NCBI GenBank assembly: GCA_905233945.1 | Contig: CAJOFY010000005.1 | Coordinates: 78,698-142,697, forward strand | Direction: 5' to 3' | Source of the DNA: an uncultured bacterium | GTDB lineage: Bacteria; UBP6; UBA1177 | DNA length: 64,000 nt | Shown: positions 1 through 64,000 of the stretch, piece by piece | How positions within the stretch are numbered: position 1 is the first letter of the stretch | Layout of the letters: each line of letters starts with the position of its first letter | Position numbers and translations under genes: made by a program | Notes under the pieces: generated by a model | Seen by the model: only the letters and a program-made list of their open reading frames with translations | What the model was told of the DNA's origin: nothing | Databases searched by the model: none

Positions 1-125
1 CAATATCCGGTTCAATGAAGATAAATGAAAGCTATGACGGATTTACCGGAATTGAGATGAAAATAACGAGCGAAAACAGCGAACTTCAGTCCGTATGGCA
101 CTTTTCCGAAGGAACCAAACTGTAA
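1..125 (+). CDS. C-terminal end of an unrecognised protein (5' partial)
   Basis: An open frame enters from the left edge and ends at TAA 123-125, giving about 40 residues that finish in ...WHFSEGTKL. The stretch is polar with alternating hydrophobic residues, as in a beta-rich domain. I recognise no motif and assign no function. It lies upstream of, and on the same strand as, the efflux operon, but a promoter-like sequence at 175 separates them, so it is probably another transcription unit. Confidence 0.6.
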   Translation, partial: ISGSMKINESYDGFTGIEMKITSENSELQSVWHFSEGTKL

Positions 126-174
126 AAATTCATCAGTGATATAAAATAATTATCGACTTTTCCCTTAAAACCTA

Positions 175-202
175 TTGACACAGCCTTTATTTTGGCTAAA
201 AA
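175..202 (+). promoter_or_regulatory. Candidate sigma-70 promoter of the efflux operon
   Basis: TTGACA at 175-180, 16-bp spacer, TAAAAA at 197-202, about 60 bp before the tolC-like start. The -35 is consensus and the -10 is weak. Confidence 0.45.
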
Positions 203-262
203 ACACCGTTTTTTTTGTTTTTTGTCTTTTTTGCTCGAATGTTCAAAAATTCAGGAGGGAAT

Positions 263-1582
263 ATGAGACTGAAAAATTTTACGGCAGCAGTTCTGATTTT
301 GTTCGCTTGTTTTTATGCGGCTGCTGAAACTATTTCGCTTGAGGAGTGCATCGAGCGCACGCTCAAGGAAAGCGATAAGATAAAGGCTATGCAGGAAAGC
401 GAGGCGGCGGCGAAAAGCGGTAAGGACGGAACGGTTTTCTCGTTTCTGCCGACCGCGACTCTCGATGCCAGCGTCACCTGGATGAAATATAAACCCGAAG
501 AAGGTTCGATGAGTGTCGCCGGAATGAGCGTTCCTGTCTCTTTCCCCGACAAAAGCAGAACTCTCGGAATAACTGTCGTTCAGCCTCTCACTCCGCTCTG
601 GAGCGTTTCCTACGGCTATAAAAGCCTGGAGACTGCGGAAGATATCGCAAAGATCCAGCGCGAACTTTCGTCAGACCAGCTCAAACTTCAGGTTATGAGC
701 CTTTTCTACAACTACCAGCTGCTCAACGAAAGCATGGAAATACTCAACGAAACGAAGGAACAGCTGCAGAAATACTACGAGCAGGCGAAAAACTTCTACG
801 ACGCCGGTGTTGTCGACAAGCGTTCCGTTCTCAAAATTGAAATCGAGATGACAAAACTCGAGCAGCAGATCCAGACTGTTACAGGCAACACGAACCTCAT
901 AAAAAGGAATATCGGAATTCTCATAAACAAGCCGGCAGACTCTTTCGAACTTGAAAAGAAGGAAGTCACCGAAAAAAATCTGTCGGCTGACAACCAGCGG
1001 CTTGAAAAAATAATGATCGACAACAGGCTTGAATACAAACTTCTTGAAAAAAGCGAAAGCATATCAGAGTATTCCGAAATGCTTTCGGCTCAGCCGCTCA
1101 TTCCGACTTTAGCGCTTGTTGCCGGCTACAAGAAGAACTGGGACGCGGGCGGAAGTTCACCTGAAAACACTCTATACATCGGCGGACAGCTTTCGTGGGC
1201 GATAGGTTTCGACTGGGGAAAAACCGCTTTCGACATCAAGCAGTCAAAGCACAAAAAAGTTCAGACACGCCTTGAAAACGCGGAGACAAAAAAGCAGCTT
1301 TCCTTACAGCTTACCCAGCTTGAAAACGATGTCGAGACAAAGGCTCTGGCCATCGAAATTTCAAAACGCGAAATCGAATCCGCTGAAGAAAACCTCAGAA
1401 TAGAAGAAGACAAATACAAGGCGAAAATGACGACCGAAACCGACCTTCTTGCGGCGTCTGTATCGCTCAGAAGCGCGAAACTCGGCCTTCTCACCGCGAT
1501 GTACGAGCACGAAGTCGCGCTCCACACTCTCGCGATCACGATCGGCGCCGAATACGGCAGCATCACCGACGGAGGCAACTGA
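263..1582 (+). CDS. TolC-family outer membrane efflux protein
   Basis: Outer membrane channel of a tripartite efflux pump. The ATG at 263 is preferred over the upstream in-frame ATG at 215 because it follows AGGAGGG at 254-260 and begins a clean signal peptide (MRLKNFTAAVLILFA... ending near AAA). The mature part opens with ISLEECIERTL, the usual start of the first OEP repeat. It continues with long amphipathic helices and a second repeat (ETKKQLSLQLTQL, ENLRIEEDKYKAK) that would form the periplasmic coiled-coil barrel. At 439 residues it has normal family length. Its stop overlaps the following tetR-like gene by one base, and adaptor and pump genes follow, so this is the channel of that pump. 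Substrate unknown. Confidence 0.9.
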   Translation: MRLKNFTAAVLILFACFYAAAETISLEECIERTLKESDKIKAMQESEAAAKSGKDGTVFSFLPTATLDASVTWMKYKPEEGSMSVAGMSVPVSFPDKSRTLGITVVQPLTPLWSVSYGYKSLETAEDIAKIQRELSSDQLKLQVMSLFYNYQLLNESMEILNETKEQLQKYYEQAKNFYDAGVVDKRSVLKIEIEMTKLEQQIQTVTGNTNLIKRNIGILINKPADSFELEKKEVTEKNLSADNQRLEKIMIDNRLEYKLLEKSESISEYSEMLSAQPLIPTLALVAGYKKNWDAGGSSPENTLYIGGQLSWAIGFDWGKTAFDIKQSKHKKVQTRLENAETKKQLSLQLTQLENDVETKALAIEISKREIESAEENLRIEEDKYKAKMTTETDLLAASVSLRSAKLGLLTAMYEHEVALHTLAITIGAEYGSITDGGN

Positions 1583-2248
1583 TGAAAATCTCCACCGAGC
1601 AGAAAAAGGAGATCATTCTTCGGAATTTTGTCTCGCTCATGCAGCAGTACGGCATAGAAAAGGTCACCTTGAACGGGACTTACGAAATCGGCGCTTTACT
1701 ATTACTTTAATTCGAAAGAAGCCCTCATCATTGCGACTTACAGGTATTTCCGCGACAAAATGAACGGAAAATGCGAGGCAATGATGAAAAAGGCTGTAAA
1801 TCCTGCCGAAAAAATCAAAGCTTACTGCGATTTTTCGTTCTCAGTCGTGGCAAAAGACGATGAAATGCGCGCTCTTTTCGAATTTTCGGAAGATACAGCA
1901 CGCGAAGTACAGAAATATGTCACGACGATCCCCGATCTTATCCGTGAAATCAAAATCGACCGCGACAGGGAGCTTGAGATACTTTGCGGGATGATCTCAG
2001 CATACTCCGGCAGAGAAAAGGACGACCCGCGTATCGTCAAAGTTGCCATAACGGTTTCCACTATGATTTCAGGATTTCTGATCATGCTTTTCAAAATAAG
2101 GAAAGAAGAGACTGTTTCGGCAACGGAAGGACCGAAGATGAAATTTTCGGGAGAAATCCTTGAAAAAACAACTAATGAAGAGTTTTCCGCCTTCATAATC
2201 AGTGGACTCGACGCTTTGATAAAAACGACATTTAAAGATAAAAATTAA
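1582..2248 (+). pseudogene. TetR-family regulator, frameshifted inside the DNA-binding helix-turn-helix
   Basis: The start at 1582 encodes MKISTEQKKEIILRNFVSLMQQYGIEKVTLN, a typical TetR N-terminus, but the frame stops at 1717-1719. The +1 frame resumes at 1691 with ALYYYFNSKEALI, the end of the TetR helix-turn-helix, and reads through the ligand domain to TAA 2246-2248. Aligned to the family pattern, about 14 bases are missing between EIG and ALYYYF (a count of 2 mod 3), plus roughly one more codon just before. An ATG at 1760 could start a 162-residue product without DNA-binding domain. The intact gene would be the local repressor of the pump operon; as read it cannot bind DNA. A sequencing or assembly error is possible. 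Confidence 0.8.
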
Positions 2249-2261
2249 TTTGGAGGAAACA

Positions 2262-3404
2262 ATGAAATTCAATTTTAAGTTCTCAATCATTATGTTTCTC
2301 GTCATCACCCTTGCTCTTGTATCCTCGGTTTCATGCAAAAGGAAACCAAAACTGGACAAAGGCGAGGCACTTTCACAGGCGGTAATCATCACGAAGCCGC
2401 AGATCAAAAAATTCGCGGAGACTTTCGACAGTTCTTCAACGACGACCGCTTTCCAGACAGCGACGATAACCCCGAAAGTTTCGGCAAACATCGTTAAATT
2501 CCATGTTCAGGAAGGCGACAAAGTAAAAGCGGGACAGGCTCTGGCACAGCTTGACAAAACCGACTACATGGTAGGCAAAAAGGCGGCGGAAGCGCAGGTC
2601 CAGGCTGCTGAAGCAGGCGTAATGCAGGCAGAAGCTGCTTTTGAAAAAATGAGCAACGACTACGAGCGTTACAAAAAGCTCAAAAAACAGGGTTCGATCT
2701 CCGAAAGCGACTTTGAATCAGTAGAATCAGGCTACAAACAGACCGAAGCAGGCTTGGCTGCGGCAAAAGCGCAGGTGGAAATGGCGAAAAGTTCGCTCAA
2801 CAACTACAACAACCAGCTTGCATACACCACGATAAAAGCTCCTTTTGACGGCTATATTTCGATGAAAAGAGGCGAGATCGGCGAAATGGCGAGCCCTGCC
2901 CTTCCGATGTTCGAAATAGTTCAGACCGACAAACTCAAAGTCGATCTTTACATCAGCGAGCTTGAGATATACGGCATCACGAAAGATTCGAATGCCGAAA
3001 TAACTTTTGACGCATATCCCGACAGGACCGAAACGGCGAAAGTCAACTACATCAACAGCAAGGTCGATTCGGCGACAAGCAGCGTCAAAGTAGAATTCGT
3101 CTTCAACAACAAAGAACATCTCTACAAACCGGGAATGACGGTCCGCGCAAGACTTACTCTTCCGGAAAGGGAACATCTCGTAGTTCCCAGAAACTCGATA
3201 TTCACCCGTGACAACGAAGTCGGAACGGTCTACTACAAAACAGCAGAGAACAAAGTTTATTCAAAAGATGTCACGCTAGGCGGCTCTGTCGAAGGTTATT
3301 CGATAATCAGAAACGGCCTTGACGGAAACGAAGAGATCGTTGTCGGCGGCGGAAGACAACTCGAGGAAGGACAAGCCGTAACCGTCATTGAAACCAGAGA
3401 ATAA
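2262..3404 (+). CDS. RND efflux periplasmic adaptor (HlyD/MexA-like membrane fusion protein), probable lipoprotein
   Basis: Bridges the RND pump and the TolC channel in the periplasm. The ATG at 2262 follows GGAGG by about six bases; a TTG at 2250 lies too close to the ribosome site. An N-terminal hydrophobic segment ends in ALVSSVSCKRK, a relaxed lipobox, so the protein is probably lipid-anchored. The order is barrel-sandwich half (VSANIVKFHVQEGDKVKAGQALAQLD), a coiled-coil hairpin with Ala/Gln/Glu repeats, the second lipoyl half (TTIKAPFDGYISMKRGEIGE), then beta-barrel and membrane-proximal domains. Length of 380 residues fits. It sits 12 bp upstream of the pump gene. Confidence 0.9.
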   Translation: MKFNFKFSIIMFLVITLALVSSVSCKRKPKLDKGEALSQAVIITKPQIKKFAETFDSSSTTTAFQTATITPKVSANIVKFHVQEGDKVKAGQALAQLDKTDYMVGKKAAEAQVQAAEAGVMQAEAAFEKMSNDYERYKKLKKQGSISESDFESVESGYKQTEAGLAAAKAQVEMAKSSLNNYNNQLAYTTIKAPFDGYISMKRGEIGEMASPALPMFEIVQTDKLKVDLYISELEIYGITKDSNAEITFDAYPDRTETAKVNYINSKVDSATSSVKVEFVFNNKEHLYKPGMTVRARLTLPEREHLVVPRNSIFTRDNEVGTVYYKTAENKVYSKDVTLGGSVEGYSIIRNGLDGNEEIVVGGGRQLEEGQAVTVIETRE

Positions 3405-3416
3405 GCGGAGGAAAAG

Positions 3417-6400
3417 ATGAGTATTCCGCAAGTTGCAGTCAAACGGCCGGTTCTGGTCATGGTCATCTTTCTTATGATGACCCTTTTCGGTCTCTATTCG
3501 CTTACCGACCTTCCGATCGACCTCATGCCCGATATCGAGATCCCGTATATCTCGATCATCACGATCTATGAAGGTGCAGGTTCGGAAGAAGTCGAGGAAA
3601 AAATCACAAAAGTCCTTGAATCGGCTCTTTCTTCGGTCGAAAACCTGAAAAACCTCCACAGTAAATCGATGGAAAACCTTTCCACGGTAAGCTGTGAATT
3701 TGAATACGGTGTCGATCTTGCCGATGCAACGAACTCGATCCGTGACAAAATCAACATGGTGCGAAGCTATCTGCCCGACAACGTTGACGATCCGCGTATA
3801 TTCAAAATCGATATGAGCATGATGCCTATTCTTTTCATGGCAATCACTTCTGAGGAAGAGGATATCCGTTTCCAGAAAGAGATCATCGAGGATTTCGTCC
3901 AGAACCCCATCGAGCGAATCCCCGGCGTCGGTTCAGTAGCCCTTTTCAACGCGATGGAAAAACAGATAATCATCGCGGCGGACAAGCAGAAACTCGCATC
4001 CCTCGGTCTTTCGGTCAGCGATATTTCATCGGTCATCGCGGCTGAAAACCTCTCCGTTCCCGGCGGAAACATGCAGATAGGCTCTTTCGACTACACTCTC
4101 CGTGTTCCGGGTGAATACGAGAATATCGAGGAAGTTGCAGAAACCATCATCGCAAACACTCCCATCGGCATCATCAGGATCAAGGATGTCGCAAGAGTCT
4201 TCTGGGGCGCAGACGACACGAGACAGTTCGGTCTCAACAACGGAAAATACATGGTTTTCATGATGGTCCAGAAGCAGTCGGGCGCAAACACTGTCGCCAT
4301 TGCCGATGCTGTCAGGAAAAGAATAGAAGAAATGAACGGAAGACTTCCGAAAGGAATGCATATCGACATCATCCGAGACAACTCCGAATACATCCTGAGC
4401 ATGGTAGGCAACCTCACAGATTCAGTCCTCACCGCTATGATCTGCGTCATGCTCGTCGTCGTTTTCTTCCTGCGGAGGATCCGCTCGAGCCTCATCGTCA
4501 TCCTTTCGATACCGGCTTCGATGATCATCGCGTTCGCGTTCCTCTACGGTTTCGGCTACACACTGAACATGGTCTCGCTCATGTCTCTCTGCCTTGCAGT
4601 CGGTATGGTCGTTGACAACTCGATCGTTGTTCTGGACAACATCACAAGATATCTGGAACAGGGAGAAACCAAAAAAGAGGCGGCAGTCAAGGGAGCCTCC
4701 GAAGTAGGAAGCGCGATCATCGCTTCGACTCTTACCACGATCGTTATTTTCGCTCCTCTTTTCTTTGTCAGCGGACTTATCAGCATATTCTTCAGCCAGC
4801 TCGCCGGCGTTATCATCCTGACCCTTGCGGCTTCCCTTCTTTCTGCAATGCTCCTTACACCGATGATCTGCTCGAAGATATTAAGAGAAGCCAAACGCGA
4901 CGAGAACGGCAACATAATCGTTGAAGAAAAACCGAAAAAGCAGAACATAATCTATCGCGCCGGCGAAAAATTCCTGACGACGGCAGAAAATCTATATTCG
5001 AAAGTTATCGCAGGAACTCTGCGCTTCAAAAAAACCACGATTGTTGTGGCCATACTGCTTTTCTTCGCCTCTTTGATGCTTGTCCCTGTAATCGGTATCG
5101 ACTTCATGCCTGAAGATGATCAGGGTTCGCTCCAGATCGATATCGAGCTTCCTCAGGGAACAAGAATAGAAGAAACTTTGAAAGCGGCGCAGCATATCGA
5201 GCGTATCATCCGAGAGGAGATCCCGCTTGAGCACCTTACGAGAACTTATGTCCGCGGCGGTTCCAACAACAGCGGTATGTCGCAGAAGATCGAAGGTACC
5301 AACACCGCAACGATCGGTGCCAAACTCATTTCGACGAACTACAGAACGACAACTGTCAGACAGTATGCAAAAAAGATCCGTGCCCGCATCACGACTGAGG
5401 TCGCCGGCATTGAAAAAGCCGATTTCCAGACAGGCGGCAACGGTATGGGCATGTCGGAAAAACCGGTCACGATCAAACTTCTCAACAAAAGTTTCGAGAA
5501 AAACTCGCTCTATGCGGCAAAACTCCAGAGCGAACTTCTCAAAATCCCCGGCCTCACCGACGTAACGAACGATGCCGACGTTCTGAAACCTGAAATCTCG
5601 ATCAAAGTCGACCGTATCCGTGCAAGCAAGGTCGGACTTAAAATGGCGCAGATAGCAATGGCTGTCAGATACTCGTTCTACGGTCAGACTGCTTCGGTCT
5701 ACAGAGACAACGGACAGGAATACGACATTGTCGTAAAATATCAGAAAGGCGACCGCTCGAACATTGAGCAGCTCAAGGAAATGGAGCTCAAAACCCTGAA
5801 CGGAACTGTCGTAAAGCTCAAAGATGTCGCTGAAATCACCGACGGTCTTACTTCGCTCGTCGTAAACAGACTCAACCGTGAAAGAATGGTCACCGTTTCG
5901 GCCAACCTCGAGGACGATATCGCAGTCGGAAAAATTTACGACCAGGTCCAGCAGGCTTTCAAAAACATCGGCCTTCCGGCCGACATCGGCGTTGAATACG
6001 GCGGCAACATGAAGCAGCAGCAGGATACGACAGGCGATCTGGTCGCGCTCCTTTTCCTCGGAGTCATCCTCGTCTTCCTCGTAATGGCGGCACAGTTCGA
6101 GTCGTTTGTTGACCCGTTTGTCATCCTCTTCTCGATCCCGTTCGGAATTTCAGGCGTTCTTCTCGGACTTTTTATAATGGGAAAAACGCTTTCGATGCCT
6201 GCATTCCTCGGAATGATCATCCTTGTCGGTATCGTCGTCAACAACGCGATCGTTCTTATCGACTACATGAAGCAGGTAAAGGAGCGTGACTCACTCACGA
6301 CCAACGAAGCTCTGATATACGCAGGCGGAAAGCGTCTGAGACCTATTCTCATGACCGCGATGACCACCATTTTCGGCATGGTCCCGATGATGCTCATGGG

Positions 6401-6542
6401 CGGTGAAGGTTCGGCTATGTTCAGTCCGCTCGGAACTGCCGTCGTTTTCGGTCTCACCGTTTCGACATTCATCACCCTTATCCTTGTTCCCAGCGTTTAT
6501 GCGGTCGTTGACAGCATCCTTGTAAAACTTCACCTGAGATAA
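3417..6542 (+). CDS. RND-family multidrug efflux inner-membrane pump (AcrB/MexB superfamily, HAE1-type)
   Basis: Proton-driven inner-membrane exporter. The 1041 residues have the classical layout: TM1, a large periplasmic loop, TM2-6, a linker, TM7, a second periplasmic loop and TM8-12. The N-terminus (PQVAVKRPVLVMVIFLMM) and the repeat halves (GSAIIASTLTTIVIFAPLFF; PILMTAMTTIFGMVPMMLMG) are diagnostic. TM4 reads MVVDNSIVVLDNI: only one of the two aspartates that AcrB uses for the proton relay is there, the second being Asn, which many distant relatives also show. The ribosome site GGAGG precedes ATG 3417. It is the last gene of the channel-regulator-adaptor-pump operon. Confidence 0.95.
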   Translation: MSIPQVAVKRPVLVMVIFLMMTLFGLYSLTDLPIDLMPDIEIPYISIITIYEGAGSEEVEEKITKVLESALSSVENLKNLHSKSMENLSTVSCEFEYGVDLADATNSIRDKINMVRSYLPDNVDDPRIFKIDMSMMPILFMAITSEEEDIRFQKEIIEDFVQNPIERIPGVGSVALFNAMEKQIIIAADKQKLASLGLSVSDISSVIAAENLSVPGGNMQIGSFDYTLRVPGEYENIEEVAETIIANTPIGIIRIKDVARVFWGADDTRQFGLNNGKYMVFMMVQKQSGANTVAIADAVRKRIEEMNGRLPKGMHIDIIRDNSEYILSMVGNLTDSVLTAMICVMLVVVFFLRRIRSSLIVILSIPASMIIAFAFLYGFGYTLNMVSLMSLCLAVGMVVDNSIVVLDNITRYLEQGETKKEAAVKGASEVGSAIIASTLTTIVIFAPLFFVSGLISIFFSQLAGVIILTLAASLLSAMLLTPMICSKILREAKRDENGNIIVEEKPKKQNIIYRAGEKFLTTAENLYSKVIAGTLRFKKTTIVVAILLFFASLMLVPVIGIDFMPEDDQGSLQIDIELPQGTRIEETLKAAQHIERIIREEIPLEHLTRTYVRGGSNNSGMSQKIEGTNTATIGAKLISTNYRTTTVRQYAKKIRARITTEVAGIEKADFQTGGNGMGMSEKPVTIKLLNKSFEKNSLYAAKLQSELLKIPGLTDVTNDADVLKPEISIKVDRIRASKVGLKMAQIAMAVRYSFYGQTASVYRDNGQEYDIVVKYQKGDRSNIEQLKEMELKTLNGTVVKLKDVAEITDGLTSLVVNRLNRERMVTVSANLEDDIAVGKIYDQVQQAFKNIGLPADIGVEYGGNMKQQQDTTGDLVALLFLGVILVFLVMAAQFESFVDPFVILFSIPFGISGVLLGLFIMGKTLSMPAFLGMIILVGIVVNNAIVLIDYMKQVKERDSLTTNEALIYAGGKRLRPILMTAMTTIFGMVPMMLMGGEGSAMFSPLGTAVVFGLTVSTFITLILVPSVYAVVDSILVKLHLR

Positions 6543-6602
6543 ATTTATTTCCCGAAAATTTCTGCTAATATCCCGCCGTTTAAATTTCTTTGAGGTAAAA
6601 AA

Positions 6603-6944
6603 ATGGAAAGAATTTATCCTATCCTCCTTCTTGCAGCGGCGAACATTTTCATGTGCTTTGCATGGTATTGGCATCTGAAGATTGAAGACAAACCGATTTT
6701 CTTAATAATTCTGTTAAGTTGGGGAATAGCGTTCTTCGAATACAGCATTCAGGTCCCGGCAAACCGCCTGGGTTACAAATTTTACACAGTCGGCCAGCTC
6801 AAAGTCATGCAGGAAGTCATAACGATGATAGTTTTCGCCTTTTTCTCGGTTTTCTACATGAAGGAAAAGCTCACTCTGGACTTTCTTTTCGCCGGTTTAT
6901 GCCTGGTAGGCGCCGTATTTTTCATGTTCAGGCACGCCTTTTGA
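6603..6944 (+). CDS. Small four-helix membrane protein, DUF486/DMT family
   Basis: The 113-residue protein has four hydrophobic segments and conserved DUF486 features: a Trp/Tyr-containing first helix (FMCFAWYWHLK), a central FFEYSIQVPANRLGY signature and a last helix GLCLVGAVFFMF. The family belongs to the drug/metabolite transporter superfamily and has no settled function. The start follows TGAGGT. It is separated from the RND gene by 60 bp that include a possible TAATAT -10 element, so it may be transcribed separately. Confidence 0.8.
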   Translation: MERIYPILLLAAANIFMCFAWYWHLKIEDKPIFLIILLSWGIAFFEYSIQVPANRLGYKFYTVGQLKVMQEVITMIVFAFFSVFYMKEKLTLDFLFAGLCLVGAVFFMFRHAF

Positions 6945-6974
6945 AGAGATTTTTACAACGAAGTACAGTTTTTA

Positions 6975-7002
6975 TGGACAAAAAATTTATTTGTATTATA
7001 AT
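6975..7002 (+). promoter_or_regulatory. Candidate sigma-70 promoter of the 7050 gene and purN cluster
   Basis: TGGACA at 6975-6980, 16-bp spacer, consensus TATAAT at 6997-7002. The next start is 47 bp downstream. Confidence 0.55.
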
Positions 7003-7049
7003 AACGCGCGATTTTTTTGATGATTTTCACAATTTTGTAGGAGTTTGAT

Positions 7050-7994
7050 ATGAGATTTGCTAAATATTTGATTTTGTTAGCGTTTTTGGTGCTGCCGATT
7101 TGCTCGGTATTTGCCGCACCAGTATCAGCGCTTGAACTTTGTGCTTTCAGCGACGGACAGGAGTTCCAACTTTCGACAACAGATTCCGACGAAGCTGAGA
7201 AACTTGGTTTCCAGCAGTTCAACGACAGTGACATTTTTCTTAGAAATTTCAGGGTTTTGGTCGATGGTACGGAAAACAGTGCTGTTAAGCCTGTTGAAAA
7301 AAAGAATAACTGCATCCGCATAAACAAAATTCCTGCGGGAAAACACACCGTTTCTCTTGATCTCAAGCATGGATCATACACTCTGCTTGAGGCTGCTGCA
7401 CCCTATGTCACAACTTTTAAGGCTAATTTCCTTCACAACGGCAAAATCAATCTTGCAAAAGGTGCTGTTGCGACGGTCGAAATCCATCAGCTCGGCAGAA
7501 AGATAGAACTTTATCAGGCTGTTACCGATCAGGCTGTTCCAAATTGCGAATACAGTTGTGAAGTTCCTGTCGGTGTGCCGCTTTACTTTGTTGAGAAAAA
7601 GGACAATGTCGACAAAGCGCTCTGCAAGCCGGAATTCCAGCTTGTACTTGAAAATGAAAGGGACAAAAACCTCGGTTGCTACGACAAGGTTGCGATAGAA
7701 AAAATGCTTGAAAAGCACATCGCCGAAAATAATATTCAATGCAATCCTGAAATCGAGATCGCATTTTTCCGCGTTTTCGGTGAAGGCTGTGTTGTCACCC
7801 CGGCTGCTGATCCTGAAGGCATAGGCGTTCTTCCGCCGCAGATCAGGATGGTTCCTCTCAAAAAGAACAGCGCTAAGTATTTTGTTGCGAGATACCCTAA
7901 GGAAAAGGTTCCATATAATTTCAGCGGCGAAAAAGGCGAGGAGATAGTCCCTGAAAAAGAAGAAATTATAGAATTTTTTGAAGAGAAAGAATAG
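7050..7994 (+). CDS. Exported protein of unknown function
   Basis: This 314-residue protein starts at ATG 7050 after TAGGAG. Its signal peptide (MRFAKYLILLAFLVLPICSVFAAP) has a good AxA-type cleavage site. The mature protein is beta-rich with several Cys (CAFSDG, NNCIRI, NCEYSCEV, DKALCK, NLGCYD, IQCNPE), suggesting periplasmic disulfides. It ends in an acidic tail rich in EKE. I recognise no family. The stop TAG overlaps the GTG of purN by one base, so the two are translationally coupled, though no shared role is apparent. Confidence 0.75.
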   Translation: MRFAKYLILLAFLVLPICSVFAAPVSALELCAFSDGQEFQLSTTDSDEAEKLGFQQFNDSDIFLRNFRVLVDGTENSAVKPVEKKNNCIRINKIPAGKHTVSLDLKHGSYTLLEAAAPYVTTFKANFLHNGKINLAKGAVATVEIHQLGRKIELYQAVTDQAVPNCEYSCEVPVGVPLYFVEKKDNVDKALCKPEFQLVLENERDKNLGCYDKVAIEKMLEKHIAENNIQCNPEIEIAFFRVFGEGCVVTPAADPEGIGVLPPQIRMVPLKKNSAKYFVARYPKEKVPYNFSGEKGEEIVPEKEEIIEFFEEKE

Positions 7995-8614
7995 TGAAAA
8001 TCGGAATTTTTATATCAGGAACCGGCACGAACATGGCTGCAATATGCCGCAATTTCGCCGAAAAGAAACTTGCCGGTGTTGATGAAATAAGTTTTGTCCT
8101 TTCCGACAAAAGAAACGCTCCTGGTATCGAAAAAGCTGAATCTTTCGGCATAAAAACGATTGTTCTGCCGAAAAAGAAAGACGAGCCTAAGGAAGACTAC
8201 GAAACAAGGCTTCTCGAAGCGGTCAAGCCGTTCGGCACAGGTCTCATCGTTCTTGCGGGCTTCATGAAGGTTCTCGGACACACGTTCCTTTCCGGTTACG
8301 AGGGAAAAATCATAAACATCCATCCGTCGCTTCTTCCGTCGTTCAAAGGTGTCGATGCGCAGGGGCAGGCCTTTGACTACGGCGTAAAAGTGTCAGGATG
8401 CACGGTCCATTTTGTCGACGAGACGCTTGACGGCGGCCCGATAATTCTTCAGCAGCCCGTTTTAAGGCATGGAGACGATACTAAAGAAACTTTCAAGGCG
8501 CGCATTCTTGAACAGGAGCACATTCTGCTTTCAAAGGCGATATCGATAGTAACTACTGGAAAATATTCAATATGCGGCAGACAGGTTCTGCTTTCTAACA
8601 AGGAGGAATTATGA
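7994..8614 (+). CDS. purN: Phosphoribosylglycinamide formyltransferase (GART, PurN type)
   Basis: Transfers a formyl group from 10-formyltetrahydrofolate to glycinamide ribonucleotide in de novo purine synthesis. The N-terminus (KIGIFISGTGTNMAAI) is the nucleotide-binding fold start. The folate-site signature IINIHPSLLPSFKG carries the catalytic Asn and His, and the downstream HFVDETLDGGPIILQ carries the catalytic Asp. Length of 206 is normal. The start is GTG at 7994, overlapping the preceding stop. The end overlaps the next start by four bases (ATGA), so the gene is embedded in an operon with membrane and exported proteins. Confidence 0.93.
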   Translation: MKIGIFISGTGTNMAAICRNFAEKKLAGVDEISFVLSDKRNAPGIEKAESFGIKTIVLPKKKDEPKEDYETRLLEAVKPFGTGLIVLAGFMKVLGHTFLSGYEGKIINIHPSLLPSFKGVDAQGQAFDYGVKVSGCTVHFVDETLDGGPIILQQPVLRHGDDTKETFKARILEQEHILLSKAISIVTTGKYSICGRQVLLSNKEEL

Positions 8615-9846
8615 AAATCAAACTTTTTCTCACGACAATTATTCTGACAGTGTTGCTTTACATTGCAACCACCTACTTTTTTGTGAACTACACCCGCGGC
8701 AATCTTGTTGAATCGGCAAAAAATGCTGTTTCCCAGTCCGTATCGGTTTATTCAAGGATTTCGGAAGCTGACAAGTTTGACAAGATTCACAAAGTTGAGT
8801 CGATTGCAAAGAACGCCAAACTCATAGAAGCTCTTGATCCTGCTAAATGGGCCGTTGTTTCGGAAGAAGTTCTTTCAGCTTTTGCGCAGGACGCGCTTGA
8901 CAATGAAGGAAAAGAAAAGGGCGACGGCAAAAGAGGCGAGCTTTCACCGGATGCAAAGGCTTTTGTCGACAAAATCGAAACAGAGATGAACGTCATCAAC
9001 CAGATTTATGACTACAGCGACACTATTTTTGTTGCTGACACAAACGGAAATATCATCGCGAAGAACCTTGACGGTATTTTCAAAGGTGTCAACATTGCGA
9101 ACGAAAAGCTCTTTCAGGCTGTTTCGCGCGGCACGGCCAACCGTGACATTATGAAAATAAAAGGAAAGACCTATCTTGTTTCAGCGGCTCCGATGTTTGA
9201 AAAGGAAAATATTATCGGCATTTATTTCTCAGCTGACAATATCGATTCCGAAGCTGCCAAAAACGCTGTCGCAAACCTTTATGACGAGTCGATTTTCGGC
9301 AACCAGCAGTCCAAATTCTACTTCGGATTTTTTGACAAATCATCGCTTCTCGGCAGTACGCTTCCGACTCAGCTCCACGAAAGTTTCAAAAAATTCATTA
9401 AGGGAAATCAGGAGCTTATCGCAAAAATAGACGAGGAAAACTCCAAAAGACACGATATGGAAATCGTTCTCAACGGCGAGACATTTTTCGCAAGCGTTGC
9501 GCGCCATCCGTCGCTTTCCGACAATGAAGATCTTTTCTATCTTGCCCTCATCTCAAAAGACAAACTTCTCGAGCCGCTTTCTTCAAAATGCGGAACATTT
9601 ACGATAGTAGCGGTTTTCCTTCTTGTCATTTCGCTTGTCCTTCTCTACATCTTTGACGAGCAGAACGGCAGACCTGTCAACAAATTCATGGAAGGAATGC
9701 TCGAAATCATTAACGGAAACGTCCGCTTCCGCTTCAACAACGACGCCAAAGGCGTAGAAGGCAACCTTAACCAGAACGCTAACATGATGATAGCTACGAT
9801 TTTGGGCGAAAGAATGCCTGACAAAGATAAACCGGTAAAAAAGTAG
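8611..9846 (+). CDS. Membrane-anchored sensor-like protein with periplasmic Cache-type region and no output domain
   Basis: A first membrane helix spans about residues 7-27. A periplasmic region of about 300 residues follows, with a Cache-like pattern (DTIFVADTNGNIIAKNLDGIFKG; TYLVSAAPMFEKENIIGIYF). A second helix (TFTIVAVFLLVISLVLLYIF, about 330-350) precedes a short cytoplasmic tail that looks like a HAMP segment (GRPVNKFMEGMLEIINGNVRFRF) and then ends. No kinase, methyl-accepting or cyclase domain follows, so the output must be another protein or the tail itself. ATG 8611 follows AGGAGG and overlaps purN by four bases; ssb starts 12 bp downstream. Confidence 0.7.
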   Translation: MKIKLFLTTIILTVLLYIATTYFFVNYTRGNLVESAKNAVSQSVSVYSRISEADKFDKIHKVESIAKNAKLIEALDPAKWAVVSEEVLSAFAQDALDNEGKEKGDGKRGELSPDAKAFVDKIETEMNVINQIYDYSDTIFVADTNGNIIAKNLDGIFKGVNIANEKLFQAVSRGTANRDIMKIKGKTYLVSAAPMFEKENIIGIYFSADNIDSEAAKNAVANLYDESIFGNQQSKFYFGFFDKSSLLGSTLPTQLHESFKKFIKGNQELIAKIDEENSKRHDMEIVLNGETFFASVARHPSLSDNEDLFYLALISKDKLLEPLSSKCGTFTIVAVFLLVISLVLLYIFDEQNGRPVNKFMEGMLEIINGNVRFRFNNDAKGVEGNLNQNANMMIATILGERMPDKDKPVKK

Positions 9847-9858
9847 GAGGGATATAAA

Positions 9859-10314
9859 ATGAGCGGTCTTAACAAAGTTATGCTTATCGGTCGTTTGGGA
9901 AGAGATCCTGAAATCAGATATTCGTCAAACAATACCCCTATATGCAACTTTTCGCTTGCAACGTCGGAAAGAATAAGAAAAGGAGACAATTTCGAGGAAA
10001 AAACAGAGTGGCATCGAATCGTTGTTTTCGGTAATCAGGCAGAGAACGCTTCAAAATTCCTTAAAAAAGGCTCTCTTGTTTTTGTTGACGGCAAAATTCA
10101 GTCCCGCACATACCAGGACAAGGACGGAAACGAAAGGAATGTCTTTGAAATCATTGCAAATTCACTGAACTTCCTTGATTCTAAGGAAAATTCTTACTCT
10201 GGACAGCCTGAACGCACTTATCAGCAGAATCCGAAAGATGGTGAAGCGGTACCGCAGCAGTCTGCCGGCAATGCTCCGAAATTTGACAGCGAAGACGACG
10301 AACTTCCTTTCTAA
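9859..10314 (+). CDS. ssb: Single-stranded DNA-binding protein
   Basis: Coats single-stranded DNA in replication and repair. The OB-fold begins NKVMLIGRLGRDPEIRYS and includes EEKTEWHRIVVFGNQAENASKFLKKGSLVFVDGKI, diagnostic of bacterial SSB. A short Gln/Pro-rich linker leads to the acidic protein-interaction tip DSEDDELPF. Length of 151 is typical. ATG 9859 follows GGAGGG. It is probably cotranscribed from the purN operon. Confidence 0.96.
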   Translation: MSGLNKVMLIGRLGRDPEIRYSSNNTPICNFSLATSERIRKGDNFEEKTEWHRIVVFGNQAENASKFLKKGSLVFVDGKIQSRTYQDKDGNERNVFEIIANSLNFLDSKENSYSGQPERTYQQNPKDGEAVPQQSAGNAPKFDSEDDELPF

Positions 10315-10390
10315 AGTAAATTTTTCACTTGCCTAAAATCATAAAATGTCCAATAAAATCACTTATTTATTTAAAAACCAGAGGTGAACG

Positions 10391-11200
10391 ATGAAACTAA
10401 AAGAGCGCTGGATGAAGCTCAGAAACTATCAGTCCGATGACTTCTGGGCAATGCTTTTTGCACGCCCGCTTACAATTCTTTTTCTGCTTCCCCTTGTCGA
10501 AAAAAAGTGGGTCACTCCAAACAGGATAACAGTTGTCAGTATTCTTACAAAACTTGCCGGCAGCGCGTTTGTTTTCTTTGACAGAAGCTATTTCGGAGGC
10601 GTTATCGGCGCGATTCTGCTCAATCTGGGGCTTGTTTTCGACAATATGGACGGAACGGTTTCCCGTTTCCGCAACTGCCCGACAAAATTCGGTTTTTACC
10701 TCGATAAAATTTCGGACGCTGTGACTATGACACTCATGTTCTGGGCAATCGGTTTCCGCGCCTATGATCCGGAAAAAAACAACTGGATCGACATTCTGCT
10801 TCCGCTGATGGCGGCGACAGTCACCTACATTGCAGGATACGCCAAATGGGTGAGCGAAAGGGTTCTGCTTGACATGAAAATCATCGAGAACCACCGTAAG
10901 GGAACTATTGCCGAATTCGGTGCTTCGATGGATAGATGCCCTGTCTGGTCAACTCCGCCGGAACGCACGTTTTTTGATTGGGTAAAATGGTTCTGTTATG
11001 CGGTATTTTCGATTTTCAAAGTCAACGAGGTCGATATTTTCTTTTTCGCAGCTTTGGCTTTAATTACTGAAAAATACTGGATTTTTACCCGTCTTGACTG
11101 CGGAATCATAATCTGCGGAATAGTTGTTGTTCCTGTTATTTTCGCGGTAAAAGTTCTTAAAAGAGAAAGAGAAATCTCAAAAATTCCAACGAAAGAATAG
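10391..11200 (+). CDS. CDP-alcohol phosphatidyltransferase family membrane enzyme
   Basis: Transfers a phosphoalcohol from CDP-linked donors in phospholipid or polar lipid synthesis. The motif DNMDGTVSRF...GFYLDKISD (about residues 80-107) matches the family signature DG-x2-AR-x8-G-x3-D-x3-D, with Ser replacing Ala, and holds the metal-binding aspartates. Five or six membrane helices surround it. The substrate (inositol, glycerol phosphate or other) cannot be read from the sequence. ATG 10391 follows AGAGGTG. It stands alone between ssb and the convergent ppiD-like gene. Confidence 0.85.
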   Translation: MKLKERWMKLRNYQSDDFWAMLFARPLTILFLLPLVEKKWVTPNRITVVSILTKLAGSAFVFFDRSYFGGVIGAILLNLGLVFDNMDGTVSRFRNCPTKFGFYLDKISDAVTMTLMFWAIGFRAYDPEKNNWIDILLPLMAATVTYIAGYAKWVSERVLLDMKIIENHRKGTIAEFGASMDRCPVWSTPPERTFFDWVKWFCYAVFSIFKVNEVDIFFFAALALITEKYWIFTRLDCGIIICGIVVVPVIFAVKVLKREREISKIPTKE

Positions 11201-11241
11201 AATAAAATCAGAAAGTTTCAGGGTGAGAGCGCTTAAAAAGA

Positions 11242-12483
11242 TTATTTTTCGGAACCTTCAAAAAGTTTAAGGAACTCTTTGTTTACGACGATGGTCGCTT
11301 TTGCTTTCAGTTTTTCAACATAAGATTCGTAGATCTGGCCTTTTTTTGCGTTTGCAAGAGACGCTTTAAGGTTTGCTTTCGACTGTTCAAAGTCAGCCAT
11401 ATCCGCAACTGAGTGTTTTGTAATGTTTGTGATGACGCTTCTGTTTTCTTCAGTCGTAAAAACTTCATCCTGAAGTCCTGTTTTCGGGTCGGAGAAAAGT
11501 TTTTCAATGAATTTCGGGCTGAAACCGATTCCCGCCGCGAAAGTCGATTTTCTTGTAACGGAAATATCCTGTGCCGAAATGTTCCAGTCAGCCATCGCAT
11601 TTGTTATTTCTTCAGCCGGAAGCTCGGGATTTTCCTTGAGCATGGCAAGAAGTTTCGCTGAATCTGCTTTTGTTTTTTCTTCAAGTTTCGGAGCGAGAAG
11701 AAGGTCTTTTGCGACATCGTTTTTTACACTTTCGAAATCGGTTTTTCCTTCGCCCTTTGAATATTTGGAAACATTGTCCTCAAAAGTGAGTTTTGCTTTT
11801 GATTCGTTGTCTTTAAGGAAAGCCGCGGCATCATCATCGGTGATCGCTGCAAGAAGCTCTTGTTTCTTTTCCGCTTTCAGATTCGAATCTGAGAAAACGT
11901 AGACTTTAGCTTCGATCTTTTCGTTTGCCGCAATGAATTCATCCTTTGCTTCGGTGTCGGAAACCGTAATGTTGTCGGTGAGGTATGTTCTGAGCTTTCT
12001 TGCAAGCAGCTGCATTCTGACGCGGTGCTCGTAAGCTGCAACAGTCGTGTTAAGCGTGAATTTGACCATGTTGTCGTATGCTTCCTTGTCGAATGAGCCG
12101 TTTTTCTGGAAATACGGATTTTTGACGATTTCGTCGCTGACTTCCTGATCGGAAACCTTGAAACCGAGTCTTTCCGCTTCCTGAGCAACAAGAATTTCGC
12201 CTATAAGACCGTTCAGAGCTCTGTCTGAAAGTCCCATCTGCTTTGCCATTTCATTGTTGAAATTTCCGACGAATCTCTGATAGTAGTCAAACAGATTCGA
12301 GTATGCGAAACGGAATTCCGACATGGTGATGACTTCGCCGTTTACCGTTCCGGCATTGTTCTGGGTCGAGCTGCATCCTGCTTTGTCGCCCGGGCCGAAA
12401 GAAATAACGAATGTAACGATAATTGCCGCAAACATAAGGGTTATGAGCAGCGAACTTCCTTTTTTTCTGATGTCCTGAAACAT
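11242..12483 (-). CDS. PpiD/SurA N-domain periplasmic chaperone anchored by one membrane helix
   Basis: The N-terminal helix (IRKKGSSLLITLMFAAIIVTFVISFG) is the PpiD-type anchor. The SurA_N-like module follows (GTVNGEVITMSEFRFAYSNLFDYY ... LGFKVSDQEVSDEIVKNPYFQ). No parvulin rotamase domain is evident: the remaining 250 residues are charged, helical and lack the family's active-site blocks. At 413 residues it is shorter than E. coli PpiD. It probably helps outer-membrane protein folding without isomerase activity. The start at 12483 follows AGAGGT and has its own promoter. Confidence 0.75.
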   Translation of the reverse strand: MFQDIRKKGSSLLITLMFAAIIVTFVISFGPGDKAGCSSTQNNAGTVNGEVITMSEFRFAYSNLFDYYQRFVGNFNNEMAKQMGLSDRALNGLIGEILVAQEAERLGFKVSDQEVSDEIVKNPYFQKNGSFDKEAYDNMVKFTLNTTVAAYEHRVRMQLLARKLRTYLTDNITVSDTEAKDEFIAANEKIEAKVYVFSDSNLKAEKKQELLAAITDDDAAAFLKDNESKAKLTFEDNVSKYSKGEGKTDFESVKNDVAKDLLLAPKLEEKTKADSAKLLAMLKENPELPAEEITNAMADWNISAQDISVTRKSTFAAGIGFSPKFIEKLFSDPKTGLQDEVFTTEENRSVITNITKHSVADMADFEQSKANLKASLANAKKGQIYESYVEKLKAKATIVVNKEFLKLFEGSEK

Positions 12484-12527
12484 TTAAAACCTCTAAATTT
12501 AAAAGCCACAAAAAAATAAACGCGGGC

Positions 12528-12555
12528 ATTTTACAGATAGTTGTTAAAAAAGCAA
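12528..12555 (-). promoter_or_regulatory. Candidate sigma-70 promoter of the ppiD-like gene
   Basis: On the minus strand: TTGCTT (12555-12550), 16-bp spacer, TAAAAT (12533-12528). The start codon lies 45 bp downstream. Confidence 0.45.
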
Positions 12556-12561
12556 TAATTT

Positions 12562-13077
12562 TTATTGAAGCAGCTCTCTCAGTTTCTCTTCTGCGGCTTC
12601 TGTAACCGCAGGTAAAAAAGATGCCTCTTCAGGCGTGAATTTTCCCAGAACAAACGATGCCACATCACCTTTTTTGGGTCTGCCGATACCGAGCCTGATA
12701 CGCAGAAAATCTCCGTTTCCGATAGAATTTGCTATTGATTTCAGACCGTTGTGCCCGGCAAAACCGCCGCCTTCCTTGAAAGTGACAGTTCCGAAGTCTG
12801 TTTCGATGTCGTCGTGTACGACTAGAATTTCCCGATCGCCAAGTTTGAAAAAGGATTTTGCCGCCTGAACGCTTTTTCCGCTTAAATTCATGAAAGTTCC
12901 GGGCTTTAAAAAGCAGTGCTGATGCCCTGAAAATTCTGCTTTCGCGAACATTCCGTGGAATTTTTCAGTCCATTTCATGGAACTCAGAATGTCCATCCGT
13001 TCAGCAACTATGAATCCTAAGTTGTGTCTTGTAAGTTTGTATTCTATGCCTGGATTGCCAAGAAAAACGACAAGCAT
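12562..13077 (-). CDS. pth: Peptidyl-tRNA hydrolase
   Basis: Releases peptides from stalled peptidyl-tRNA. The N-terminus has LGNPGIEYKLTRHNLGF, containing the catalytic His and the product-site Asn. Further blocks are FMNLSGKSVQ and VVHDDIETDFGTVTFKEGGGFAGHNGLKSI with the catalytic Asp and conserved Asn. At 171 residues it is slightly shorter than most Pth. Its ATG overlaps the stop of the MORN gene by one base (TAATG), so it is translated from the same mRNA, as last gene of the operon that starts at 15293. Confidence 0.94.
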   Translation of the reverse strand: MLVVFLGNPGIEYKLTRHNLGFIVAERMDILSSMKWTEKFHGMFAKAEFSGHQHCFLKPGTFMNLSGKSVQAAKSFFKLGDREILVVHDDIETDFGTVTFKEGGGFAGHNGLKSIANSIGNGDFLRIRLGIGRPKKGDVASFVLGKFTPEEASFLPAVTEAAEEKLRELLQ

Positions 13078-14003
13078 TATTCTTCCGTTTCTTCGGCGTC
13101 AGATTCTGTTGCAGGCGATCCTTCGTCTTCGGATGATTCTTCCGCATTTTCTTCCTCGGCTTCATCATCCTCGTTTTCAGCCTTTTTTCTTGCTTCCAGT
13201 TCCTCTTTGCTGCCGGGAAGCGGAAGTCTTTTCTCCAGTTTGCCGTTTCTCCATGCGCCGTATATTACAGCACCGTTTTTAAAGGTATATTTCCCGACAC
13301 CGGATATTGCATCGTCTTCGAAATCGCCTTCGTAAACATCTCCGTTTGCTTTTGTCAGTTTTCCGCTGCCGCTCCGTTTTCCGTCTTCGAAATCGCCTTC
13401 GTAAACCGTGCCGTTGCGGTATGTCATTCTGCCTTTGCCGCTTCGTTTGTCGTGGTCAAAGTCGCCGTCGTATTCTGCTCCGCTCGGGAAAATCATGACT
13501 CCGTGGCCGTGCCTTATATTTTTGGTGAAGTGACCTCGGTATTCCTTTTCATCGGCAAATCTGAAAATTCCTTCGCCGTCCATCATGTCGCGCACAAATG
13601 AACCCTCGTATCTCGCGCCGCTCGGGAAAACAAGCGTTCCCTGCCCGTGGCGCAGACCGTCCTTGAACTCGCCGATGTATTTTGTGCCGTCTTTCAGCGT
13701 CAGTTCGCCCTGACCGTTGTAATGGCCGTTTTCGAAAAAACCTTTGTAGCGGTCGCCGTTTGCATAGATGTATTCGCCTTCGCCGTATTTTTTATGGTCT
13801 TTGAAGCCGCCGATGTAGCGGTCGCCGTTCGGCAGATTGTGAATCCCGCTGTCACTGATCCCGTCATCTTTGTTTTCTTCCGTTTCGGATTCTTCAGATT
13901 TTACCGGCACACTTTTTTTATGCTGCGTTTTTTTCCCGGAAGTGCCGCACGACAAGAGGAAAGTGCAGATAAGAACGCAAACAATACAAATACATTTCTT
14001 CAT
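13077..14003 (-). CDS. MORN-repeat lipoprotein
   Basis: A lipoprotein signal (MKKCICIVCVLICTFLLSC) is followed by a charged linker. Eight to nine MORN repeats of 23 residues then run from about residue 60 to 240, with units such as YIGGFKDHKKYGEGEYIYANGD and YEGDFEDGKRSGSGKLTKANGD. An acidic Glu/Asp tail of about 45 residues ends the protein. MORN repeats form an elongated beta sheet used for protein or lipid contacts; the partner here is unknown. The gene starts 10 bp after the preceding lipoprotein gene and overlaps pth. Anchoring in the outer membrane is inferred from the lipobox. Confidence 0.85.
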   Translation of the reverse strand: MKKCICIVCVLICTFLLSCGTSGKKTQHKKSVPVKSEESETEENKDDGISDSGIHNLPNGDRYIGGFKDHKKYGEGEYIYANGDRYKGFFENGHYNGQGELTLKDGTKYIGEFKDGLRHGQGTLVFPSGARYEGSFVRDMMDGEGIFRFADEKEYRGHFTKNIRHGHGVMIFPSGAEYDGDFDHDKRSGKGRMTYRNGTVYEGDFEDGKRSGSGKLTKANGDVYEGDFEDDAISGVGKYTFKNGAVIYGAWRNGKLEKRLPLPGSKEELEARKKAENEDDEAEEENAEESSEDEGSPATESDAEETEE

Positions 14004-14013
14004 AGTTCCTCCG

Positions 14014-15075
14014 TTACATGATCAGTGGGCAGGCTTCGACTCCGAGGGTTTCCTGCGCGTCTCCTCCGAGTTCCGGAATGTTGGCCGGGCTGAAAAGTTC
14101 TGCTGTTCCGGCACTGATTTTGAGTTGTCCCTCTGAACCGGTCTTGATTTCAGCACGGTCAATGGAGAAAGTTCCTTTGCCGAAAGCATGGTAGCATAAA
14201 ATGTTGTATGAAGAGTCTGCTTCTCCGACAATAAAGCGGGCATCGTCTTCACCGGCAAATCCGGCAGAGTGTTCTCCGACAGTCGCCGAGGCGGTTTTTA
14301 TCCTCAGGATGACAACCGGATTTCCCGGTTTCTGCTGTGTCATGTCGAACGGAAGCTGAAAAACTTCGACAACTTCACCGTCACGCGGGTCGTTTCCTTT
14401 CCTGACAAAAGAGATTATCGAGCCGTTTGGCGTAATCGGCTGGGAAGCGATGGTTCCTTTTGCGAAACTTTCCATAAGTATCTCGTTTTCACTGGTTGGA
14501 AACAAGCCGTTGATAATGAACGAAAAAGAACCGGCAAACTCGGCGTTTCCGTACGGAGCGGGGTAGGAGACTTCGTATTCAAAAGCCTCTGCGACGTTGC
14601 ACGGTTCATCCCACTCTGCGCAATGCTCCGCCGAACATTCAGCCGTCTTGTCGTTTGCACACTCGTTGTTGAAACACTCTCTCCAGCGTCTGTATTGAAG
14701 CTGAGCTTCCTCGTTTCCTTTGCTGTAGCAGCGGCTGATACAGTCAGAATCGTCATCGGCGCATACATTTGCGCAGGCGATTATTCCTTCACATGTAGAC
14801 CAGAAATCTACCGTATCCTGAGAGCTTCCGTCATCAGTTTCTGCTGAATCGTTATCCGGAACATCTTCGTCTGCTGTTTCGGAATCGCTTTGCTCGGAAT
14901 CTTTGTCGGAATCTGCCGGCTTACCGCTGTCTCCGTCTGGTTTTTCCGAGTCGGAATCTTTGTCCGTAACGGGATCGGTATCATTGTCGTATTCGTCGTA
15001 TTTGCTGCTGCCTCCGCCGCATCCGGCAAAGAAAAAAAGAGTGAACAGCAAAAGAAACAGGAATAATTTTTTCAT
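14014..15075 (-). CDS. Cys-rich lipoprotein with Asp/Ser linker (paralogue of the 44406-45536 product)
   Basis: The lipobox signal MKKLFLFLLLFTLFFFAGC is followed by a linker of about 65 residues made largely of Asp, Ser, Glu, Lys and Pro. A Cys-rich domain (CEGIIACANVCADDDSDCISRC ... CFNNEC) and a C-terminal beta domain starting at YPAPYGNAEF complete it. The same order and motifs (CMNTC, QACMQACYD, CFSGAC, YPAPYGTM, a final AC near the C-terminus) occur in the lipoprotein at 44406-45536, so they are paralogues that differ in linker composition. The ribosome site AGGAGG overlaps the previous stop codon. Function unknown; probably cell-surface exposed. Confidence 0.8.
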   Translation of the reverse strand: MKKLFLFLLLFTLFFFAGCGGGSSKYDEYDNDTDPVTDKDSDSEKPDGDSGKPADSDKDSEQSDSETADEDVPDNDSAETDDGSSQDTVDFWSTCEGIIACANVCADDDSDCISRCYSKGNEEAQLQYRRWRECFNNECANDKTAECSAEHCAEWDEPCNVAEAFEYEVSYPAPYGNAEFAGSFSFIINGLFPTSENEILMESFAKGTIASQPITPNGSIISFVRKGNDPRDGEVVEVFQLPFDMTQQKPGNPVVILRIKTASATVGEHSAGFAGEDDARFIVGEADSSYNILCYHAFGKGTFSIDRAEIKTGSEGQLKISAGTAELFSPANIPELGGDAQETLGVEACPLIM

Positions 15076-15083
15076 AAATCCTC

Positions 15084-15293
15084 CTAAATATCGTAGTAGT
15101 CTTCGTTCTGCGGGTAATAATTCTGTTCGAGGACGATTTTTTCTATATCCTCAACTTTTCTTTCTCCTTCCGCGGCGATTATTTCGCGGACCTGCGTCTG
15201 GGTCGCTGCAATCACCGGTTTTATGTATCCGTCTTTGAAATGAACCAGAAACAGCATTTGTTTCAAATCATCGCCGACTTTGCTTACTGACAT
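15084..15293 (-). CDS. Small protein of unknown function, first gene of the pth operon
   Basis: The 69 residues begin MSVSKVGDDLKQMLFLVHF at ATG 15293, six bases after AGGAGG; a longer in-frame reading has no ribosome site. The protein is soluble, with a basic-acidic middle (TQTQVREIIAAEGERKVEDIEK) and a Tyr/Asp-rich end (YYPQNEDYYDI). No motif is recognised. The stop lies 8 bp before the lipoprotein start, and a good promoter lies just upstream, making this the leading cistron. Confidence 0.7.
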   Translation of the reverse strand: MSVSKVGDDLKQMLFLVHFKDGYIKPVIAATQTQVREIIAAEGERKVEDIEKIVLEQNYYPQNEDYYDI

Positions 15294-15318
15294 TTCAACC
15301 TCCTGAAAAAACCGGAGA

Positions 15319-15346
15319 ATTTTAGTAAAAGCCTTTTTTCTGTCAA
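15319..15346 (-). promoter_or_regulatory. Candidate sigma-70 promoter of the pth operon
   Basis: Minus strand TTGACA (15346-15341), 16-bp spacer, TAAAAT (15324-15319), 26 bp before ATG 15293. Confidence 0.6.
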
Positions 15347-15372
15347 GAAACCGCGCGTTTTTCTCTATAAGT

Positions 15373-15400
15373 TTGCTATTGCCTTTAAAAGCACTATGAT
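15373..15400 (+). promoter_or_regulatory. Candidate sigma-70 promoter of citF
   Basis: TTGCTA at 15373-15378, 16-bp spacer, TATGAT at 15395-15400. It is divergent from the pth operon promoter 27 bp away. Confidence 0.5.
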
Positions 15401-15446
15401 TGCCCGTTTTTAAGTTTTTTGAACAAATTTTTAGGGAGGTTTTTTC

Positions 15447-17012
15447 ATGAATTTCAACGGCAAAGAGTACAAAAATTTCGTTTCGGCTTTCGACGAGTCG
15501 AATCTTTTCACCCATTTCGCTCCGAGAAAGACTCCTACCTTCATTCCGCGCGGAAAGAGCAAAATCAGAACGCTTGACGAAGTTGTTGATATGCTTCAGG
15601 ACGGCGATGTTATCAGCTATCCGCACTACTACAGAACAGGCGACAGAGGCCTTGAGGCTGTCGTTTCAAAGCTCCGCGAGCACGGCAAAAGAAACATCGT
15701 TCTTTACGGAAACGCGATCTTCGACCACACTGATCCGTGGCTTTATGAAGCATTTAAAGACGGAATAATTACAGGTATTTACGGAAATATTTACAGGGCT
15801 ATGGGAAACCATCTCGTTGCCGGTGATCTTCTTCCGTGGGTCGGCGTTGGACTCAGCCACGGCAACAGAGTCCGCAAACTCCAGATGGGCGAAGTTCATG
15901 TAAAAATGGCGTTCCTGCCCGTTCCGATGGCTGATATTCACGGAAACGCGAACGGTGTCATGGGAAATCCCGACGAATACTGCGGACCGCTCGGACTTGC
16001 TACTGCCGATGCGGAATATGCCGACTACACTTGCCTTATCGCCGGAACGGTTTCGGAAGAGACGCTCATTCCGGCTGAGATCACGATGGAACTCACAGAT
16101 TTCGTAGTTCCCATGGAAAAACCGGGTCTTTCGGAAGGAATCGGCTCGGGAACGCTCGATTTCGAGAAGATCCGCTCCAACAAGTTCAACGCTCAGATCG
16201 CTGAAAACGTCACCAACATCATGAAGGCTGCCGGTGTTATGAAAGACGGTTTCGCTTTCCAGGTAGGAAGCGGCGCGGGACTTATCGTTCTCGACAACAT
16301 CAGGCAGTATCTCAAGGAAAACAACATCACGGCGAACTTCGCGATCGGCGGAATCACTTCGATGCACGTCGAAATGCTTGAAGAGGGAACTCTCCGCCAC
16401 ATTTTCCACGGACAGCTCTTCGAACCGAGCGAAAAAGTCATCAAATCGCTCCTTATGAACCCGTTCCATATTCCGATATCCACTGGTTTCTACGCATCAA
16501 TCGCAAACAAGGAATGTGCGGTCAATATGCTTGATGTCGCTGTTCTTTCGGCTCTTGAAGTCGACAGAGATTTCAACGTTAACACCGTATGCGCTTCCGG
16601 CAGGATCATCGGCGGAATCGGCGGCGGACAGGATGTCGCGGCTGGAGCAGACCTCACGATCATGTTTGTTCCTCTTGCAACAGGAAAAGACGGAAAAGGT
16701 TTCCCGAAAATCGTCGAAAAAGTCTATACCCGCACGACTCCGGGCGAAGTCATCGACGTTGTCGTCACCGAAGATTATGTCTGCGTCAACCCGAAGAGCC
16801 GCTCTTCATACAAAGAGGCTATCCTCGAAAACGGCAAAAAATACGGCCTCAATATCATTTCGATGGACGAACTTCTTGCGAAATCGAAAGAAAAAGCGGA
16901 AAGTTTCGGTGTCATTCCGAAGCCGAAACCCACTACCGACGAGGTTGTTCACGTTATCGAATGGCGTGACGGAACACTTCTCGACACAATCAAAAGGGCA
17001 ATGCCGAAATAA
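15447..17012 (+). CDS. citF: Citrate lyase alpha subunit (citrate:acetyl-ACP transferase)
   Basis: In citrate lyase the alpha chain exchanges acetyl for citryl on the acyl carrier subunit before cleavage to oxaloacetate and acetate. The 521 residues fit CitF length and carry its landmarks: HGNANGVMGNPDEYCGPLGL, FQVGSGAGLIVLDNIR, FAIGGITSMHVEMLEEG, SALEVDRDFNVN and the C-terminal EWRDGTLLDTIKRAMPK. ATG 15447 follows GGGAGG. Normally citD, citE and citC sit beside it; none is visible here, so it is either an orphan or acts as another CoA-transferase. Other class I CoA-transferases are the alternative call. Confidence 0.82.
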   Translation: MNFNGKEYKNFVSAFDESNLFTHFAPRKTPTFIPRGKSKIRTLDEVVDMLQDGDVISYPHYYRTGDRGLEAVVSKLREHGKRNIVLYGNAIFDHTDPWLYEAFKDGIITGIYGNIYRAMGNHLVAGDLLPWVGVGLSHGNRVRKLQMGEVHVKMAFLPVPMADIHGNANGVMGNPDEYCGPLGLATADAEYADYTCLIAGTVSEETLIPAEITMELTDFVVPMEKPGLSEGIGSGTLDFEKIRSNKFNAQIAENVTNIMKAAGVMKDGFAFQVGSGAGLIVLDNIRQYLKENNITANFAIGGITSMHVEMLEEGTLRHIFHGQLFEPSEKVIKSLLMNPFHIPISTGFYASIANKECAVNMLDVAVLSALEVDRDFNVNTVCASGRIIGGIGGGQDVAAGADLTIMFVPLATGKDGKGFPKIVEKVYTRTTPGEVIDVVVTEDYVCVNPKSRSSYKEAILENGKKYGLNIISMDELLAKSKEKAESFGVIPKPKPTTDEVVHVIEWRDGTLLDTIKRAMPK

Positions 17013-17018
17013 TTTTAT

Positions 17019-17078
17019 TGCGCCGCCAGTTCATGTCGATATACCGTGATACCGATATTTCGATATATCGACGGCGCA
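17019..17078. repeat. Double-stemmed hairpin between citF and rpiB (possible terminator or REP-like element)
   Basis: Outer arms TGCGCCG (17019-17025) and CGGCGCA (17072-17078); inner arms TCGATATA (17036-17043) and TATATCGA (17064-17071). A T-run follows on the plus strand at 17083-17089. It begins seven bases after the citF stop and separates two convergent genes. The GCGCCG/CGGCGC arms recur in the dyad cluster at 30686-30812. Confidence 0.6.
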
Positions 17079-17092
17079 CAAATTTTTTTAGT

Positions 17093-17524
17093 TTAAATAT
17101 TGTCTATTTTCTCGATTCTGCGTTCGTGACGACCGCCTTCAAACGGGGTCGAAAGGAAGATCTTAAGCCATTTTTCAGCGTCTTCGTAAGAGGTGAAACG
17201 TCCTCCCAGAGCGATGATGTTGGCATTGTTGTGCTGTCTGGACAAGCGGGCGTAGTCATCATTTGTGACGAGTGCGGCGCGGATCCCTTTGAAACGGTTC
17301 GCCGCGATTGATATTCCTATTCCCGAGCCGCAGACCAAAAGGCCGAAATCGGCTTTTTTTTCAAGAATGTCGCGTGCAACAGACTTAGCGAAATCGGGGT
17401 AATCGACTGAATCGGGCGAATTTGTTCCGTTGTCGATGACTTCATATCCTTCTTTGCGCAGCATTACGACAAGTTTGTCCTTAAGTTCGAATCCGCCGTG
17501 ATCTGCACCAGCTGAAATTATCAT
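17093..17524 (-). CDS. rpiB: Ribose-5-phosphate isomerase B
   Basis: Interconverts ribose-5-phosphate and ribulose-5-phosphate in the pentose phosphate pathway. The N-terminus GADHGGFELKDKL, the catalytic-Cys loop VCGSGIGISIAANRFKGIRAA and the RLSRQHNNANIIALGGR block are the RpiB/LacAB signature. Length of 143 is normal. The start at 17524 follows AGGAG. It lies 18 bp downstream of a small membrane-protein gene and probably shares its transcript, ending at the hairpin before citF. Confidence 0.94.
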   Translation of the reverse strand: MIISAGADHGGFELKDKLVVMLRKEGYEVIDNGTNSPDSVDYPDFAKSVARDILEKKADFGLLVCGSGIGISIAANRFKGIRAALVTNDDYARLSRQHNNANIIALGGRFTSYEDAEKWLKIFLSTPFEGGRHERRIEKIDNI

Positions 17525-17542
17525 CGTAATCTCCTGATTTTA

Positions 17543-17917
17543 TTACTTGTTTAAGTTTTTCTTGAGTTCTTTTTCGAGTTCCATTTCATCTTCTTCCGAA
17601 ATGTGTTTTTCAGAAGAAGTTTGTTCTTTTATCGAATCCTTCGCTTCTTCAGCCGCTTTTTTTGTTTCATCCACGGCCTTTTTTGCAGTTTCTTCGACAT
17701 CTTTCGAGGTCTCTTTTACCATTTTCTGCACTTTTTCACTCTCTTTTTTTATTGCTTTTCCGCTTTTTTCGATAGTGCTGCCGGCTGAAGGGATCACGTT
17801 TTTCCACAAAGGTTTGCCGTTCCAGCAGAAATTTGCGAGAAGAAAAATGAAAACTGCTATTTTGACTATTTTAAGAATCAATGAACCGAAGCCGCCGCTG
17901 CTCTTTTTTTTGCCCAT
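17543..17917 (-). CDS. Small membrane-anchored coiled-coil protein
   Basis: A short basic start (MGKKKSSGG) leads to one membrane helix (SLILKIVKIAVFIFLLANFCW). About 80 Lys/Glu-rich residues with heptad-like Ala/Val spacing follow (KAIKKESEKVQKMVKETSKDVEETAKKAVDETKKAAEEAKDSIKE). It resembles YtxH/LEA-type proteins in composition only. The start follows AGGAGGTG. The gene precedes rpiB and has its own promoter inside the end of the comEC-like gene. No function is assigned. Confidence 0.7.
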   Translation of the reverse strand: MGKKKSSGGFGSLILKIVKIAVFIFLLANFCWNGKPLWKNVIPSAGSTIEKSGKAIKKESEKVQKMVKETSKDVEETAKKAVDETKKAAEEAKDSIKEQTSSEKHISEEDEMELEKELKKNLNK

Positions 17918-17946
17918 TTTTCACCTCCTGAAAATCAAAGCGCCCT

Positions 17947-17974
17947 AATATAGCACAAAATTTACTCTCTTGAA
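17947..17974 (-). promoter_or_regulatory. Candidate sigma-70 promoter of the small membrane protein-rpiB unit
   Basis: Minus strand TTCAAG (17974-17969), 16-bp spacer ending TGTGC, TATATT (17952-17947). It overlaps the last codons of the comEC-like gene. Confidence 0.4.
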
Positions 17975-19290
17975 TAAAATTTTGCATTTTTAAAGCGGAT
18001 TTTTTTCCGCAAGGCTTTTTCCTGCTTTTCTGTAACTTTGTCAGGAAAATGAACCGAAATAACTTTTGTTATGCCGCACTGTGCTGAAAAACGCTCGATG
18101 TTCGTGTAAAAATAGTTGTTGAAAGCAGGATTTTTCGCATATCTGTCGAAAAAAATCCTGCCCGAAGCGACGCTTTCCTTAACGCAGAAAGCCTTTCCTC
18201 CGAACTGATCCGGCCTTTTTAATTCATCAGCTGAAAATATGCCGGAAAAGAAAAAAATAGCGGCAACAATATTCACTGATAATGACAAGTATTTGATTTT
18301 ATTCCTGAAATATAGCGCAGTAAAAAATGATGCAGCAAAGATTATTTTTATAAAAACCGGAACATCTATGATCGGAACAGATGTTTTTTCAGCAAAACCG
18401 GCAAAAAATGAGACGAAAAACGATGCCGGCGCGATCAAAAAATCGGCGGTTTTCAGCATTAAGTGTGCTGCAGTTTCAGAAAACGGAATCAAAAACTGCG
18501 CCAGCGTGACAAAAGGAACCGAAAGCGACACAACCGGAATCACAAAAAAATTCACAAACGGCGAAGCGACAGAAAAAGTGCCGGAAAGGGACGGGCTCAC
18601 GACAAGAAGAATCCAGTTCACAGATACTGATACGCAAACAAGCGAAACGGCTAATGATTTCGGCAGGACTTTCCAGATTTTAAGAACTGTTGCGACACAG
18701 AGCGCGCTCATTAAAAAACTCATTGAAAGAGAACTTCCCGGAATCAGAAAAGCTGTCGCGGCGAGAGAAGCAAAAAATATGAAAACAGGGTGCGGAAAAC
18801 TTCCCGAAATCATGAAAAAATCGAAAAAAAGCATGAAAACAAGGGAACGCAGAGTCGGGACCGAAGCTCCGGTTATGAAAAAATAGTAGACCGAAGCCGG
18901 AATTTTAAGGAAAAAGAGCACTGTATTCTTTACATAAGGCCGCATCGGAACAAAAAAGAGGAGTGATTTGAAGAAAAATCCGAAAATGAGGACCATGATT
19001 CCGGTGTGAAACGCCGAAATTGCTACAAGGTGCATGGTGCCGGTTACGGCCAGATCGTGCCGGAATTTAGGCGAAAAATCCCTTTTGCCGACCGAAAGTG
19101 CAAGGATAAATTCATGATTTTCAAGATCGACAGCGCTCTTTTCCAGTTTTTTCTGCAAACTTTCTGTAAATTTAACATTATAATATGCATGCTTGTCGTT
19201 TATTTTAAAATAAATATCTCTGGCTATGGAGAAAGAGAAAAAAATGATTGTTAGAAATATTATCAAACTATAAAAATTTGTATTTGTCAT
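17962..19290 (-). CDS. ComEC/Rec2-like competence membrane protein (short form)
   Basis: ComEC forms the channel that takes up single-stranded DNA. The signature GTMHLVAISAFHTGIMVLIF and later block TGASVPTLRSLVFMLFFDFF match the ComEC competence domain, followed by many membrane helices. The usual N-terminal OB-type region is short. The C-terminal metallo-beta-lactamase-like domain is absent or reduced to about 90 residues without a visible HxHxDH motif. ATG 19290 is chosen because the longer TTG reading at 19359 would lie inside a promoter; ATG 19290 itself has no clear ribosome site. Other competence genes are not seen. Confidence 0.75.
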   Translation of the reverse strand: MTNTNFYSLIIFLTIIFFSFSIARDIYFKINDKHAYYNVKFTESLQKKLEKSAVDLENHEFILALSVGKRDFSPKFRHDLAVTGTMHLVAISAFHTGIMVLIFGFFFKSLLFFVPMRPYVKNTVLFFLKIPASVYYFFITGASVPTLRSLVFMLFFDFFMISGSFPHPVFIFFASLAATAFLIPGSSLSMSFLMSALCVATVLKIWKVLPKSLAVSLVCVSVSVNWILLVVSPSLSGTFSVASPFVNFFVIPVVSLSVPFVTLAQFLIPFSETAAHLMLKTADFLIAPASFFVSFFAGFAEKTSVPIIDVPVFIKIIFAASFFTALYFRNKIKYLSLSVNIVAAIFFFSGIFSADELKRPDQFGGKAFCVKESVASGRIFFDRYAKNPAFNNYFYTNIERFSAQCGITKVISVHFPDKVTEKQEKALRKKIRFKNAKFYSRE

Positions 19291-19331
19291 AAATATTAAA
19301 TTTTTAATAATAAAAAATCGTAAAACATAAA

Positions 19332-19359
19332 ATTTTAAATAAAAAAATCCGGCTGTCAA
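19332..19359 (-). promoter_or_regulatory. Candidate sigma-70 promoter of the comEC-like gene
   Basis: Minus strand TTGACA (19359-19354), 16-bp spacer, TAAAAT (19337-19332), about 42 bp upstream of ATG 19290. Confidence 0.5.
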
Positions 19360-19402
19360 TAAAAGTACGCTGCCGTTTTATTGCGATAACCGGCGCTTCA
19401 TA

Positions 19403-19430
19403 TTGACATTTGAGAAATTTTGAGTATACT
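19403..19430 (+). promoter_or_regulatory. Candidate sigma-70 promoter of the small Cys protein
   Basis: TTGACA at 19403-19408, 16-bp spacer, TATACT at 19425-19430, 42 bp before ATG 19472. Both boxes are near consensus. Confidence 0.6.
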
Positions 19431-19471
19431 ATCGCGGTTTTTTGGTTCTAACCATTTTGGAGGGTAAAAAA

Positions 19472-19702
19472 ATGGCTAACAAAGATTTCGAAAAAATAAC
19501 AAGACTTCCGGTTGACGAACGTTGCGAAGGCTGCGATACAGAAGCTGGCAGCTTCTGCAAAAAATATGCAGATCCTTCATTTCATTGGGAAAATGACCAG
19601 GTTTGCTCTTTTGCTTCCCATGTAAAAAGAGAAGTTAAAGTCACAACTAAGAAGCTCAATCCTCTTAAGGCTTCGAAAAGAGCAGCAGGTAAAAAGAAAT
19701 AA
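19472..19702 (+). CDS. Small basic Cys-containing protein
   Basis: A strong GGAGGG ribosome site (19459-19464) selects ATG 19472, giving 76 residues. The protein has four Cys in two groups (RCEGCDTEAGSFCKKY and DQVCSF), which could bind a metal, and a Lys-rich C-terminal tail (KLNPLKASKRAAGKKK) suggesting nucleic-acid contact. With a near-consensus promoter it is probably well expressed. No family is recognised. The next gene begins 12 bp downstream. Confidence 0.75.
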   Translation: MANKDFEKITRLPVDERCEGCDTEAGSFCKKYADPSFHWENDQVCSFASHVKREVKVTTKKLNPLKASKRAAGKKK

Positions 19703-19713
19703 GTTTCTGAATT

Positions 19714-21306
19714 TTGGAACACTTCTATTTTATCCAGTTTCCCGAACAGATTTTCAATCTTCGGCAGAATATTCCCGACGGTATTCCTGTAATTCCGTTT
19801 TTTGACGATTTTGAAACATTCAACAGAATAATTTCGTCATTGAAGCGTAAAAAATCGGTAACTGCTGTATTTTACGATAAAAATTCATATCCTTCAGGGC
19901 TTTTTTTACAGAACAGCGGCATTTTCGACTATGTTTTTCTGACTGATTCAACTCTTGTTGAACCCTTGCGAAAAGCAGGATTTGCCGGAAAAATCGCACT
20001 TTTTGCAAATTTCAGAATGATTGCATCTGCCGGTTTCTTCAAAAATTTTGATGTAAATCCTGTGGTTAGCGGAAAATCTAACTACGAAATTGCAAAAAAC
20101 AACGGTCTGGAACCGGTTTATTTTGTCTCCGACAAAGCCTGTATCGCCGAATTCGGGCTCTGCCTTTCGAGAAAAAGCGTTCCGCAGCACTGCTTCAACT
20201 GCGACAACCGGTGCCGCGAAAAAAGCACGGCAAAACCCGGACTTGAATTTCCTGTTTCGATGAAACCGGATCTTAATGCGCCTGACGACGCTCCTTTCTT
20301 TCTTTTTTCGGAAAAAACTTTCTTTCCGGAAGTGAAAACAACCGGTGCGAAAGAAAAAATCCTTGAAAAATCATGGAATTACCGCTATCCGGTCGGAGTT
20401 GAGATACTTAAACCCGGAAAATCAAGGGACGGCAGAACATACTCTTTCCTTATCGACAAAAATTCCTCAAGAATGTTTGACAAAGACCTTCTCGGGTTTT
20501 ACGGCTACTCGGGCGCTTTCTACAAAGGGAAATGGATTGACGCTAAGAATGTGAGAAAAATTGATGATACCAGGCTTCGCGCAGAAATTTCAGGAAGTTA
20601 CAAATCAGTCCTGATGATTTGCAGATATACGGAGGAGGAAAAGGACTTCCTCAAAAAGGCCCGTCATTATCTCTATACTCTGCCTTACCGCGAAGTTGTT
20701 CCGGAACCTGAAAAACCGGCGGAAGAATCCGTGAACAGAAAAATTTTCAGGAAATATTCCGAACGTCCGAAAATAACGCTGATTTCTGACGATATTAAAA
20801 AGTTCGCGGCTTTCAAGAGCAGGAATGTCGGTCGGCGTGTCTTTGTCTACAACCGCAATATCCCCAAGGGTTTTTCCGACTATATTTATATCGCCGGAAA
20901 TCTGGTTGAAAAAGATTTCGAAGACATTGCCTTAGCTGAAAAATTAAAGGGGATTGTCGTTTCGGACACCGTCATGAAAGAGGTCCTCGAAAAGAATTTC
21001 CCGAAACTGGAAATTCTTCTCCACCCTCTTGCATACAGCAGTTCCGAAGAGGCTCCTTCGTATCTTTCGGCTTCGACTTCGGTTTTTGTTTCGCGCTTTA
21101 AATCAGAAAATAGAAACAATTATCATTGGTCTGACATAAATATTTTTCTCAAGAACCACATCGGTTTCTCTGAGTTCATTTCCCACAAAAAAATGATCCG
21201 AAACGGCGGAAAAAGGGAACTTTGGGTCAGTATCGCCGATATTTCGGACGATGCTTTGAGGTTTCTGAAGTCGCAGGCTGACCAGATGATTCTCGAAATG
21301 CGCTAG
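19714..21306 (+). CDS. Uncharacterised protein, possibly related to U32 peptidases
   Basis: The frame opens after an in-frame stop at 19708, and TTG at 19714 is the first usable start. There is no ribosome site, so translation may depend on coupling to the gene ending 12 bp upstream. Of 530 residues, the first 180 look like an alpha/beta barrel (GIPVIPFFDDFETFNRII ... FDYVFLTDSTLVEPLRKAGF). They end in a Cys cluster (CIAEFGLCLSRKSVPQHCFNCDNRC) placed like the Cys block of U32-family proteins. The second half has no recognised motif. The U32 link is a weak resemblance and the start is uncertain. Confidence 0.6.
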   Translation: MEHFYFIQFPEQIFNLRQNIPDGIPVIPFFDDFETFNRIISSLKRKKSVTAVFYDKNSYPSGLFLQNSGIFDYVFLTDSTLVEPLRKAGFAGKIALFANFRMIASAGFFKNFDVNPVVSGKSNYEIAKNNGLEPVYFVSDKACIAEFGLCLSRKSVPQHCFNCDNRCREKSTAKPGLEFPVSMKPDLNAPDDAPFFLFSEKTFFPEVKTTGAKEKILEKSWNYRYPVGVEILKPGKSRDGRTYSFLIDKNSSRMFDKDLLGFYGYSGAFYKGKWIDAKNVRKIDDTRLRAEISGSYKSVLMICRYTEEEKDFLKKARHYLYTLPYREVVPEPEKPAEESVNRKIFRKYSERPKITLISDDIKKFAAFKSRNVGRRVFVYNRNIPKGFSDYIYIAGNLVEKDFEDIALAEKLKGIVVSDTVMKEVLEKNFPKLEILLHPLAYSSSEEAPSYLSASTSVFVSRFKSENRNNYHWSDINIFLKNHIGFSEFISHKKMIRNGGKRELWVSIADISDDALRFLKSQADQMILEMR

Positions 21307-21324
21307 GATTTAGCTGTATATTCC

Positions 21325-21352
21325 TTGAAATATCCGCTTTTTGTGCTACCAT
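21325..21352 (+). promoter_or_regulatory. Candidate sigma-70 promoter of hisS
   Basis: TTGAAA at 21325-21330, 16-bp spacer ending TTGTGC, TACCAT at 21347-21352, 42 bp before ATG 21394. Confidence 0.45.
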
Positions 21353-21393
21353 CGCCCGCTTTGTTTTTTTGTTGTTTTATTCGGAGAAATACA

Positions 21394-22631
21394 ATGATTT
21401 CGGCAATCAAGGGAATGAACGACCTCTTCGGCGAAAAGGCTTTCCGCTGGGGAAAAATGGAAGAAGAGATAAAAAAAATGATGGCTGCGGCGAATTTCGG
21501 CGAGTTCAGAACGCCGATTTTGGAAGAAATCGCCCTTTTCAAACGCGGTGTAGGCGAGACGACCGATGTCGTAAAAAAGGAAATGTACGATTTTCTCGAC
21601 AAGAAAGGGCGTCATGTCGCAATGAGGCCGGAAGGAACCGCGAGCGTCGTCAGAGCTTTCGTCGAACACGGAATCGGGATCAACTATCCGTCGCCTTTCA
21701 AAGCGTTCTACATTGCGCCGTTTTTCAGATACGAGCGTCCGCAGAAAGGGCGTTTCCGCCAGTTTCACCAGTTCGGAGTAGAAATTTTCGGGATGCCGAA
21801 ATGATCTTCACGGCCTCGCGTGTGCTTGAGCACTTCGGAATCGACTATGAAATCCACCTCAATTCAATCGGCTGCAAGAACTGCCGCGCCGCTTACCGCG
21901 AAAAACTGATCGAATACTTCTCGGCAAAGAAGGACGAGCTCTGCGAAGACTGCCGGACAAGGCTCGAACTCAATCCGCTGCGCCTCCTCGACTGCAAGGC
22001 CTGCGACCCGAAAAACCGATTCACGGACGTGCCGAAAATGACAGATTTCCTCTGTGACGACTGCAAAAACCACTTCGAGGAGCTTCAGAAAGCGCTTCAC
22101 GCTTTCGGTGTGCCCTTTGTTCTTGACCCGTTCATTGTCCGCGGGCTTGACTACTATACAAAAACGGCGTTTGAAATTGTCGCGAAAACAGGCGGTTCCC
22201 AGAATGCTGTGGCAGGCGGCGGAAGATACGACAATTTAGTCAGCGACATCGGCGGAAGCGATACTCCGGCGACCGGCTTTGCAATGGGATTGGAACGACT
22301 TTTCGACCTCATTCCCGAAGATTTTTACAAAGAAGAACCGCTTTCGGCAGGATATGCGCTCTGTGATGAAGCGATTCTGCAACTTGTTGAATTTACTAAA
22401 AAAATGTCGAAAGAAAATATCCGTTTCCTTGCCGACTACAAACCTAAAAAGCTGAAAAAAGCGCTTCAGAAAGCGGAAAAAACTAACGCTTCATTCGTTT
22501 TCGTCATCGGAGAAGACGAAGCGGCAAACGGCAAGATCCTCATGAAAAATATGGCGACGAGAGAACAGACCCTTTTCGACAAAGACGATATTCAGGGAAT
22601 AATCAAAGAAATAGCGGAAGCGGAACAATAA
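21394..22631 (+). pseudogene. hisS: Histidyl-tRNA synthetase, interrupted by an out-of-frame deletion
   Basis: Charges tRNA-His. The first frame (ISAIKGMNDLF ... MRPEGTASVVRAF ... APFFRYERPQKGRFRQFHQFGVEIFG) holds motifs 1 and 2 and stops at 21802-21804. The rest is in another frame from DAEMIFTASRVLEHFG, through FIVRGLDYYTKTAFEI (histidine signature 1), GGGRYDNLV and motif 3 (GFAMGLERL), to TAA 22629-22631. In the family about six residues lie between EIFG and DAE; here they are missing, and the shift needs a loss of 1 mod 3 bases. Everything else is intact. Because the enzyme is essential, either the sequence has an error or another hisS exists. Confidence 0.88.
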
Positions 22632-22686
22632 TTCCGAATCAATAAATTTTTCTGTTTTCAATAGCCTCCTGTTCGTTTTACGCATA

Positions 22687-22714
22687 TTGACCAAGTCCCG
22701 GATTTTGCTATAAT
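22687..22714 (+). promoter_or_regulatory. Candidate sigma-70 promoter of the PARG-HUH pair
   Basis: TTGACC at 22687-22692, 16-bp spacer ending TTTTGC (extended -10 type), consensus TATAAT at 22709-22714. ATG 22742 follows 27 bp downstream. Confidence 0.6.
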
Positions 22715-22741
22715 TCCAAAAATTTTTTCGGAGGAAAAAAG

Positions 22742-23596
22742 ATGCCAAATCCAAAAAACATATCTATTTTTGAAGACACCGTGAACCTTGTGGAGAACAC
22801 AAAACGCCTGCGTGAAGCAGTCGCCGCAAGTCTGAAATCGCAAAAATTCATCGCGGAGAAGGATCCTGTGCCGGACGGAAGTCTTATAAAGCGCTTTGAA
22901 GAGCCTGCCAAAATCATCGTGAGCAAAAAACGCACATTCGAGGTAGCTTCTGCTTACGCAGGAAAGGGCGACAAGCTGTGCGTGCTCAACTTTGCTTCCG
23001 CATCGAATCCGGGAGGAGGAGTGGTGAACGGCTCCAGTGCACAGGAAGAGTCTTTGTGCCGGGTCTCCACACTTTATTTTACGCTTGATACAGACGAAAA
23101 CTGGAAGCGCTTTTACAAGCCGCACAGAATGAGCCGTGACCCGATACACAACGACGATATTCTTTACACGCCTGATATCGTTGTCTTCAAAACGGACTCT
23201 TCTGCTCCGGAGCGCATGCCGGAAAGCGGCTGGTTTAACTGCGACGTGATCACCTGCGCCGCGCCGAATCTGCGCGAAAATCCAATCAACCGCTACAATT
23301 CCGGCGACGGAAGAGAACGACTGCTGCTTTCCGACGATGAGCTTTCCCGCGTCCACAGAAAACGCGACCGTAGGATTTTTGATGTCGCCGTTCAGAATAA
23401 AGTCGATGTGCTTGTTTTGGGTGCATTCGGCTGCGGTGCCTTCAGAAACAGTCCGACCGTAGTCGCCGATGTTATGCTTTCGCTCGCAAAAGAGTATGAA
23501 CACGCCTTCAGGATGATCGAATTCGCGGTATACTGCCCGCCGTTCGATGACACGAATTACAGAATTTTCATGAAGCGGGTTCAGTTACTTGTCTGA
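22742..23596 (+). CDS. Bacterial-type poly(ADP-ribose) glycohydrolase fold protein (TIGR02452 family)
   Basis: Members of this macrodomain-like family remove or bind ADP-ribose. The signature lies at about residues 78-106: VLNFASASNPGGGVVNGSSA followed by QEESLCR. It combines the GGG loop with the QEE acid pair used by PARG enzymes. Downstream blocks (WFNCDVITCAAPNLRENP; VDVLVLGAFGCGAFRNSP) also match. Length of 284 is usual. ATG 22742 follows GGAGGAAAAAAG. A transposase-like gene on the same strand starts 38 bp after its stop, so the two are likely cotranscribed; ADP-ribose or NAD-related control of that partner is only a possibility. Confidence 0.85.
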   Translation: MPNPKNISIFEDTVNLVENTKRLREAVAASLKSQKFIAEKDPVPDGSLIKRFEEPAKIIVSKKRTFEVASAYAGKGDKLCVLNFASASNPGGGVVNGSSAQEESLCRVSTLYFTLDTDENWKRFYKPHRMSRDPIHNDDILYTPDIVVFKTDSSAPERMPESGWFNCDVITCAAPNLRENPINRYNSGDGRERLLLSDDELSRVHRKRDRRIFDVAVQNKVDVLVLGAFGCGAFRNSPTVVADVMLSLAKEYEHAFRMIEFAVYCPPFDDTNYRIFMKRVQLLV

Positions 23597-23634
23597 GAAT
23601 TTTATTCTCGTTTTGCTCAGGAGACAGCCGATTT

Positions 23635-24672
23635 ATGACAAACGAAAAATTTACATGGCTACAGCCCGGCGCATGGCGCAAACCGATTATTGTGCATGCA
23701 ACAATGGTCGCAAAAGACCGCAAGCCGCTTTTCGGCAAACTTGCTCACGACGGTCGTTGCGCTGTAGTGGAAAAATCTCCAATAGGCTGGATCCTCATAA
23801 AACAGCAGCAGCGGATGCTTGAGTTGTGTCCGGAAATAAAAATTTTGGCCGACAAAGTGATGCCGGATCACCACCACATGGTTTTGCAGGTAATGCGTTC
23901 CATGAGAAGAAGCATAAAAGAAGTCGTGCGCGGCTACATGCAGGGTTGCAAAGCCGAAGCTCTAAAGCTGGGATTCGACGGGAATATTTATGATGCACCG
24001 CCGTTTTACCGTGTTCTTTCGCACAAAGGACAGTTGAAAGCAATGATAGAATATGTTTATGCCAATGCAGAACGTGCCTGGCAACGCAGACAGAATCCCG
24101 ATCTGTTCCGTATGCACCGTCAGACAGAAATCTGCGGCCTGACATTCACATCGTTAGGCAACCATTTTCTGCTGAATTGGCCCGATCGTCAATTGGTGGA
24201 AATGTCAAGAAGCAGCACAGACGAAGAAATCGGGCAGCGTTTACAATATGTATTGACTGCGGCACAGAACGGCGCGGTTACTTACACAGCGGCAATCAGC
24301 AAAGGTGAGCAGATGATTGCCCGCACATTGCGGGAGCATGGTATGCCGCTGGTTGTTCTGCTAAGCAATGGTTTTCCTATCGAAGGTTCTCCGCATGAAA
24401 AGTATTACAAGCCGGGAGCTCTCTATTTTGAAGCATGTTCAAAAGGCCAACTGTTGCTTTTGGAACCGACGCTGCAGACGATAACTTTGCCTGTGATTCA
24501 TTCTGCCGCAGAAAAAACGCTTCGGCAAAAGGCGGAAGAAAAAAATATTGCTTACAAGCCTGTTTCTATATCAACGCAACGTTACCGTTTCGTGGCATTG
24601 AATGAGATTGGAAAATTTATAATTGAAAACGGATCAAATCCGTCAGGAAAGACTGAACTGATTGTTTTATAG
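23635..24672 (+). CDS. HUH (Y1-type) transposase-like domain fused to a DprA/SMF-like Rossmann domain
   Basis: The first 165 residues resemble IS200/REP-associated tyrosine transposases: a start with basic IIVHATMVAKDRKPLF, the metal-binding histidine motif MPDHHHMVLQV (about 75-85), a helix with the candidate nucleophile Tyr (EVVRGYMQGCKAE, about 101) and IEYVYANAERAWQRRQNPDLF. The last 130 residues (GAVTYTAAISKGEQMIARTL ... GMPLVVLLSNGF ... KYYKPGALYFEACSKGQLLLLEP) look like a DprA/SMF nucleotide-binding fold. A free-standing REP transposase would end near residue 170. No terminal inverted repeats are seen beside the gene. It may be a domesticated DNA-processing enzyme. The HUH half is the firmer call. 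Confidence 0.7.
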   Translation: MTNEKFTWLQPGAWRKPIIVHATMVAKDRKPLFGKLAHDGRCAVVEKSPIGWILIKQQQRMLELCPEIKILADKVMPDHHHMVLQVMRSMRRSIKEVVRGYMQGCKAEALKLGFDGNIYDAPPFYRVLSHKGQLKAMIEYVYANAERAWQRRQNPDLFRMHRQTEICGLTFTSLGNHFLLNWPDRQLVEMSRSSTDEEIGQRLQYVLTAAQNGAVTYTAAISKGEQMIARTLREHGMPLVVLLSNGFPIEGSPHEKYYKPGALYFEACSKGQLLLLEPTLQTITLPVIHSAAEKTLRQKAEEKNIAYKPVSISTQRYRFVALNEIGKFIIENGSNPSGKTELIVL

Positions 24673-24677
24673 GTCGA

Positions 24678-26147
24678 CTATTCCCCCCTCTGCCATTTGA
24701 GCACCGGTTTTCTTGCCGCGAGGGTTTCATCCGGGCGGCTGACTGCCGTATTGAGCGGAGCGTTGAGGATGTTTTCGGGATTGGTTTTAGCTGTTTCGGC
24801 TATATCGATCATGGCTTCGATGAACTCGTCAAGAGTCTCTTTGCTTTCGCTTTCGGTCGGCTCGATCATGAGTGCGCCGTGAACGATGAGCGGGAAGTAG
24901 ACTGTCGGCGGATGGTAGCCGCGGTCGATGAGAGCTTTCGCGATATCCATCGTCGTGATGTGGTTCGGCATTTCGGAATCGTCGAAAACGACTTCGTGGA
25001 GCGTGTCTGATTTGTATTTGAGGTGATAGTAGTCACGAAGGCACGCTTTGATATAGTTCGCGTTGAGAACTGCGTTCTGCGCGGTTTCGCCAAGGTGTTC
25101 CTTGCCGTATTCAAGGATATAGATGAACGCTTTGAGCGTTACGCCCATGTTTCCGTAGAATGAGCGGACTCTTCCCATCGAGTTGTCGGAGTCGTTGAAG
25201 GTGTAAAGACCGTCTTTTTCGACTACGAACGGGTTCGGAAGGAATTCAACAAGTTTCTGGCATACGCCTACAGGGCCTGCTCCAGGGCCGCCGCCGCCGT
25301 GAGGAGTCGAGAAGGTCTTGTGCAGGTTGTAGTGAAGGACGTCGATCCCCATGTCTCCCGGTCTTGCCATGCCGAGAAGGGCGTTCATGTTCGCGCCGTC
25401 GCCGTAAACAAGGCCGCCTGCGTCGTGGACCATTTTCGTGATTGCGAGGATGTCGCTCTCGAAAACGCCGAGTGTGTTCGGGTTGGTGAGCATGATGCCT
25501 GCAACTTCGTCGGTAAGAAGCGATTTGAGCGTGTCAAGGTTTACCTTTCCGTGCTCGTCGCTCTGAAGGACGACGACTTCGAATCCGTTGAGAGCGCAGC
25601 TTGCGGGGTTCGTGCCGTGTGCGCTGTCGGGGATGATTATTTTTTTACGTTTCTTGTCTCCGATTTTGTCGAAATAGCTTCTGATGATGCCGATTCCGGT
25701 GTATTCACCGTGAGCACCTGCCGAAGGATTGAGCGTGCAGGCCGCGAATCCGCCGATTTCAGCGAGCATTCTCTGCATTTCGAACATGATCTTGAGAGTT
25801 CCCTGCGCGTATTTTTCCGGAGTTTCGGGGTGAAGTTCCGTGAACTGCGGGTTGCGGACAAGTTTCTCGTTGATCTTCGGGTTGTATTTCATCGTGCAGC
25901 TGCCGAGCGGATAGAAACCGTGGTCAAGGCTGTAGTTGTATGTCGAAAGTCTTGTGTAGTGGCGGACTACATCGACTTCGCTGAGCTCCGGAAGGTCAAG
26001 GTCTGCTCTGCGGAGCTCTGCCGGAAGAATGTTCTCCGCTCCTTCGAGATTTTCTTCGGGAAGCGAGTAACCGCGTCTTCCTTCGCGGCTTCTTTCAAAG
26101 ATTACCGATTCTTTGAGTTTGAGGTCTTTCATTCCGGGGTAACTCAT
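24678..26147 (-). CDS. gcvPB: Glycine dehydrogenase (decarboxylating) subunit 2, P-protein beta
   Basis: With GcvPA it decarboxylates glycine and passes the aminomethyl group to the lipoyl arm of GcvH. The PLP-binding lysine lies in NLHKTFSTPHGGGGPGAGPVG near residue 277. IIIPDSAHGTNPASCALNGF, TNPNTLGVFE and GDGANMNALLG are the other P-protein blocks. At 489 residues it is the C-terminal half of the long single-chain enzyme, as in split-type organisms. Its ATG overlaps the gcvPA stop by four bases and follows AGGAGG. It ends 5 bp from the convergent HUH-domain gene. Confidence 0.96.
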   Translation of the reverse strand: MSYPGMKDLKLKESVIFERSREGRRGYSLPEENLEGAENILPAELRRADLDLPELSEVDVVRHYTRLSTYNYSLDHGFYPLGSCTMKYNPKINEKLVRNPQFTELHPETPEKYAQGTLKIMFEMQRMLAEIGGFAACTLNPSAGAHGEYTGIGIIRSYFDKIGDKKRKKIIIPDSAHGTNPASCALNGFEVVVLQSDEHGKVNLDTLKSLLTDEVAGIMLTNPNTLGVFESDILAITKMVHDAGGLVYGDGANMNALLGMARPGDMGIDVLHYNLHKTFSTPHGGGGPGAGPVGVCQKLVEFLPNPFVVEKDGLYTFNDSDNSMGRVRSFYGNMGVTLKAFIYILEYGKEHLGETAQNAVLNANYIKACLRDYYHLKYKSDTLHEVVFDDSEMPNHITTMDIAKALIDRGYHPPTVYFPLIVHGALMIEPTESESKETLDEFIEAMIDIAETAKTNPENILNAPLNTAVSRPDETLAARKPVLKWQRGE

Positions 26148-27502
26148 TTTGCACCTCCTGTAACTTCTTTAAGTGCTGCGACGAATTTGTCGAGCTCTTC
26201 GTAGCTGTGGATCTCCGTGGTGTTTACGATGATCGCGTTCTCAAGTTCCGGATAGTATTTTTTCGCAGCGATTCCGCCGAGGATCCCTTTCTCAGCGAGT
26301 GCTTTGAGTGCGCAGCATGCACATCCCGGAGTGAGAATCGTGAATTCGTTGTAGTTGCTTCCTTTGAAAGCGACTTTGCACGGAGTCTCTTTCTCGATCT
26401 TGTTCTTGAGGTAGTCAGCGCGTTTGAGGTTCATGAGAGCGACTTCCTTCATTCCTTCTTTTCCCATCGTAGCGAGGTAGATGGAAGCTGCCGTCGCCAT
26501 AAGTCCCTGGTTGGAGCAGATGTTAGAGGTCGCTTTTTCGCGTTTGATGTGCTGTTCACGTGCCGAAAGGGTGAGAACGAAGCAGCGGTTGCCGTTCTTG
26601 TCAACTGTCTGACCGATAAGTCTGCCGGGCATCTTTCTCATGTATTTTTCCTTGCAGGTGAAAAGACCTACGCCGGGGCCGCCGAAGTTTACCGGAATGC
26701 CGAGTGCCTGACCGTCGCCGACAGCGATATCAGCGTCGATGTCGCCGGGAGTCGCGAGGATTCCGAGAGCCGTCGTTTCGGTGATAACCGGAATGAGCAA
26801 CGCGCCCTTTTCATGCGTAACTTCGGAGATCTTGCGGATGTTTTCGATCATGCCGAAGTAGTTCGGATACTGGAAAACTACGCAGATCGTGTCTTCGTCG
26901 ATTTTTGCAAGTTCCTTTTCCGCAACGCAGCCAGTAGCGGCATCCATTTCAAGAAGGTCGATAGAATCTACAACGAAACCGGTGTAGGTCCTGATCGTCT
27001 GGATGTACTGCGGGTTGACAGTTGAGGCGATGAGGACTTTGTGTCTTTTCGTCTGGATCTTGTGCGACATAAGGACTGCTTCTGCCGCAGCGGTCGCGCC
27101 GTCATACATCGAAGCGTTCGCGACATCCATTTTGAAAAGGTTTGCGATCATCGTCTGGAACTCGAATATAGCCTGAAGTGTTCCCTGGCTGACTTCGGGC
27201 TGGTACGGAGTGTATGAAGTGTAGAACTCGCTTCTCGAGATCATCTGGTCAACGAGAGCGGGGCAGTGGTGTTTGTAGCAGCCGCCGCCAAGGAAGGAAA
27301 GCATGTTCGCGCCGGTGTTTTCCCTGCCGAGTTCGTCCATAATTTTTTCAAGTTCGGGTTCGCTTTTGGCAGAGGGGATGTTCAGCTCTTTTTTGAGGAG
27401 AACGTTCTGCGGAAGCGGGGAAAAGAGGTCGGAAACCGACTTTACGCCGATTTTGTCGAGCATCTCTTTCCTTTCTTTATCCGTTATCGGAAGGTATCTC
27501 AT
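26144..27502 (-). CDS. gcvPA: Glycine dehydrogenase (decarboxylating) subunit 1, P-protein alpha
   Basis: N-terminal half of the split P-protein, forming the heterotetramer with GcvPB. Diagnostic stretches: MRYLPITDKERKEMLDKIGV, MLSFLGGGCYKHHCPA, FYTSYTPYQPEVSQGTLQAIFEFQT and NVSMYDGATA-like NASMYDGATAAAEA. Length of 452 is typical. The start follows GAGAGGT. An intrinsic-terminator-like hairpin lies between gcvH and this gene, so its expression relative to gcvT-gcvH may be reduced or attenuated. Confidence 0.95.
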   Translation of the reverse strand: MRYLPITDKERKEMLDKIGVKSVSDLFSPLPQNVLLKKELNIPSAKSEPELEKIMDELGRENTGANMLSFLGGGCYKHHCPALVDQMISRSEFYTSYTPYQPEVSQGTLQAIFEFQTMIANLFKMDVANASMYDGATAAAEAVLMSHKIQTKRHKVLIASTVNPQYIQTIRTYTGFVVDSIDLLEMDAATGCVAEKELAKIDEDTICVVFQYPNYFGMIENIRKISEVTHEKGALLIPVITETTALGILATPGDIDADIAVGDGQALGIPVNFGGPGVGLFTCKEKYMRKMPGRLIGQTVDKNGNRCFVLTLSAREQHIKREKATSNICSNQGLMATAASIYLATMGKEGMKEVALMNLKRADYLKNKIEKETPCKVAFKGSNYNEFTILTPGCACCALKALAEKGILGGIAAKKYYPELENAIIVNTTEIHSYEELDKFVAALKEVTGGAK

Positions 27503-27523
27503 TTTTTACCTCTCAAGTTTTTA

Positions 27524-27553
27524 ATAAAAAAAGGGGAACGAAAAACGCTCCCC
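27524..27553 (-). terminator. Hairpin plus T-run between gcvH and gcvPA
   Basis: On the minus strand GGGGAGCG (27553-27546), loop TTTTT, CGTTCCCC (27540-27533), then seven T. This has the form of an intrinsic terminator inside the gcv operon, so it may act as a partial stop or mRNA-end stabiliser. Confidence 0.7.
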
Positions 27554-27577
27554 CGAATCAAAAATCCTCTGAAACAC

Positions 27578-27979
27578 TTAGTCTTCCTGAGTTGCAAGGA
27601 ATTCTTCGTATTCTTCAGCGGTCATAAGCGAGCTGAAATCATCGTCGCTTTCCGCTTCGACTTCATAAAGCCATCCGTCGCCGTAGCAGTCGCTGCTTAC
27701 TGTCTCGGGGCTGTCTTCGAGCATGTCGTTTACAGCAACGATCGTTCCCGAAATCTGGTTGCAGATGTCTTCGGAGCTTTTTACTGTCTCGATTGTGCAG
27801 TCAACGCCGTCTTTGTCGATAACGGTTTCAGTTTCCGGAAGTTCGACATAGGTGATGTCGCCGGCATGCTGAGCTGCGAAATCGGTGATACCGAGGCGGT
27901 ATCTTTTGTTGCCGAGATCCTTTACCCATTCGTGGGTTTCCGAGTACCTGAGTTCGGAAGGAACATTGTAGTTTGCCAT
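27578..27979 (-). CDS. gcvH: Glycine cleavage system H protein
   Basis: Lipoyl carrier that shuttles the aminomethyl group between P, T and L proteins. The lipoylated lysine is in IETVKSSEDICNQISGTIVAVND (Lys about 67), close to the consensus ESVKAASDI. N-terminal ELRYSETHEWV and LGITDFAAQHAGDITYVELPE are standard H-protein blocks. Length of 133 with an acidic C-terminal tail is normal. The start follows GAGGAG and lies 30 bp after the gcvT stop. Confidence 0.96.
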   Translation of the reverse strand: MANYNVPSELRYSETHEWVKDLGNKRYRLGITDFAAQHAGDITYVELPETETVIDKDGVDCTIETVKSSEDICNQISGTIVAVNDMLEDSPETVSSDCYGDGWLYEVEAESDDDFSSLMTAEEYEEFLATQED

Positions 27980-28009
27980 GATTTTCTCCTCAAAAAAAGT
28001 TATTAAAAG

Positions 28010-29119
28010 TTATAACATAGAAGCCATTTTCTTTCTTGAAGTGCCTTTTACAAGCGGGTTCGCCTTGACGAAAGCCTTGAAAGTCTTGCCTTTTTCGTTC
28101 AAAAGCTCGATCTCTTCGTCAAGAGCAAGTTCCTTGTTGACTCTGATAAATCCTGCCGGAACCATTCCGAGCGAAACAGCCATGATCTCCGAAGTGAGAA
28201 CGCCGATCTCTTCGCCTTTGTAGAGAACTTTCGAGTGGTCGCCCGGTTTTCTCTTGCCTTCGACCGTAATCGCATAAGCGAAAATCGTTCCTTTTGCAGC
28301 CATAAGAGGCTCTTTGCCGATGAAATCGTGCTCGTAGCTGATCGCGAATTCCCACGGAGTTCCTGCCGCGACTACATCCGGACGGACTTCGTGACCCGAA
28401 AGCGGAAGACCTGCTTCAAGTCTGAGCGTATCTCTTGCGCCGAGTCCTGCCGGCATGATCCCGTATTTTTCGCCTCTTGTAAGAAGGAGATCCCAAAGTT
28501 TTACAGTCTCTTTGATGTCGCAGTAGATTTCGAAACCGATCTCGCCTGTGTAGCCTGTTCTGCTGAGAAGGACCTTGATCCCGTCAAGGTTTACGTTGTC
28601 TACGAAGCGGAAGAATTTAAGCCCTTCTATTGCCTCTCTTCCTGCGATCTCAGCGATAAGTTTCGGTGCATTCGGACCCTGAAGGTCAAGTTTGCAGGTC
28701 TGCGCACTGATGTTTTCAAGTTTCATGTCAGGAAGAGCGTTCTTCTTGAGCCATTCGAAGTCGCTGTCCTGAGTTCCTGCGTTGACAACGAGCATCCATT
28801 TTTCCTCGTTGAAGCGGTAAACGATGCAGTCATCGATTACGCAGCCTTTCTCGTTGAGCATGAAGTTGTACTGAGCCTGACCGTCTTCGATCGCTCTTAC
28901 ATCGTTGGTGAGCATTTTCTGCCAGAAAGCGAAAGAATCCTTTCCGGTGATGATGTATTCACCCATGTGGCAGATGTCGAAAAGGCCGCAGTTTTCACGC
29001 GTCGCCTTATGCTCGGCAGTCTGACCGGTTTTATACCACAGCGGCATGTCCCATCCGCCGAATTCAGCCATTGTAGCGCCCATTGCTACGTGTCTTTCAA
29101 ATAACGGAGTCTTGTTCAT
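28010..29119 (-). CDS. gcvT: Glycine cleavage system T protein (aminomethyltransferase)
   Basis: Transfers the one-carbon unit from aminomethyl-lipoyl-GcvH to tetrahydrofolate and releases ammonia. Blocks HVAMGATMAEFGGWDMPLWY, CGLFDICHMGEYIITG, LSRTGYTGEIGFEIY and LGARDTLRLEAGLPLSGHE are diagnostic, the last carrying the family Arg/Asp residues. Length of 369 is normal. ATG 29119 follows AGAGAGGG. It is the first gene of the gcvT-H-PA-PB operon. No glycine riboswitch is visible in its leader, so control is probably at the promoter. Confidence 0.95.
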   Translation of the reverse strand: MNKTPLFERHVAMGATMAEFGGWDMPLWYKTGQTAEHKATRENCGLFDICHMGEYIITGKDSFAFWQKMLTNDVRAIEDGQAQYNFMLNEKGCVIDDCIVYRFNEEKWMLVVNAGTQDSDFEWLKKNALPDMKLENISAQTCKLDLQGPNAPKLIAEIAGREAIEGLKFFRFVDNVNLDGIKVLLSRTGYTGEIGFEIYCDIKETVKLWDLLLTRGEKYGIMPAGLGARDTLRLEAGLPLSGHEVRPDVVAAGTPWEFAISYEHDFIGKEPLMAAKGTIFAYAITVEGKRKPGDHSKVLYKGEEIGVLTSEIMAVSLGMVPAGFIRVNKELALDEEIELLNEKGKTFKAFVKANPLVKGTSRKKMASML

Positions 29120-29161
29120 AGTTCCCTCTCTTAAATTTATAAGAAAACAAAAAATCAGTCG

Positions 29162-29189
29162 TTTATAGTAGAAAAAATATTCAATGCAA
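29162..29189 (-). promoter_or_regulatory. Candidate sigma-70 promoter of the gcv operon
   Basis: Minus strand TTGCAT (29189-29184), 16-bp spacer, TATAAA (29167-29162), about 42 bp before the gcvT start. Confidence 0.5.
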
Positions 29190-29235
29190 GGAAAAGTGAG
29201 ATGATTTTATATTGTTTTTGCCAAAATAAAAAAAC

Positions 29236-29263
29236 TTGACTTGAAAAACTTTTTCCCTATCAT
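29236..29263 (+). promoter_or_regulatory. Candidate sigma-70 promoter of the initiator tRNA
   Basis: TTGACT at 29236-29241, 16-bp spacer, TATCAT at 29258-29263, about 18 bp before the tRNA 5' end. Confidence 0.55.
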
Positions 29264-29281
29264 ACTGCGCGGCAACGAGGT

Positions 29282-29357
<76 letters not shown>

Positions 29358-29418
29358 TTTTTTTTGCCTTCTTTTGACGATTTTCACTAATGTTTCTTGA
29401 TTTTTGAGCGGAGATAAA

Positions 29419-30684
29419 ATGAACAAGGAAGAAGTTTTAAACTATCACAAAAATCCCAGACCCGGAAAACTTGAAGTTGTTCCATCCAAAGTCTGTGCTA
29501 CACAGGCCGATTTAGCCAAAGCATACACGCCCGGTGTCGCTTTGCCGTGTCTTGAAATCAAAGCGGAACCCGAAACTGTTTACGACTACACCGGAAAAGG
29601 AAACCTCGTCGGCGTAATTAGTGACGGAAGCGCGGTTCTGGGGCTTGGAAACATCGGCGCGCTCGCCGGAAAGCCGGTCATGGAAGGAAAAGCCCTTCTT
29701 TTCAAGCGTTTTGCAGGAATCGACGCGTTTGATATAGAGATAAACGAAAGCGATCCTGACAAGTTCGTTGAAATAGTGAAATCGCTCGAACCCACTTTCG
29801 GCGGAATAAACCTTGAGGATATTTCTTCTCCGAGATGCTTTGAGATCGAAGAAAAGCTCAAAAAATCGATGAACATTCCGGTTTTCCACGACGACCAGCA
29901 CGGAACGGCTGTAATCTGCGCGGCGGGAGTTCTCAACGGCCTTGAAATTTCGGGCAAAAAACCTGAAAACTGCAAAGTTGTCATCACAGGTGCGGGAGCA
30001 GCGGGTGTCGCGATCGCGAAACACCTTATAAACTGCGGCGTAAAGCAGGAAAACGTCTATGCCTACGACAAAGACGGCGTTCTTTTTGAAGGAAGAAAAG
30101 ACGGACTTTCGGAATATCACAGATTTTTGTACAGGGACACAAATTTCCGTACGCTCGAAGAGCTTTTCGACGGAGCCGATGTCTATGTCGGAGTGAGCGT
30201 CAAAGGGCTTGTCAACGAGGAAATGGTGAAGAAAATGGCACCCGATCCGGTAATTTTCCCGATGGCGAACCCCGACCCGGAAATCACCTACGAAGCAGTA
30301 AAAAAAGCGCGTCCCGACGCGATCGTAGGAACCGGAAGAACCGATTTCCCGAACCAGGTCAACAATCTTCTCGGCTTCCCGGCTATTTTCCGCGGCGCGC
30401 TTGACGCAAGAGCTAGCCAGATAACCGAAAAAATGAAAATGGCTGCGACTCAGGCACTCATTAAAGTCACAAAAATGCCGGTTCTGCCCGAAGTCCTCAA
30501 AGTTTACGGGCTCGATTCACTCGAATACGGCAGAAACTACATCATTCCGAAGCCTTTTGATCCGCGCGTTCTTGTTGAAGTGGCGTTCGCAGTTGCGAAA
30601 ACCGCTGTTGAAGAAGGTGTCAACAGAGTTGAACTCGATCTAGGGAAATATCGGGAAGAACTGGAAAAAAGATTCTTGAAATAA
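29419..30684 (+). CDS. Malic enzyme (NAD(P)-dependent, short form)
   Basis: Oxidatively decarboxylates malate to pyruvate. The N-terminal catalytic domain has AYTPGVALPCLEI, GLGNIGALAGKPVMEGKALLFK, INLEDISSPRCFEIE and VFHDDQHGTAVI with the metal-binding acidic residues. The nucleotide-binding domain has VVITGAGAAGVAIAKHL and FPMANPDPEITYE. The 421 residues match the short bacterial form without the phosphotransacetylase-like extension of MaeB. ATG 29419 follows GCGGAG; an ATG at 29404 is upstream of that site. It stands alone between the tRNA and a dyad-rich spacer. Confidence 0.93.
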   Translation: MNKEEVLNYHKNPRPGKLEVVPSKVCATQADLAKAYTPGVALPCLEIKAEPETVYDYTGKGNLVGVISDGSAVLGLGNIGALAGKPVMEGKALLFKRFAGIDAFDIEINESDPDKFVEIVKSLEPTFGGINLEDISSPRCFEIEEKLKKSMNIPVFHDDQHGTAVICAAGVLNGLEISGKKPENCKVVITGAGAAGVAIAKHLINCGVKQENVYAYDKDGVLFEGRKDGLSEYHRFLYRDTNFRTLEELFDGADVYVGVSVKGLVNEEMVKKMAPDPVIFPMANPDPEITYEAVKKARPDAIVGTGRTDFPNQVNNLLGFPAIFRGALDARASQITEKMKMAATQALIKVTKMPVLPEVLKVYGLDSLEYGRNYIIPKPFDPRVLVEVAFAVAKTAVEEGVNRVELDLGKYREELEKRFLK

Positions 30685-30685
30685 T

Positions 30686-30812
30686 CGTTCTTGTCGATCA
30701 AGTTCGACGCGCCGGAAATCAAGATCGTTATACCGACGGCGCGAATCGATAATAACGGTATAACGACACAAGGCGGCGAATCGTTATTATCGATTGGGTT
30801 CGTTCTCGTCGA
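30686..30812. repeat. Interleaved inverted repeats bounded by a 12-bp direct repeat, after the malic enzyme gene
   Basis: Dyads: CGCGCCG 30708-30714 with CGGCGCG 30737-30743; CGTTATACCG 30726-30735 with CGGTATAACG 30756-30765; AATCGATAATAACG 30744-30757 with CGTTATTATCGATT 30782-30795. The pairs cross one another, so they are mutually exclusive or form a pseudoknot. CGTTCTTGTCGA (30686-30697) and CGTTCTCGTCGA (30801-30812) flank the block with one mismatch. No frame is convincing here. Confidence 0.75.
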
Positions 30813-30845
30813 CAGTGCGAAAAATAGAGCAATAAAAAAAATAAC

Positions 30846-30873
30846 TTGCTTTTTTTGATTATTTGATTAGCAT
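30846..30873 (+). promoter_or_regulatory. Candidate sigma-70 promoter of rpmE-prfA
   Basis: TTGCTT at 30846-30851, 16-bp spacer, TAGCAT at 30868-30873, 42 bp before ATG 30916. Both boxes are imperfect. Confidence 0.4.
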
Positions 30874-30915
30874 AACCGCGATTTTTTTGTTCCATGATTT
30901 TTTAAGGAGTTAGAA

Positions 30916-31137
30916 ATGAAAGACAAAATCCATCCGAAGCTTGAGCTCATAACGGTTAAGTGCTCATGCGGAGCGGAATATGTTACCCGTTCCACCAAAA
31001 AAGAAGGCTACAACGTTGAAATCTGCGCAAACTGCCATCCGTTCTACACCGGTAAGACAAAAATCGTCGACACCGCAGGCAGAATCGAGAAATTCAACGC
31101 AAAATACAAAAGAGACACATACGCTGGCAAAAAGTAG
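30916..31137 (+). CDS. rpmE: 50S ribosomal protein L31, zinc-binding type
   Basis: Small protein of the large ribosomal subunit. It starts [20 protein letters not shown] and has the zinc pattern CSC ... [24 protein letters not shown], the canonical L31 core. With both Cys pairs it is the Cys-containing form rather than the zinc-free paralogue. Length of 73 is normal. ATG 30916 follows AAGGAG. It is followed by a terminator-like hairpin and then prfA, a common bacterial neighbour. Confidence 0.97.
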
Positions 31138-31157
31138 CCGCTTTTTTCAGATTTATT

Positions 31158-31198
31158 CCCGTCAATTTCTTGTTTAAAGAGGTTGGCGGGATTTTTTT
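31158..31198 (+). terminator. Hairpin plus T-run between rpmE and prfA
   Basis: CCCGTCAA (31158-31165) pairs with TTGGCGGG (31183-31190) with one G-T pair, followed by ATTTTTTT. It would end or attenuate the rpmE transcript ahead of prfA. Confidence 0.7.
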
Positions 31199-31213
31199 AT
31201 CAAGAGGAATCCG

Positions 31214-32323
31214 ATGCTCGAAATCAAAGACAAACTTGCCGAAATTCACAAGAGTTTCCTGAACATCGAAAAGGAAATCGCGAAGCCCGAAACTGTCGGC
31301 GACGTGAAAAAATACACGAAACTCATGCGCGAATACAAGCGCCTGAAAAAAATCGTCGACAACTATCTCGAATGGGACAAGCTTGAGCGCGAAATCGCGG
31401 ACCAGAAAGAAATGCTTTCGGTTGAAAAAGATCCCGAACTCATCGAAATGATCAAGGCCGAACTTCCCGAACTCGAGCAAAAATACAACGCGATCACCGA
31501 CGAGCTCAACGTTCTTCTTCTTCCGAGGGATCCGCTTGACGAAAAAAGCGCGATCCTTGAAATCCGTGCCGGAACAGGCGGCGACGAGGCGGCTCTTTTC
31601 GCTGAAGAAATCTACCGTATGTACTGCCGTTACGCCGAACTCAACAAGTGGAAAGTCGAAATCATGTCGATCAGCACGGCGGAAGGCGCGGGAATCAAGG
31701 AAGTCATATCCGAAATTTCGGGCGAAGATGTCTACGGCAGACTCAAATACGAAGGCGGCGTCCACCGCGTCCAGCGTGTTCCCGTCACCGAATCGCAGGG
31801 CAGAGTCCACACTTCGGCAATCACGGTCGCAGTCCTTCCGCAGGCTGATGAAATCGACGAAGTCCAGATCGACGAAAAAGACCTCAAAATCGATGTTTAC
31901 CGTTCAAGCGGCGCAGGCGGCCAGCATGTCAACAAGACAGACAGCGCGGTCAGAATCACCCACATTCCGACCGGAATCGTCGTCGCGATGCAGGATGAGA
32001 GAAGCCAGATCCAGAACCGTGCAAGGGCGATGAAGGTTTTGGAAGCGAAACTCCTCAAACTCGAGCGTGAAAAACGCGATCAGGAGGTCAGTTCGCAGCG
32101 CAGAAGCCTTGTCGGAAGCGGCGACAGATCGGAAAAAATCAGAACCTATAACTTTCCGCAGGGGCGCGTCACCGACCACAGGATCAAGCTCACCCTTTAC
32201 AGAATAAACGAAATCATGGAAGGTTCGCTCGACATGATCATCGACCCGCTCATCCACTATCAGAACGCGCTTCTTCTCGGACAGAGCGTCGAAGAGTTCT
32301 CAGGCAGCGACGAAGACGAATAG
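31214..32323 (+). CDS. prfA: Peptide chain release factor 1
   Basis: Terminates translation at UAA and [21 protein letters not shown] contains the RF1 codon-recognition tripeptide region. [19 protein letters not shown] carries the GGQ peptidyl-hydrolysis motif with its methylatable Gln. [17 protein letters not shown] and [16 protein letters not shown] complete the family pattern. Length of 369 is usual. ATG 31214 follows AGAGG. The prmC methyltransferase gene, often next door, is not here; a convergent gene begins at the following base. Confidence 0.96.
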
Positions 32324-32878
32324 CTACAGTTTCCTGAAAAACTCCGGTCTGTGAAAATCCGGCTTTTCGCTTATAATATCAAACAGATACATGTAATGCG
32401 GCGTAAGCGATTTGTCGGCGCATTTGTAAATGTTGCCTGTGAGTGACACCGTGTCAATTTTGGAACCGTCGAAAACAAATACTTCTTTCGGGATTTTTAC
32501 TGAAAGTTCGTAAGTTGTTTTTTCGTTTTTTATTCCGAAAGGAATATTTCCCAAAGTCGAAGAAACTTTAATGTTTTCAATGGTTTCAGGCTTGAGAAGC
32601 TCACGGTTGAATCGGTTTTTTCCGTGTTCGGCAAGGACGCAGCCGATGCAGCTGATCTCGAAATTGTAGTAAAATCCGTTGCCGAAAGACAAAAAAAGCT
32701 CGGCGCAGCTGTCTTCCCAGACTTTCTGGTTTATTCCTGAGTATTCTGCTTTGACAGAAGGCTCCGTTATGTGAAAAACTGCCGAAATTTCTTCCGATGA
32801 CGCGTTGAAATCGCATGAAACTTCAAGATTTTCAAGCTGTTCCGCTGCCCATCCCTGTTTTAAAAAATATAAAGTCAT
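32324..32878 (-). CDS. Carbohydrate-binding family 9-like protein
   Basis: The 184 residues read like the CBM9-like domain: VWEDSCAELFLSFGNGFYYNFEISCIGCVLAEHGKNR, a central TYELSVKIPKEVF and a C-terminal PHYMYLFDIISEKPDFHRPEFF. There is no signal peptide and no catalytic domain. The start overlaps the preceding lipoprotein stop by one base (TAATG). It ends base-to-base with prfA, which runs the opposite way. It is the last gene of a four-gene unit with a MalK-type ATPase, a LytM peptidase and a beta-propeller lipoprotein. The ligand is unknown. Confidence 0.65.
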   Translation of the reverse strand: MTLYFLKQGWAAEQLENLEVSCDFNASSEEISAVFHITEPSVKAEYSGINQKVWEDSCAELFLSFGNGFYYNFEISCIGCVLAEHGKNRFNRELLKPETIENIKVSSTLGNIPFGIKNEKTTYELSVKIPKEVFVFDGSKIDTVSLTGNIYKCADKSLTPHYMYLFDIISEKPDFHRPEFFRKL

Positions 32879-34257
32879 TATTTTTCCAGAAAATCGGTGA
32901 GGATAGTCTCTTTAATGTTGAAATAGTCGTCGTAGCTGATGATATCAATCGCTTTTCCGCCGTAGACAACTTCAGGAAAACCTGTCATTTTCCCGAGAAG
33001 TTCCCCGCTTTCTGTTTTAAAAAGATAAAATGAAATTTCGGAAGGACTTAGGATATTTGTTTCTTTGAAAACTGTGTGGGCGGAATCGATGTGAATGAGC
33101 GTTATGAATATTTCGGGGGAGTCAGTTGCCTTAGGAAAGGTGTAGCTTAATTCTTTTTCGAGAGAATTTGTTGAATATTTTCCGATTATTATGTTTTTTG
33201 CATCTTCTTTGCCGGTTTCTGTGGCAATGTAGAAAGTGCTGCCGGAAAACCCGGTTATGTTGATGACTTTCACGTCAAGATCCGAGGTGTGTTCGAAAAT
33301 CCTTTCACCGGTCGAAATGTCGAAAATATAGACTTTGTCAAAGTAGTTTTCAGCGGTTTCGGCATCCTGCGGATCAAGATTCCTGACTGTAAAAGCGGCA
33401 AGCGAAACTTCCTCGTTGCAAGAGAGGATTGTCGTTCCGGCACGCGGATAATTCCAGTATTCCTGGCCGTTTTTTACAAAAAGAACCGAAAAAAACTCTT
33501 CGCTCTGGGCGATGACGAAGCCGTCGTTTATGCAGCGGACTTTTCCGGAATAAGGCTGGAGCCACTCACTTTCGCCGGTTGAGATGCCGTAACCGTCGAT
33601 AAAATCGTAATCGGCGAGCACTGTTTCAGGGAATGTGTGAAAATCATTGAGATTCTCAAGCGGATCTGTCGCCCAGACTTTTTTACCGTCAGAAAGTTTG
33701 AGTGCAGTGATTCCGGAGAGGTCTGTGCCGTAGAAAAAAAGATTTTCCTCGATTCTGAACTCGGCTGCAAGAGTTTCATCGCTGTTTAAAGCCGTTTCCC
33801 AGATTTTTTTGCCGCTTTCTATGTCAAATGAGCATATCGAATTTTCCCTGCAGAGAGTGTAAACCTTGCCGTTTTCGACTGTAAAACCTTTTGAATCCGG
33901 TGAAAAGACGAGTTTCGAGACGGTTTCAAAAACTGTTTTACCGGTTTTGCTGTCAAGAAGGCAGACGTAGTCTTTTTTGCAGTTGCAGGCGACGAGCTCT
34001 CCGAAAATTTTTACATCCGGAGTCATCGGATGGCCTGAAATGTTGCGTTCCCACTTTTCCAAAAACGGTGAAATAGCTGCGGCAAAAAGGTAGTTCTGCT
34101 GGTCTTTCTGATAGATGACATACAAATTATCCTTTTCCGAAGTGTAGAACAGCATCTTTCCGTTTTTGTGGAAAGTTTCGCTGCACGAAACGCACAGAAG
34201 CAGAGAAAAAACAAGTGAAATCAATAAAAAATTGTTGCTGAAAATTACTTTTTTCAT
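32878..34257 (-). CDS. PQQ-like beta-propeller lipoprotein
   Basis: A lipoprotein signal (LVFSLLLCVSC) precedes about 430 residues of repeated beta blades with the PQQ/quinoprotein-like pattern: CLLDSKTGKTVFET, CSFDIESGKKIWETAL, TALKLSDGKKVWATDPL, YIFDISTGERIFEHTS and YLFKTESGELLGKMTG. Such propellers usually scaffold protein complexes, as BamB does, rather than bind PQQ. The start overlaps the LytM gene end by four bases. It is probably anchored in the periplasm. Confidence 0.75.
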   Translation of the reverse strand: MKKVIFSNNFLLISLVFSLLLCVSCSETFHKNGKMLFYTSEKDNLYVIYQKDQQNYLFAAAISPFLEKWERNISGHPMTPDVKIFGELVACNCKKDYVCLLDSKTGKTVFETVSKLVFSPDSKGFTVENGKVYTLCRENSICSFDIESGKKIWETALNSDETLAAEFRIEENLFFYGTDLSGITALKLSDGKKVWATDPLENLNDFHTFPETVLADYDFIDGYGISTGESEWLQPYSGKVRCINDGFVIAQSEEFFSVLFVKNGQEYWNYPRAGTTILSCNEEVSLAAFTVRNLDPQDAETAENYFDKVYIFDISTGERIFEHTSDLDVKVINITGFSGSTFYIATETGKEDAKNIIIGKYSTNSLEKELSYTFPKATDSPEIFITLIHIDSAHTVFKETNILSPSEISFYLFKTESGELLGKMTGFPEVVYGGKAIDIISYDDYFNIKETILTDFLEK

Positions 34258-35507
34258 TTTTTTATGTTTTCTGACGACGATAATTTATCTTCTTTTATAA
34301 AAAAACTTCTTTTGTTGCCGAGAGCTTTTTCGAGCTGGAGCGTTCTTTTTGTTGAAAGTGTCCTGAAGTTGCCCGAAATATCGAACGGAGCGGTCCACAC
34401 TCTTTCGTAGGTGTAAAGCAGCGGATCGACTGTCTGACCGTTCTGCATTACTGTGAAATGCAGGTGCGGTGCGGTCGAACGCCCAGTATTGCCTGCTCCG
34501 GCTATGATTTCGCCGCGGGTGACTTTTCTGCCGTTTGTGGTGAGAAATCTGTTCAGGTGTCCGTAAATCGTGCGGAGACCGTTGCCGTGATCAATGACAA
34601 TCGCCTTGCCCAGGCCCCCTTTCGGGCCTGCAAATATGACTGTTCCGCTTTCCGCAGCCCTGACAGGAGTATCGATTTTTGCCAGAATATCAACTCCGCT
34701 GTGAAATTTTTTATGCTTGTTGAACGGATCTTTGCGTGTGCCGTAGTAGCTCGTTATCCTGCCGCTGTCTATCGGCGCGCGGAAATCTCCGGGCGGAGAG
34801 AGGACGACAGTGTGCCCGGAAACGAAGTAATCGCCGTAGATGTAGTCGCGGAATGCGGTCATCGTGAAGTCTCCGATATTGGCGCTTTTGACTGAAAAAC
34901 CGAGAATCCCGTAAGTTTTTACGAGAATGTCGTTGTCAAAGATCCCTTTTATCATAAAGGCAATCGAATCGCCGGGTTTCAGCTTGTCGAGAATGCCCCA
35001 GTCCCAGATGAGACGCTCTTTCGCGATTTCGTAAAACTGCGGATCGTCGTCTTTAAGCGAGTTTTTTATCGTGTAAAAACGGATCATCGTCTTTTCTTCG
35101 AGTTCTATAGGCTCGTTTTTTCTGACAAATTCGCGACCGCGGCGGACAAACGAGATTTTTTCCCCTTTTGAATTGTTTTTGTAGTGGTGCAGATCGTAGG
35201 AAACCGTTCTGTTCCCGGCATTCGTTACCGAAAAAACGTCTCCGTTCATGAACTTCGTGAGTCCCGCCTGCTTTTTATAGAGTTCTTTCGCGTTGTCCCA
35301 CGTGTCGCTTCCCAGAATTTCGGCGAAAAAATCGTTGTAGGAACTTTCGGGAACCTGCAGATGAGTCGTTTCGATGATTTTTTTGCCGCTTTTGTTGTTC
35401 CAGCCGAGGTCGAAGTTCACGTCTTTTTTCAGAGATTCGAAGTAGAGGAATGCGGAGAGCGCCGTAATGAGTGAAACGACAACGAATGTCAGGACGATTT
35501 TCTTCAT
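34254..35507 (-). CDS. M23 (LytM) family metallopeptidase, membrane-anchored
   Basis: Peptidoglycan endopeptidase or EnvC-like amidase activator. An N-terminal helix (IVLTFVVVSLITALSAFLYF) anchors a periplasmic region of about 230 residues. The LytM domain has HSGVDILAKIDTPVRAAESGTVIFAG and YGHLNRFLTTNGRKVTRGEIIAGAGNTGRSTAPHLHF: the zinc ligands HxxxD and HxH are all present, so it should be active. Length is 417. It overlaps the ABC ATPase gene upstream and the propeller lipoprotein gene downstream by four bases each. Confidence 0.9.
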   Translation of the reverse strand: MKKIVLTFVVVSLITALSAFLYFESLKKDVNFDLGWNNKSGKKIIETTHLQVPESSYNDFFAEILGSDTWDNAKELYKKQAGLTKFMNGDVFSVTNAGNRTVSYDLHHYKNNSKGEKISFVRRGREFVRKNEPIELEEKTMIRFYTIKNSLKDDDPQFYEIAKERLIWDWGILDKLKPGDSIAFMIKGIFDNDILVKTYGILGFSVKSANIGDFTMTAFRDYIYGDYFVSGHTVVLSPPGDFRAPIDSGRITSYYGTRKDPFNKHKKFHSGVDILAKIDTPVRAAESGTVIFAGPKGGLGKAIVIDHGNGLRTIYGHLNRFLTTNGRKVTRGEIIAGAGNTGRSTAPHLHFTVMQNGQTVDPLLYTYERVWTAPFDISGNFRTLSTKRTLQLEKALGNKRSFFIKEDKLSSSENIKK

Positions 35508-36601
35508 AAATTATTGATTTTACTTGATATTCTTGTTTGAGCCGAGAAGTCGAAGAAGTGGAGCTTTTCGTGTTTCAGCGAGAGTGCGATCCTGCTTCCG
35601 ATGTCGAAGTTCCGTGCTTTTTCCGATTCTGTTTCGACAGTTATCTTTACGTTTTCCGAAACGGAGACATGGATGAGCGACATTCTTCCCAAAGCCTCGA
35701 CGATTTCGACAGTTCCTTTGATTTCAGGCTCTTTTTCGTCGAAAAGGAAGTCCTGCGGACGTGCTCCGGCAATGATTTTTTCGGGATTGAAACCATCTTC
35801 TGCCGGAACTTTGATTTTTATGTTTTCTCCGCTCAGAATCAGATTTTCACCGTCTCTTTTTGCCTCTAGTTCAAGCAGATTCATCGAAGGCGAGCCGATG
35901 AATCCTGCGACAAATATATTCTGCGGAGTGTCGAAAAGTTCCGCCGGAGTTCCCACCTGCTGGATAATTCCTTTGTTGAGAACAACGATTCTGTCAGCGA
36001 GCGTCATAGCCTCGACCTGGTCGTGCGTTACATAGATTATCGTGGTTTTGAGGCGTTCGTGAAGCTTTTTGAGTTCGACCCTCATCTGTGTTCTGAGTGA
36101 AGCGTCAAGGTTGGAAAGCGGTTCGTCGAAAAGGAAAACCTTCGGATCTCTGACAATGGCGCGGCCCATAGCGACTCTCTGACGCTGGCCGCCGCTCATC
36201 TGCTTGGGAAGCCTGTCGAGAAGATGTGTGATGTCGAGCATTTTTGCGGCTTCCTCGACTTTTTTGTCGATTTCGGCTTTCGGCATCTTTCTCATTTTGA
36301 GGGCGAAGGCCATGTTTTCGCGCACTGTCATGTGCGGATAAAGGGCGTAACTCTGGAAAACCATTGCTATGTCTCGGTCTTTCGGGGCGACATCGTTGAC
36401 TACTCTGTCTCCGATTTTTATGTTTCCGCCGGTGATCGTCTCAAGACCTGCGAGAGTGCGGAGAAGCGTTGATTTACCGCAGCCTGACGGACCGACAAGG
36501 ACAAGAAATTCGCCGTCTTTCACCGTTAAATCAATCCCTTTTAGGATGGTTGTCTCCTCGTTGTATTTTTTGACGACTTTTTCAAAAGTAACCGATGCCA
36601 T
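35504..36601 (-). CDS. MalK/UgpC/MsmX-type sugar ABC transporter ATPase
   Basis: Energises import of sugars or glycerol phosphate. Walker A is GPSGCGKST (about residues 37-45), followed by the Q-loop VFQSYALYPHMTVRENM, signature MSGGQRQRVAMGRA, Walker B VFLFDEPLSNLD and switch VTHDQ. A TOBE-type C-terminal domain (IIAGARPQDFLFDEKEP) marks the MalK subfamily. Length of 365 is standard. No permease or binding-protein gene adjoins; instead a LytM peptidase gene overlaps its 3' end. It may serve several distant permeases, as MsmX does. The start follows GGAGGTGG. Confidence 0.92.
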   Translation of the reverse strand: MASVTFEKVVKKYNEETTILKGIDLTVKDGEFLVLVGPSGCGKSTLLRTLAGLETITGGNIKIGDRVVNDVAPKDRDIAMVFQSYALYPHMTVRENMAFALKMRKMPKAEIDKKVEEAAKMLDITHLLDRLPKQMSGGQRQRVAMGRAIVRDPKVFLFDEPLSNLDASLRTQMRVELKKLHERLKTTIIYVTHDQVEAMTLADRIVVLNKGIIQQVGTPAELFDTPQNIFVAGFIGSPSMNLLELEAKRDGENLILSGENIKIKVPAEDGFNPEKIIAGARPQDFLFDEKEPEIKGTVEIVEALGRMSLIHVSVSENVKITVETESEKARNFDIGSRIALSLKHEKLHFFDFSAQTRISSKINNL

Positions 36602-36628
36602 ATATCCACCTCCAACAAAAAACCGCCT

Positions 36629-36656
36629 ATTATAGACAAAATTTAAATAATATCAA
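36629..36656 (-). promoter_or_regulatory. Candidate sigma-70 promoter of the MalK-LytM operon
   Basis: Minus strand TTGATA (36656-36651), 16-bp spacer, consensus TATAAT (36634-36629). Confidence 0.55.
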
Positions 36657-36676
36657 AAGTTTGGTGTTTTTTTGAT

Positions 36677-36694
36677 GAAAAAAGCGCTTTTTTC
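36677..36694. promoter_or_regulatory. Perfect 18-bp palindrome between divergent promoters
   Basis: GAAAAAAGCGCTTTTTTC is fully self-complementary. It sits 20 bp behind the minus-strand -35 and 8 bp before the plus-strand -35. It could be an operator for both units, or simply an A/T-rich hairpin. Confidence 0.4.
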
Positions 36695-36702
36695 GGAGCA
36701 AG

Positions 36703-36730
36703 TTGCATAAAATTTGTTTGTCTGTAAAAT
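36703..36730 (+). promoter_or_regulatory. Candidate sigma-70 promoter of the MopE-like lipoprotein gene
   Basis: TTGCAT at 36703-36708, 16-bp spacer, TAAAAT at 36725-36730, 35 bp before ATG 36766. Confidence 0.5.
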
Positions 36731-36765
36731 TTCCTGCCGAGTTTTTTTGACTGATGGAGGCCAGA

Positions 36766-38334
36766 ATGAAAAAGATTTCTCTTGTGTTTATCATGCTTCT
36801 CGCGTTCTTTATCGTTTCATGCGGCGGCGGCGGGGAAGAATGCGAACAGAACGAAGACTGCGCAAGCGGTTTCATCTGCGACGAAAGCATTAAAGAATGC
36901 GTGCCTGAAGCCAAATCGGGAGAGGAAGGTGAGAACAGCGGTGCTTCTGAAGGGGAAAAACCTGACGGAAGTGCCGCTGAAGGCACTTCGGACGCGGACC
37001 AGGAGGGGCCTCACGAAGGCGGCATCTATGTCACATGCACTCCAGGCGAGAGAAAGGAATGCTACGAAGGACCGAGCGGGACACTTGATAAAGGATTATG
37101 CAAAGCCGGTTACAAAGAGTGTGTCGAGGACGGAAGCGACTGGAGCGAATGCCGTGATCAGGTGCTTCCGATAGCTGAAATATGCGGCGACGGCATAGAC
37201 CAGGACTGTGACGGCAGTGATCTTACTCCGGAAACTGCGGATGACATTGACGGTGATGGCTACACTTACTGCACTGGTGATTGCTGTGAAACGACATGGG
37301 ACTGCCAGGTGGATCCTGAAAAAGTTAACCCGTCATCGTTTGAAGTGCCGGAAAACGGTGCCGACGACAACTGCAACGGTCAAGTTGATGAGGTCGTTTC
37401 AGCATGCGACAGCGGTATAAATCAGGGAACCACAAACCCGATAGATATGGCGCAGTCGATGGATCTCTGTCCAGTTACGGAAAGCCAGACTTTTGGTGTT
37501 ATCAGCGCGAAACTTCTTTTCCCTGACGGCACGGAAGGTGAGATTCCTGCTCAGCAGCACGCTGTTCTCACTGCTTTCGGCAATGTTCTGAAACCTAAGG
37601 CCGGAAGCTCATTTCTTGCATTTTCAACTGGTTCTGTAACAGAACCTGGCGATCTGAGTGTTAATAACGAGACTTCGAGTGGTGCCCCTGACGACTGGTT
37701 CCAGGCAAACGGCGGGACTAATTTTCCTGATGCACCGTCATGTCAGGGCGGGCTCATCAATCAAGGCGGTGATCCGGGGCAGCCTCCGGTTAACGATCCT
37801 GTTATGCTAGAACTTATGATCAGGGCTCCTAAAAACGCGGCAGCCTTCGGAGTCGGCGTTTATTTTATAAGCAGTGAATTTCCGCAATATGTCTGCCAGT
37901 ATAACGATTTTTTTGTTATGCTTCTTGATACAGCTTTTGTATCGACGGACCAGAATATGCAGAATCCTTCCGACAAAAATATCGCAAGAGACAGCCTTAA
38001 CAATCCGCTCGGCATAAACCTTGCTAAATCGGGACTTTTCAATGTCTGCTGTCCCAGAAACGCTTATCCGAGCTGTGTTGATGACAACGAGTTGAAAGGT
38101 ACAGCTTTTACACCTAACCAGTGTCCCAGCGGCATAATGGGTACTGTAACTATGGAGAGTGCACATGGTGCGACCGGCTGGCTCGAAGTCCGCGGAAATA
38201 TTGTTCCAGGAGAGGATTTCAAACTCAGAATGGCAATATGGGATACGAAAGATCACGCTCTAGACAGCATGGTTATTCTTGACAATTTTACTTGGTATGA
38301 AACAGCTCAGAAACCGGGTATTGCTCCGAAATGA
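36766..38334 (+). CDS. Lipoprotein with MopE-like Asp/Cys-rich putative metal-binding motif
   Basis: ATG 36766 lies after TGGAGG; an ATG at 36754 overlaps that site. The lipobox is LLAFFIVSC. Next come an EGF-like Cys block (ECEQNEDCASGFICDESIKEC), an acidic linker and a MopE-type motif (EICGDGIDQDCDGSD, DIDGDGYTYCTGDC, GADDNCNGQVDE, about 135-210). This motif recurs in myxobacterial and related surface proteins and probably binds Ca or Cu. The C-terminal 300 residues look like a beta-sandwich with Cys pairs. Length 522. No enzyme motif is seen; a surface protein is likely. Confidence 0.75.
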   Translation: MKKISLVFIMLLAFFIVSCGGGGEECEQNEDCASGFICDESIKECVPEAKSGEEGENSGASEGEKPDGSAAEGTSDADQEGPHEGGIYVTCTPGERKECYEGPSGTLDKGLCKAGYKECVEDGSDWSECRDQVLPIAEICGDGIDQDCDGSDLTPETADDIDGDGYTYCTGDCCETTWDCQVDPEKVNPSSFEVPENGADDNCNGQVDEVVSACDSGINQGTTNPIDMAQSMDLCPVTESQTFGVISAKLLFPDGTEGEIPAQQHAVLTAFGNVLKPKAGSSFLAFSTGSVTEPGDLSVNNETSSGAPDDWFQANGGTNFPDAPSCQGGLINQGGDPGQPPVNDPVMLELMIRAPKNAAAFGVGVYFISSEFPQYVCQYNDFFVMLLDTAFVSTDQNMQNPSDKNIARDSLNNPLGINLAKSGLFNVCCPRNAYPSCVDDNELKGTAFTPNQCPSGIMGTVTMESAHGATGWLEVRGNIVPGEDFKLRMAIWDTKDHALDSMVILDNFTWYETAQKPGIAPK

Positions 38335-38354
38335 TTTCGTTTTAATTCAATAAA

Positions 38355-38382
38355 TTGACAAAATATTGATTTTGCGTAATAT
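38355..38382 (+). promoter_or_regulatory. Candidate sigma-70 promoter of the LysM gene
   Basis: TTGACA at 38355-38360, 16-bp spacer, TAATAT at 38377-38382, 48 bp before ATG 38431. Confidence 0.6.
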
Positions 38383-38430
38383 AACACGGTTTTTTTTGTT
38401 TTATCTTATAATAGATATATGGAGTTTTTG

Positions 38431-39705
38431 ATGAAAACGATGATTTTTGCTTTCGTTTTGATGTTTTCAACTCTTATGTTTGCAGAGGAAGTTCCACCGG
38501 CAAGTGCTGAAGAAGTTCCTGTTCCCGATTTTATCAACCTTGACAATGCCGATCTTAATTCGGCACCGGAAACTTACGAGGTCGCTCCAGGGGATACGCT
38601 TTGGGATATAAGCGAAAAAGAGCTTAAAAGCCCTTGGTATTGGCCTAAAGTATGGTCTCTCAACCCGCAGATCCAGAATCCGCACAGAATTTATCCCGGT
38701 GATAAAATTTCTTTCCGTCCCACCGGCGAAATGATGATGCCTGGAGAGGAAGGCGCAGGTGCAAACGGTGGTGAGTATGGTGAAAACGGCGAAGGTTACA
38801 GCGCGGAATACGAGGATGAAGGCGAAACCGATTCTCTTGCGCAGACTGGCAAAACTCTTGATGCAACACCTGAAAATTACAAAAGTTTTGTGAAATTAGG
38901 CGGTAAATACAGAATCGACAGGTTCAAACAGATTGATGACACGATTTTTGATGTCGTTCAGAAAGGCTTTGTCGGTAATACAGAAGAGGAAAAGCTGGCA
39001 AAAATAATCGCTTCCTTTGAGCCGAAAGAGCTTCTTGCAACAGGCGACAACGTATATGTCGAGCTCGGCGATGATGATGAGGAGGAGGAAGAGGACAAAG
39101 ACGGAAAGAAAAAAGAAAAACCGCATTTCCAGATCGGTGACTATGTTGAAATTATCCACATTAAGGACAAGATCAAACATCCCGATACCGGCGACAAAAT
39201 CGGTTCTATTGTTGATATAGTCGGCAGAGGTAAAGTTCTTGATATCGGCAAAAAGAAGAAAGAGGAAGATAAAGACGATAAAGATACCCAGATTGCAACG
39301 GTCAAAATCGTAAAAGCTTATGACGCAATCGAACGCGGTTTCTATGTCCGCGAATACGTCGAGACCGAAGACAGCGTAAAAGTTACCGAGCCGGCATCAG
39401 ACATTAAGGCGAAAATCCTCACCGGTTACGACCCGACTTTCTTCTACGGTCCGAATTTCATCGTTTATCTTGACAAAGGCAGTGACGACGGCGTTGAAAA
39501 AGGCGTTATGCTCTCGGTTTACAGAAAGGGCGACGGTCTCAAAGAGTTCGAAGGCAAGTCTTCTCCTGCCGGCCTTCCATATGAAATGATAGGCGAACTT
39601 GTCGTTGTTCAGGTCGCAGAAAAAACTTCCGTTGCAATCATTACAAACAGCATCACCGCTCTTGAAGCCGGTGATACCGCGGTTTCGGGCGAGATTGAAG
39701 AATAA
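38431..39705 (+). CDS. LysM-domain cell-envelope protein
   Basis: A signal peptide (MKTMIFAFVLMFSTLMFA) is followed by one LysM domain at about residues 49-95 (YEVAPGDTLWDISEKELKSPWYWPKVWSLNPQ ... IYPGDKISF), which binds peptidoglycan. A Gly/Glu linker, a long acidic loop (DDDEEEEEDKDGKKKEK) and a beta-rich C-terminal region follow. The WYWPKVWSLNP wording is typical of LysM proteins in delta-type bacteria and spirochetes. ATG 38431 follows GGAG at 38421. The histidine kinase gene probably starts inside its last codons. Confidence 0.85.
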   Translation: MKTMIFAFVLMFSTLMFAEEVPPASAEEVPVPDFINLDNADLNSAPETYEVAPGDTLWDISEKELKSPWYWPKVWSLNPQIQNPHRIYPGDKISFRPTGEMMMPGEEGAGANGGEYGENGEGYSAEYEDEGETDSLAQTGKTLDATPENYKSFVKLGGKYRIDRFKQIDDTIFDVVQKGFVGNTEEEKLAKIIASFEPKELLATGDNVYVELGDDDEEEEEDKDGKKKEKPHFQIGDYVEIIHIKDKIKHPDTGDKIGSIVDIVGRGKVLDIGKKKKEEDKDDKDTQIATVKIVKAYDAIERGFYVREYVETEDSVKVTEPASDIKAKILTGYDPTFFYGPNFIVYLDKGSDDGVEKGVMLSVYRKGDGLKEFEGKSSPAGLPYEMIGELVVVQVAEKTSVAIITNSITALEAGDTAVSGEIEE

Positions 39706-41386
39706 GTTTCCCCTTTTTTTACCTCTTTTATTTTCATTTTTCCTCTTTCTTTTTGTCTGTTTCAATTTTACGGACTCCGATATTTTAAGCAGCGTCCTTG
39801 AAAAAGAGGGGCCTTTTTTTGCGAATGCAGGCAGTTTCAAGTCAGAACTTGACTCTTTTGACACTCTTATCGTGATGTACGAAAAGTCCGAGGAAAATGT
39901 TGTCTTGAATGATTTCCTTCTTGCCGGAGCGGCTTCTCTGAAACGTGATGCCGTGTTTGTGAATGAGGGAGGCGACGAAAGTCTTTCGGCGAGAATCGGG
40001 GAACTCTCCGGAAAAGCGGCGGACAAGACCGCGCTTCTTCTTGAGGCGCCCGTCGAGGAAAAAACGCATATTGCAGCCTCCTTGAGAAGCGACATCGCAA
40101 CTTTGAAGGATATGGTGGATCTCTCCGCGAGACAGAAAACCGGCCTTTTGAAATACACCTGCTTTATGTGGCTGGATTTTCTCAATAAAACCGTGCTTGC
40201 AGTTTCCGGTTTTTTTCTTGCAGCAGTTTTTTTACTGACTTTAATTGCATTCTGGAAAAAGAAAAAAATTGCAAAACTCACAGCTTTGATAGGTGTTTCT
40301 GAGGACGCGTCGCCTGAGACTGCGGCTGAGGAGATAAGAAAACTGACCTGTGCCAGCAGCGCGGAAGTCGACGAACTCGGAAAAAAACTTGCCCGCGAAC
40401 AGATTGTCGGAAAGCGGAAAGAGGATCTTCTCAACGCTATTCCGGAAGGGCTTTTGACTGTTTCTTCGGGGCTTGTGACATTTGTAAACAAGACAATGAA
40501 TGAATGGTTCGGCGTGAATCAGTCCGTAATAGGAGAGAACGCGAAAACTGTTTTTGAAAAAATAGGAACTGACGGTGCCGAGGGAAAATTCTCGGGCGGC
40601 GATGAGACCTATCAGCTTTCAATTTCAAAAAGTCAGAACGAAATCTTCTATATTTTCAGGAACATAACCGATTCGGAAGAACTTTCGAGCAAGCTGCTCA
40701 ATTCGGAGCGTTTAGCTTCCATCGGCGAAATGGCGGCACGGATCACGCACGAAATCAGAAACCCGCTCAACACGATAAAGATGAACAGCACATACCTTCT
40801 TGACAATGTCGAAAAAGTGGGCACAGAAAAAAAGAAGCAGCTTCTCACTCTGGTTGTCGGCGAAGTCGAACGGCTCGAGCAGATTACGAGCAAATACATG
40901 GGAATGGTGAATTACAGCAGAAGCGGCGCAGCTGACAACAGCGGAGTCTCGCTTCCTGCTGATCTTGCCGAGTTCCTGGCGTTTCACCGTCCAGAACTGC
41001 AGAAACGGAATATTGTTCTCGAACTCGGGAAAGGTGAGCCGCTTTCACTTTCAATCTCGCTGTCTTCTTTTAAGGAAATTATGCTGAACCTGCTGAAAAA
41101 CGCATGGGAAGAGCTTGAAAACGGCGGAAAAATAGCGGTAAACACCGGAAAAAACGGTAGCTTTGCAGTCGTTTCGGTCGAGGATTCCGGCAGAGGCATT
41201 CCTGAAAGCGAGCGCGAGGCTGTTTTTAAAAATTTCTATACAAACAAGCCCGGAGGCACCGGAATCGGTCTCAGCCATTCAAGAAAACTGGCGACTGAAG
41301 CGGGCGGGAAGCTTTATGTCGGAGATTCGAAGCTCGGCGGCGCGGCCTTTATTCTGGAACTTCCGCTGAAAAGGAAAGCCGGCTGA
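39695..41386 (+). CDS. Membrane sensor histidine kinase
   Basis: TTG 39695, overlapping the LysM gene by 11 bp, gives a proper N-terminal helix (KNKFPLFLPLLFSFFLFLFVCF); an ATG at 39599 would overlap by over 100 bp. A periplasmic segment ends at a second helix (VLAVSGFFLAAVFLLTLIAFW). A PAS-like region follows, then HisKA (ASIGEMAARITHEIRNPLNTIK, phospho-His near 352) and the ATPase domain (N box LLKNAWEELENGG, G1 VEDSGRGIPE, G2 GGTGIGLSHS). No response regulator gene adjoins. LysM coupling suggests envelope sensing. The TTG start is the least certain point. Confidence 0.85.
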   Translation: MKNKFPLFLPLLFSFFLFLFVCFNFTDSDILSSVLEKEGPFFANAGSFKSELDSFDTLIVMYEKSEENVVLNDFLLAGAASLKRDAVFVNEGGDESLSARIGELSGKAADKTALLLEAPVEEKTHIAASLRSDIATLKDMVDLSARQKTGLLKYTCFMWLDFLNKTVLAVSGFFLAAVFLLTLIAFWKKKKIAKLTALIGVSEDASPETAAEEIRKLTCASSAEVDELGKKLAREQIVGKRKEDLLNAIPEGLLTVSSGLVTFVNKTMNEWFGVNQSVIGENAKTVFEKIGTDGAEGKFSGGDETYQLSISKSQNEIFYIFRNITDSEELSSKLLNSERLASIGEMAARITHEIRNPLNTIKMNSTYLLDNVEKVGTEKKKQLLTLVVGEVERLEQITSKYMGMVNYSRSGAADNSGVSLPADLAEFLAFHRPELQKRNIVLELGKGEPLSLSISLSSFKEIMLNLLKNAWEELENGGKIAVNTGKNGSFAVVSVEDSGRGIPESEREAVFKNFYTNKPGGTGIGLSHSRKLATEAGGKLYVGDSKLGGAAFILELPLKRKAG

Positions 41387-41399
41387 ACCTGACGCTGCC

Positions 41400-41427
41400 T
41401 TGACTTCATTTTGCAACTCATTAAAAT
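41400..41427 (+). promoter_or_regulatory. Candidate sigma-70 promoter of guaB
   Basis: TTGACT at 41400-41405, 16-bp spacer, TAAAAT at 41422-41427, 36 bp before ATG 41464. Confidence 0.55.
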
Positions 41428-41445
41428 ACCGCAACTGATTGCTAA

Positions 41446-42915
<1,470 letters not shown>

Positions 42916-42932
42916 TAAAACAAAGGTGTTGC

Positions 42933-44249
42933 ATGAACGATCGAAGCAAGGAAACTTTTCTCGGACACCCGAAAGGGCTTTTTGTCCTCTTTTTTACCGA
43001 ACTTTGGGAACGTTTCTCGTTTTACGGAATGAAGGCGATTCTTGTTCTTTACATGGTTGCCTCCGTAGAGGAAGGCGGACTTGGCTGGAGCGACGCGAAA
43101 GGGCTCGCTATTCTCGGATATTACCAGCTTCTGGTCTACTTGATGTCGGTTCCCGGCGGATTTGTCGCTGACAGGCTGCTCGGACAGCGCAAAAGCGTCT
43201 ATTTGGGCGGACTTCTTCTCTGCGCCGGGCACTTTCTCATGGCTTATCCTCCGGTATGGGCGTTCTACGGCGCTTTAGGACTCATAATTTTAGGTGTCGG
43301 ACTCCTCAAACCCAACATTTCGACTATGGTCGGTGAGCTTTATCCAGACGGAGACCCGAGAAAAGACGCGGGTTTCACGATTTTCTACATGGGGATCAAT
43401 GTCGGCGCGTTCGCGGCAGGAATCGCAGTCGGCTGGCTTGCATACAAATACGGCTGGCACTGGGGATTCGGTCTTGCCGGCGTCGGAATGCTTGTAGGAC
43501 AGGCGGTTTATGCATACGGCCAGAGATATCTCGGAACTGCCGGGCAGCTTAAAACCAAAGCTGAAAGCGGTGCTGTTGCAGAAAAACAGCCTCTCACGGC
43601 ACTTGAAAAAAGGAAAATCGGGCTTGTTCTTTTTTCATTTTTCATAGTCATCATCTTCTGGGCAGCTTACGAGCAGGCGGGCGGACTTCTCAACCTCTAC
43701 ACAGACCGCTACACTGAGCGCAACTTCTTCGGATTTGAGATTCCGACGGCGTGGTTCCAGTCGCTGAACCCGCTTTACATCATGATTTTTGCTCCGATCG
43801 TGGCTGCTTTCTGGGTTTTCCTTGCAAAACATAAAAAAGAGCCTTCGGCAATCATGAAAATGGGGCTGGGAACTGTAATTCTCGGCATCGGCTTCATCTT
43901 TATGGTCGGAGCGTCGCTTGAAAGAGGCGGTGACGAAACTGTGAAAAGCAGTGCACTATGGCTCTGCATGGCATATTTCTTCAACACGATAGGCGAGCTC
44001 GCACTTTCGCCCGTTTCGCTTTCCTTCATAACGAACATGGCTCCGAAACGGATGACTTCGCAGATCATGGGGTGGTATTTCGCAGTCACCGGAATCGCGG
44101 CATGGCTCGCATCCAAAATCGGAACTCTTGCCGATGTTTTGGGCGAACTTTCGGTTTTCTCGCTTATCGCCGCCTTCACGATTGTTCTTGGCGCGCTTCT
44201 CATGATTGTCGCACCCAAAATCAATAAAATCGCCAATATTTCCGAATAA
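42933..44249 (+). CDS. POT/PTR-family proton-coupled oligopeptide transporter
   Basis: Imports di- and tripeptides with protons. The first helix has TELWERFSFYGMKAILVLYMV, containing the ExxERFxYYG-type motif needed for proton coupling. GVGLLKPNISTMVGELYPDGDPRKDAGFTIFYMGINVGAF is the PTR2 signature. At 438 residues with about 12 helices it is a little shorter than many POT proteins. ATG 42933 follows AAAGGTG. It likely shares the guaB transcript; the pairing has no obvious metabolic logic. Confidence 0.93.
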   Translation: MNDRSKETFLGHPKGLFVLFFTELWERFSFYGMKAILVLYMVASVEEGGLGWSDAKGLAILGYYQLLVYLMSVPGGFVADRLLGQRKSVYLGGLLLCAGHFLMAYPPVWAFYGALGLIILGVGLLKPNISTMVGELYPDGDPRKDAGFTIFYMGINVGAFAAGIAVGWLAYKYGWHWGFGLAGVGMLVGQAVYAYGQRYLGTAGQLKTKAESGAVAEKQPLTALEKRKIGLVLFSFFIVIIFWAAYEQAGGLLNLYTDRYTERNFFGFEIPTAWFQSLNPLYIMIFAPIVAAFWVFLAKHKKEPSAIMKMGLGTVILGIGFIFMVGASLERGGDETVKSSALWLCMAYFFNTIGELALSPVSLSFITNMAPKRMTSQIMGWYFAVTGIAAWLASKIGTLADVLGELSVFSLIAAFTIVLGALLMIVAPKINKIANISE

Positions 44250-44255
44250 TCTTAC

Positions 44256-44307
44256 ACGTTTCACCTCTCCGATTGTAACCTGAAACTTCCAATGTGACCT
44301 GAAACGT
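44256..44307. repeat. Iterated TGAAAC elements downstream of the POT gene
   Basis: Direct repeats TGTAACCTGAAAC (44274-44286) and TGTGACCTGAAAC (44293-44305). Also an inverted pair ACGTTTCA (44256-44263) and TGAAACGT (44300-44307). They lie between convergent genes. Function unknown; possible protein site or mobile-element remnant. Confidence 0.5.
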
Positions 44308-44353
44308 CTCCAAGGATTTAATTAAAGTCCAGAATTTCACTTGATTTCAGGGC

Positions 44354-44380
44354 AAAAAAAAGCCCCTCCGGAGAGGGGCT
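44354..44380 (-). terminator. Strong intrinsic terminator of the 44406-45536 lipoprotein gene
   Basis: Perfect stem AGCCCCTC (44361-44368) and GAGGGGCT (44373-44380) with loop CGGA. On the minus strand it is followed by a T-run read from 44361-44354. It lies 25 bp after the lipoprotein stop. Confidence 0.9.
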
Positions 44381-44405
44381 TAAAACTAACTCGAATGAAA
44401 TAGAA

Positions 44406-45536
44406 TTAAAGAGGTGAGCAAGCAACCCAAGGATATTCCGGACTGTTAAGGTCAGCAGTGATGTTGCCGCCGTAAATCGGAGCATTTTCCGAGTTGTAGA
44501 TTTCAAGGTTAGCACCGGTGATGGCTATGTGGCCGCCTGCACCTGCTGTAAGGTTGACTTCGCTGATTGTAAGTGAACCGACAGCAAATCCGTGATAGCA
44601 TGTGGTGTTCTGTCCTTCAGTCTCTTCGATGAAAATCATTACACTGTCACTCTGAGTGAGACCAACGGAAACCGTTCCTGTGGAGATGTTAGCAAACTGC
44701 ATCATAACAACAGGATTGAGAGGGGTCTGACCATTGTTGGTGAACGGAGTCTGAACAATACCGACAGCAGAGCCGTTGGTCATTGCATAGTAGTAAGCAC
44801 CCTGTGCACCAGCCGGCTGCAGAGAACCTGTATTACCGAGGTTACCTGTTGCAAAGTAAGACATGGTAACCATGCTCTGATCAAGCGAAGTCTCGTTTGT
44901 GAGAATGTAAGTTGCGTCTACATTAACCTGCATTGTGCCGTAAGGAGCGGGATAAGCTTCGTTCGGTGCTGCATAAGTAATTCCGCATGCTGCCGACTGT
45001 GACGGGCAGTTTTCTACAGAGCACTGAGCGGTCTGATTGCCTGAGCATGCTCCTGAGAAACAGGTGTACCAATCTTCATAACCTTGCTGTGCGTTTGCAC
45101 CGGCATTGTCATAGCAAGCCTGCATGCAAGCCTGATCATTGTCACCGCAGGTGTTCATGCACATAAAAATGTCTGCACAAGAGTCACCGGTGTTACCGCC
45201 ATTGTTACCACCTTCGTTTCCACCGTTGTTACCGCCTTCATTACCGCCTTCATTGCCGCCCTGGTTTCCACCTTCGTTTCCACCCTGGTTTCCGCCTTCG
45301 TTGTTGTTTTTAGCTTCGCATTTTCCTTGTGTGTTGCACGGTTTTTCTTCTGTGCACTGTTCATAATCTTTCCAGAATCCCTGGTCGCATGTCTGACTGA
45401 CATTGCCATTGCATCTGAAGATGCCCTGAGTTTCGCACCCTTCGTTGCCGCTTTCGCCGCCTTCATCGTCTCCGCCGCAGCTTACTACGAAAAGAGCTGC
45501 GATAAGGAGCATTGAAATCATCCAAAATTTTTTCAT
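44406..45536 (-). CDS. Cys-rich lipoprotein with Gly/Asn/Glu repeat linker (paralogue of the 14014-15075 product)
   Basis: ATG 45536 follows GGAGG and starts the signal MKKFWMISMLLIAALFVVSC; a longer reading upstream crosses the promoter. After a Cys-containing segment (CETQGIFRCNGNVSQTCDQGF) comes a linker of GGN/GGNEGGNQ repeats. The Cys domain (CADIFMCMNTCGDNDQACMQAC ... CFSGAC) and a beta domain from YPAPYGTMQV to the C-terminal ACSPL complete it. The last two domains match the lipoprotein at 14014-15075, while the linker differs completely. A good promoter and a perfect terminator bound it as a single gene, probably well expressed. Function unknown. Confidence 0.82.
   Translation of the reverse strand: MKKFWMISMLLIAALFVVSCGGDDEGGESGNEGCETQGIFRCNGNVSQTCDQGFWKDYEQCTEEKPCNTQGKCEAKNNNEGGNQGGNEGGNQGGNEGGNEGGNNGGNEGGNNGGNTGDSCADIFMCMNTCGDNDQACMQACYDNAGANAQQGYEDWYTCFSGACSGNQTAQCSVENCPSQSAACGITYAAPNEAYPAPYGTMQVNVDATYILTNETSLDQSMVTMSYFATGNLGNTGSLQPAGAQGAYYYAMTNGSAVGIVQTPFTNNGQTPLNPVVMMQFANISTGTVSVGLTQSDSVMIFIEETEGQNTTCYHGFAVGSLTISEVNLTAGAGGHIAITGANLEIYNSENAPIYGGNITADLNSPEYPWVACSPL
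45190..45308 (-). repeat. Short tandem repeat encoding the GGN-rich linker
   Basis: About nine degenerate 12-bp units of the type ACCGCCTTCGTT (plus strand), each coding Gly-Gly-Asn-Glu or a variant. Its length could vary between strains by slippage without loss of frame. Confidence 0.8.
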
Positions 45537-45594
45537 TGTAAAAAACCTCCAAAATAAAAAAACTAAAAAGGACTCAAAACCAAATAAACGAGAG

Positions 45595-45622
45595 ATATTA
45601 CACCGCAAAATTTTTAAGTCAA
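45595..45622 (-). promoter_or_regulatory. Candidate sigma-70 promoter of the GGN lipoprotein gene
   Basis: Minus strand TTGACT (45622-45617), 16-bp spacer, TAATAT (45600-45595), giving a leader of about 55 bp. Confidence 0.6.
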
Positions 45623-45671
45623 GCAACAATGTGTCTGCGGCTGCCAAATTGGTATGGTGTTTGTATGGTTT

Positions 45672-46503
45672 TTATCTTTTTTTGATGCGGTTCAGTTTTT
45701 TGAACTCGTTTACAAGGTCATCCATGTAGTTTTCGCGGTTTCGTATCCACATCGAATTTATTCCGAGTCTGTCGAAAGCGTCCTTTTTTTCAGCGATGAA
45801 GCGGTCGGTTCCGATGCGGGAGGTCTGCGAAAAATCGAGTGTCTCGACTGTTCCGCTTTCGGGGTCAAAAGTCCTCAAAGCCCCGTCGGTAAATGGCGCA
45901 AATAGCATTTCGTCAATGACTCCGACTGAGACGATTTCGTGTTTCAGAAGCGCTGGTTTCACCGATTCGGGCATTTTGTCGAAAAGCATGTCGGAAAGGA
46001 AAAATACGAGAGCTTTGCGCTTCATGACTTTGTTCAGAAACTTGAAAGCGGCGTCAGGGTCGGTTCCGCGCCCTGTCGGTTCGGCAGTAAGAAGCGAGCG
46101 GATGACTGTCAAAAGGTGGTTTTTCCCTTTTCTCGGTGGAATGTACTCTTCGACTTTATCCGAAAAATGCGCTGAAAGTGAGCGCAGCCACGATTGTCGT
46201 CATAGCGTCACGGATCCCTTCGTTCTGCCCGTAGATGCTCGAACCCGAAATATCGGCGACGATCAGAACGGTAAGTTCTCGTTCTTCCTGATAAAGTTTG
46301 ACGAAAGGTTTTCCCGTTCTCGCCGTGACGTTCCAGTCGATAAGACGCGCGTCGTCGTTTTCGGTGTATTCGCGCACCTCCTGAAATTCCAGCCCGTGAC
46401 CTTTGAACAAAGTCTGGTATGAACCCTGGAAATAGCTGTCCACCTTCTTTTTTACATTCAACTCTATGTATCTGATTTTTCTGAGCAATTCCTCGTTCAG
46501 CAT
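45672..46503 (-). pseudogene. DUF58 domain protein, interrupted by an out-of-frame deletion
   Basis: The 5' part from ATG 46503 (LNEELLRKIRYIELNVKKKVD ... ENDDARLIDWNVTARTGKPFVKLYQEERELTVLIVADISGSS) is a textbook DUF58/VWA-like N-terminus and stops at 46156. The rest continues in another frame as FSDKVEEYIPPRKGKNHLLTVIRSLL to 45672. The conserved strand between ALTFSA and FSDKVEEY (about 11 residues in relatives, of the NNDKVGL type) is missing, a loss of about 32 bp. DUF58 proteins usually accompany MoxR ATPases; none is present here. A sequencing or assembly error remains possible. Confidence 0.8.
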
Positions 46504-46615
46504 CGCAAATTCCCGCAACTTCCAACAAAAAACGGTCAAAAAACAGCGCTAATATTAAAATTATTTCAGAATCTGGCAAAAAAAATGTTGTGTACTTAGG
46601 AAGAGGGAATCCTTG

Positions 46616-47875
46616 TTATTCCGCCTTTTTTACGCAGCGGGTAAAAAAATAGGAAAAATATTTTGTGATCGCAAACACTGACGCATCATCGGCACTGATT
46701 GTCCATACTAATTCCGGATCATCGGACGCAAAGGTGGAAGACAAGAGGGTTTCATCCGTGTCACCGAATTCGCTGTATTTTCCGTCAGGATTTTCCGTAA
46801 GTTTTTCGCAACTGCACTCTTCCAAACTGTTAAATTCCGATGAAAGCTTATTTTCTTTCTCGCTGACTTCGCAGCTGCCGCCCGTGACTGTTCTTGCACA
46901 GTTGCGGATCGTCGTTCTGAGTTCGTCAATTGTCGGAAGTCTCCAGCCTTTCAAGTCGTTTATCTGGAAACTCTCACAATAATTTTTTCCTTCGTCCCAT
47001 GTTCCTCCCAGCGACATTTTTGACCAGTAAAGCCCGGTTGCAGGGTCAAAGCAGGTTTTTTTGCTTGACTGATTGCACTCTTTTATTTCTATTTCTCCGT
47101 TTTCCGGTTTTTCACCTTCCACGCAGCGCACGAAATAAACCGTGTATTTACTTGAAACATCAATGTAAGCAGAGTTGAAATCTATTCTCCATGCATCGTC
47201 GACATCTGCTTCCGACTGCTCAGAAGACGACCACAATGTTTTGCTTATATCGCCCAGTTTGCTGTATTTTCCGCTGAACTCTTCATCAAATTCGCATGAA
47301 CATCCATTTGCATCGGCAACCGAAAGCATGCCCTCGCTCTCGCTGACTTCGCAGCTGCCGCCTGTGGCAGTGATTTTGCAGTTTCTGATCAGAGTCCTGA
47401 GTTCGTCGATTGTCGGAAGCCTCCAGTCTGTTTTTCCCCCTTCTTCAAGATCCTCACAATATTGAACTGCCCTTTCCCAATCCATGTCGTTTTCTGAAAT
47501 TGAAGACCAGACTTTTCCGGTTTTTGAGTCGTGGCACGGAAAAAGGCTTGTCGGACTGCATTCGTAGGGATCGTCCGGATTGACTTCGCCTGTGTCTGAG
47601 TCTGAAGTGTCGGTTTTGTCCTCATCGGACGAAGTATCGCCTGTGTCTGAGTCTGAAGTATCGGTTTTGTCTTCGTCGGACGAAGTATTGCCCGTGTCAG
47701 AATCTTGAGTGTCGGTTTTGTCCTCGTCGGACGAAGTATCGCCTGTGTCAGAATCTGAAGTGCCGGTTTCGTCTGTATCCGGCTGAGTGTCGGAATCACC
47801 ATCTTTTTTTGAGCTGCCGCATGAAATTGTAACAAAAACAAAAATCGTCAGAAAAATAAGAATCAATTTTTTCAT
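46616..47875 (-). CDS. Lipoprotein with tandem DUF1566 domains
   Basis: The signal MKKLILIFLTIFVFVTISC ends in a lipobox. An Asp/Ser/Thr linker of three and a half 17-residue repeats (unit DSDTGDTSSDEDKTDTS) follows. Two DUF1566 domains of about 150 residues each share WRLPTIDELRT(L/T)IRNC, (T/V)TGGSCEVSE and a closing FVRCVE or FTRCVK. DUF1566 is common in surface lipoproteins of delta-type bacteria and has no known activity; its fold is related to formylglycine-generating enzymes and C-type lectins. Length 419. The start follows GGGAGG. Confidence 0.85.
   Translation of the reverse strand: MKKLILIFLTIFVFVTISCGSSKKDGDSDTQPDTDETGTSDSDTGDTSSDEDKTDTQDSDTGNTSSDEDKTDTSDSDTGDTSSDEDKTDTSDSDTGEVNPDDPYECSPTSLFPCHDSKTGKVWSSISENDMDWERAVQYCEDLEEGGKTDWRLPTIDELRTLIRNCKITATGGSCEVSESEGMLSVADANGCSCEFDEEFSGKYSKLGDISKTLWSSSEQSEADVDDAWRIDFNSAYIDVSSKYTVYFVRCVEGEKPENGEIEIKECNQSSKKTCFDPATGLYWSKMSLGGTWDEGKNYCESFQINDLKGWRLPTIDELRTTIRNCARTVTGGSCEVSEKENKLSSEFNSLEECSCEKLTENPDGKYSEFGDTDETLLSSTFASDDPELVWTISADDASVFAITKYFSYFFTRCVKKAE
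47592..47774 (-). repeat. 51-bp tandem repeat encoding the Asp/Ser/Thr linker
   Basis: Copies start at 47592, 47643, 47694 and a truncated one at 47745. They differ at only a few positions, so they expanded recently. Being a multiple of three, copy changes keep the frame. Confidence 0.9.
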
Positions 47876-47989
47876 TTTTACCTCCCAGAAAAGTTCAAAA
47901 GATTATAGTCCGATTTTTTAGAAATGCGATTCTTTTTGTGCTATAAGCGGCTGTTTTATGTTTTTATAAACTTGAAATTGGGGGGAATT

Positions 47990-49516
47990 ATGAAAAAAGT
48001 TTTTCTTAACGGTGAAAATCTCACTATCGATGATGTCGTTTTAGTTGCTAAAGGTCAGGCTGAAGTCGCGATCAACGAAAAGACGCGTGCTAAGATGGCG
48101 AAATGCCGCAAATTTGTCGATTCGATTCTTAAAAATGACAAGGCGGTCTACGGAATCAACACAGGTTTCGGTATTCTGAGCGATGTCAAAGTCGAGCACA
48201 AAGACCTCGAAACTTTGCAAATCAACCTCATCCGCAGCCACGCGATCGGTGTCGGCGCACCTTTCAACAAAGAGACTGTCAGAGCGATTATGCTTCTGCG
48301 TGCAAACGTTCTTGCGAAAGGTTTCAGCGGAATTTCACTTGAGACTTTTGACAAACTTCTTGAACTCCTCAACAAAGACATAATTCCTTTTATCCCGTCG
48401 CAGGGCAGTGTCGGTGCAAGCGGCGACCTCGCTCCTTTGGCTCATCTGGCGATCGTTCTCTGCGGAGAAGGTTTCGTAATGACAGATGAGGGCAAAATGG
48501 TTGAAACAGCTCAAGTTTTCAAGGAAAAAGGTATCAAACCGATAACGCTCAAGGCGAAAGAAGGACTTGCTCTCATTAACGGAACGCAGGTCATGACGGC
48601 TCTCGGCGCTCTCGCAGTCCACAGAGTCCACAACCTTCTTAAACTTGCAGATATCGCGCTTACATCTACAATCGAAGGCATCATGGGAACAGACCGCGCT
48701 TTCGACCAGAAAGTAAATATCGTCCGCGCTCACCCAGGACAGGCGGAAGTTTCAGAAAACGTTCTTAAACTTATCGCTAAATCGGAAATCCGCGAAAGCC
48801 ACCGCAACTGCCCGAAAGTCCAGGATGCATACAGCCTCCGCTGCGCTCCGCAGGTTCACGGCGCGGTTCGTGACGCACTCCGCCACGTCGAAAAAGTCAT
48901 CACGACAGAGCTCAACTCTTCGACTGACAACCCGCTTATTTTCCCCGACGAGAAAGAGACGATCTCTGCCGGAAACTTCCACGGCGAGCCGATCGGACTT
49001 GTTATGGATTACCTTACCGCAGCTGTTTCGGAACTCGGAAGCATTTCTGAAAGAAGGATCGAGCAGCTCATCAACCCCGTTTTCAACCAGGCTCCGGCAT
49101 TTTTGGTTAAAAACAAAGGTCTCAACAGCGGCTTCATGATCGCTCACGTCGCAGCTGCAAGCTTGGCAAGCGAGAACAAAACTCAGTCTTTCCCTGCAAC
49201 AGTCGATTCGATCCCGACATCTGCCGGAAAGGAAGACCACGTCAGCATGGGAACGACAGCTGCAAGAAAGTGCACAGCTGTAGTTGAAAACACCGTTAAA
49301 ATCATCTGCATCGAGCTTCTCACCGCAATGCAGGCGATCGATTTCAGAAAACCGATGAAGGCAGGTGCCGGAATCGAGCCCGTTTACAAACTTATCCGCA
49401 AAGATGTTCCTTTCATGGAAAACGACGCGTTCCTTCACCCGATGTTCATGAACGTTCTCAAGAAGGAATACGAAATCGTCAAAACGGCTGAAAAGGCAGT
49501 CGGCGCTCTCAAATAA
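47990..49516 (+). CDS. hutH: Histidine ammonia-lyase
   Basis: Removes ammonia from histidine to give urocanate, first step of histidine degradation. SVGASGDLAPLAHLA contains the Ala-Ser-Gly triad that forms the MIO cofactor. YGINTGFG, SSTDNPLIFP and the QDAYSLRC-like VQDAYSLRCAPQVHGA are further signatures. At 508 residues it has normal length. ATG 47990 follows GGGGGAATT. No hutU, hutI or hutG adjoins. Its last 28 bp are duplicated at 51866-51893, marking the left edge of an inserted restriction-modification module. Confidence 0.96.
   Translation: MKKVFLNGENLTIDDVVLVAKGQAEVAINEKTRAKMAKCRKFVDSILKNDKAVYGINTGFGILSDVKVEHKDLETLQINLIRSHAIGVGAPFNKETVRAIMLLRANVLAKGFSGISLETFDKLLELLNKDIIPFIPSQGSVGASGDLAPLAHLAIVLCGEGFVMTDEGKMVETAQVFKEKGIKPITLKAKEGLALINGTQVMTALGALAVHRVHNLLKLADIALTSTIEGIMGTDRAFDQKVNIVRAHPGQAEVSENVLKLIAKSEIRESHRNCPKVQDAYSLRCAPQVHGAVRDALRHVEKVITTELNSSTDNPLIFPDEKETISAGNFHGEPIGLVMDYLTAAVSELGSISERRIEQLINPVFNQAPAFLVKNKGLNSGFMIAHVAAASLASENKTQSFPATVDSIPTSAGKEDHVSMGTTAARKCTAVVENTVKIICIELLTAMQAIDFRKPMKAGAGIEPVYKLIRKDVPFMENDAFLHPMFMNVLKKEYEIVKTAEKAVGALK
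49489..49516 (+). repeat. Left copy of the 28-bp direct repeat (hutH 3' end)
   Basis: Identical over 28 bp to 51866-51893. This copy is the final nine codons of hutH (GAAAAGGCAGTCGGCGCTCT core, ending in TAA). Confidence 0.95.
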
Positions 49517-49532
49517 AATAATGAGGAAAAGA

Positions 49533-50306
49533 ATGAGTAATAATGGCGGTTATACCATTGCGGATGAAAATGTTTCTGAAGCTGATCTTCGTAAATTCTA
49601 TAAAAAGGCAAAAGAAGTATTAGAATTAAAAAGCAAAGATCTTGATCTGATTTTTGAAATTGCCCTTGAGAATCGCAAGCTTTTCCCGAATATGAACCTC
49701 AAAGGAAATGATAAAAATCCAAAGAACTATATTGATAGATGGGTTAAAGGCTATAGTGAAGCCAGGAACAATCTCCCGCATAGAAGAATCGCAAAACCCA
49801 AATCTACATGTAACGATCCTGCTATTACGGTGATGGTTCGAGTGGCTCGGAATATGACTGAACAACAGTCAAAAATCGGTGTAAGCAATCACAATTTATT
49901 CATGTCTGCAGAAAACATTCAAGGGAATCTTCTCGAAGAATATATCGCTTTAACAATAAGACCTTATGGATTTTTGTGGTGTAATGGTAATGTGTTGCAC
50001 GCGATTGATTTTTGTAATAGTAATGGTTCGTTTTTTCTCCAAGTTAAAAACAAATCCAACACTGAAAACAGTTCAAGCGATAAAATTAGAAAAGATACCA
50101 AAATTGAAAAATGGTATCGCCTCGGAACAAAAATCTGCAATGGTATCAAAGTTCCAGATTTCAAGTGGGATTATTTAAATGATTTAATTAAAATACATCT
50201 CACAGAGGGTACAAATCTTTCTCCATGCAATATGTCCGAAGAAGATTATCAGAACTTTCTTAAAGATGTCGCTTTGAACAATCATGAACTTATAACAGAT
50301 TTGTAG
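49533..50306 (+). CDS. Type II restriction endonuclease (possibly SinI-like)
   Basis: Expected to cut DNA at the site protected by the neighbouring C5 methyltransferase. ATG 49533 follows GAGGAAAAGA. The 257 residues include ENIQGNLLEEYIALTIRPYGFLWC and a nuclease-type core HAIDFCNSNGSFFLQVKNKSN (about 155-175), which fits a PD-(D/E)xK fold with Gln in place of the second acidic residue. The N-terminal third carries a basic segment (NNLPHRRIAKPKST). Codons are A/T-rich compared with hutH. Assignment rests on the motif and the partner gene; the SinI resemblance is tentative, so the recognition site is unknown. Confidence 0.75.
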   Translation: MSNNGGYTIADENVSEADLRKFYKKAKEVLELKSKDLDLIFEIALENRKLFPNMNLKGNDKNPKNYIDRWVKGYSEARNNLPHRRIAKPKSTCNDPAITVMVRVARNMTEQQSKIGVSNHNLFMSAENIQGNLLEEYIALTIRPYGFLWCNGNVLHAIDFCNSNGSFFLQVKNKSNTENSSSDKIRKDTKIEKWYRLGTKICNGIKVPDFKWDYLNDLIKIHLTEGTNLSPCNMSEEDYQNFLKDVALNNHELITDL

Positions 50307-50336
50307 AGATAGTCTTAAATTCCACCTACAAAAATC

Positions 50337-51761
50337 TTATGAGTTACCTGAATCAAAAAACGAAAGTTGTTCGTAGCTTTGAGTGTTTTCTTTAGCCTTT
50401 TTCAATGCATTATTCATGGCTGCCTGCCAGGTAATATCGTTAGTATTTTTGTATCTGGAATACAAATAACCTTCATATTGTGGTAGTTGCAGACCATTCA
50501 TGTCAGCAATTATAGTTTTAGCAATCGCTTCTCCGAGTTTTATTGGAACAGCATTGCCGATCTGTCTATATTGTTCAAGAATCGAACCGCAGATTTTCCA
50601 ATCATCAGGGAATCCTTGAATGCGGCTGTATTCTTCAACACTCAATGGTCTGTCTTCTGTAGGGTGACAAAGGTCTGTTGCCGGCATTGTAGGATTTGTG
50701 ACCAGTGTCGGAGACGGACGATCCCAGCTTATTCTCCTGAAAAAACCTGTTTTGCCGCCGCCTAATTCCAAATTTCTGCCCATGGCTTCTTTCTGGATTT
50801 CCTTAGGCAGATCTTTCCAATACTGCCCCGCTTTCAGCATACGATAATACTTGAGTCTATTGGGCGGAAATTCAATATAGTGATGTTCTTTGCCTTCTAT
50901 ATCTTCAACTGCTGAAGAAAAAGTGATCCATGATTCTAAGCCGAATTTGCAATCTTGATCATGGGTAGGAGATAAGTAGGGAACTTTTTTATTCCCAAGT
51001 TTCCCTATTATTACTACTCTTTCTCTAATCTGAGGAGCACCAAAATTTGCGGTGTTATAAAGTTCGAAAGAGAGGGTGTAGCCAGCTTTTTTTAAGCGGT
51101 CAAGAATAAGACACATTGCTCCGCCTTTTATGGGCTCTTCGATTTCACCATATGGATAAGGAGCTGACAATAAGCCCCTAACATTTTCAATGACAACATA
51201 AGTAGGAAGAATATCCTCTATAATTTTGATATAACGTAAAAAGACATTTCCTCTATCATCATTAAATGCTCTCCTTGCTCCAGCTGTGCTAAATGCTTGG
51301 CATGGCGGTCCTCCGAAAATAACATCTACCTTTTTGCCTTTTGGTACTTTTGCCAGTTTTAGGATTTCTTCAGCCGAATATTTATTAATGTCACCTATTA
51401 ACGCCATGTCAGGTTTGTTTTTTGCGATTGTCATACGGCAATATTTGTTGAATTCACAAGACAAAACAGCTTTGATTCCTGCGTTCTCCATGCCGATATC
51501 AAGTCCCATTGCTCCAGAAAAGAAGCTGAGGGCAACTATATTCGGAATATTGTCTGATAATCGTTGATGATCATCCGGTTCAATAGATACATCGTATGTT
51601 GCAACATATTCTTTTACAGAATTTGAACGAATCAACCATTGGCTTCCGATTCTATCAGCATAGAGTTTTTCTTCTCTTATCTGTTTTCTTACATACTGAG
51701 GTGTCACTTTAAGTTCATTTGCGACATCCTGAACAGTTAATAAATCAGCAGTTGTTTCCAC
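50337..51761 (-). CDS. DNA (cytosine-5) methyltransferase with N-terminal helix-turn-helix
   Basis: Methylates C5 of cytosine in the site cut by the partner nuclease. Residues 8-55 form an excisionase/MerR-type helix-turn-helix (LTVQDVANELKVTPQYVRKQIREEKLYADRIGSQWLI). The catalytic part follows: motif I LSFFSGAMGLDIGM, IV FGGPPCQAFSTAG with the nucleophile Cys (about 155), VI VIENVRG, VIII APQIRERV, then the target domain and IX-X (RIQGFPDDW; QIGNAVPIKLGEAIA). The start is GTG 51761 after AAGGAGGAGT. It converges on the nuclease gene with 30 bp between stops. The N-terminal domain may repress its own promoter. Confidence 0.92.
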   Translation of the reverse strand: METTADLLTVQDVANELKVTPQYVRKQIREEKLYADRIGSQWLIRSNSVKEYVATYDVSIEPDDHQRLSDNIPNIVALSFFSGAMGLDIGMENAGIKAVLSCEFNKYCRMTIAKNKPDMALIGDINKYSAEEILKLAKVPKGKKVDVIFGGPPCQAFSTAGARRAFNDDRGNVFLRYIKIIEDILPTYVVIENVRGLLSAPYPYGEIEEPIKGGAMCLILDRLKKAGYTLSFELYNTANFGAPQIRERVVIIGKLGNKKVPYLSPTHDQDCKFGLESWITFSSAVEDIEGKEHHYIEFPPNRLKYYRMLKAGQYWKDLPKEIQKEAMGRNLELGGGKTGFFRRISWDRPSPTLVTNPTMPATDLCHPTEDRPLSVEEYSRIQGFPDDWKICGSILEQYRQIGNAVPIKLGEAIAKTIIADMNGLQLPQYEGYLYSRYKNTNDITWQAAMNNALKKAKENTQSYEQLSFFDSGNS

Positions 51762-51865
51762 GGGTCTACTCCTCCTTTCATCTGCGAAACTTTTGACAGA
51801 CCCTTGGTATCAAATAAAAATCCGAATGTCAATTAAAAATTTATCTTTTTTATCGTAAAAGTAGT

Positions 51866-51893
51866 TGAAAAGGCAGTCGGCGCTCTCAAATAA
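51866..51893 (+). repeat. Right copy of the 28-bp direct repeat
   Basis: Identical to 49489-49516. Similarity extends leftward in diverged form: from 51853 it still reads IVKVVEKAVGALK-stop against IVKTAEKAVGALK-stop in hutH. The repeat overlaps the stop of the convergent kinase gene. Confidence 0.95.
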
Positions 51894-52809
51894 TAAAATT
51901 TATCGCATGGTGGATGCAGCTCAGGCGTCCGTTCCCTTCGTAATTCATTAAGATCCCGTCAGTTTCGACGATAACGCTTTCTTCAGTTTCGATCTCTATT
52001 TCTCTGCCTTTTATCGTGTGGATCACCGGCACATCGGTGAGATGACCGTTGAATAAATTGGGAAGTGCCTTGAAAAGCTGTTTCAGAGTCGGTTTTTCGA
52101 CAAACATCGCGTTGAAAATGCCGTCCCGCGGGTCTGCATCGGGGTTCTGGCGGATCCCGCCGCCTGAGTATGGTCCGTTTCCGACATTCATCGTGAAAAG
52201 TCCCGCCTTGAAGCACTCGGTCCCGTCAACTTTCAGCGTGACAGGAACAGGTTTTTGTTTAAAAAGCGCCGCGATCAGTCCGAAAAGATAGTTGAGATGA
52301 TGCGAGCCTATAAACGGTTTCAGCTTGTCGGCATAGACGCATGTCAGCGGGTCCACGCCGTAGCCGATAGAATTGATGAAGTATCTGTGCCGTTCCTCGC
52401 CATTGCTGAAGTAGGTGAGGCATCCGACATCCAGAGGCTGAGGTTTGCCTGCAAAAAAGATGTCGAGTGAACGCCTGTAATTTCTTGTCAGTCCCCAGAA
52501 ACGTCCGAAATCGTTGCCGGTTCCGCGCGAAATGAGGCCGAGCCGGATATTTTTCCGCTTTTCTTCAGGAATTTTTGCCGTCATTATGCCGTTTACAGTC
52601 TCGCTGAGAGTTCCGTCGCCGCCCCAGACCATAATCTGATCATATCCTGATTCGACAAAATCACGGGCAATTTCCGAGGCGTGGCCTTTGTACTCAGTAT
52701 CTTTTGATGTGAAATTTATGCCATGCTCTTCAAGCTGGCGCATCAGATACTGCCGCTGCAGCTTCAGGTGTTTTTTGCCAGATTTCGGATTTATGATGAC
52801 TGCAAGCAT
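51886..52809 (-). CDS. Diacylglycerol kinase catalytic-domain protein (YegS/DgkB-like lipid kinase)
   Basis: Phosphorylates diacylglycerol or a related lipid with ATP. The N-terminus LAVIINPKSGKKHL and the nucleotide motif VWGGDGTLSETVNGI are diagnostic; GLISRGTGNDFGR and NVGNGPYSGGGI follow in the expected order. ATG 52809 is chosen (ribosome site CCGGAG); a TTG at 52827 would add six residues. Length 307. Its stop TGA lies inside the right-hand repeat, which implies that hutH and this gene were directly convergent before the R-M module inserted. Confidence 0.9.
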   Translation of the reverse strand: MLAVIINPKSGKKHLKLQRQYLMRQLEEHGINFTSKDTEYKGHASEIARDFVESGYDQIMVWGGDGTLSETVNGIMTAKIPEEKRKNIRLGLISRGTGNDFGRFWGLTRNYRRSLDIFFAGKPQPLDVGCLTYFSNGEERHRYFINSIGYGVDPLTCVYADKLKPFIGSHHLNYLFGLIAALFKQKPVPVTLKVDGTECFKAGLFTMNVGNGPYSGGGIRQNPDADPRDGIFNAMFVEKPTLKQLFKALPNLFNGHLTDVPVIHTIKGREIEIETEESVIVETDGILMNYEGNGRLSCIHHAINFII

Positions 52810-52976
52810 AAGAGACTCCGGTTTCAATCGTTCTTCGCAACAGACGCGGGATTATGCACTAATTTACGATTATTTCAAATATGAAAATTTAAAAATACGT
52901 TTGAAAATTTTCCTGCATATAACAATAATAATTTCAAAAGTTTTTTCAATATTATTTCTAATATTTGATAAAAAAG

Positions 52977-53004
52977 TTGAAAATACAAATTTTTTAAGTA
53001 AATA
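52977..53004 (+). promoter_or_regulatory. Candidate sigma-70 promoter of the type IV secretion operon
   Basis: TTGAAA at 52977-52982, 16-bp spacer, TAAATA at 52999-53004, in a very A/T-rich 220-bp spacer (52828-53048) with no other feature. TTG start at 53049. Confidence 0.45.
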
Positions 53005-53048
53005 TAAATTTGCATATTTGCTAATTTTTATATTTGAGAGGTGATATT

Positions 53049-53357
53049 TTGAAAAAATTTAAGTTGTGTCTATTAATTGTTTTTGTGATTTTTATTATTG
53101 TTTTACCGGAATTTGCGTTTGCGGCGGCTGACACAAGTGGTATAAAATCGAAATTTCAGGAAATGGCTGACACTGTTTTCGATGTTGCAAGATACATCGG
53201 GATTTACGGCGGGCTCGGCGGGGCGATAGTCTCGCTTCTTTTCAGGTACATCAACAAGGATCAGAACATCTGGTCCGACGCTCTGAAAATTCTCGGTGCG
53301 GGTGCCGGACTTGCCGCGTTTTCGACGATTTTAAGCATTATCGCAGGGTGGATATGA
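53049..53357 (+). CDS. VirB2/TrbC-like pilin subunit of a type IV secretion system
   Basis: Pilin of the conjugation or effector machine. The TTG at 53049 lies six bases after GAGAGGTGAT and gives a signal peptide (KKFKLCLLIVFVIFIIVLPEFAFAAAD) cleaved near AFA-AAD. The mature part has two hydrophobic helices (VARYIGIYGGLGGAIVSLLF; ALKILGAGAGLAAFSTILSIIAGWI) typical of TrbC/VirB2. Length of 102 is usual. It is the first gene of the operon and overlaps the virB3-like gene by four bases. Confidence 0.8.
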   Translation: MKKFKLCLLIVFVIFIIVLPEFAFAAADTSGIKSKFQEMADTVFDVARYIGIYGGLGGAIVSLLFRYINKDQNIWSDALKILGAGAGLAAFSTILSIIAGWI

Positions 53358-53626
53358 AGGTTTTTTCTATTCTCGGAGCAAAACAGGCTTTTATTGACAA
53401 AGGCCAGCTTGCATTGATGACGGTTTTCTTTTTTGCCGGCGCGGTTTTTAAAAACATTTTTCTTCTTCTTGTTTTTCCTGTCGTGATTTTTGCCGCGACT
53501 TTTTTTGTCCGCGAGAAAATTTTTTCGGGAAAAGCGGAGTGGTGGATTTTCGTTCTGAGAATGATGAGCGGCGGCAGGGTTTTTTACTGCCGTCAGTTTA
53601 GGGACAGAATAAGTGTGAAAAAATGA
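53354..53626 (+). CDS. VirB3-like small membrane protein of the T4SS
   Basis: The 90 residues contain two adjacent hydrophobic segments (GQLALMTVFFFAGAVFKNIFLLLVFPVVIFAATFFV), followed by an amphipathic basic tail (WWIFVLRMMSGGRVFYCRQF). Size, topology and position between the VirB2-like pilin and the VirB4 ATPase match VirB3/TrbD. Sequence alone would not identify it. ATG 53354 overlaps the pilin stop, and its own stop overlaps virB4 (ATGA in both cases). Confidence 0.72.
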   Translation: MKVFSILGAKQAFIDKGQLALMTVFFFAGAVFKNIFLLLVFPVVIFAATFFVREKIFSGKAEWWIFVLRMMSGGRVFYCRQFRDRISVKK

Positions 53627-55968
53627 AAAGTATTTTCGAAATGCTGAAAATATGTTCAGTTGAAGGCGATTTTATCCTGACTTCATCGATGCAGCGCTTT
53701 TCTATCTGGGAAGTTGACGGGGCTGACTGTTATTTTTCGGAAGCCTCTCTTGAAGCGGCGGATTCGTTTTTCATGCGGGAGGCACGTGAAGGGAGCGTTG
53801 TCGAATTTTTTTCACTTGTCAGGGAGAAGGATGAAGTCGCAGAAGAGCGTTTCGCTTCCGAAACAAATCCCGTCATAAGGCAGCGCCTCGGTTTTCTCAG
53901 GGAGAACGGAATCAGAAAATGCCGCTCGTTTTTCGCGGTTTCAGACGATCTTCCGAAAAAAGAGTTCCCGAAAGAGGAAATTGATATTCAATATCACAAA
54001 AATCTTGTCCAGAGTTTCGGAATGGGCGCACGCCGCCTCGGTACGGCGGAAATAAAGGAACTTTTATATGAAATGATTTCTTCCGGCGGAGAGATGAAAG
54101 TTCACCCGGAAATGACTGTCCGCGAGGAACTGATTCAGAAACAGTGTTCGGCAAACCCTGAATATTTCAAGGTCGGTGAGACTTTCTGCAAAGTCCTTTC
54201 ACTTAAATTCATGCCGAAAGAGACTCATCCTTTCATGGTTTCGCGCCTTATCGACACTTTTTTGTGCAACTTCACTTTTTCGGTTTCTTTCACCGTGCTT
54301 CCACAGTCGCGTGAGATGCTCTCCCTCGAGGCAAAAGAACGTTTTTATATCGCTACAAGCGGACGTGGTGCGGCTCATAACGCGAAAGAATCTGACGAGC
54401 TGATGAATCTTCTTGCAGCTTCAAGACACAAAATAGGTTTTCTGTCGGCTAAAATCGTGGTTTCCGAAAACGATCTGAGGCTGCTTGAAAAGCGGTGCGA
54501 AGAGCTGATTGTCCTTATGAAAAATTACGGATTTTTCTTTGAAGAGGAGACATGGGGGCATGATCTCGAGTTTTTCAAGTCGCTCCCTTCGCTTATGTCC
54601 CTTTCTGAGCGGCAGCTTCGTGTTTTGAGTGCAAATTTTATTGAGATGATTCCGGCAGCAAGACACGGTCACGGAAACTTCGACGGCAGATTTCCTCTTT
54701 TTTTGAGAAACCGTTTCGGTGAAATATACGGTTTTGATGCCGGTTCGTCAAAGCGAAACAACAAGAACGGTTCCATTTTCGGCTGCTCTGGAAGCGGGAA
54801 ATCAGTGACTGTAAACACTTTGATAGCCCACACTTTTTTCCCGAATATAAACTACGACAAAAATTTTCCCGGAAGGATTTTTATTGTCGATTTCGCAGGT
54901 GCCGAAAACTCGAGCTACCTTAAAATGGTGAAACTTTACGGCGGAATTTTCATTCCTGTCGATGCCGGCGGAAAAATCGTGATAAACCCTTTTCCTGAGC
55001 GGGAAAAAGTTTTTTCTGAAGGCAAGTGGAACTCTTCAGTGCTCAACTTCCTCAATACGATAATGGATCTGATTCTTGAAATCCGCGGGAAAGACATGAA
55101 CTCGGATCTTTACAGAAATATTGTATCAAAGGCGATAAGAAACATGTATCTGGCTGTTGAAGCGCCGGTGCTGGGTGATCTTGTCAACTTTGTTGAAGAC
55201 GAGGATACTCAGAAAGCTGAAGTCATACGCCGGCTGCTGCGCGGTTTCCTTGACGATCCGGTGTCTCACATAATCAACGGAAAATCGACTTTGCAATATG
55301 CCGAAGAACCTTTTGTAATCTACGACTTGCAGGGAATCGGAGGGCTTAGCGAAAAACTGAGGGAGCTTCTTACATTTATTGTCATTCAGGAGGCAAAAAG
55401 AAGCGCGTTTGAAATCACGAACAGTTTCATAGTTTTCGACGAGGCGGCCCAGCTCATCAAAGATCCGCGTCTTGCCGATCTGATGGAGGAACTTTTCGCC
55501 ACGGCGAGAAAGTACAACACCGGTGTCTGGACTGTGACGCAGAATTTTCTCAGTTTCAAAGAGGCCGCTCTTTCTTCAAAAATCAAGATAAATACGACGA
55601 CAACGATATTTTTAAGTCATGCGAACGACGAGGAGGCGAAACGGGTTATTGCCGAGGATTTCGGCCTTAGTGCGGCAGAAAAAGAGGCTTTTGAAAGTCT
55701 GAGGACCGTGAAAGGGGAGTATTCGACAGCTCTTTTCAGAACGCAGATCGGGGCAAATCTAGAACCGGAAGTCGTCAGAATCGAGCTTTCTCCTTTTGAT
55801 TACGCCGTTGCGACAAGCGACAAGGAGGAAAACAGGCTTCTTGCAAAATTTGCCGAAGTCAAAGGGCTTAACCTTGTAAACGCCTGTGCCGAAGCGGCGA
55901 TGCTCGCATATAAAAAGAACATGTTTGTCATTGACGCCGTGAAAGATTTTTTAAGGGGAAGGATATGA
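53623..55968 (+). CDS. VirB4/TraC-family ATPase of the T4SS
   Basis: Powers pilus assembly and substrate transfer; the hallmark protein of all type IV secretion systems. Walker A is FGCSGSGKSVTVNTLIAH (about residue 386) and Walker B is SFIVFDEAAQLIKDP (about 600). Between and after these are VDFAGAENSSYLKMVKLYGG, ATARKYNTGVWTVTQNF and FLSHANDEEA, all in the family order. The N-terminal half is the less conserved CagE-TrbE-VirB-like domain. Length of 781 is normal. No VirD4 coupling protein or VirB11 ATPase is found in the window. Confidence 0.93.
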   Translation: MKSIFEMLKICSVEGDFILTSSMQRFSIWEVDGADCYFSEASLEAADSFFMREAREGSVVEFFSLVREKDEVAEERFASETNPVIRQRLGFLRENGIRKCRSFFAVSDDLPKKEFPKEEIDIQYHKNLVQSFGMGARRLGTAEIKELLYEMISSGGEMKVHPEMTVREELIQKQCSANPEYFKVGETFCKVLSLKFMPKETHPFMVSRLIDTFLCNFTFSVSFTVLPQSREMLSLEAKERFYIATSGRGAAHNAKESDELMNLLAASRHKIGFLSAKIVVSENDLRLLEKRCEELIVLMKNYGFFFEEETWGHDLEFFKSLPSLMSLSERQLRVLSANFIEMIPAARHGHGNFDGRFPLFLRNRFGEIYGFDAGSSKRNNKNGSIFGCSGSGKSVTVNTLIAHTFFPNINYDKNFPGRIFIVDFAGAENSSYLKMVKLYGGIFIPVDAGGKIVINPFPEREKVFSEGKWNSSVLNFLNTIMDLILEIRGKDMNSDLYRNIVSKAIRNMYLAVEAPVLGDLVNFVEDEDTQKAEVIRRLLRGFLDDPVSHIINGKSTLQYAEEPFVIYDLQGIGGLSEKLRELLTFIVIQEAKRSAFEITNSFIVFDEAAQLIKDPRLADLMEELFATARKYNTGVWTVTQNFLSFKEAALSSKIKINTTTTIFLSHANDEEAKRVIAEDFGLSAAEKEAFESLRTVKGEYSTALFRTQIGANLEPEVVRIELSPFDYAVATSDKEENRLLAKFAEVKGLNLVNACAEAAMLAYKKNMFVIDAVKDFLRGRI

Positions 55969-56858
55969 ATTTCAATATTTCCTACAACCCTAAAACACTT
56001 CTTGAATCAGCGGGTGTCGGCTGGCTCTGGAGCATAGTCTTCATCGTGATTTCAATCGGGCTTACGATAAGTTTTGTGACTGAAGTCTTCAAAATCCAGA
56101 AGTCCGAAAAACCCGATTTCTTCGGTGTCGCATGGAAAGGGGTGCTTATAATTCTGTTGTACATTTATCTGCCTGATTTTATCGAAAAAATAATGCTTGT
56201 CACATACGATTTTCCGGTAGTAGCCGAGCTTGACGCGGAGTTTTTCAAGGCTTTTTCCCTTTATTCGTCGAACCTTTCGATGATTCCTGGATTTTCCGGA
56301 AGTGTTCCGGAATCGTGTCCGCAGTTCGCCGACCCCCTTCTGGGAGAGGCCGGGACGGCATTCGTAACATCGTTTTACTTCCAGTATTTTGCCAGACTTT
56401 CTGTTTTTTTTCTCATGTTTTTTGTCTGGAGTGCGAAAGAGATACTTTTTTCATATGCATGGGGAACTCTGATGGCGCTCAACATGGTGGGACTCTGCTT
56501 CGCTCTGGTCTTCCCGGCCTTTCCGAACCGGGGTTTCGGCTCGGTAGGAAGTTTTTTCCGTTCCGTTGCTGTTTTTGCCCTCTGGCCTGTGCTTTACGCC
56601 GTTTTTATCTTCATTACGGGTAAGGCGCAGGTCGAAATCATGAAACTCGCTTCAGAAATAGGTGCCTGTCCTTACAGTTTCAGGATAGACCGTGATACTG
56701 TGACTGTTGTTTCCGGGCTCGTTTTCATGGGGCTCGGAATTGCCGGAATTCCTTTCATAGCCGCCAAGACAGCAGGTTCCGAGCAGCTTAAAAGCACGGT
56801 TTTAAACATAAAGACAATTGCTTCGGCTCGTATTGACCGTTACAGGGAGAGATTATGA
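55965..56858 (+). CDS. VirB6/TrbL-like polytopic membrane protein of the T4SS
   Basis: The 297 residues have about six membrane helices: WLWSIVFIVISIGLTISFVTEVF, WKGVLIILLYIYLPDF, LSVFFLMFFVWSAKEILFSYAWGTLMALNMVGLCFALVF, VAVFALWPVLYAVFIFITG and VVSGLVFMGLGIAGIPFIAA. A central Trp-containing block between helices fits the TrbL/VirB6 superfamily, which forms the inner-membrane part of the channel. The call relies on topology and position after virB4. Four-base overlaps join it to both neighbours. Confidence 0.7.
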   Translation: MNFNISYNPKTLLESAGVGWLWSIVFIVISIGLTISFVTEVFKIQKSEKPDFFGVAWKGVLIILLYIYLPDFIEKIMLVTYDFPVVAELDAEFFKAFSLYSSNLSMIPGFSGSVPESCPQFADPLLGEAGTAFVTSFYFQYFARLSVFFLMFFVWSAKEILFSYAWGTLMALNMVGLCFALVFPAFPNRGFGSVGSFFRSVAVFALWPVLYAVFIFITGKAQVEIMKLASEIGACPYSFRIDRDTVTVVSGLVFMGLGIAGIPFIAAKTAGSEQLKSTVLNIKTIASARIDRYRERL

Positions 56859-57592
56859 AAAAAGATGATTCTTCAAAATTTTTCGAGACGATAAAGTACC
56901 GCGACATTGAAAAAATCAGGAAATTTTCGCGGATACTTTCATTAGTTTTCTGCTTTATGATGTTTATTGTTGCTGTTTCCGCGATTCTTTTCGCATGGTC
57001 GATGACTATGAGACCGACTCCCGTCATAGCTTTTGACAAAGAGGGGAAAAGGACAGTTTTTTACGGCAGCGAGACGCTTGAAACCGCTACAAATCAGGTC
57101 AGGATACAGCGCTTCATTTCTGATTTTATCGGTAAGTTCGACGGCGTGAGCCCAAATATCGACGAGGATTTGAAGGAAGCCTACAACATGCTCACACCGA
57201 AATTCAGGCAGATTCTTCTCGACAAGTCTGTTCACAACGAAAAAATAGAGATGTGGAAAAACAGGAATTTCAAAACAGTTTTCAAACTGACAAAACTGAA
57301 AATCGTAAAAGGAAGTTTTGCTGTCGGCTCTTCAGTCACAGTTGAAGGGCTCGGCGAGATGACTTTCGGAAATGCAGTCGATTACTCGGGTGAAAACGAG
57401 AAGAAAACGAGTTTTGTCTGGTTTTCAGCACTTCTTCTGGTTGTTCCCGTCTCTCTTGATCTCTCTCCAGACGGGCTTCTCGTCGATTTTTACGCAGGAA
57501 AAAGTTTCTCTGATTTCAGGGAACTCAGGGCATATCTTACGGAAAACAATACGGAGTATCTCCTTGAGGGGGAAAAAGAGCTGTTTGAATGA
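56855..57592 (+). CDS. VirB8/TraE-like bitopic assembly factor of the T4SS
   Basis: A short cytoplasmic start, one membrane helix (ILSLVFCFMMFIVAVSAILFAW) and a periplasmic domain of about 190 residues beginning MTMRPTPVIAFDKEGKRTVFYG. That layout resembles VirB8, TraE and TrbF, where an NTF2-like fold nucleates the complex (the block RIQRFISDFIGKFDGVSPN followed by AYNMLTPKFRQILL is compatible). Length 245. It sits between VirB6-like and VirB9-like genes, as in many systems. Overlaps of four bases at both ends. Confidence 0.7.
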   Translation: MKKDDSSKFFETIKYRDIEKIRKFSRILSLVFCFMMFIVAVSAILFAWSMTMRPTPVIAFDKEGKRTVFYGSETLETATNQVRIQRFISDFIGKFDGVSPNIDEDLKEAYNMLTPKFRQILLDKSVHNEKIEMWKNRNFKTVFKLTKLKIVKGSFAVGSSVTVEGLGEMTFGNAVDYSGENEKKTSFVWFSALLLVVPVSLDLSPDGLLVDFYAGKSFSDFRELRAYLTENNTEYLLEGEKELFE

Positions 57593-58536
57593 GTAAGGTT
57601 CTAATTTTATTGATTTTTTTGCTTGCTTTTGATGTCTACGGAAGAATTCCGGAAAGTGAAATAGAAAAAGAGAAGTTCATTCCGATTGCCGAAAAAGTTG
57701 CCGTAATAACTATACACAACAGCGATACGGTGATTTACAGAACCGTCAATATCGCACTGGGCGAAGTTTTTGTCTTCGAGTTTCCCGAAAATATTTCGCT
57801 TACCGAAACTCCGACAGTGGGCGACGCCGGACTTCTCAAAATCGAAGTCGAGACGGAGCCTCTGAAGATGAAAGTGTGGGGGCTCATGTTCAGCGAAGCA
57901 CCGAACGAGTCATTGATGTACGGTATCAGCTCCAATGTTCAGTTTAAAATAAATTCAGGGCAGGCATTCATCTTCAACTTTGTCATCAGTCCTTCAGCTG
58001 AAGCGGGCAACAGGATAATTTTCTCGTATCCTGAGTGGGAAAATTCCAACAAAGCGGTCAACAAGCATCTGGAAAAACTGAGGAAAGAACTTGAAGAAAA
58101 GTATGAGAAGCGGATGAAGGATATAAAAAAAGAGATCGACAGAAACATGATAGGGATGATGGCAAAGTCTTTCAGCGAGTTCTTCCAGTGCAGCAGCTAT
58201 TCAGCCAGAACAGAGGAAGATCTTGTCTTTCTGCGGAGCGACAGAATCTGCAAAATCGGCAAAGACGCCCTTGTGACAGTCAATTTTTCTGTAAAAAACC
58301 GTTACAGGCAGCGTTTTCACATCGAATCGGTGAAAATTTATTCGACAAAAGGGGGAAAGGTCGAAATCGACAACGCGCAGTATCACATCGACAAGTTCTC
58401 GATGCAGTTCGACGAGATTGTGAGCGGCGGTATCGCCTTTAAAATAAGTGATGATGACTATTCCCGCGAATACATAATCGAAGTGAATGAAAGTGCAGGA
58501 AAGAAGAGAAAACTGGAACTGAAGGTGTCGTTCTGA
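57589..58536 (+). CDS. Exported protein in VirB9/TraK position of the T4SS
   Basis: A signal peptide (MSKVLILLIFLLAFDVYGR) leads a 315-residue beta-rich protein. The first 140 residues (VAVITIHNSDTVIYRTVNIALGEVFVFEFPENIS...) resemble a VirB9/TraK beta domain. A charged helical insert follows (LEKLRKELEEKYEKRMKDIKKEIDR), and then a second beta domain. By order it should be the outer-membrane-complex partner of the VirB10-like protein. Sequence support is weak; the helical insert is unlike classical VirB9. Confidence 0.55.
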   Translation: MSKVLILLIFLLAFDVYGRIPESEIEKEKFIPIAEKVAVITIHNSDTVIYRTVNIALGEVFVFEFPENISLTETPTVGDAGLLKIEVETEPLKMKVWGLMFSEAPNESLMYGISSNVQFKINSGQAFIFNFVISPSAEAGNRIIFSYPEWENSNKAVNKHLEKLRKELEEKYEKRMKDIKKEIDRNMIGMMAKSFSEFFQCSSYSARTEEDLVFLRSDRICKIGKDALVTVNFSVKNRYRQRFHIESVKIYSTKGGKVEIDNAQYHIDKFSMQFDEIVSGGIAFKISDDDYSREYIIEVNESAGKKRKLELKVSF

Positions 58537-59573
58537 TGGAAAAAAACGAAAAATCTCCTTTGGAAATGCTTGCCGGAGAGCGGAAAAGTACAGAGCTGCC
58601 GCCCGTTTCAACTGAAAGGCAGCCGGGGAAATACGACGGAACGCGGAGAAAAGTCATGTTTTATGCGGTGCTTTTCGGTTTGATCGGCGTAGCGCTTGTT
58701 TTTACGGCAGTTGCTTTCGGCGGCGGAAATCGTGAGAAAGAAGTTCATGACGAAGTGAAATTCAACGACTTCAGCGAGCTGGCACGCGGAAGAGTTGTCG
58801 GAGACATAAAATCGGCGATGAATAAATCGATATCTTCTAAAAATCATGTTCCTGAATCGGAGGGAAAACACGCCGAAGCTCCTACAGATGCGGCTTTGCC
58901 GAAGAAAAAAAACAAAAACGAAGAGAAGGACAGGGAGATACTTGAGACTTACGCCAGAATGAGCGATGCAGCCGCTGAGAGCGGCATTCATAGCGGATAC
59001 AGAAGGCGTTTCGTTCCGGGCGGGGAAGGCTCCGGAGGGGGAGTTTTCGTCAAAGGAAAAAAAGAGAAAAACGAAAAAGAAAAGATTTTTGCGCTGCACG
59101 ATGTCAAAGTGAAAGTGAAGCTCGATTTTTCAATCCGCTCAACGGCGCAGTCCACTGTTGTAGCCACTGTTCTTGAGGAAATCGGCGAGATTCCGAAAGG
59201 GGCTAAGTTTTACGGTGCGGCAAAGAGTTTCGTCAACAAGCGGACACAGCTTGCATTCTCAAAACTCATAATCGGTGCGGACGAGTTTTCTGTCAAAGGT
59301 TTTGCCGTATCAGGGAAAGATCCAGGGATAGAATCCGAGGTGACCGATATTTCAGGAGAGAATATCAAATCTGAAGTCAGGCAGGGGCTTACGAAAACCG
59401 CAGGAGCCGTAGTCACAAGGCTTGCCGGAAGTGTCGGCAGTACAGCAGGGACAACAGCGGCAAACACGGTAAATCCGGCAACTTCCGAACTGGAAAAGCA
59501 GGAGGAGACAAACAAAATGAAGCAGGAATACAGAGTTCCTGCCGGAACATCTTTTTTTGTTTATCTTGAGTAG
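58536..59573 (+). CDS. VirB10/TrbI/TraB-like protein of the T4SS
   Basis: Spans the periplasm between inner and outer membrane. A cytoplasmic basic start is followed by one membrane helix (VMFYAVLFGLIGVALVFTAVAFGG), a long Lys/Glu/Pro-rich linker and the C-terminal beta domain. That domain has IRSTAQSTVVATVLEEIGEIPKGAKFYGAAKSF, a middle antenna-like stretch (LTKTAGAVVTRLAGSVGSTAGTTAANT) and the closing YRVPAGTSFFVYLE, all in VirB10/TrbI order. Length 345. It overlaps the previous gene by one base. Confidence 0.82.
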   Translation: MEKNEKSPLEMLAGERKSTELPPVSTERQPGKYDGTRRKVMFYAVLFGLIGVALVFTAVAFGGGNREKEVHDEVKFNDFSELARGRVVGDIKSAMNKSISSKNHVPESEGKHAEAPTDAALPKKKNKNEEKDREILETYARMSDAAAESGIHSGYRRRFVPGGEGSGGGVFVKGKKEKNEKEKIFALHDVKVKVKLDFSIRSTAQSTVVATVLEEIGEIPKGAKFYGAAKSFVNKRTQLAFSKLIIGADEFSVKGFAVSGKDPGIESEVTDISGENIKSEVRQGLTKTAGAVVTRLAGSVGSTAGTTAANTVNPATSELEKQEETNKMKQEYRVPAGTSFFVYLE

Positions 59574-59574
59574 C

Positions 59575-60201
59575 ATGAAAAAACTTATCTTATTGATTTT
59601 AATGACGTTTTCTTTAAGTGTGTTTGCCGAGGAAGGGGAACTGCAGATCAATATCGGCGGCGGCGGATTCTTTCCTTTTTCACTCAAGACTGACAATAAA
59701 ACAACTGTCGTATATGCAAGCTGGAATGCGGGCTTCAATGTTTTTTTCGGACTCAGCGACAATTTCGACATCGGTCTGCAGCCCTCATTCACGAGGGTTG
59801 GGGATACTTCGAGAAAAGCGGAGTTCCAGGAAATCAGGGGAAAGGAATACTTCGATTACTGGCGTGTCCAGGTTCTCGCTCTTGTGAGATACAATGTTTT
59901 CCCGGGCACATTTTTTTCTCCGCACCTTGTTGCCGGAGGCGGTTTCAAGGTCGAGACTTTTTCCGATATTGAATTTGTGGCGGAAAAAGGGCTGAGTATC
60001 GCAAGTTACAAAAAAGATGATTACGCGAAAGTGAACGGAGTCGCTGCTGCCGGAATAGATTTCCAGTTCAGAGTCTGGGAGTGGATAATCCTTTCGGCAC
60101 AACTGCTGTACAAGTGGTCTCCGGGCGACAATTCGCTCGATCTCTTCGGGTTTTTCGGGGCGACATTTTTTGTAAACTACTATAATTGGGGGAAAGTATG
60201 A
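59575..60201 (+). CDS. Outer-membrane beta-barrel-like protein in the T4SS operon
   Basis: ATG 59575, two bases after the virB10-like stop, gives a signal peptide (MKKLILLILMTFSLSVFAEE). About 190 residues of alternating beta strands follow, with aromatic girdles (NINIGGGGFFPFSL-type start, WEWIILSAQLLYKWSPG) and a C-terminal strand LFGFFGATFFVNYYNW. This matches small OmpA/OmpW-like barrels of eight strands. It has no classical VirB equivalent. It could be the outer-membrane pore or anchor of this T4SS variant. Its stop overlaps the giant lipoprotein gene by four bases. Confidence 0.7.
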   Translation: MKKLILLILMTFSLSVFAEEGELQINIGGGGFFPFSLKTDNKTTVVYASWNAGFNVFFGLSDNFDIGLQPSFTRVGDTSRKAEFQEIRGKEYFDYWRVQVLALVRYNVFPGTFFSPHLVAGGGFKVETFSDIEFVAEKGLSIASYKKDDYAKVNGVAAAGIDFQFRVWEWIILSAQLLYKWSPGDNSLDLFGFFGATFFVNYYNWGKV

Positions 60202-63200
60202 GAAAGTTTTTTATGCATTTTTTCTTTTGTACCGCACTTTTGGTGTCCATTTTTTCGTGTGAAGGAAAAAGACCTGAAAACGGTGTCCTTGAATTCAGTT
60301 TCACTGTAAAAACGATTCAGAAGAACGCTTCAGTCGAGGTTTGGAGCGGTGAGACGGCGGTGCTTTCGGGAAAAACGGACGATACGGGCGAAATCCGCTT
60401 TGAATCAGTGCAGAATATCGGTGATTTTAAAGTCAGAGTCTGCGGCGGAACAGTTGATCTTGTCTCTTCCGATGAGGCTGTTGCATGGAACGGGTGCATG
60501 GAAAAAAGTGTCCGGATCGCCGAAGATGCGGGTGCCACGGCGGTTGTCGATTTTCTTTCAACTTTTATCGAAAAATACAGCTCCGAGACTTCGCAGAGCG
60601 AGTGGTTCAATTATCTCGATATTTCGGGCGATGTTTTCCCTGAGCTTCAGACTTCGCTGACTGACGCAACGAAACGTTATCTGTGGCATCAGGCGTTTGC
60701 AAGAATAGCGGAAAGTGTCTCAAAGGCCAACGGTACCGCTCCGGAAACCCAGTTTTCGACTGAAAATCTGCTGAACATGCTTTATGATGATCTGACGGAC
60801 GACAACATTATAAACGGCTCGACTTACGTGAAATTCGGTAGCGCGCCTGTCAGTGCAGCCTTTATGAAAGGGCTTCTGGCCGGTTTTTTGAGTGAGGTGA
60901 GCGAAAAGTTTTCCGCTTCGGAACTTGAAGAGTGGAGTGAAAAGATAAGAACTGCCGAAGCCGGCTTCTTAGGGGGCGAAGATGCTGAAAAAAGCGGGAT
61001 TTCGATAGAGATAACGGCTTATCCCGAAGGAAACAAAGGTGTGGAACCCGAATATTTCAGCGGAGCCGTGACTGTTGAGGCTAAGGCTGAACCGGAAAAC
61101 ATGATAGTGTCGCTCAACTGTTTTGCGGATAATGAAATTCTGGCCGACAAAGATGAAAAAGCCGCATATTTTCAAGGAGGTTTTGTTCCGGACGAGAGTG
61201 ACGGCGAGCGGGAAGTGGCGATACGCTGCGAGGCGAGCAACGGCATAACCGTGAAAAGTGTCGAAAAAACGATAGCGCTCAACAATGAAGCCCCGTTGAT
61301 AAGTGCGGTTTTTTACGGGCACGGAACGCTGAATCCGGTAGGAACAGAGAATTCCCAGGCAGCAGGCTCTATTGACGTGAAAGCCGAAGCAACCCATAAA
61401 CGCTATGCCGTAGAGGAGCTTGTCTGCTCTATCGACGGGTATCAGACGGTGGATACGAGCGATGTAAACTATCAGTATAAAGCTGTTGTCGATACAGAGG
61501 AACTGCCCGACGGAAAAAATATTCTTGAATGCGAGGCTTCGGTAAATCAGAAAAAATACAAGGCGGCATTTCCGTTTTACACGAAAAATACGATTATTAT
61601 GAAAGTCAAACCTTATATAACAAACAAACTTTACGATTTTGACAGTGTTTCCGTATCCTGCGGCGGCGGTATAGTCGGCAGAACAAGTGATTCTGCACCT
61701 GTTTCGGGAGACGAGATAAAGGTCAAGTCGGGTGCTGTATGTATTGTTACAGTCAGCGGAGGAAGTTACGAACCTGTCATATCGGAAAGTGCTGAAACGG
61801 CAAGGCGTTTCAACGGTTCGCTTTCTGCGGTGTTTGTTCCGTCTGCGGAGGAGGATATAGTTGTCACACCTCTTACGACAATCGGTTCATATATTTTCCT
61901 CAGCCGAAGAAATCCGGAAAATATTGCTGATAAAGAGCTGTTAAACCTTGTTTCGGAGCACCTTTCACAGCACCTGAGCCACTCTTTCGACTGGAAAGAC
62001 GAACCTGCAAACACAAGTGCCGCGGACAATAAGACAAAGTATTACATTCTCCTTTCAGGTCTGGAGTATCTCCCTTATCTTATGGAGACGAACATGGATT
62101 CCGGACACGGAATATACACTGTTTCCAATGTGCTGGGACTTCTGCAGGAAGATTACAAAGATACTGTTTTCGACGGAAAAAACGGAGAAGACCTGCTCTT
62201 TTTCGGTGAGGACGATAAAAAAACCGCTATTGATTCCAATTTTTTCAGATATTATTACGCCCTTGCCGTGAAAAGATTTCTCTCAAGCGCCTTCAATAAA
62301 ACCGGTTTTACGCAGATGGGAACTGTGGTCGGAAACATCGCTTCAAATTCCGACCAGTTTTTGTTCCCGGCGGAAAGCGGGCCGATACCGATTGATTCAG
62401 CCGGTCCGGAAATAAATTCGTTTGTCTTCAGCGATCTTTTTGAAGCGGAAAACGAGGAACTTTCGGATATAGCTGGAGATCTGGGGATTTATGCGAAAGG
62501 GGATGAGCAGGTTTATGATCTGACGAACGGTATTATGCCCCATTTTGCAAAGGCGTTTTTGCTGAAATTCACGGTGACACCGCAGGACGGTACTTTTGCA
62601 GACCTTAATTCCGTAACTTTGAAGAGCAAAGATCCCGATTTTGTTTTCAGAATAAAAAGAATTGAGCCGCAGAGTATCGAAAACAGCGGTTTTTCAGGGC
62701 AAAGCACGGAATTTACCATGCTTGCTGAATATTTTGACGAAGAGAATATCGCAATGGAAAAGCAGATTCCGTTTTCAGTTTCGGCGCAGGATATCGCCTA
62801 CAACAGTTCTGAAACTGAAATTACGGTCTTTTTGGACAACAAAAAACCGGTTCTGTCCCTGAATACGCCGGAAGGAACGGTGCGGGCGGAGGATGTTGAA
62901 ATTTCATGGAATGTTTCCGACAGCCGGATTGAAAACATCAGGCTGACCGTTTCAAAGTGGGATGATGAAGAGACTGTTGTTTTTGAAGAGGAATCTGAAA
63001 GCTGTTCTCCGGGCGAATGTTCGCTTTCCGCAAATGAGTTTGCCCAGGCTCTTGCTGAAGCAGGTCTTTCAGGAAGCGAGGCCGACGGGCTTTACAAAGT
63101 TGCGCTTTCGGCGGTCGATCATTCCGGAAACCGCTCGACAGTTTACGGTTCTTTTATAATTGACACGACTCCGCCAGAAATTCCCCGTGTCAGGGTTGAG

Positions 63201-64000
63201 TCTGACGGAAAAGTTATTGTTAAAGACAGCGTTACAAACAAAAATTATTTTACACTTTCTCTGATCAATCCTGACATGGATATTGATAAATGGGCGGCCA
63301 GGGTTTCCTGCGGTATTGCTGGCGGAAACGTTTCTCAGGAAAAGACCGGCGGATATGTTCCGGCTCATGAAAGCCTCGATTTTTTCAATCTGTTTACAAG
63401 CGAGTCTGATTACGATGTTGTGGCGTGCACCGGATTTGTTTCGGTATGTGACAGGGTAGGCAACTGTGCGAACAAGGATTTTACGGAGCCGTCGGGAGAG
63501 GTTTTTATCGACAGCAGGCCTCCGCATTTTATTTCATATGACAAAGAGAAATCTATTTTTACAGAGTGTGTCGACTCAACTTCGTCTTTTGTTATCACTT
63601 TTTGTACGAACATGCCCAACTGCAACAGCGGCGGAATGACAATTCTAGGCAAGAAAAAGCCTCAGCTGCTTCTGACTTATGCTGACAATATGTCGTCACC
63701 TGAAAATATACGTCTGTTCATACAGTCAGCAGAAAACGGGTGGGTTAAAAGCTGTCAGTATATAGCGAACCAGAGTGCAGACGAGTCAAATGACTGCAAT
63801 AAATTTTACTGTAATTTGGAAGGAAGCAGCAACGGACAGAACAACTTTGTGCTGACGGCTTACGATGAAGTAGGGAACCACTCCGAAAGATTTTTGTCCG
63901 TGAATATGGATTTTACCCCGGTGGAACCGCTGAAAGTCAACCTGATGTACGACTTTTTTACAAGTGAGAGAAACAACTATGTCTGGTGGGATGAGAAAGA
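60198..64000 (+). CDS. Giant lipoprotein with Ig-like repeats at the end of the T4SS operon (3' partial)
   Basis: From ATG 60198 (after GGGGGAAAG) an unbroken frame of about 1267 codons runs to the window edge without a stop. The signal MRKFFMHFFFCTALLVSIFSC has a lipobox-like end. The mature part is acidic and beta-rich. It has carboxypeptidase-like/Ig-like units (VEVWSGETAVLSGKTDDTGEIRF; GTVRAEDVEISWNVSDSRIENI; LYKVALSAVDHSGNRSTVYGSFIIDTTPPE) and many Cys pairs, as in cell-surface adhesins. Coupling to the beta-barrel gene suggests it is a surface part of the secretion or conjugation apparatus, perhaps for contact with recipients. The function is inferred from context only. Confidence 0.8.
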   Translation, partial: MRKFFMHFFFCTALLVSIFSCEGKRPENGVLEFSFTVKTIQKNASVEVWSGETAVLSGKTDDTGEIRFESVQNIGDFKVRVCGGTVDLVSSDEAVAWNGCMEKSVRIAEDAGATAVVDFLSTFIEKYSSETSQSEWFNYLDISGDVFPELQTSLTDATKRYLWHQAFARIAESVSKANGTAPETQFSTENLLNMLYDDLTDDNIINGSTYVKFGSAPVSAAFMKGLLAGFLSEVSEKFSASELEEWSEKIRTAEAGFLGGEDAEKSGISIEITAYPEGNKGVEPEYFSGAVTVEAKAEPENMIVSLNCFADNEILADKDEKAAYFQGGFVPDESDGEREVAIRCEASNGITVKSVEKTIALNNEAPLISAVFYGHGTLNPVGTENSQAAGSIDVKAEATHKRYAVEELVCSIDGYQTVDTSDVNYQYKAVVDTEELPDGKNILECEASVNQKKYKAAFPFYTKNTIIMKVKPYITNKLYDFDSVSVSCGGGIVGRTSDSAPVSGDEIKVKSGAVCIVTVSGGSYEPVISESAETARRFNGSLSAVFVPSAEEDIVVTPLTTIGSYIFLSRRNPENIADKELLNLVSEHLSQHLSHSFDWKDEPANTSAADNKTKYYILLSGLEYLPYLMETNMDSGHGIYTVSNVLGLLQEDYKDTVFDGKNGEDLLFFGEDDKKTAIDSNFFRYYYALAVKRFLSSAFNKTGFTQMGTVVGNIASNSDQFLFPAESGPIPIDSAGPEINSFVFSDLFEAENEELSDIAGDLGIYAKGDEQVYDLTNGIMPHFAKAFLLKFTVTPQDGTFADLNSVTLKSKDPDFVFRIKRIEPQSIENSGFSGQSTEFTMLAEYFDEENIAMEKQIPFSVSAQDIAYNSSETEITVFLDNKKPVLSLNTPEGTVRAEDVEISWNVSDSRIENIRLTVSKWDDEETVVFEEESESCSPGECSLSANEFAQALAEAGLSGSEADGLYKVALSAVDHSGNRSTVYGSFIIDTTPPEIPRVRVESDGKVIVKDSVTNKNYFTLSLINPDMDIDKWAARVSCGIAGGNVSQEKTGGYVPAHESLDFFNLFTSESDYDVVACTGFVSVCDRVGNCANKDFTEPSGEVFIDSRPPHFISYDKEKSIFTECVDSTSSFVITFCTNMPNCNSGGMTILGKKKPQLLLTYADNMSSPENIRLFIQSAENGWVKSCQYIANQSADESNDCNKFYCNLEGSSNGQNNFVLTAYDEVGNHSERFLSVNMDFTPVEPLKVNLMYDFFTSERNNYVWWDEK

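Follow-up and report, generated by a model that had tools for sequence, protein, structure and literature searches.

Our best reading of the gene described here is that it represents a new subclass of TnpA-REP, in which a nickase carries a ShosA/PsyrA-type DprA domain, and that it forms a REPtron-like cassette that came from rumen Bacteroidales. The gene lies in a window, by which we mean the whole stretch of 64,000 nucleotides of an uncultured bacterium that was analysed, and the features recognised there are listed in Table 1. A fusion of this kind together with flanking tagged hairpins is a combination that we have not found described in the literature, and PubMed Central, from which subscription papers are mostly absent, yielded no paper on an HUH, Y1 or RAYT protein fused to DprA. 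RAYT groups are reportedly the subject of a paper by Bertels and colleagues from 2017.

Table 1. Features of the fusion gene and of its proposed cassette, in positions of the window
Feature	Positions	Strand	Evidence
TnpA-REP-like HUH nuclease / DprA-like fusion protein, 345 aa	23635..24672	+	ORF, alignments, models
Y1 HUH nuclease core, about residues 16-156 (H79, H81, Y140, N144)	23680..24102	+	fold match, invariance, profiles
DprA/ShosA-like domain, about residues 159-332	24109..24630	+	domain-alone model, fold matches, stand-alone relatives
Motif residues of the DprA-like domain: G175-N176, R192, I221-S222-xx-E225, K259-P260, N323			
Left REP-like element: guide GTTCAGTT, spacer, hairpin GAGAATTTTATTCTC	23579..23609	+	pattern match
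Right REP-like element, inverted: guide GTTCAGTC, hairpin ACGGATTTGATCCGT	24629..24658	-	flank reading, scans
Proposed cassette, about 1080 bp, terminal inverted GTTCAGT...ACTGAAC	23579..24658	.	presence/absence versus G008 and G013

The fusion gene and its HUH nuclease half

The open reading frame begins with ATG and comprises 345 codons. A search of the genome_contigs collection identified relatives encoded at 45 loci, of which 37, mostly in rumen Bacteroidales, are 66-77% identical to the window protein, four are 90% identical and four are more distant (41-51%). Purifying selection acts on both halves in all nine pairs that could be measured, with dN/dS values of 0.075-0.117 for the whole gene, 0.048-0.097 for the N half and 0.074-0.159 for the C half; a tenth pair was saturated. 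Therefore, the fused reading frame is not a chance arrangement. The family counts given below refer to two alignments: A1 contains 36 of the 54 listed sequences, the window copy counted, and A2 contains 35 rows, namely the window protein and 34 of 35 representatives (22-71% identical to it), with L064 excluded for an internal gap. The window's own genome also harbors a divergent second fusion copy, 35-38% identical (G000 contig C5:53130-54149; L002, L003, L181). This second copy is interrupted by an in-frame TAA, and open copies of the same type are present in five genomes of the window's genus.

According to the initial annotation, the N-terminal half has the two-histidine metal motif and the candidate tyrosine of REP-associated transposases, and this assignment holds. 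The HUH motif of the window protein reads D78-H79-x-H81, and H79, H81, Y140 and N144 are invariant in all 35 members of A2. Position 145 is a proline in 32 of these members and an alanine in the window protein, and the residue before the Y helix, as judged by eye in A2, is tyrosine or phenylalanine in the window protein and most members and tryptophan in some. Fold comparison aligned the modelled N half with E. coli TnpA-REP (4er8; Z 13.1, rmsd 5.3 over 133 residues), IS608 TnpA (2a6m; Z 12.6, rmsd 2.1 over 101) and ISDra2 TnpA (2xo6; Z 11.4, rmsd 2.4 over 103).

For the nuclease half, the profile searches proposed in the same annotation agreed with it for the family and not for the window protein. 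Pfam Y1_Tnp is matched by 33 of the 36 members of A1 at E <= 1 (29 of the 35 in A2 at E <= 10), whereas the window protein falls below the cut-off (E 0.099, 13.2 bits, cut-off 23) and has no DprA match. The NCBIfam model REP_Tyr_transpos is matched by all 36 members of A1 at E <= 1, with a best value of 1.4e-7, and the window protein reaches E 0.0066 and 16.3 bits against a cut-off of 80. Judged by its sequence, the window protein is a divergent relative outside the curated REP_Tyr_transpos and Y1_Tnp models. Because its direct Pfam score is weak, we base the claim of a fusion on the family as a whole, on the predicted structures and on the sequences that provide links.

Class 2 of the TnpA-Y1 family is marked by the signature Y---N(P) in the available parts of Quentin et al. 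(2018; PMC6006769), and the present gene fits this class by that signature and by its hairpin flanks. As far as those parts describe class 2 TnpA-REP/RAYT proteins, the shared traits are the DHxH HUH core, the Y---N(P) signature, low copy number, patchy spread and guide-plus-hairpin flanks in a REPtron-like layout, and the differences here are a large DprA-family C-terminal domain in a protein of about 340 aa, the guide GTYCMGTY in place of GTAG, and the concentration of the hairpins at the locus. Known TnpA-Y1 subclasses carry HTH or other C-terminal domains; among the subclasses in the same parts of the paper, none has a DprA domain, and no Bacteroidetes protein of about 340 aa with the Y---N(P) signature appears (PMC6006769). 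At three of our loci (L009, L154 and L063), short peptide units are repeated in frame between the HUH and Tyr motifs, and these repeats recall the repeat insertions of TnpA-Y1 subclass 2.4.

The DprA-like half and its stand-alone relatives

The C-terminal half had been described in the initial annotation as a DprA/SMF-like Rossmann domain, and both the predicted models and a chain of stand-alone relatives bear this out. Modelled alone from 35 sequences, the C half reached a pLDDT of 93.7 and a pTM of 0.88, and it matched ShosA with Z 11.1 (rmsd 3.0 over 132) and the DprA of three species with Z 7.8-9.8. The next fold matches (Z <= 5.3) include TRPM2, LOG-type and YpsA entries, which we take to be members of the wider SLOG superfamily. 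In the AlphaFold2 model of the whole protein (mean pLDDT 87.1, pTM 0.74), the C half matched ShosA (8zva) with Z 11.6 (rmsd 3.1 over 133) and H. pylori DprA with Z 10.0 (rmsd 3.2 over 128). Structure prediction, which had been proposed as a check, assigns a Rossmann-like DprA/SLOG fold to the C half and a Y1 HUH fold to the N half. Foldseek alone returned no match for the C half below E 1e-3, the best one (2.7e-3) being ShosA.

Direct comparisons of the fused form with DprA were negative or weak. None of the 35 fused members matches Pfam DNA_processg_A (PF02481) at E <= 10, and the C half of the window protein has no match in a family scan with Pfam, NCBIfam and PADLOC. The best hhalign comparison of the fused C half with 28 DprA sequences has an E of 0.0034 and a different register, and sequence searches of the PDB, whether with the fused C half or with one stand-alone relative, found no DprA. 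The connection is made by the stand-alone relatives. A survey with the C-half profile was positive in seven of 395 genomes, centre genome G107 included, and the six stand-alone proteins that it identified (E 4.8e-11 to 1.5e-6) come from other Bacteroidia genomes; their open frames have 153-201 codons, with a stop codon inside the matched stretch in one of them. All six match DNA_processg_A with E 1.3e-6 to 2.5e-5 and 24-28 bits, below the cut-off of 29.6, and the two tested against the PsyrA profile of PADLOC both match it (E 3.1e-15 and 7.1e-12). In hhalign, the fused and stand-alone profiles align with E 1.3e-11 and 97% probability, and the stand-alone profile aligns with DprA at E 2.1e-6. 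Moreover, the motifs GN..LL, SR, ISG or ISxxE, GxLL and N follow in the same order in the fused form, the stand-alone proteins and DprA. Because this chain leads from the fused form through the stand-alone proteins to DNA_processg_A, and because the motif order is shared, the C half is, on this sequence evidence, related to DprA and closest to the ShosA/PsyrA branch of antitoxin-type proteins.

With DprA/Smf (PF02481, TIGR00732), the C half has in common the fold, the motif order and stand-alone relatives that match the family, but the fused form lacks a direct sequence match, and ISxxE replaces SGxxxGxD. With ShosA and PsyrA (PDB 8zva; PADLOC PDLC03927), it shares the DprA Rossmann domain, this being the best structural match, and stand-alone relatives that match the PsyrA profile; those antitoxins, however, are separate proteins paired with a toxin, whereas the C half is joined to a nickase and has no conserved partner. 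An ordinary dprA is present besides the fusion in 29 of the 31 genomes searched, the window's own included. Residues G175, S222, E225, P260 and N323 are invariant in all 35 members of A2. The GSR-like arginine R192 is kept in 26 of the 35 fused members, and DNA binding as in DprA may therefore be lost.

At one locus (L224:1420-3371), a small stand-alone DprA/PsyrA-like gene lies directly 3′ of macro-domain and DarT genes (Macro, E 1.3e-23; DarT, E 4.7e-43), and another (L227:3-1962) has, by eye, a similar layout. The stand-alone gene is possibly the third gene of a DarTG locus in these two cases.

Guide-tagged hairpins and the cassette

The initial annotation held that no insertion ends flank the gene. 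This statement has to be withdrawn, as guide-tagged hairpins lie on both sides in inverted orientation (Table 1). The left element starts 56 bases 5′ of the ATG, and its pattern is matched by none of 100 shuffles. The right element has a spacer that is one base short and sits within the last codons of the reading frame, as the stop codon of the relatives is missing from the window copy. As single-stranded DNA, the left hairpin folds with -3.4 kcal/mol (z -2.57) and the right one with -4.8 kcal/mol (z -2.86), four of 200 shuffles being as good in each case; two Bacteroidales hairpins reach -8.6 and -9.3 kcal/mol, and none of 200 shuffles is as good.

The same design, in which a guide GT[TC]C[CA]GT[CT]NNTT precedes a short perfect hairpin whose top is AT-TNY-AT, borders the majority of Bacteroidales homologues and recurs in the flanks of the 36 loci scanned, which include close relatives. 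These are the window and 35 of the 45 loci; L048, L051, L052, L057-L060 and L062-L064 were left out of the scans as truncated, divergent or gapped. A hairpin was found upstream of the gene at 28 of the 36 loci (+ orientation in 23), downstream at 25 (- orientation in 20) and on both sides at 21, mostly inverted; the scan found no upstream hairpin at eight loci and no downstream hairpin at 11. Within 500 bases of the gene there are 95 copies, compared with five in the other 346,787 bases of these loci, and a reversed-sequence control of the scan gave 16 matches versus 102. The distance from guide to loop, for which 12-23 was allowed, is 19-21 in all 84 distinct copies and exactly 20 in 69, and the outer stem positions, which were unused in the selection, pair in 80, 55 and 37 of the 84 copies.

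Because the guide was derived from the same loci, a whole-genome search is the better test. In 80 genomes, the pattern occurs in 12 of the 13 with a close homologue versus four of the 67 others, 23 of the 32 matches are no more than 500 bases from the gene, and no match was obtained when the pattern was written backwards. Within the window's genus, the five genomes that carry the GTTC-type pattern are exactly those that have the close gene version; the pattern is absent from the other ten. Tagged hairpins that flank the gene as inverted pairs, as they do in the window, are shared with the REPtron. The strict pattern has 0-5 matches per genome, few of them away from the gene, unlike classical REPs, and the many dispersed copies per genome that are a REPtron trait were not found with it in the 80 genomes. 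Lone guide-hairpin copies away from the gene were seen at G000 C49:6673-6700 and at G102 C3:167609 and C6:106065; the two G102 copies are identical over the pattern, hinting at limited dispersal. No uniform hairpins were found around the more distant paralogues, and the flanks of L110, L117, L118, L170 and L171 contain other perfect hairpins, such as GCTGCAAC or GCGACG stems, which are possibly other hairpin types. The Bacteroidales guide GTYCCGTC contains CGTC near a short perfect palindrome, as do the CGTC-tagged REPs (Di Nocera et al., 2013; PMC3733652), but the spacing and the stem differ, and the window copies read CAGTC. The available parts of that paper report no transposase gene flanked by CGTC units, and the link is therefore a lead only.

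The cassette is absent from the corresponding site in the related genomes G008 and G013, where the TIGR02452 gene is next to gcvPB and the matched stretches are about 95-120 bp apart; G007 has a similar site in shortened form. The intergenic sequences have diverged, so that the comparison yields no exact insertion footprint or end points. In the window, the gene upstream of the fusion (22742-23596) belongs to the PARG-like TIGR02452 family (E 4.3e-43), and its final codons and stop fall within the left hairpin element. An operon with this gene was rejected because the gene is present at the cassette-less site and absent beside the Bacteroidales homologues. Among the 46 loci, neither tnpB nor any other partner gene is conserved next to the fusion beyond close relatives.

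In a quick tree without bootstraps (85 rows after duplicate loci were dropped), the window protein nests among Bacteroidales, with an SH-aLRT of 98 for a 12-row set. Some version of the fusion is present in ten of the 15 genomes of the window's genus and in none of 178 other genomes drawn as its wider relatives. Among genomes of the Bacteroidaceae type, the family of G107, 39 of 151 match at E <= 1e-10, often with several divergent copies, and of the 295 other genomes sampled phylum-wide around G099, 51 match, essentially with the nuclease half only. Absences in these large surveys are soft, since only some candidates were scored per genome. The initial annotation had raised conservation of the fusion across phyla; the counts place it instead in Bacteroidaceae-type genomes and in the window's genus, and entry into this genus by horizontal transfer fits them. 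A phage or plasmid origin was rejected, the window protein having no match in phage or plasmid records. One paralogue matched an unannotated phage record (53% coverage, 24% identity, E 2e-5), and one scan of viral_contigs gave no confirmed match. Because the hairpins are inverted around the gene and come and go with it, we regard the whole as a REPtron-like, possibly mobile cassette, which departs from the earlier suggestion that the fusion is an enzyme dedicated to ssDNA processing and not simply a transposon.

Proposed mechanism and its alternatives

We consider it probable that the gene encodes a single-strand-specific TnpA-REP (RAYT) HUH endonuclease that recognises its own border hairpins and carries, as an extension, a ShosA/PsyrA-like domain of the DprA family. 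The data support both domains, intact catalytic residues, selection on both halves and linked hairpins, and they also support the presence and absence of the cassette and its transfer between lineages. According to the available parts of two papers, TnpA-REP recognises guide and hairpin strand-specifically (PMC8266576), and DprA binds ssDNA and interacts with RecA, its homologues being antitoxins in ShosTA and SyrTA (PMC9122126). From these precedents, hairpin nicking followed by the holding or handing over of the strand would be the most likely mechanism. One strand would be exposed as lagging-strand template or in a repair gap, and the HUH domain would bind the hairpin and guide on it. Tyr140 would then nick this strand and become 5′-linked, and the DprA-like domain would keep hold of the exposed strand, which it would either shield or hand on to RecA for repair or integration. 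Hairpin binding and cleavage by the HUH half are presumed by analogy with TnpA-REP. The DprA-like half may likewise bind ssDNA and have a link to RecA, and the cassette may be mobile at present; that this half holds or hands over the released strand is something we only infer.

In the main rival reading, which we regard as quite possible if short of even, the DprA-like half is a scaffold for folding, dimerisation or hairpin recognition, and the protein is a plain TnpA-REP that has no role in RecA or ssDNA loading. The C-terminal extensions of known TnpA-REPs vary and affect activity or recognition, as described in the available parts of two papers (PMC6006769; PMC8266576), and the incomplete retention of R192 agrees with a scaffold; the five invariant residues of the C half and the selection on it fit a functional pocket, but they fit a scaffold as well. 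A bolder version of the TnpA-REP reading, which we think unlikely, is a self-contained element whose polypeptide frees its own hairpin-bordered strand and delivers it to RecA through the built-in DprA domain. If this were true, single-strand transposition would be coupled to homologous recombination, and the CCGTC-type guide of the Bacteroidales copies could mark the element as a transposase type of its own, devoted to tagged palindromes that do not belong to the GTAG group.

A part in defence or in a toxin-antitoxin system, with the HUH nuclease acting on invading ssDNA, seems improbable to us. It is suggested by ShosA as the top structural match of the C half, ShosA and PsyrA being the antitoxins of ShosTA and PsyrTA, and by the stand-alone relatives, which match PsyrA in PADLOC and one of which adjoins DarT and macro-domain genes. 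However, the PADLOC models match neither the window protein nor two fused paralogues, the neighbourhood is not conserved beyond close relatives, and the window protein is without match in phage and plasmid records. An ordinary, currently active insertion sequence of the IS200/IS605 type has equally little probability and was already disfavoured: the gene shares the HUH fold, the tyrosine and hairpins at both borders with IS608 and ISDra2 TnpA, and presence and absence at one site, but those TnpA proteins are short, have the signature Y---Q and lack a DprA domain, the selection here is host-gene-like, and a simple IS200 element was rejected on the class 2 Y---N signature, the divergent rather than near-identical paralogues within genomes and the mostly inverted hairpins.

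RAYT/TnpA-REP proteins are widespread domesticated nickases. In a TnpA-REP nickase of the kind proposed here, the DprA-family domain leads to the hypothesis that the recombination machinery takes over the nicked strand. The fusion subclass extends the range of guides beyond GTAG, and its whole cassette appears to have been transferred between lineages of gut bacteria.

Follow-up and report, generated by a model that had tools for sequence, protein, structure and literature searches.

Type II restriction-modification (R-M) systems of the SinI/AvaII family act on GGWCC sites. Insertion of R-M genes with long target duplication was reportedly found by Nobusato et al. in 2000 and Furuta et al. in 2010 (Kobayashi group). 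Such events have been described mainly from Helicobacter genome pairs, and we know of no settled mechanism for them. The insertion of R-M genes with long target duplication is described in PMC3874152, PMC3031569 and PMC1643837, and the size of the duplication is of the order of 100 bp (PMC3874152).

In this study, we analysed a 64-kb window, meaning the whole stretch of DNA at its full length, from a 2.65-Mb draft genome, the one genome of its species in our sample, and compared it with 14 congeners. An R-M module lies between hutH and a lipid kinase gene. We suggest, with a probability of about 0.74, that it was inserted there with a 42-bp target duplication, which left one copy at each end; this is a joint figure for the whole reading, including the horizontal acquisition of the module.

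The repeat and the empty sites

The site is composed of the following features.

47990-49516, + strand: hutH, histidine ammonia-lyase, intact, left of the insert (Pfam Lyase_aromatic 1.7e-194; TIGR01225 above cut-off)
49475-49516, + strand: left copy of the presumed duplicated target, 42 bp, the working hutH 3' end
49517-51851: R-M module, apparently inserted, 2335 bp, 37% GC, absent from the 18 other family genomes searched
51852-51893, + strand: right copy of the presumed duplicated target, 42 bp, adjoining native downstream DNA and no longer part of hutH
51886-52809, - strand: YegS/DAGK-type lipid kinase gene (TIGR00147 above cut-off; PF00781), in the same arrangement in congeners

Exact copies of the 28-bp direct repeat TGAAAAGGCAGTCGGCGCTCTCAAATAA lie at 49489-49516 and 51866-51893, as the preliminary description of this DNA had it. 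A third site was not found in the 64-kb window when up to three mismatches were allowed, and the number of such repeats expected by chance was 0 (100 shuffles). No other exact direct repeat in the window is as long, and the others of at least 17 bp lie mostly within repetitive genes. About 190 kb of congener loci surrounding hutH and other R-M genes were scanned for exact direct repeats of at least 18 bp with a spacing of 0.5-9 kb, and one was found, with a length of 21 bp.

The target duplication had been given a length of 28 bp. This holds for the exact part but not for the extent, as the homology of the two copies covers 42 bp (49475-49516 and 51852-51893) and ends sharply at 51852. The copies are no longer identical; today they agree at 37 of the 42 positions, and the five differences, which bear on how alike the copies were at insertion, all fall within the first 14 bp. 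The chance of such clustering, calculated by hand from the hypergeometric distribution, was about 0.002, or about 0.007 when the part overlapping the kinase gene was excluded. The right copy, earlier described as a diverged extension of the hutH C-terminus, reads IVKVVEKAVGALK-stop where hutH has IVKTAEKAVGALK. It also overlaps the stop of the convergent kinase gene, as had been noticed: this gene starts with an ATG at 52809, in a frame open to 52827, and ends at 51886, inside the right copy.

The preliminary description had placed hutH directly against the kinase gene in the ancestral order. Nine module-free congeners (G001, G003, G005, G006, G008, G011, G012, G013, G014) bear this out, since a single copy of the repeat joins hutH to the kinase gene in all of them and two copies were found in none (0/9). 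Their junction reads ...CTCAAATAATAAAATTTATCGC..., where the hutH end ...CTCAAATAA passes straight into the kinase 3' end TAAAATTTATCGC.... The hutH product is 98-99% identical in amino acids in nine congeners with a full-length gene. hutH also adjoins kinase sequence in the more distant G004 and G010, and in G009 the kinase gene is lost and a lipoprotein gene adjoins hutH.

The ancestral hutH and kinase genes were convergent with a tail-to-tail overlap of 8 bp (TCAAATAA). Any insertion there that lacked a duplication would therefore truncate one of the two. At the query site, the left copy sits on native hutH and the right copy on native kinase DNA, with every target base retained. Both neighbours are undamaged because the duplicated stretch spans their overlap. 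The right copy had been taken for the original hutH end; it does adjoin native DNA, but the left copy still works as the end of hutH. This question is better reframed, as both copies derive from the original under target duplication.

Other features were observed around the site. A DUF1566-type lipoprotein gene upstream of hutH (46616-47875) is absent from most congeners, and no duplication flanks it. In G013, an AbiE pair occupies the same gap upstream of hutH. A candidate duplication of the hutH leader beside this AbiE pair was rejected, being a promoter-like sequence common to the lipoprotein gene of the window (47889-47940). Beyond the kinase gene, a type IV secretion cluster (53034-59573), including a VirB4-like ATPase gene (53623-55968), is conserved in many congeners. 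An Rfam search of the region returned no family.

The restriction-modification genes and their distribution

The module holds two genes, tail to tail, and the upstream signals of M.

49533-50306, + strand: R, SinI/AvaII-type restriction endonuclease, 257 aa (PF09570 4.7e-29; PADLOC REase_II; PDB 6g3b AvaII 1.5e-23)
50337-51761, - strand: M, C5-cytosine DNA methyltransferase, 474 aa (PF00145 1.1e-62; PF12728 1.5e-8; TIGR00675)
51762-51803, - strand: AGACCC/GGGTCT inverted repeat on either side of the M ribosome site (arms 51798-51803 and 51762-51767)
51827-51832, - strand: TTGACA, candidate -35 of an M promoter with a weak -10, from sequence inference, 19 bp from the right copy

The composition of the module is foreign, which suggests that it was horizontally acquired, as part of the reading given above. 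The GC content is 37.0% in the module, compared with 46% in the window and 49% in both hutH and the kinase gene, and the GC3 values are 31% for R and M, 54% for hutH and 56% for the kinase gene. R and M have codon-usage scores of -0.18 and -0.13, below those of all 29 neighbouring genes used as the reference (mean 0.19, minimum -0.01). The module had been described as A/T-rich, and both GC content and codon usage agree with this. No integrase, transposase, IS or recombinase gene was found inside the insert, again as described, and its ends carry no terminal inverted repeats.

The catalytic residues of AvaII are E123, D147, Q161 and K163 (PMC7337904), and they align with E, D, Q and K in R (E/D/Q-x-K). 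R thus has the active site of a PD-(D/E)XK endonuclease of the SinI/AvaII family, and the adjoining M is its cognate C5 methyltransferase (PF00145, TIGR00675). The pair would methylate and cut GGWCC-like sites. GGWCC is under-represented in the query genome, but to the same degree in relatives without the module, so that its frequency carries no signal.

The ATG of R at 49533, in a frame open from 49521, lies 16 nt downstream of the hutH stop, and a GAGG ribosome site is found just past this stop. As the promoter scan upstream of R gave nothing recognisable and the start is so close to the hutH stop, R is probably expressed by read-through from hutH. Among the R homologues, some have their own AT-rich, promoter-like upstream region. 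M appears to be expressed from its own promoter/operator, kept in its upstream region, and its N-terminal HTH_17 domain looks regulatory. An inverted repeat is present at the same place in all seven of the closest M genes, where its arms have changed but mostly still match (GGGTAT/ATACCC and TGGTC/GACCA among the altered pairs). Repeats with mostly matching arm changes of the GGGTCTAT/ATAGACCC type surround the M ribosome site in loci L070-L073, L075 and L076, and the inverted repeat is missing in five more distant plasmid homologues. RNA folding of the query repeat gave z = -3.1. Judging from the sequence, the AGACCC/GGGTCT repeat is probably either an M operator bound by the HTH domain or a 5' hairpin of the M mRNA.

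R had no match in the other 18 family genomes (19 were searched, including the query), and M had distant C5 methyltransferase matches only. The closest relatives of the module are scattered over Actinomyces, Lachnospiraceae and plasmids: the M of Actinomyces marseillensis shows 84% identity, and those of scattered Bacillota and one Riflebacteria record show 59-74%. A close M is carried by 2 of 397 Lachnospiraceae-type genomes, one of which is the query genome, and the spread is therefore sporadic. Homologous R-M pairs occur on unrelated chromosomes and plasmids, and more distant R and M are found together on plasmids. The close M of Actinomyces and of one Clostridiaceae genome has a TdeIII-type R as its partner instead, showing partner swapping between SinI-type and TdeIII-type R around one M lineage. 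The 84% M and a 59% M relative lie next to the TdeIII-type, not SinI-type, endonuclease at L070 7818-8693 and L075 7449-8210. Around the R-M homologues of Actinomyces, Lachnospiraceae and Clostridiaceae, there are no flanking direct repeats.

The origin of the two copies

The footprint at this site, with single-copy empty sites, flanking direct copies and no lost target bases around R-M genes without IS, transposase, integrase or terminal inverted repeats, is that of insertion with long target duplication. It supports the mode of the Kobayashi group, to which the preliminary description had compared the locus, though displacement of an older hutH tail leaves the same footprint. The duplication of 42 bp is below the typical size and above the usual duplications made by transposases (size scale from PMC3874152). 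We propose that a staggered or fork-associated break would have taken up the foreign DNA by illegitimate joining, and that the filling-in of this break would have duplicated 42 bp of the target. Insertions that spared both neighbouring genes would have been kept, and the redundant right copy would have drifted afterwards. Measured against the allele of G011, the closest relative, one position is changed in the left copy (41/42) and four in the right copy (38/42), all of them transitions; the excess in the right copy is as would be expected for the drift of a non-coding copy after loss of function.

The sequences of the copies also contain matches to other congeners. Three differences of the right copy match the hutH allele of G005 (13/14 over the variable part), and at the left end 49474 A and 49480 C are also the bases of G003/G013, one of these being a position that differs between the copies. 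This hints at recombination between alleles, and because of these matches one-sided homology (homology-facilitated illegitimate) recombination without any target duplication stays a rival, which we consider unlikely but worth weighing. The donor would have been a relative with R-M genes behind hutH. A homologous crossover inside hutH, followed by an illegitimate join 42 bp before the old hutH stop, would have displaced the old tail, so that the right copy would be native and the left tail the donor's. The two copies do look like different natural alleles (37/42), and homology-facilitated tail displacement has been put forward to explain orphaned 3' ends at Vibrio T6SS and Rhs loci (PMC5361080). 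As in those immunity arrays and Rhs loci, new genes here follow an intact gene and are followed by an orphaned copy of its 3' end. Unlike them, the tail is just 42 bp and the left end is not clearly of a donor type: it is the left copy, not the right, that is nearer to G011, and there is no clear breakpoint near the end of hutH. A donor carrying hutH with R-M genes was not found in the genus, and an earlier insertion event would still be required.

Insertion with target duplication is preferred here, and a second R-M insertion in the genus shows that duplication is no general rule there. In G011, a module made of a tandem C5 methyltransferase pair and an HNH endonuclease gene (M-M-R) lies between yitT and a conserved downstream region (L077 9324-12497), with empty sites in several congeners; this R-M insertion has no target duplication, just a short replacement. 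In G002 (L079 5569-5609 and 7180-7220) and G012 (L113), the 3' end of a 104-aa gene is repeated over about 41 bp. The repeat adjoins a YhcG/DUF1016 nuclease gene, with R-M genes next in G002 and GmrSD in G012. G007, G003 and G000 have one copy of this sequence in differing contexts. That the genus possesses a mechanism for placing defence modules at gene 3' ends with a nearly constant duplication of about 41-42 bp, and that the hutH and G002/G012 loci are both products of it, seems very doubtful.

A mobile element moved in trans by a recombinase, either making long target duplications or having its attachment site in the hutH 3' end, is also highly improbable. The clean ends, the position at a gene 3' end, the absence of lost bases and the G002/G012 repeat, which copies the 3' end of a different gene next to defence genes, would fit such an element. 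However, the G002/G012 island is composite and its history is another one, the sole other copy of the hutH repeat is the duplicate itself, and the HTH_17 domain, regulatory in appearance, is also present in M homologues elsewhere. A transposon or integrase origin is unlikely because the segment has no such gene, no recombinase of its own and no inverted ends. The genome is a draft of 56 contigs, so that a mis-join might be suspected behind the repeat, but the module and both flanks lie deep inside a 158-kb contig. A mis-join through the exact 28-mer could not have made the right copy because the right junction, between the module and the 42-bp tail, is away from the edge of the 28-mer, and the probability of an assembly artefact is close to negligible.

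Comparison with known systems

This locus offers an independent, clean case of a type of event that is already known, in another lineage, with nine empty sites and a complete anatomy. It illustrates how an insertion of this type can do no harm, since both ends of an overlapping convergent gene pair are restored by the duplication. Strain sequences make the question of duplication or tail displacement testable.

Like other Type II R-M systems of the SinI/AvaII family, the module combines a PF09570/AvaII match and the catalytic residues with an adjoining C5 methyltransferase, and a SinI/AvaII-type R also lies beside a C5 methyltransferase on plasmids of lactobacillus, Treponema and Pseudomonas. 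It differs from other systems of the family in that R abuts hutH without a recognisable promoter, and its specificity and activity are predicted.

The lineage differs from that of the original Helicobacter comparison by the Kobayashi group, and the duplication is 42 bp against about 100 bp. The copies here have already diverged, and the target lies where two convergent genes overlap. In other respects, this locus resembles the cases of that group: without a transposase, R-M genes are present in one genome and absent in its relatives, a long direct repeat flanks them, and the empty site holds a single copy.
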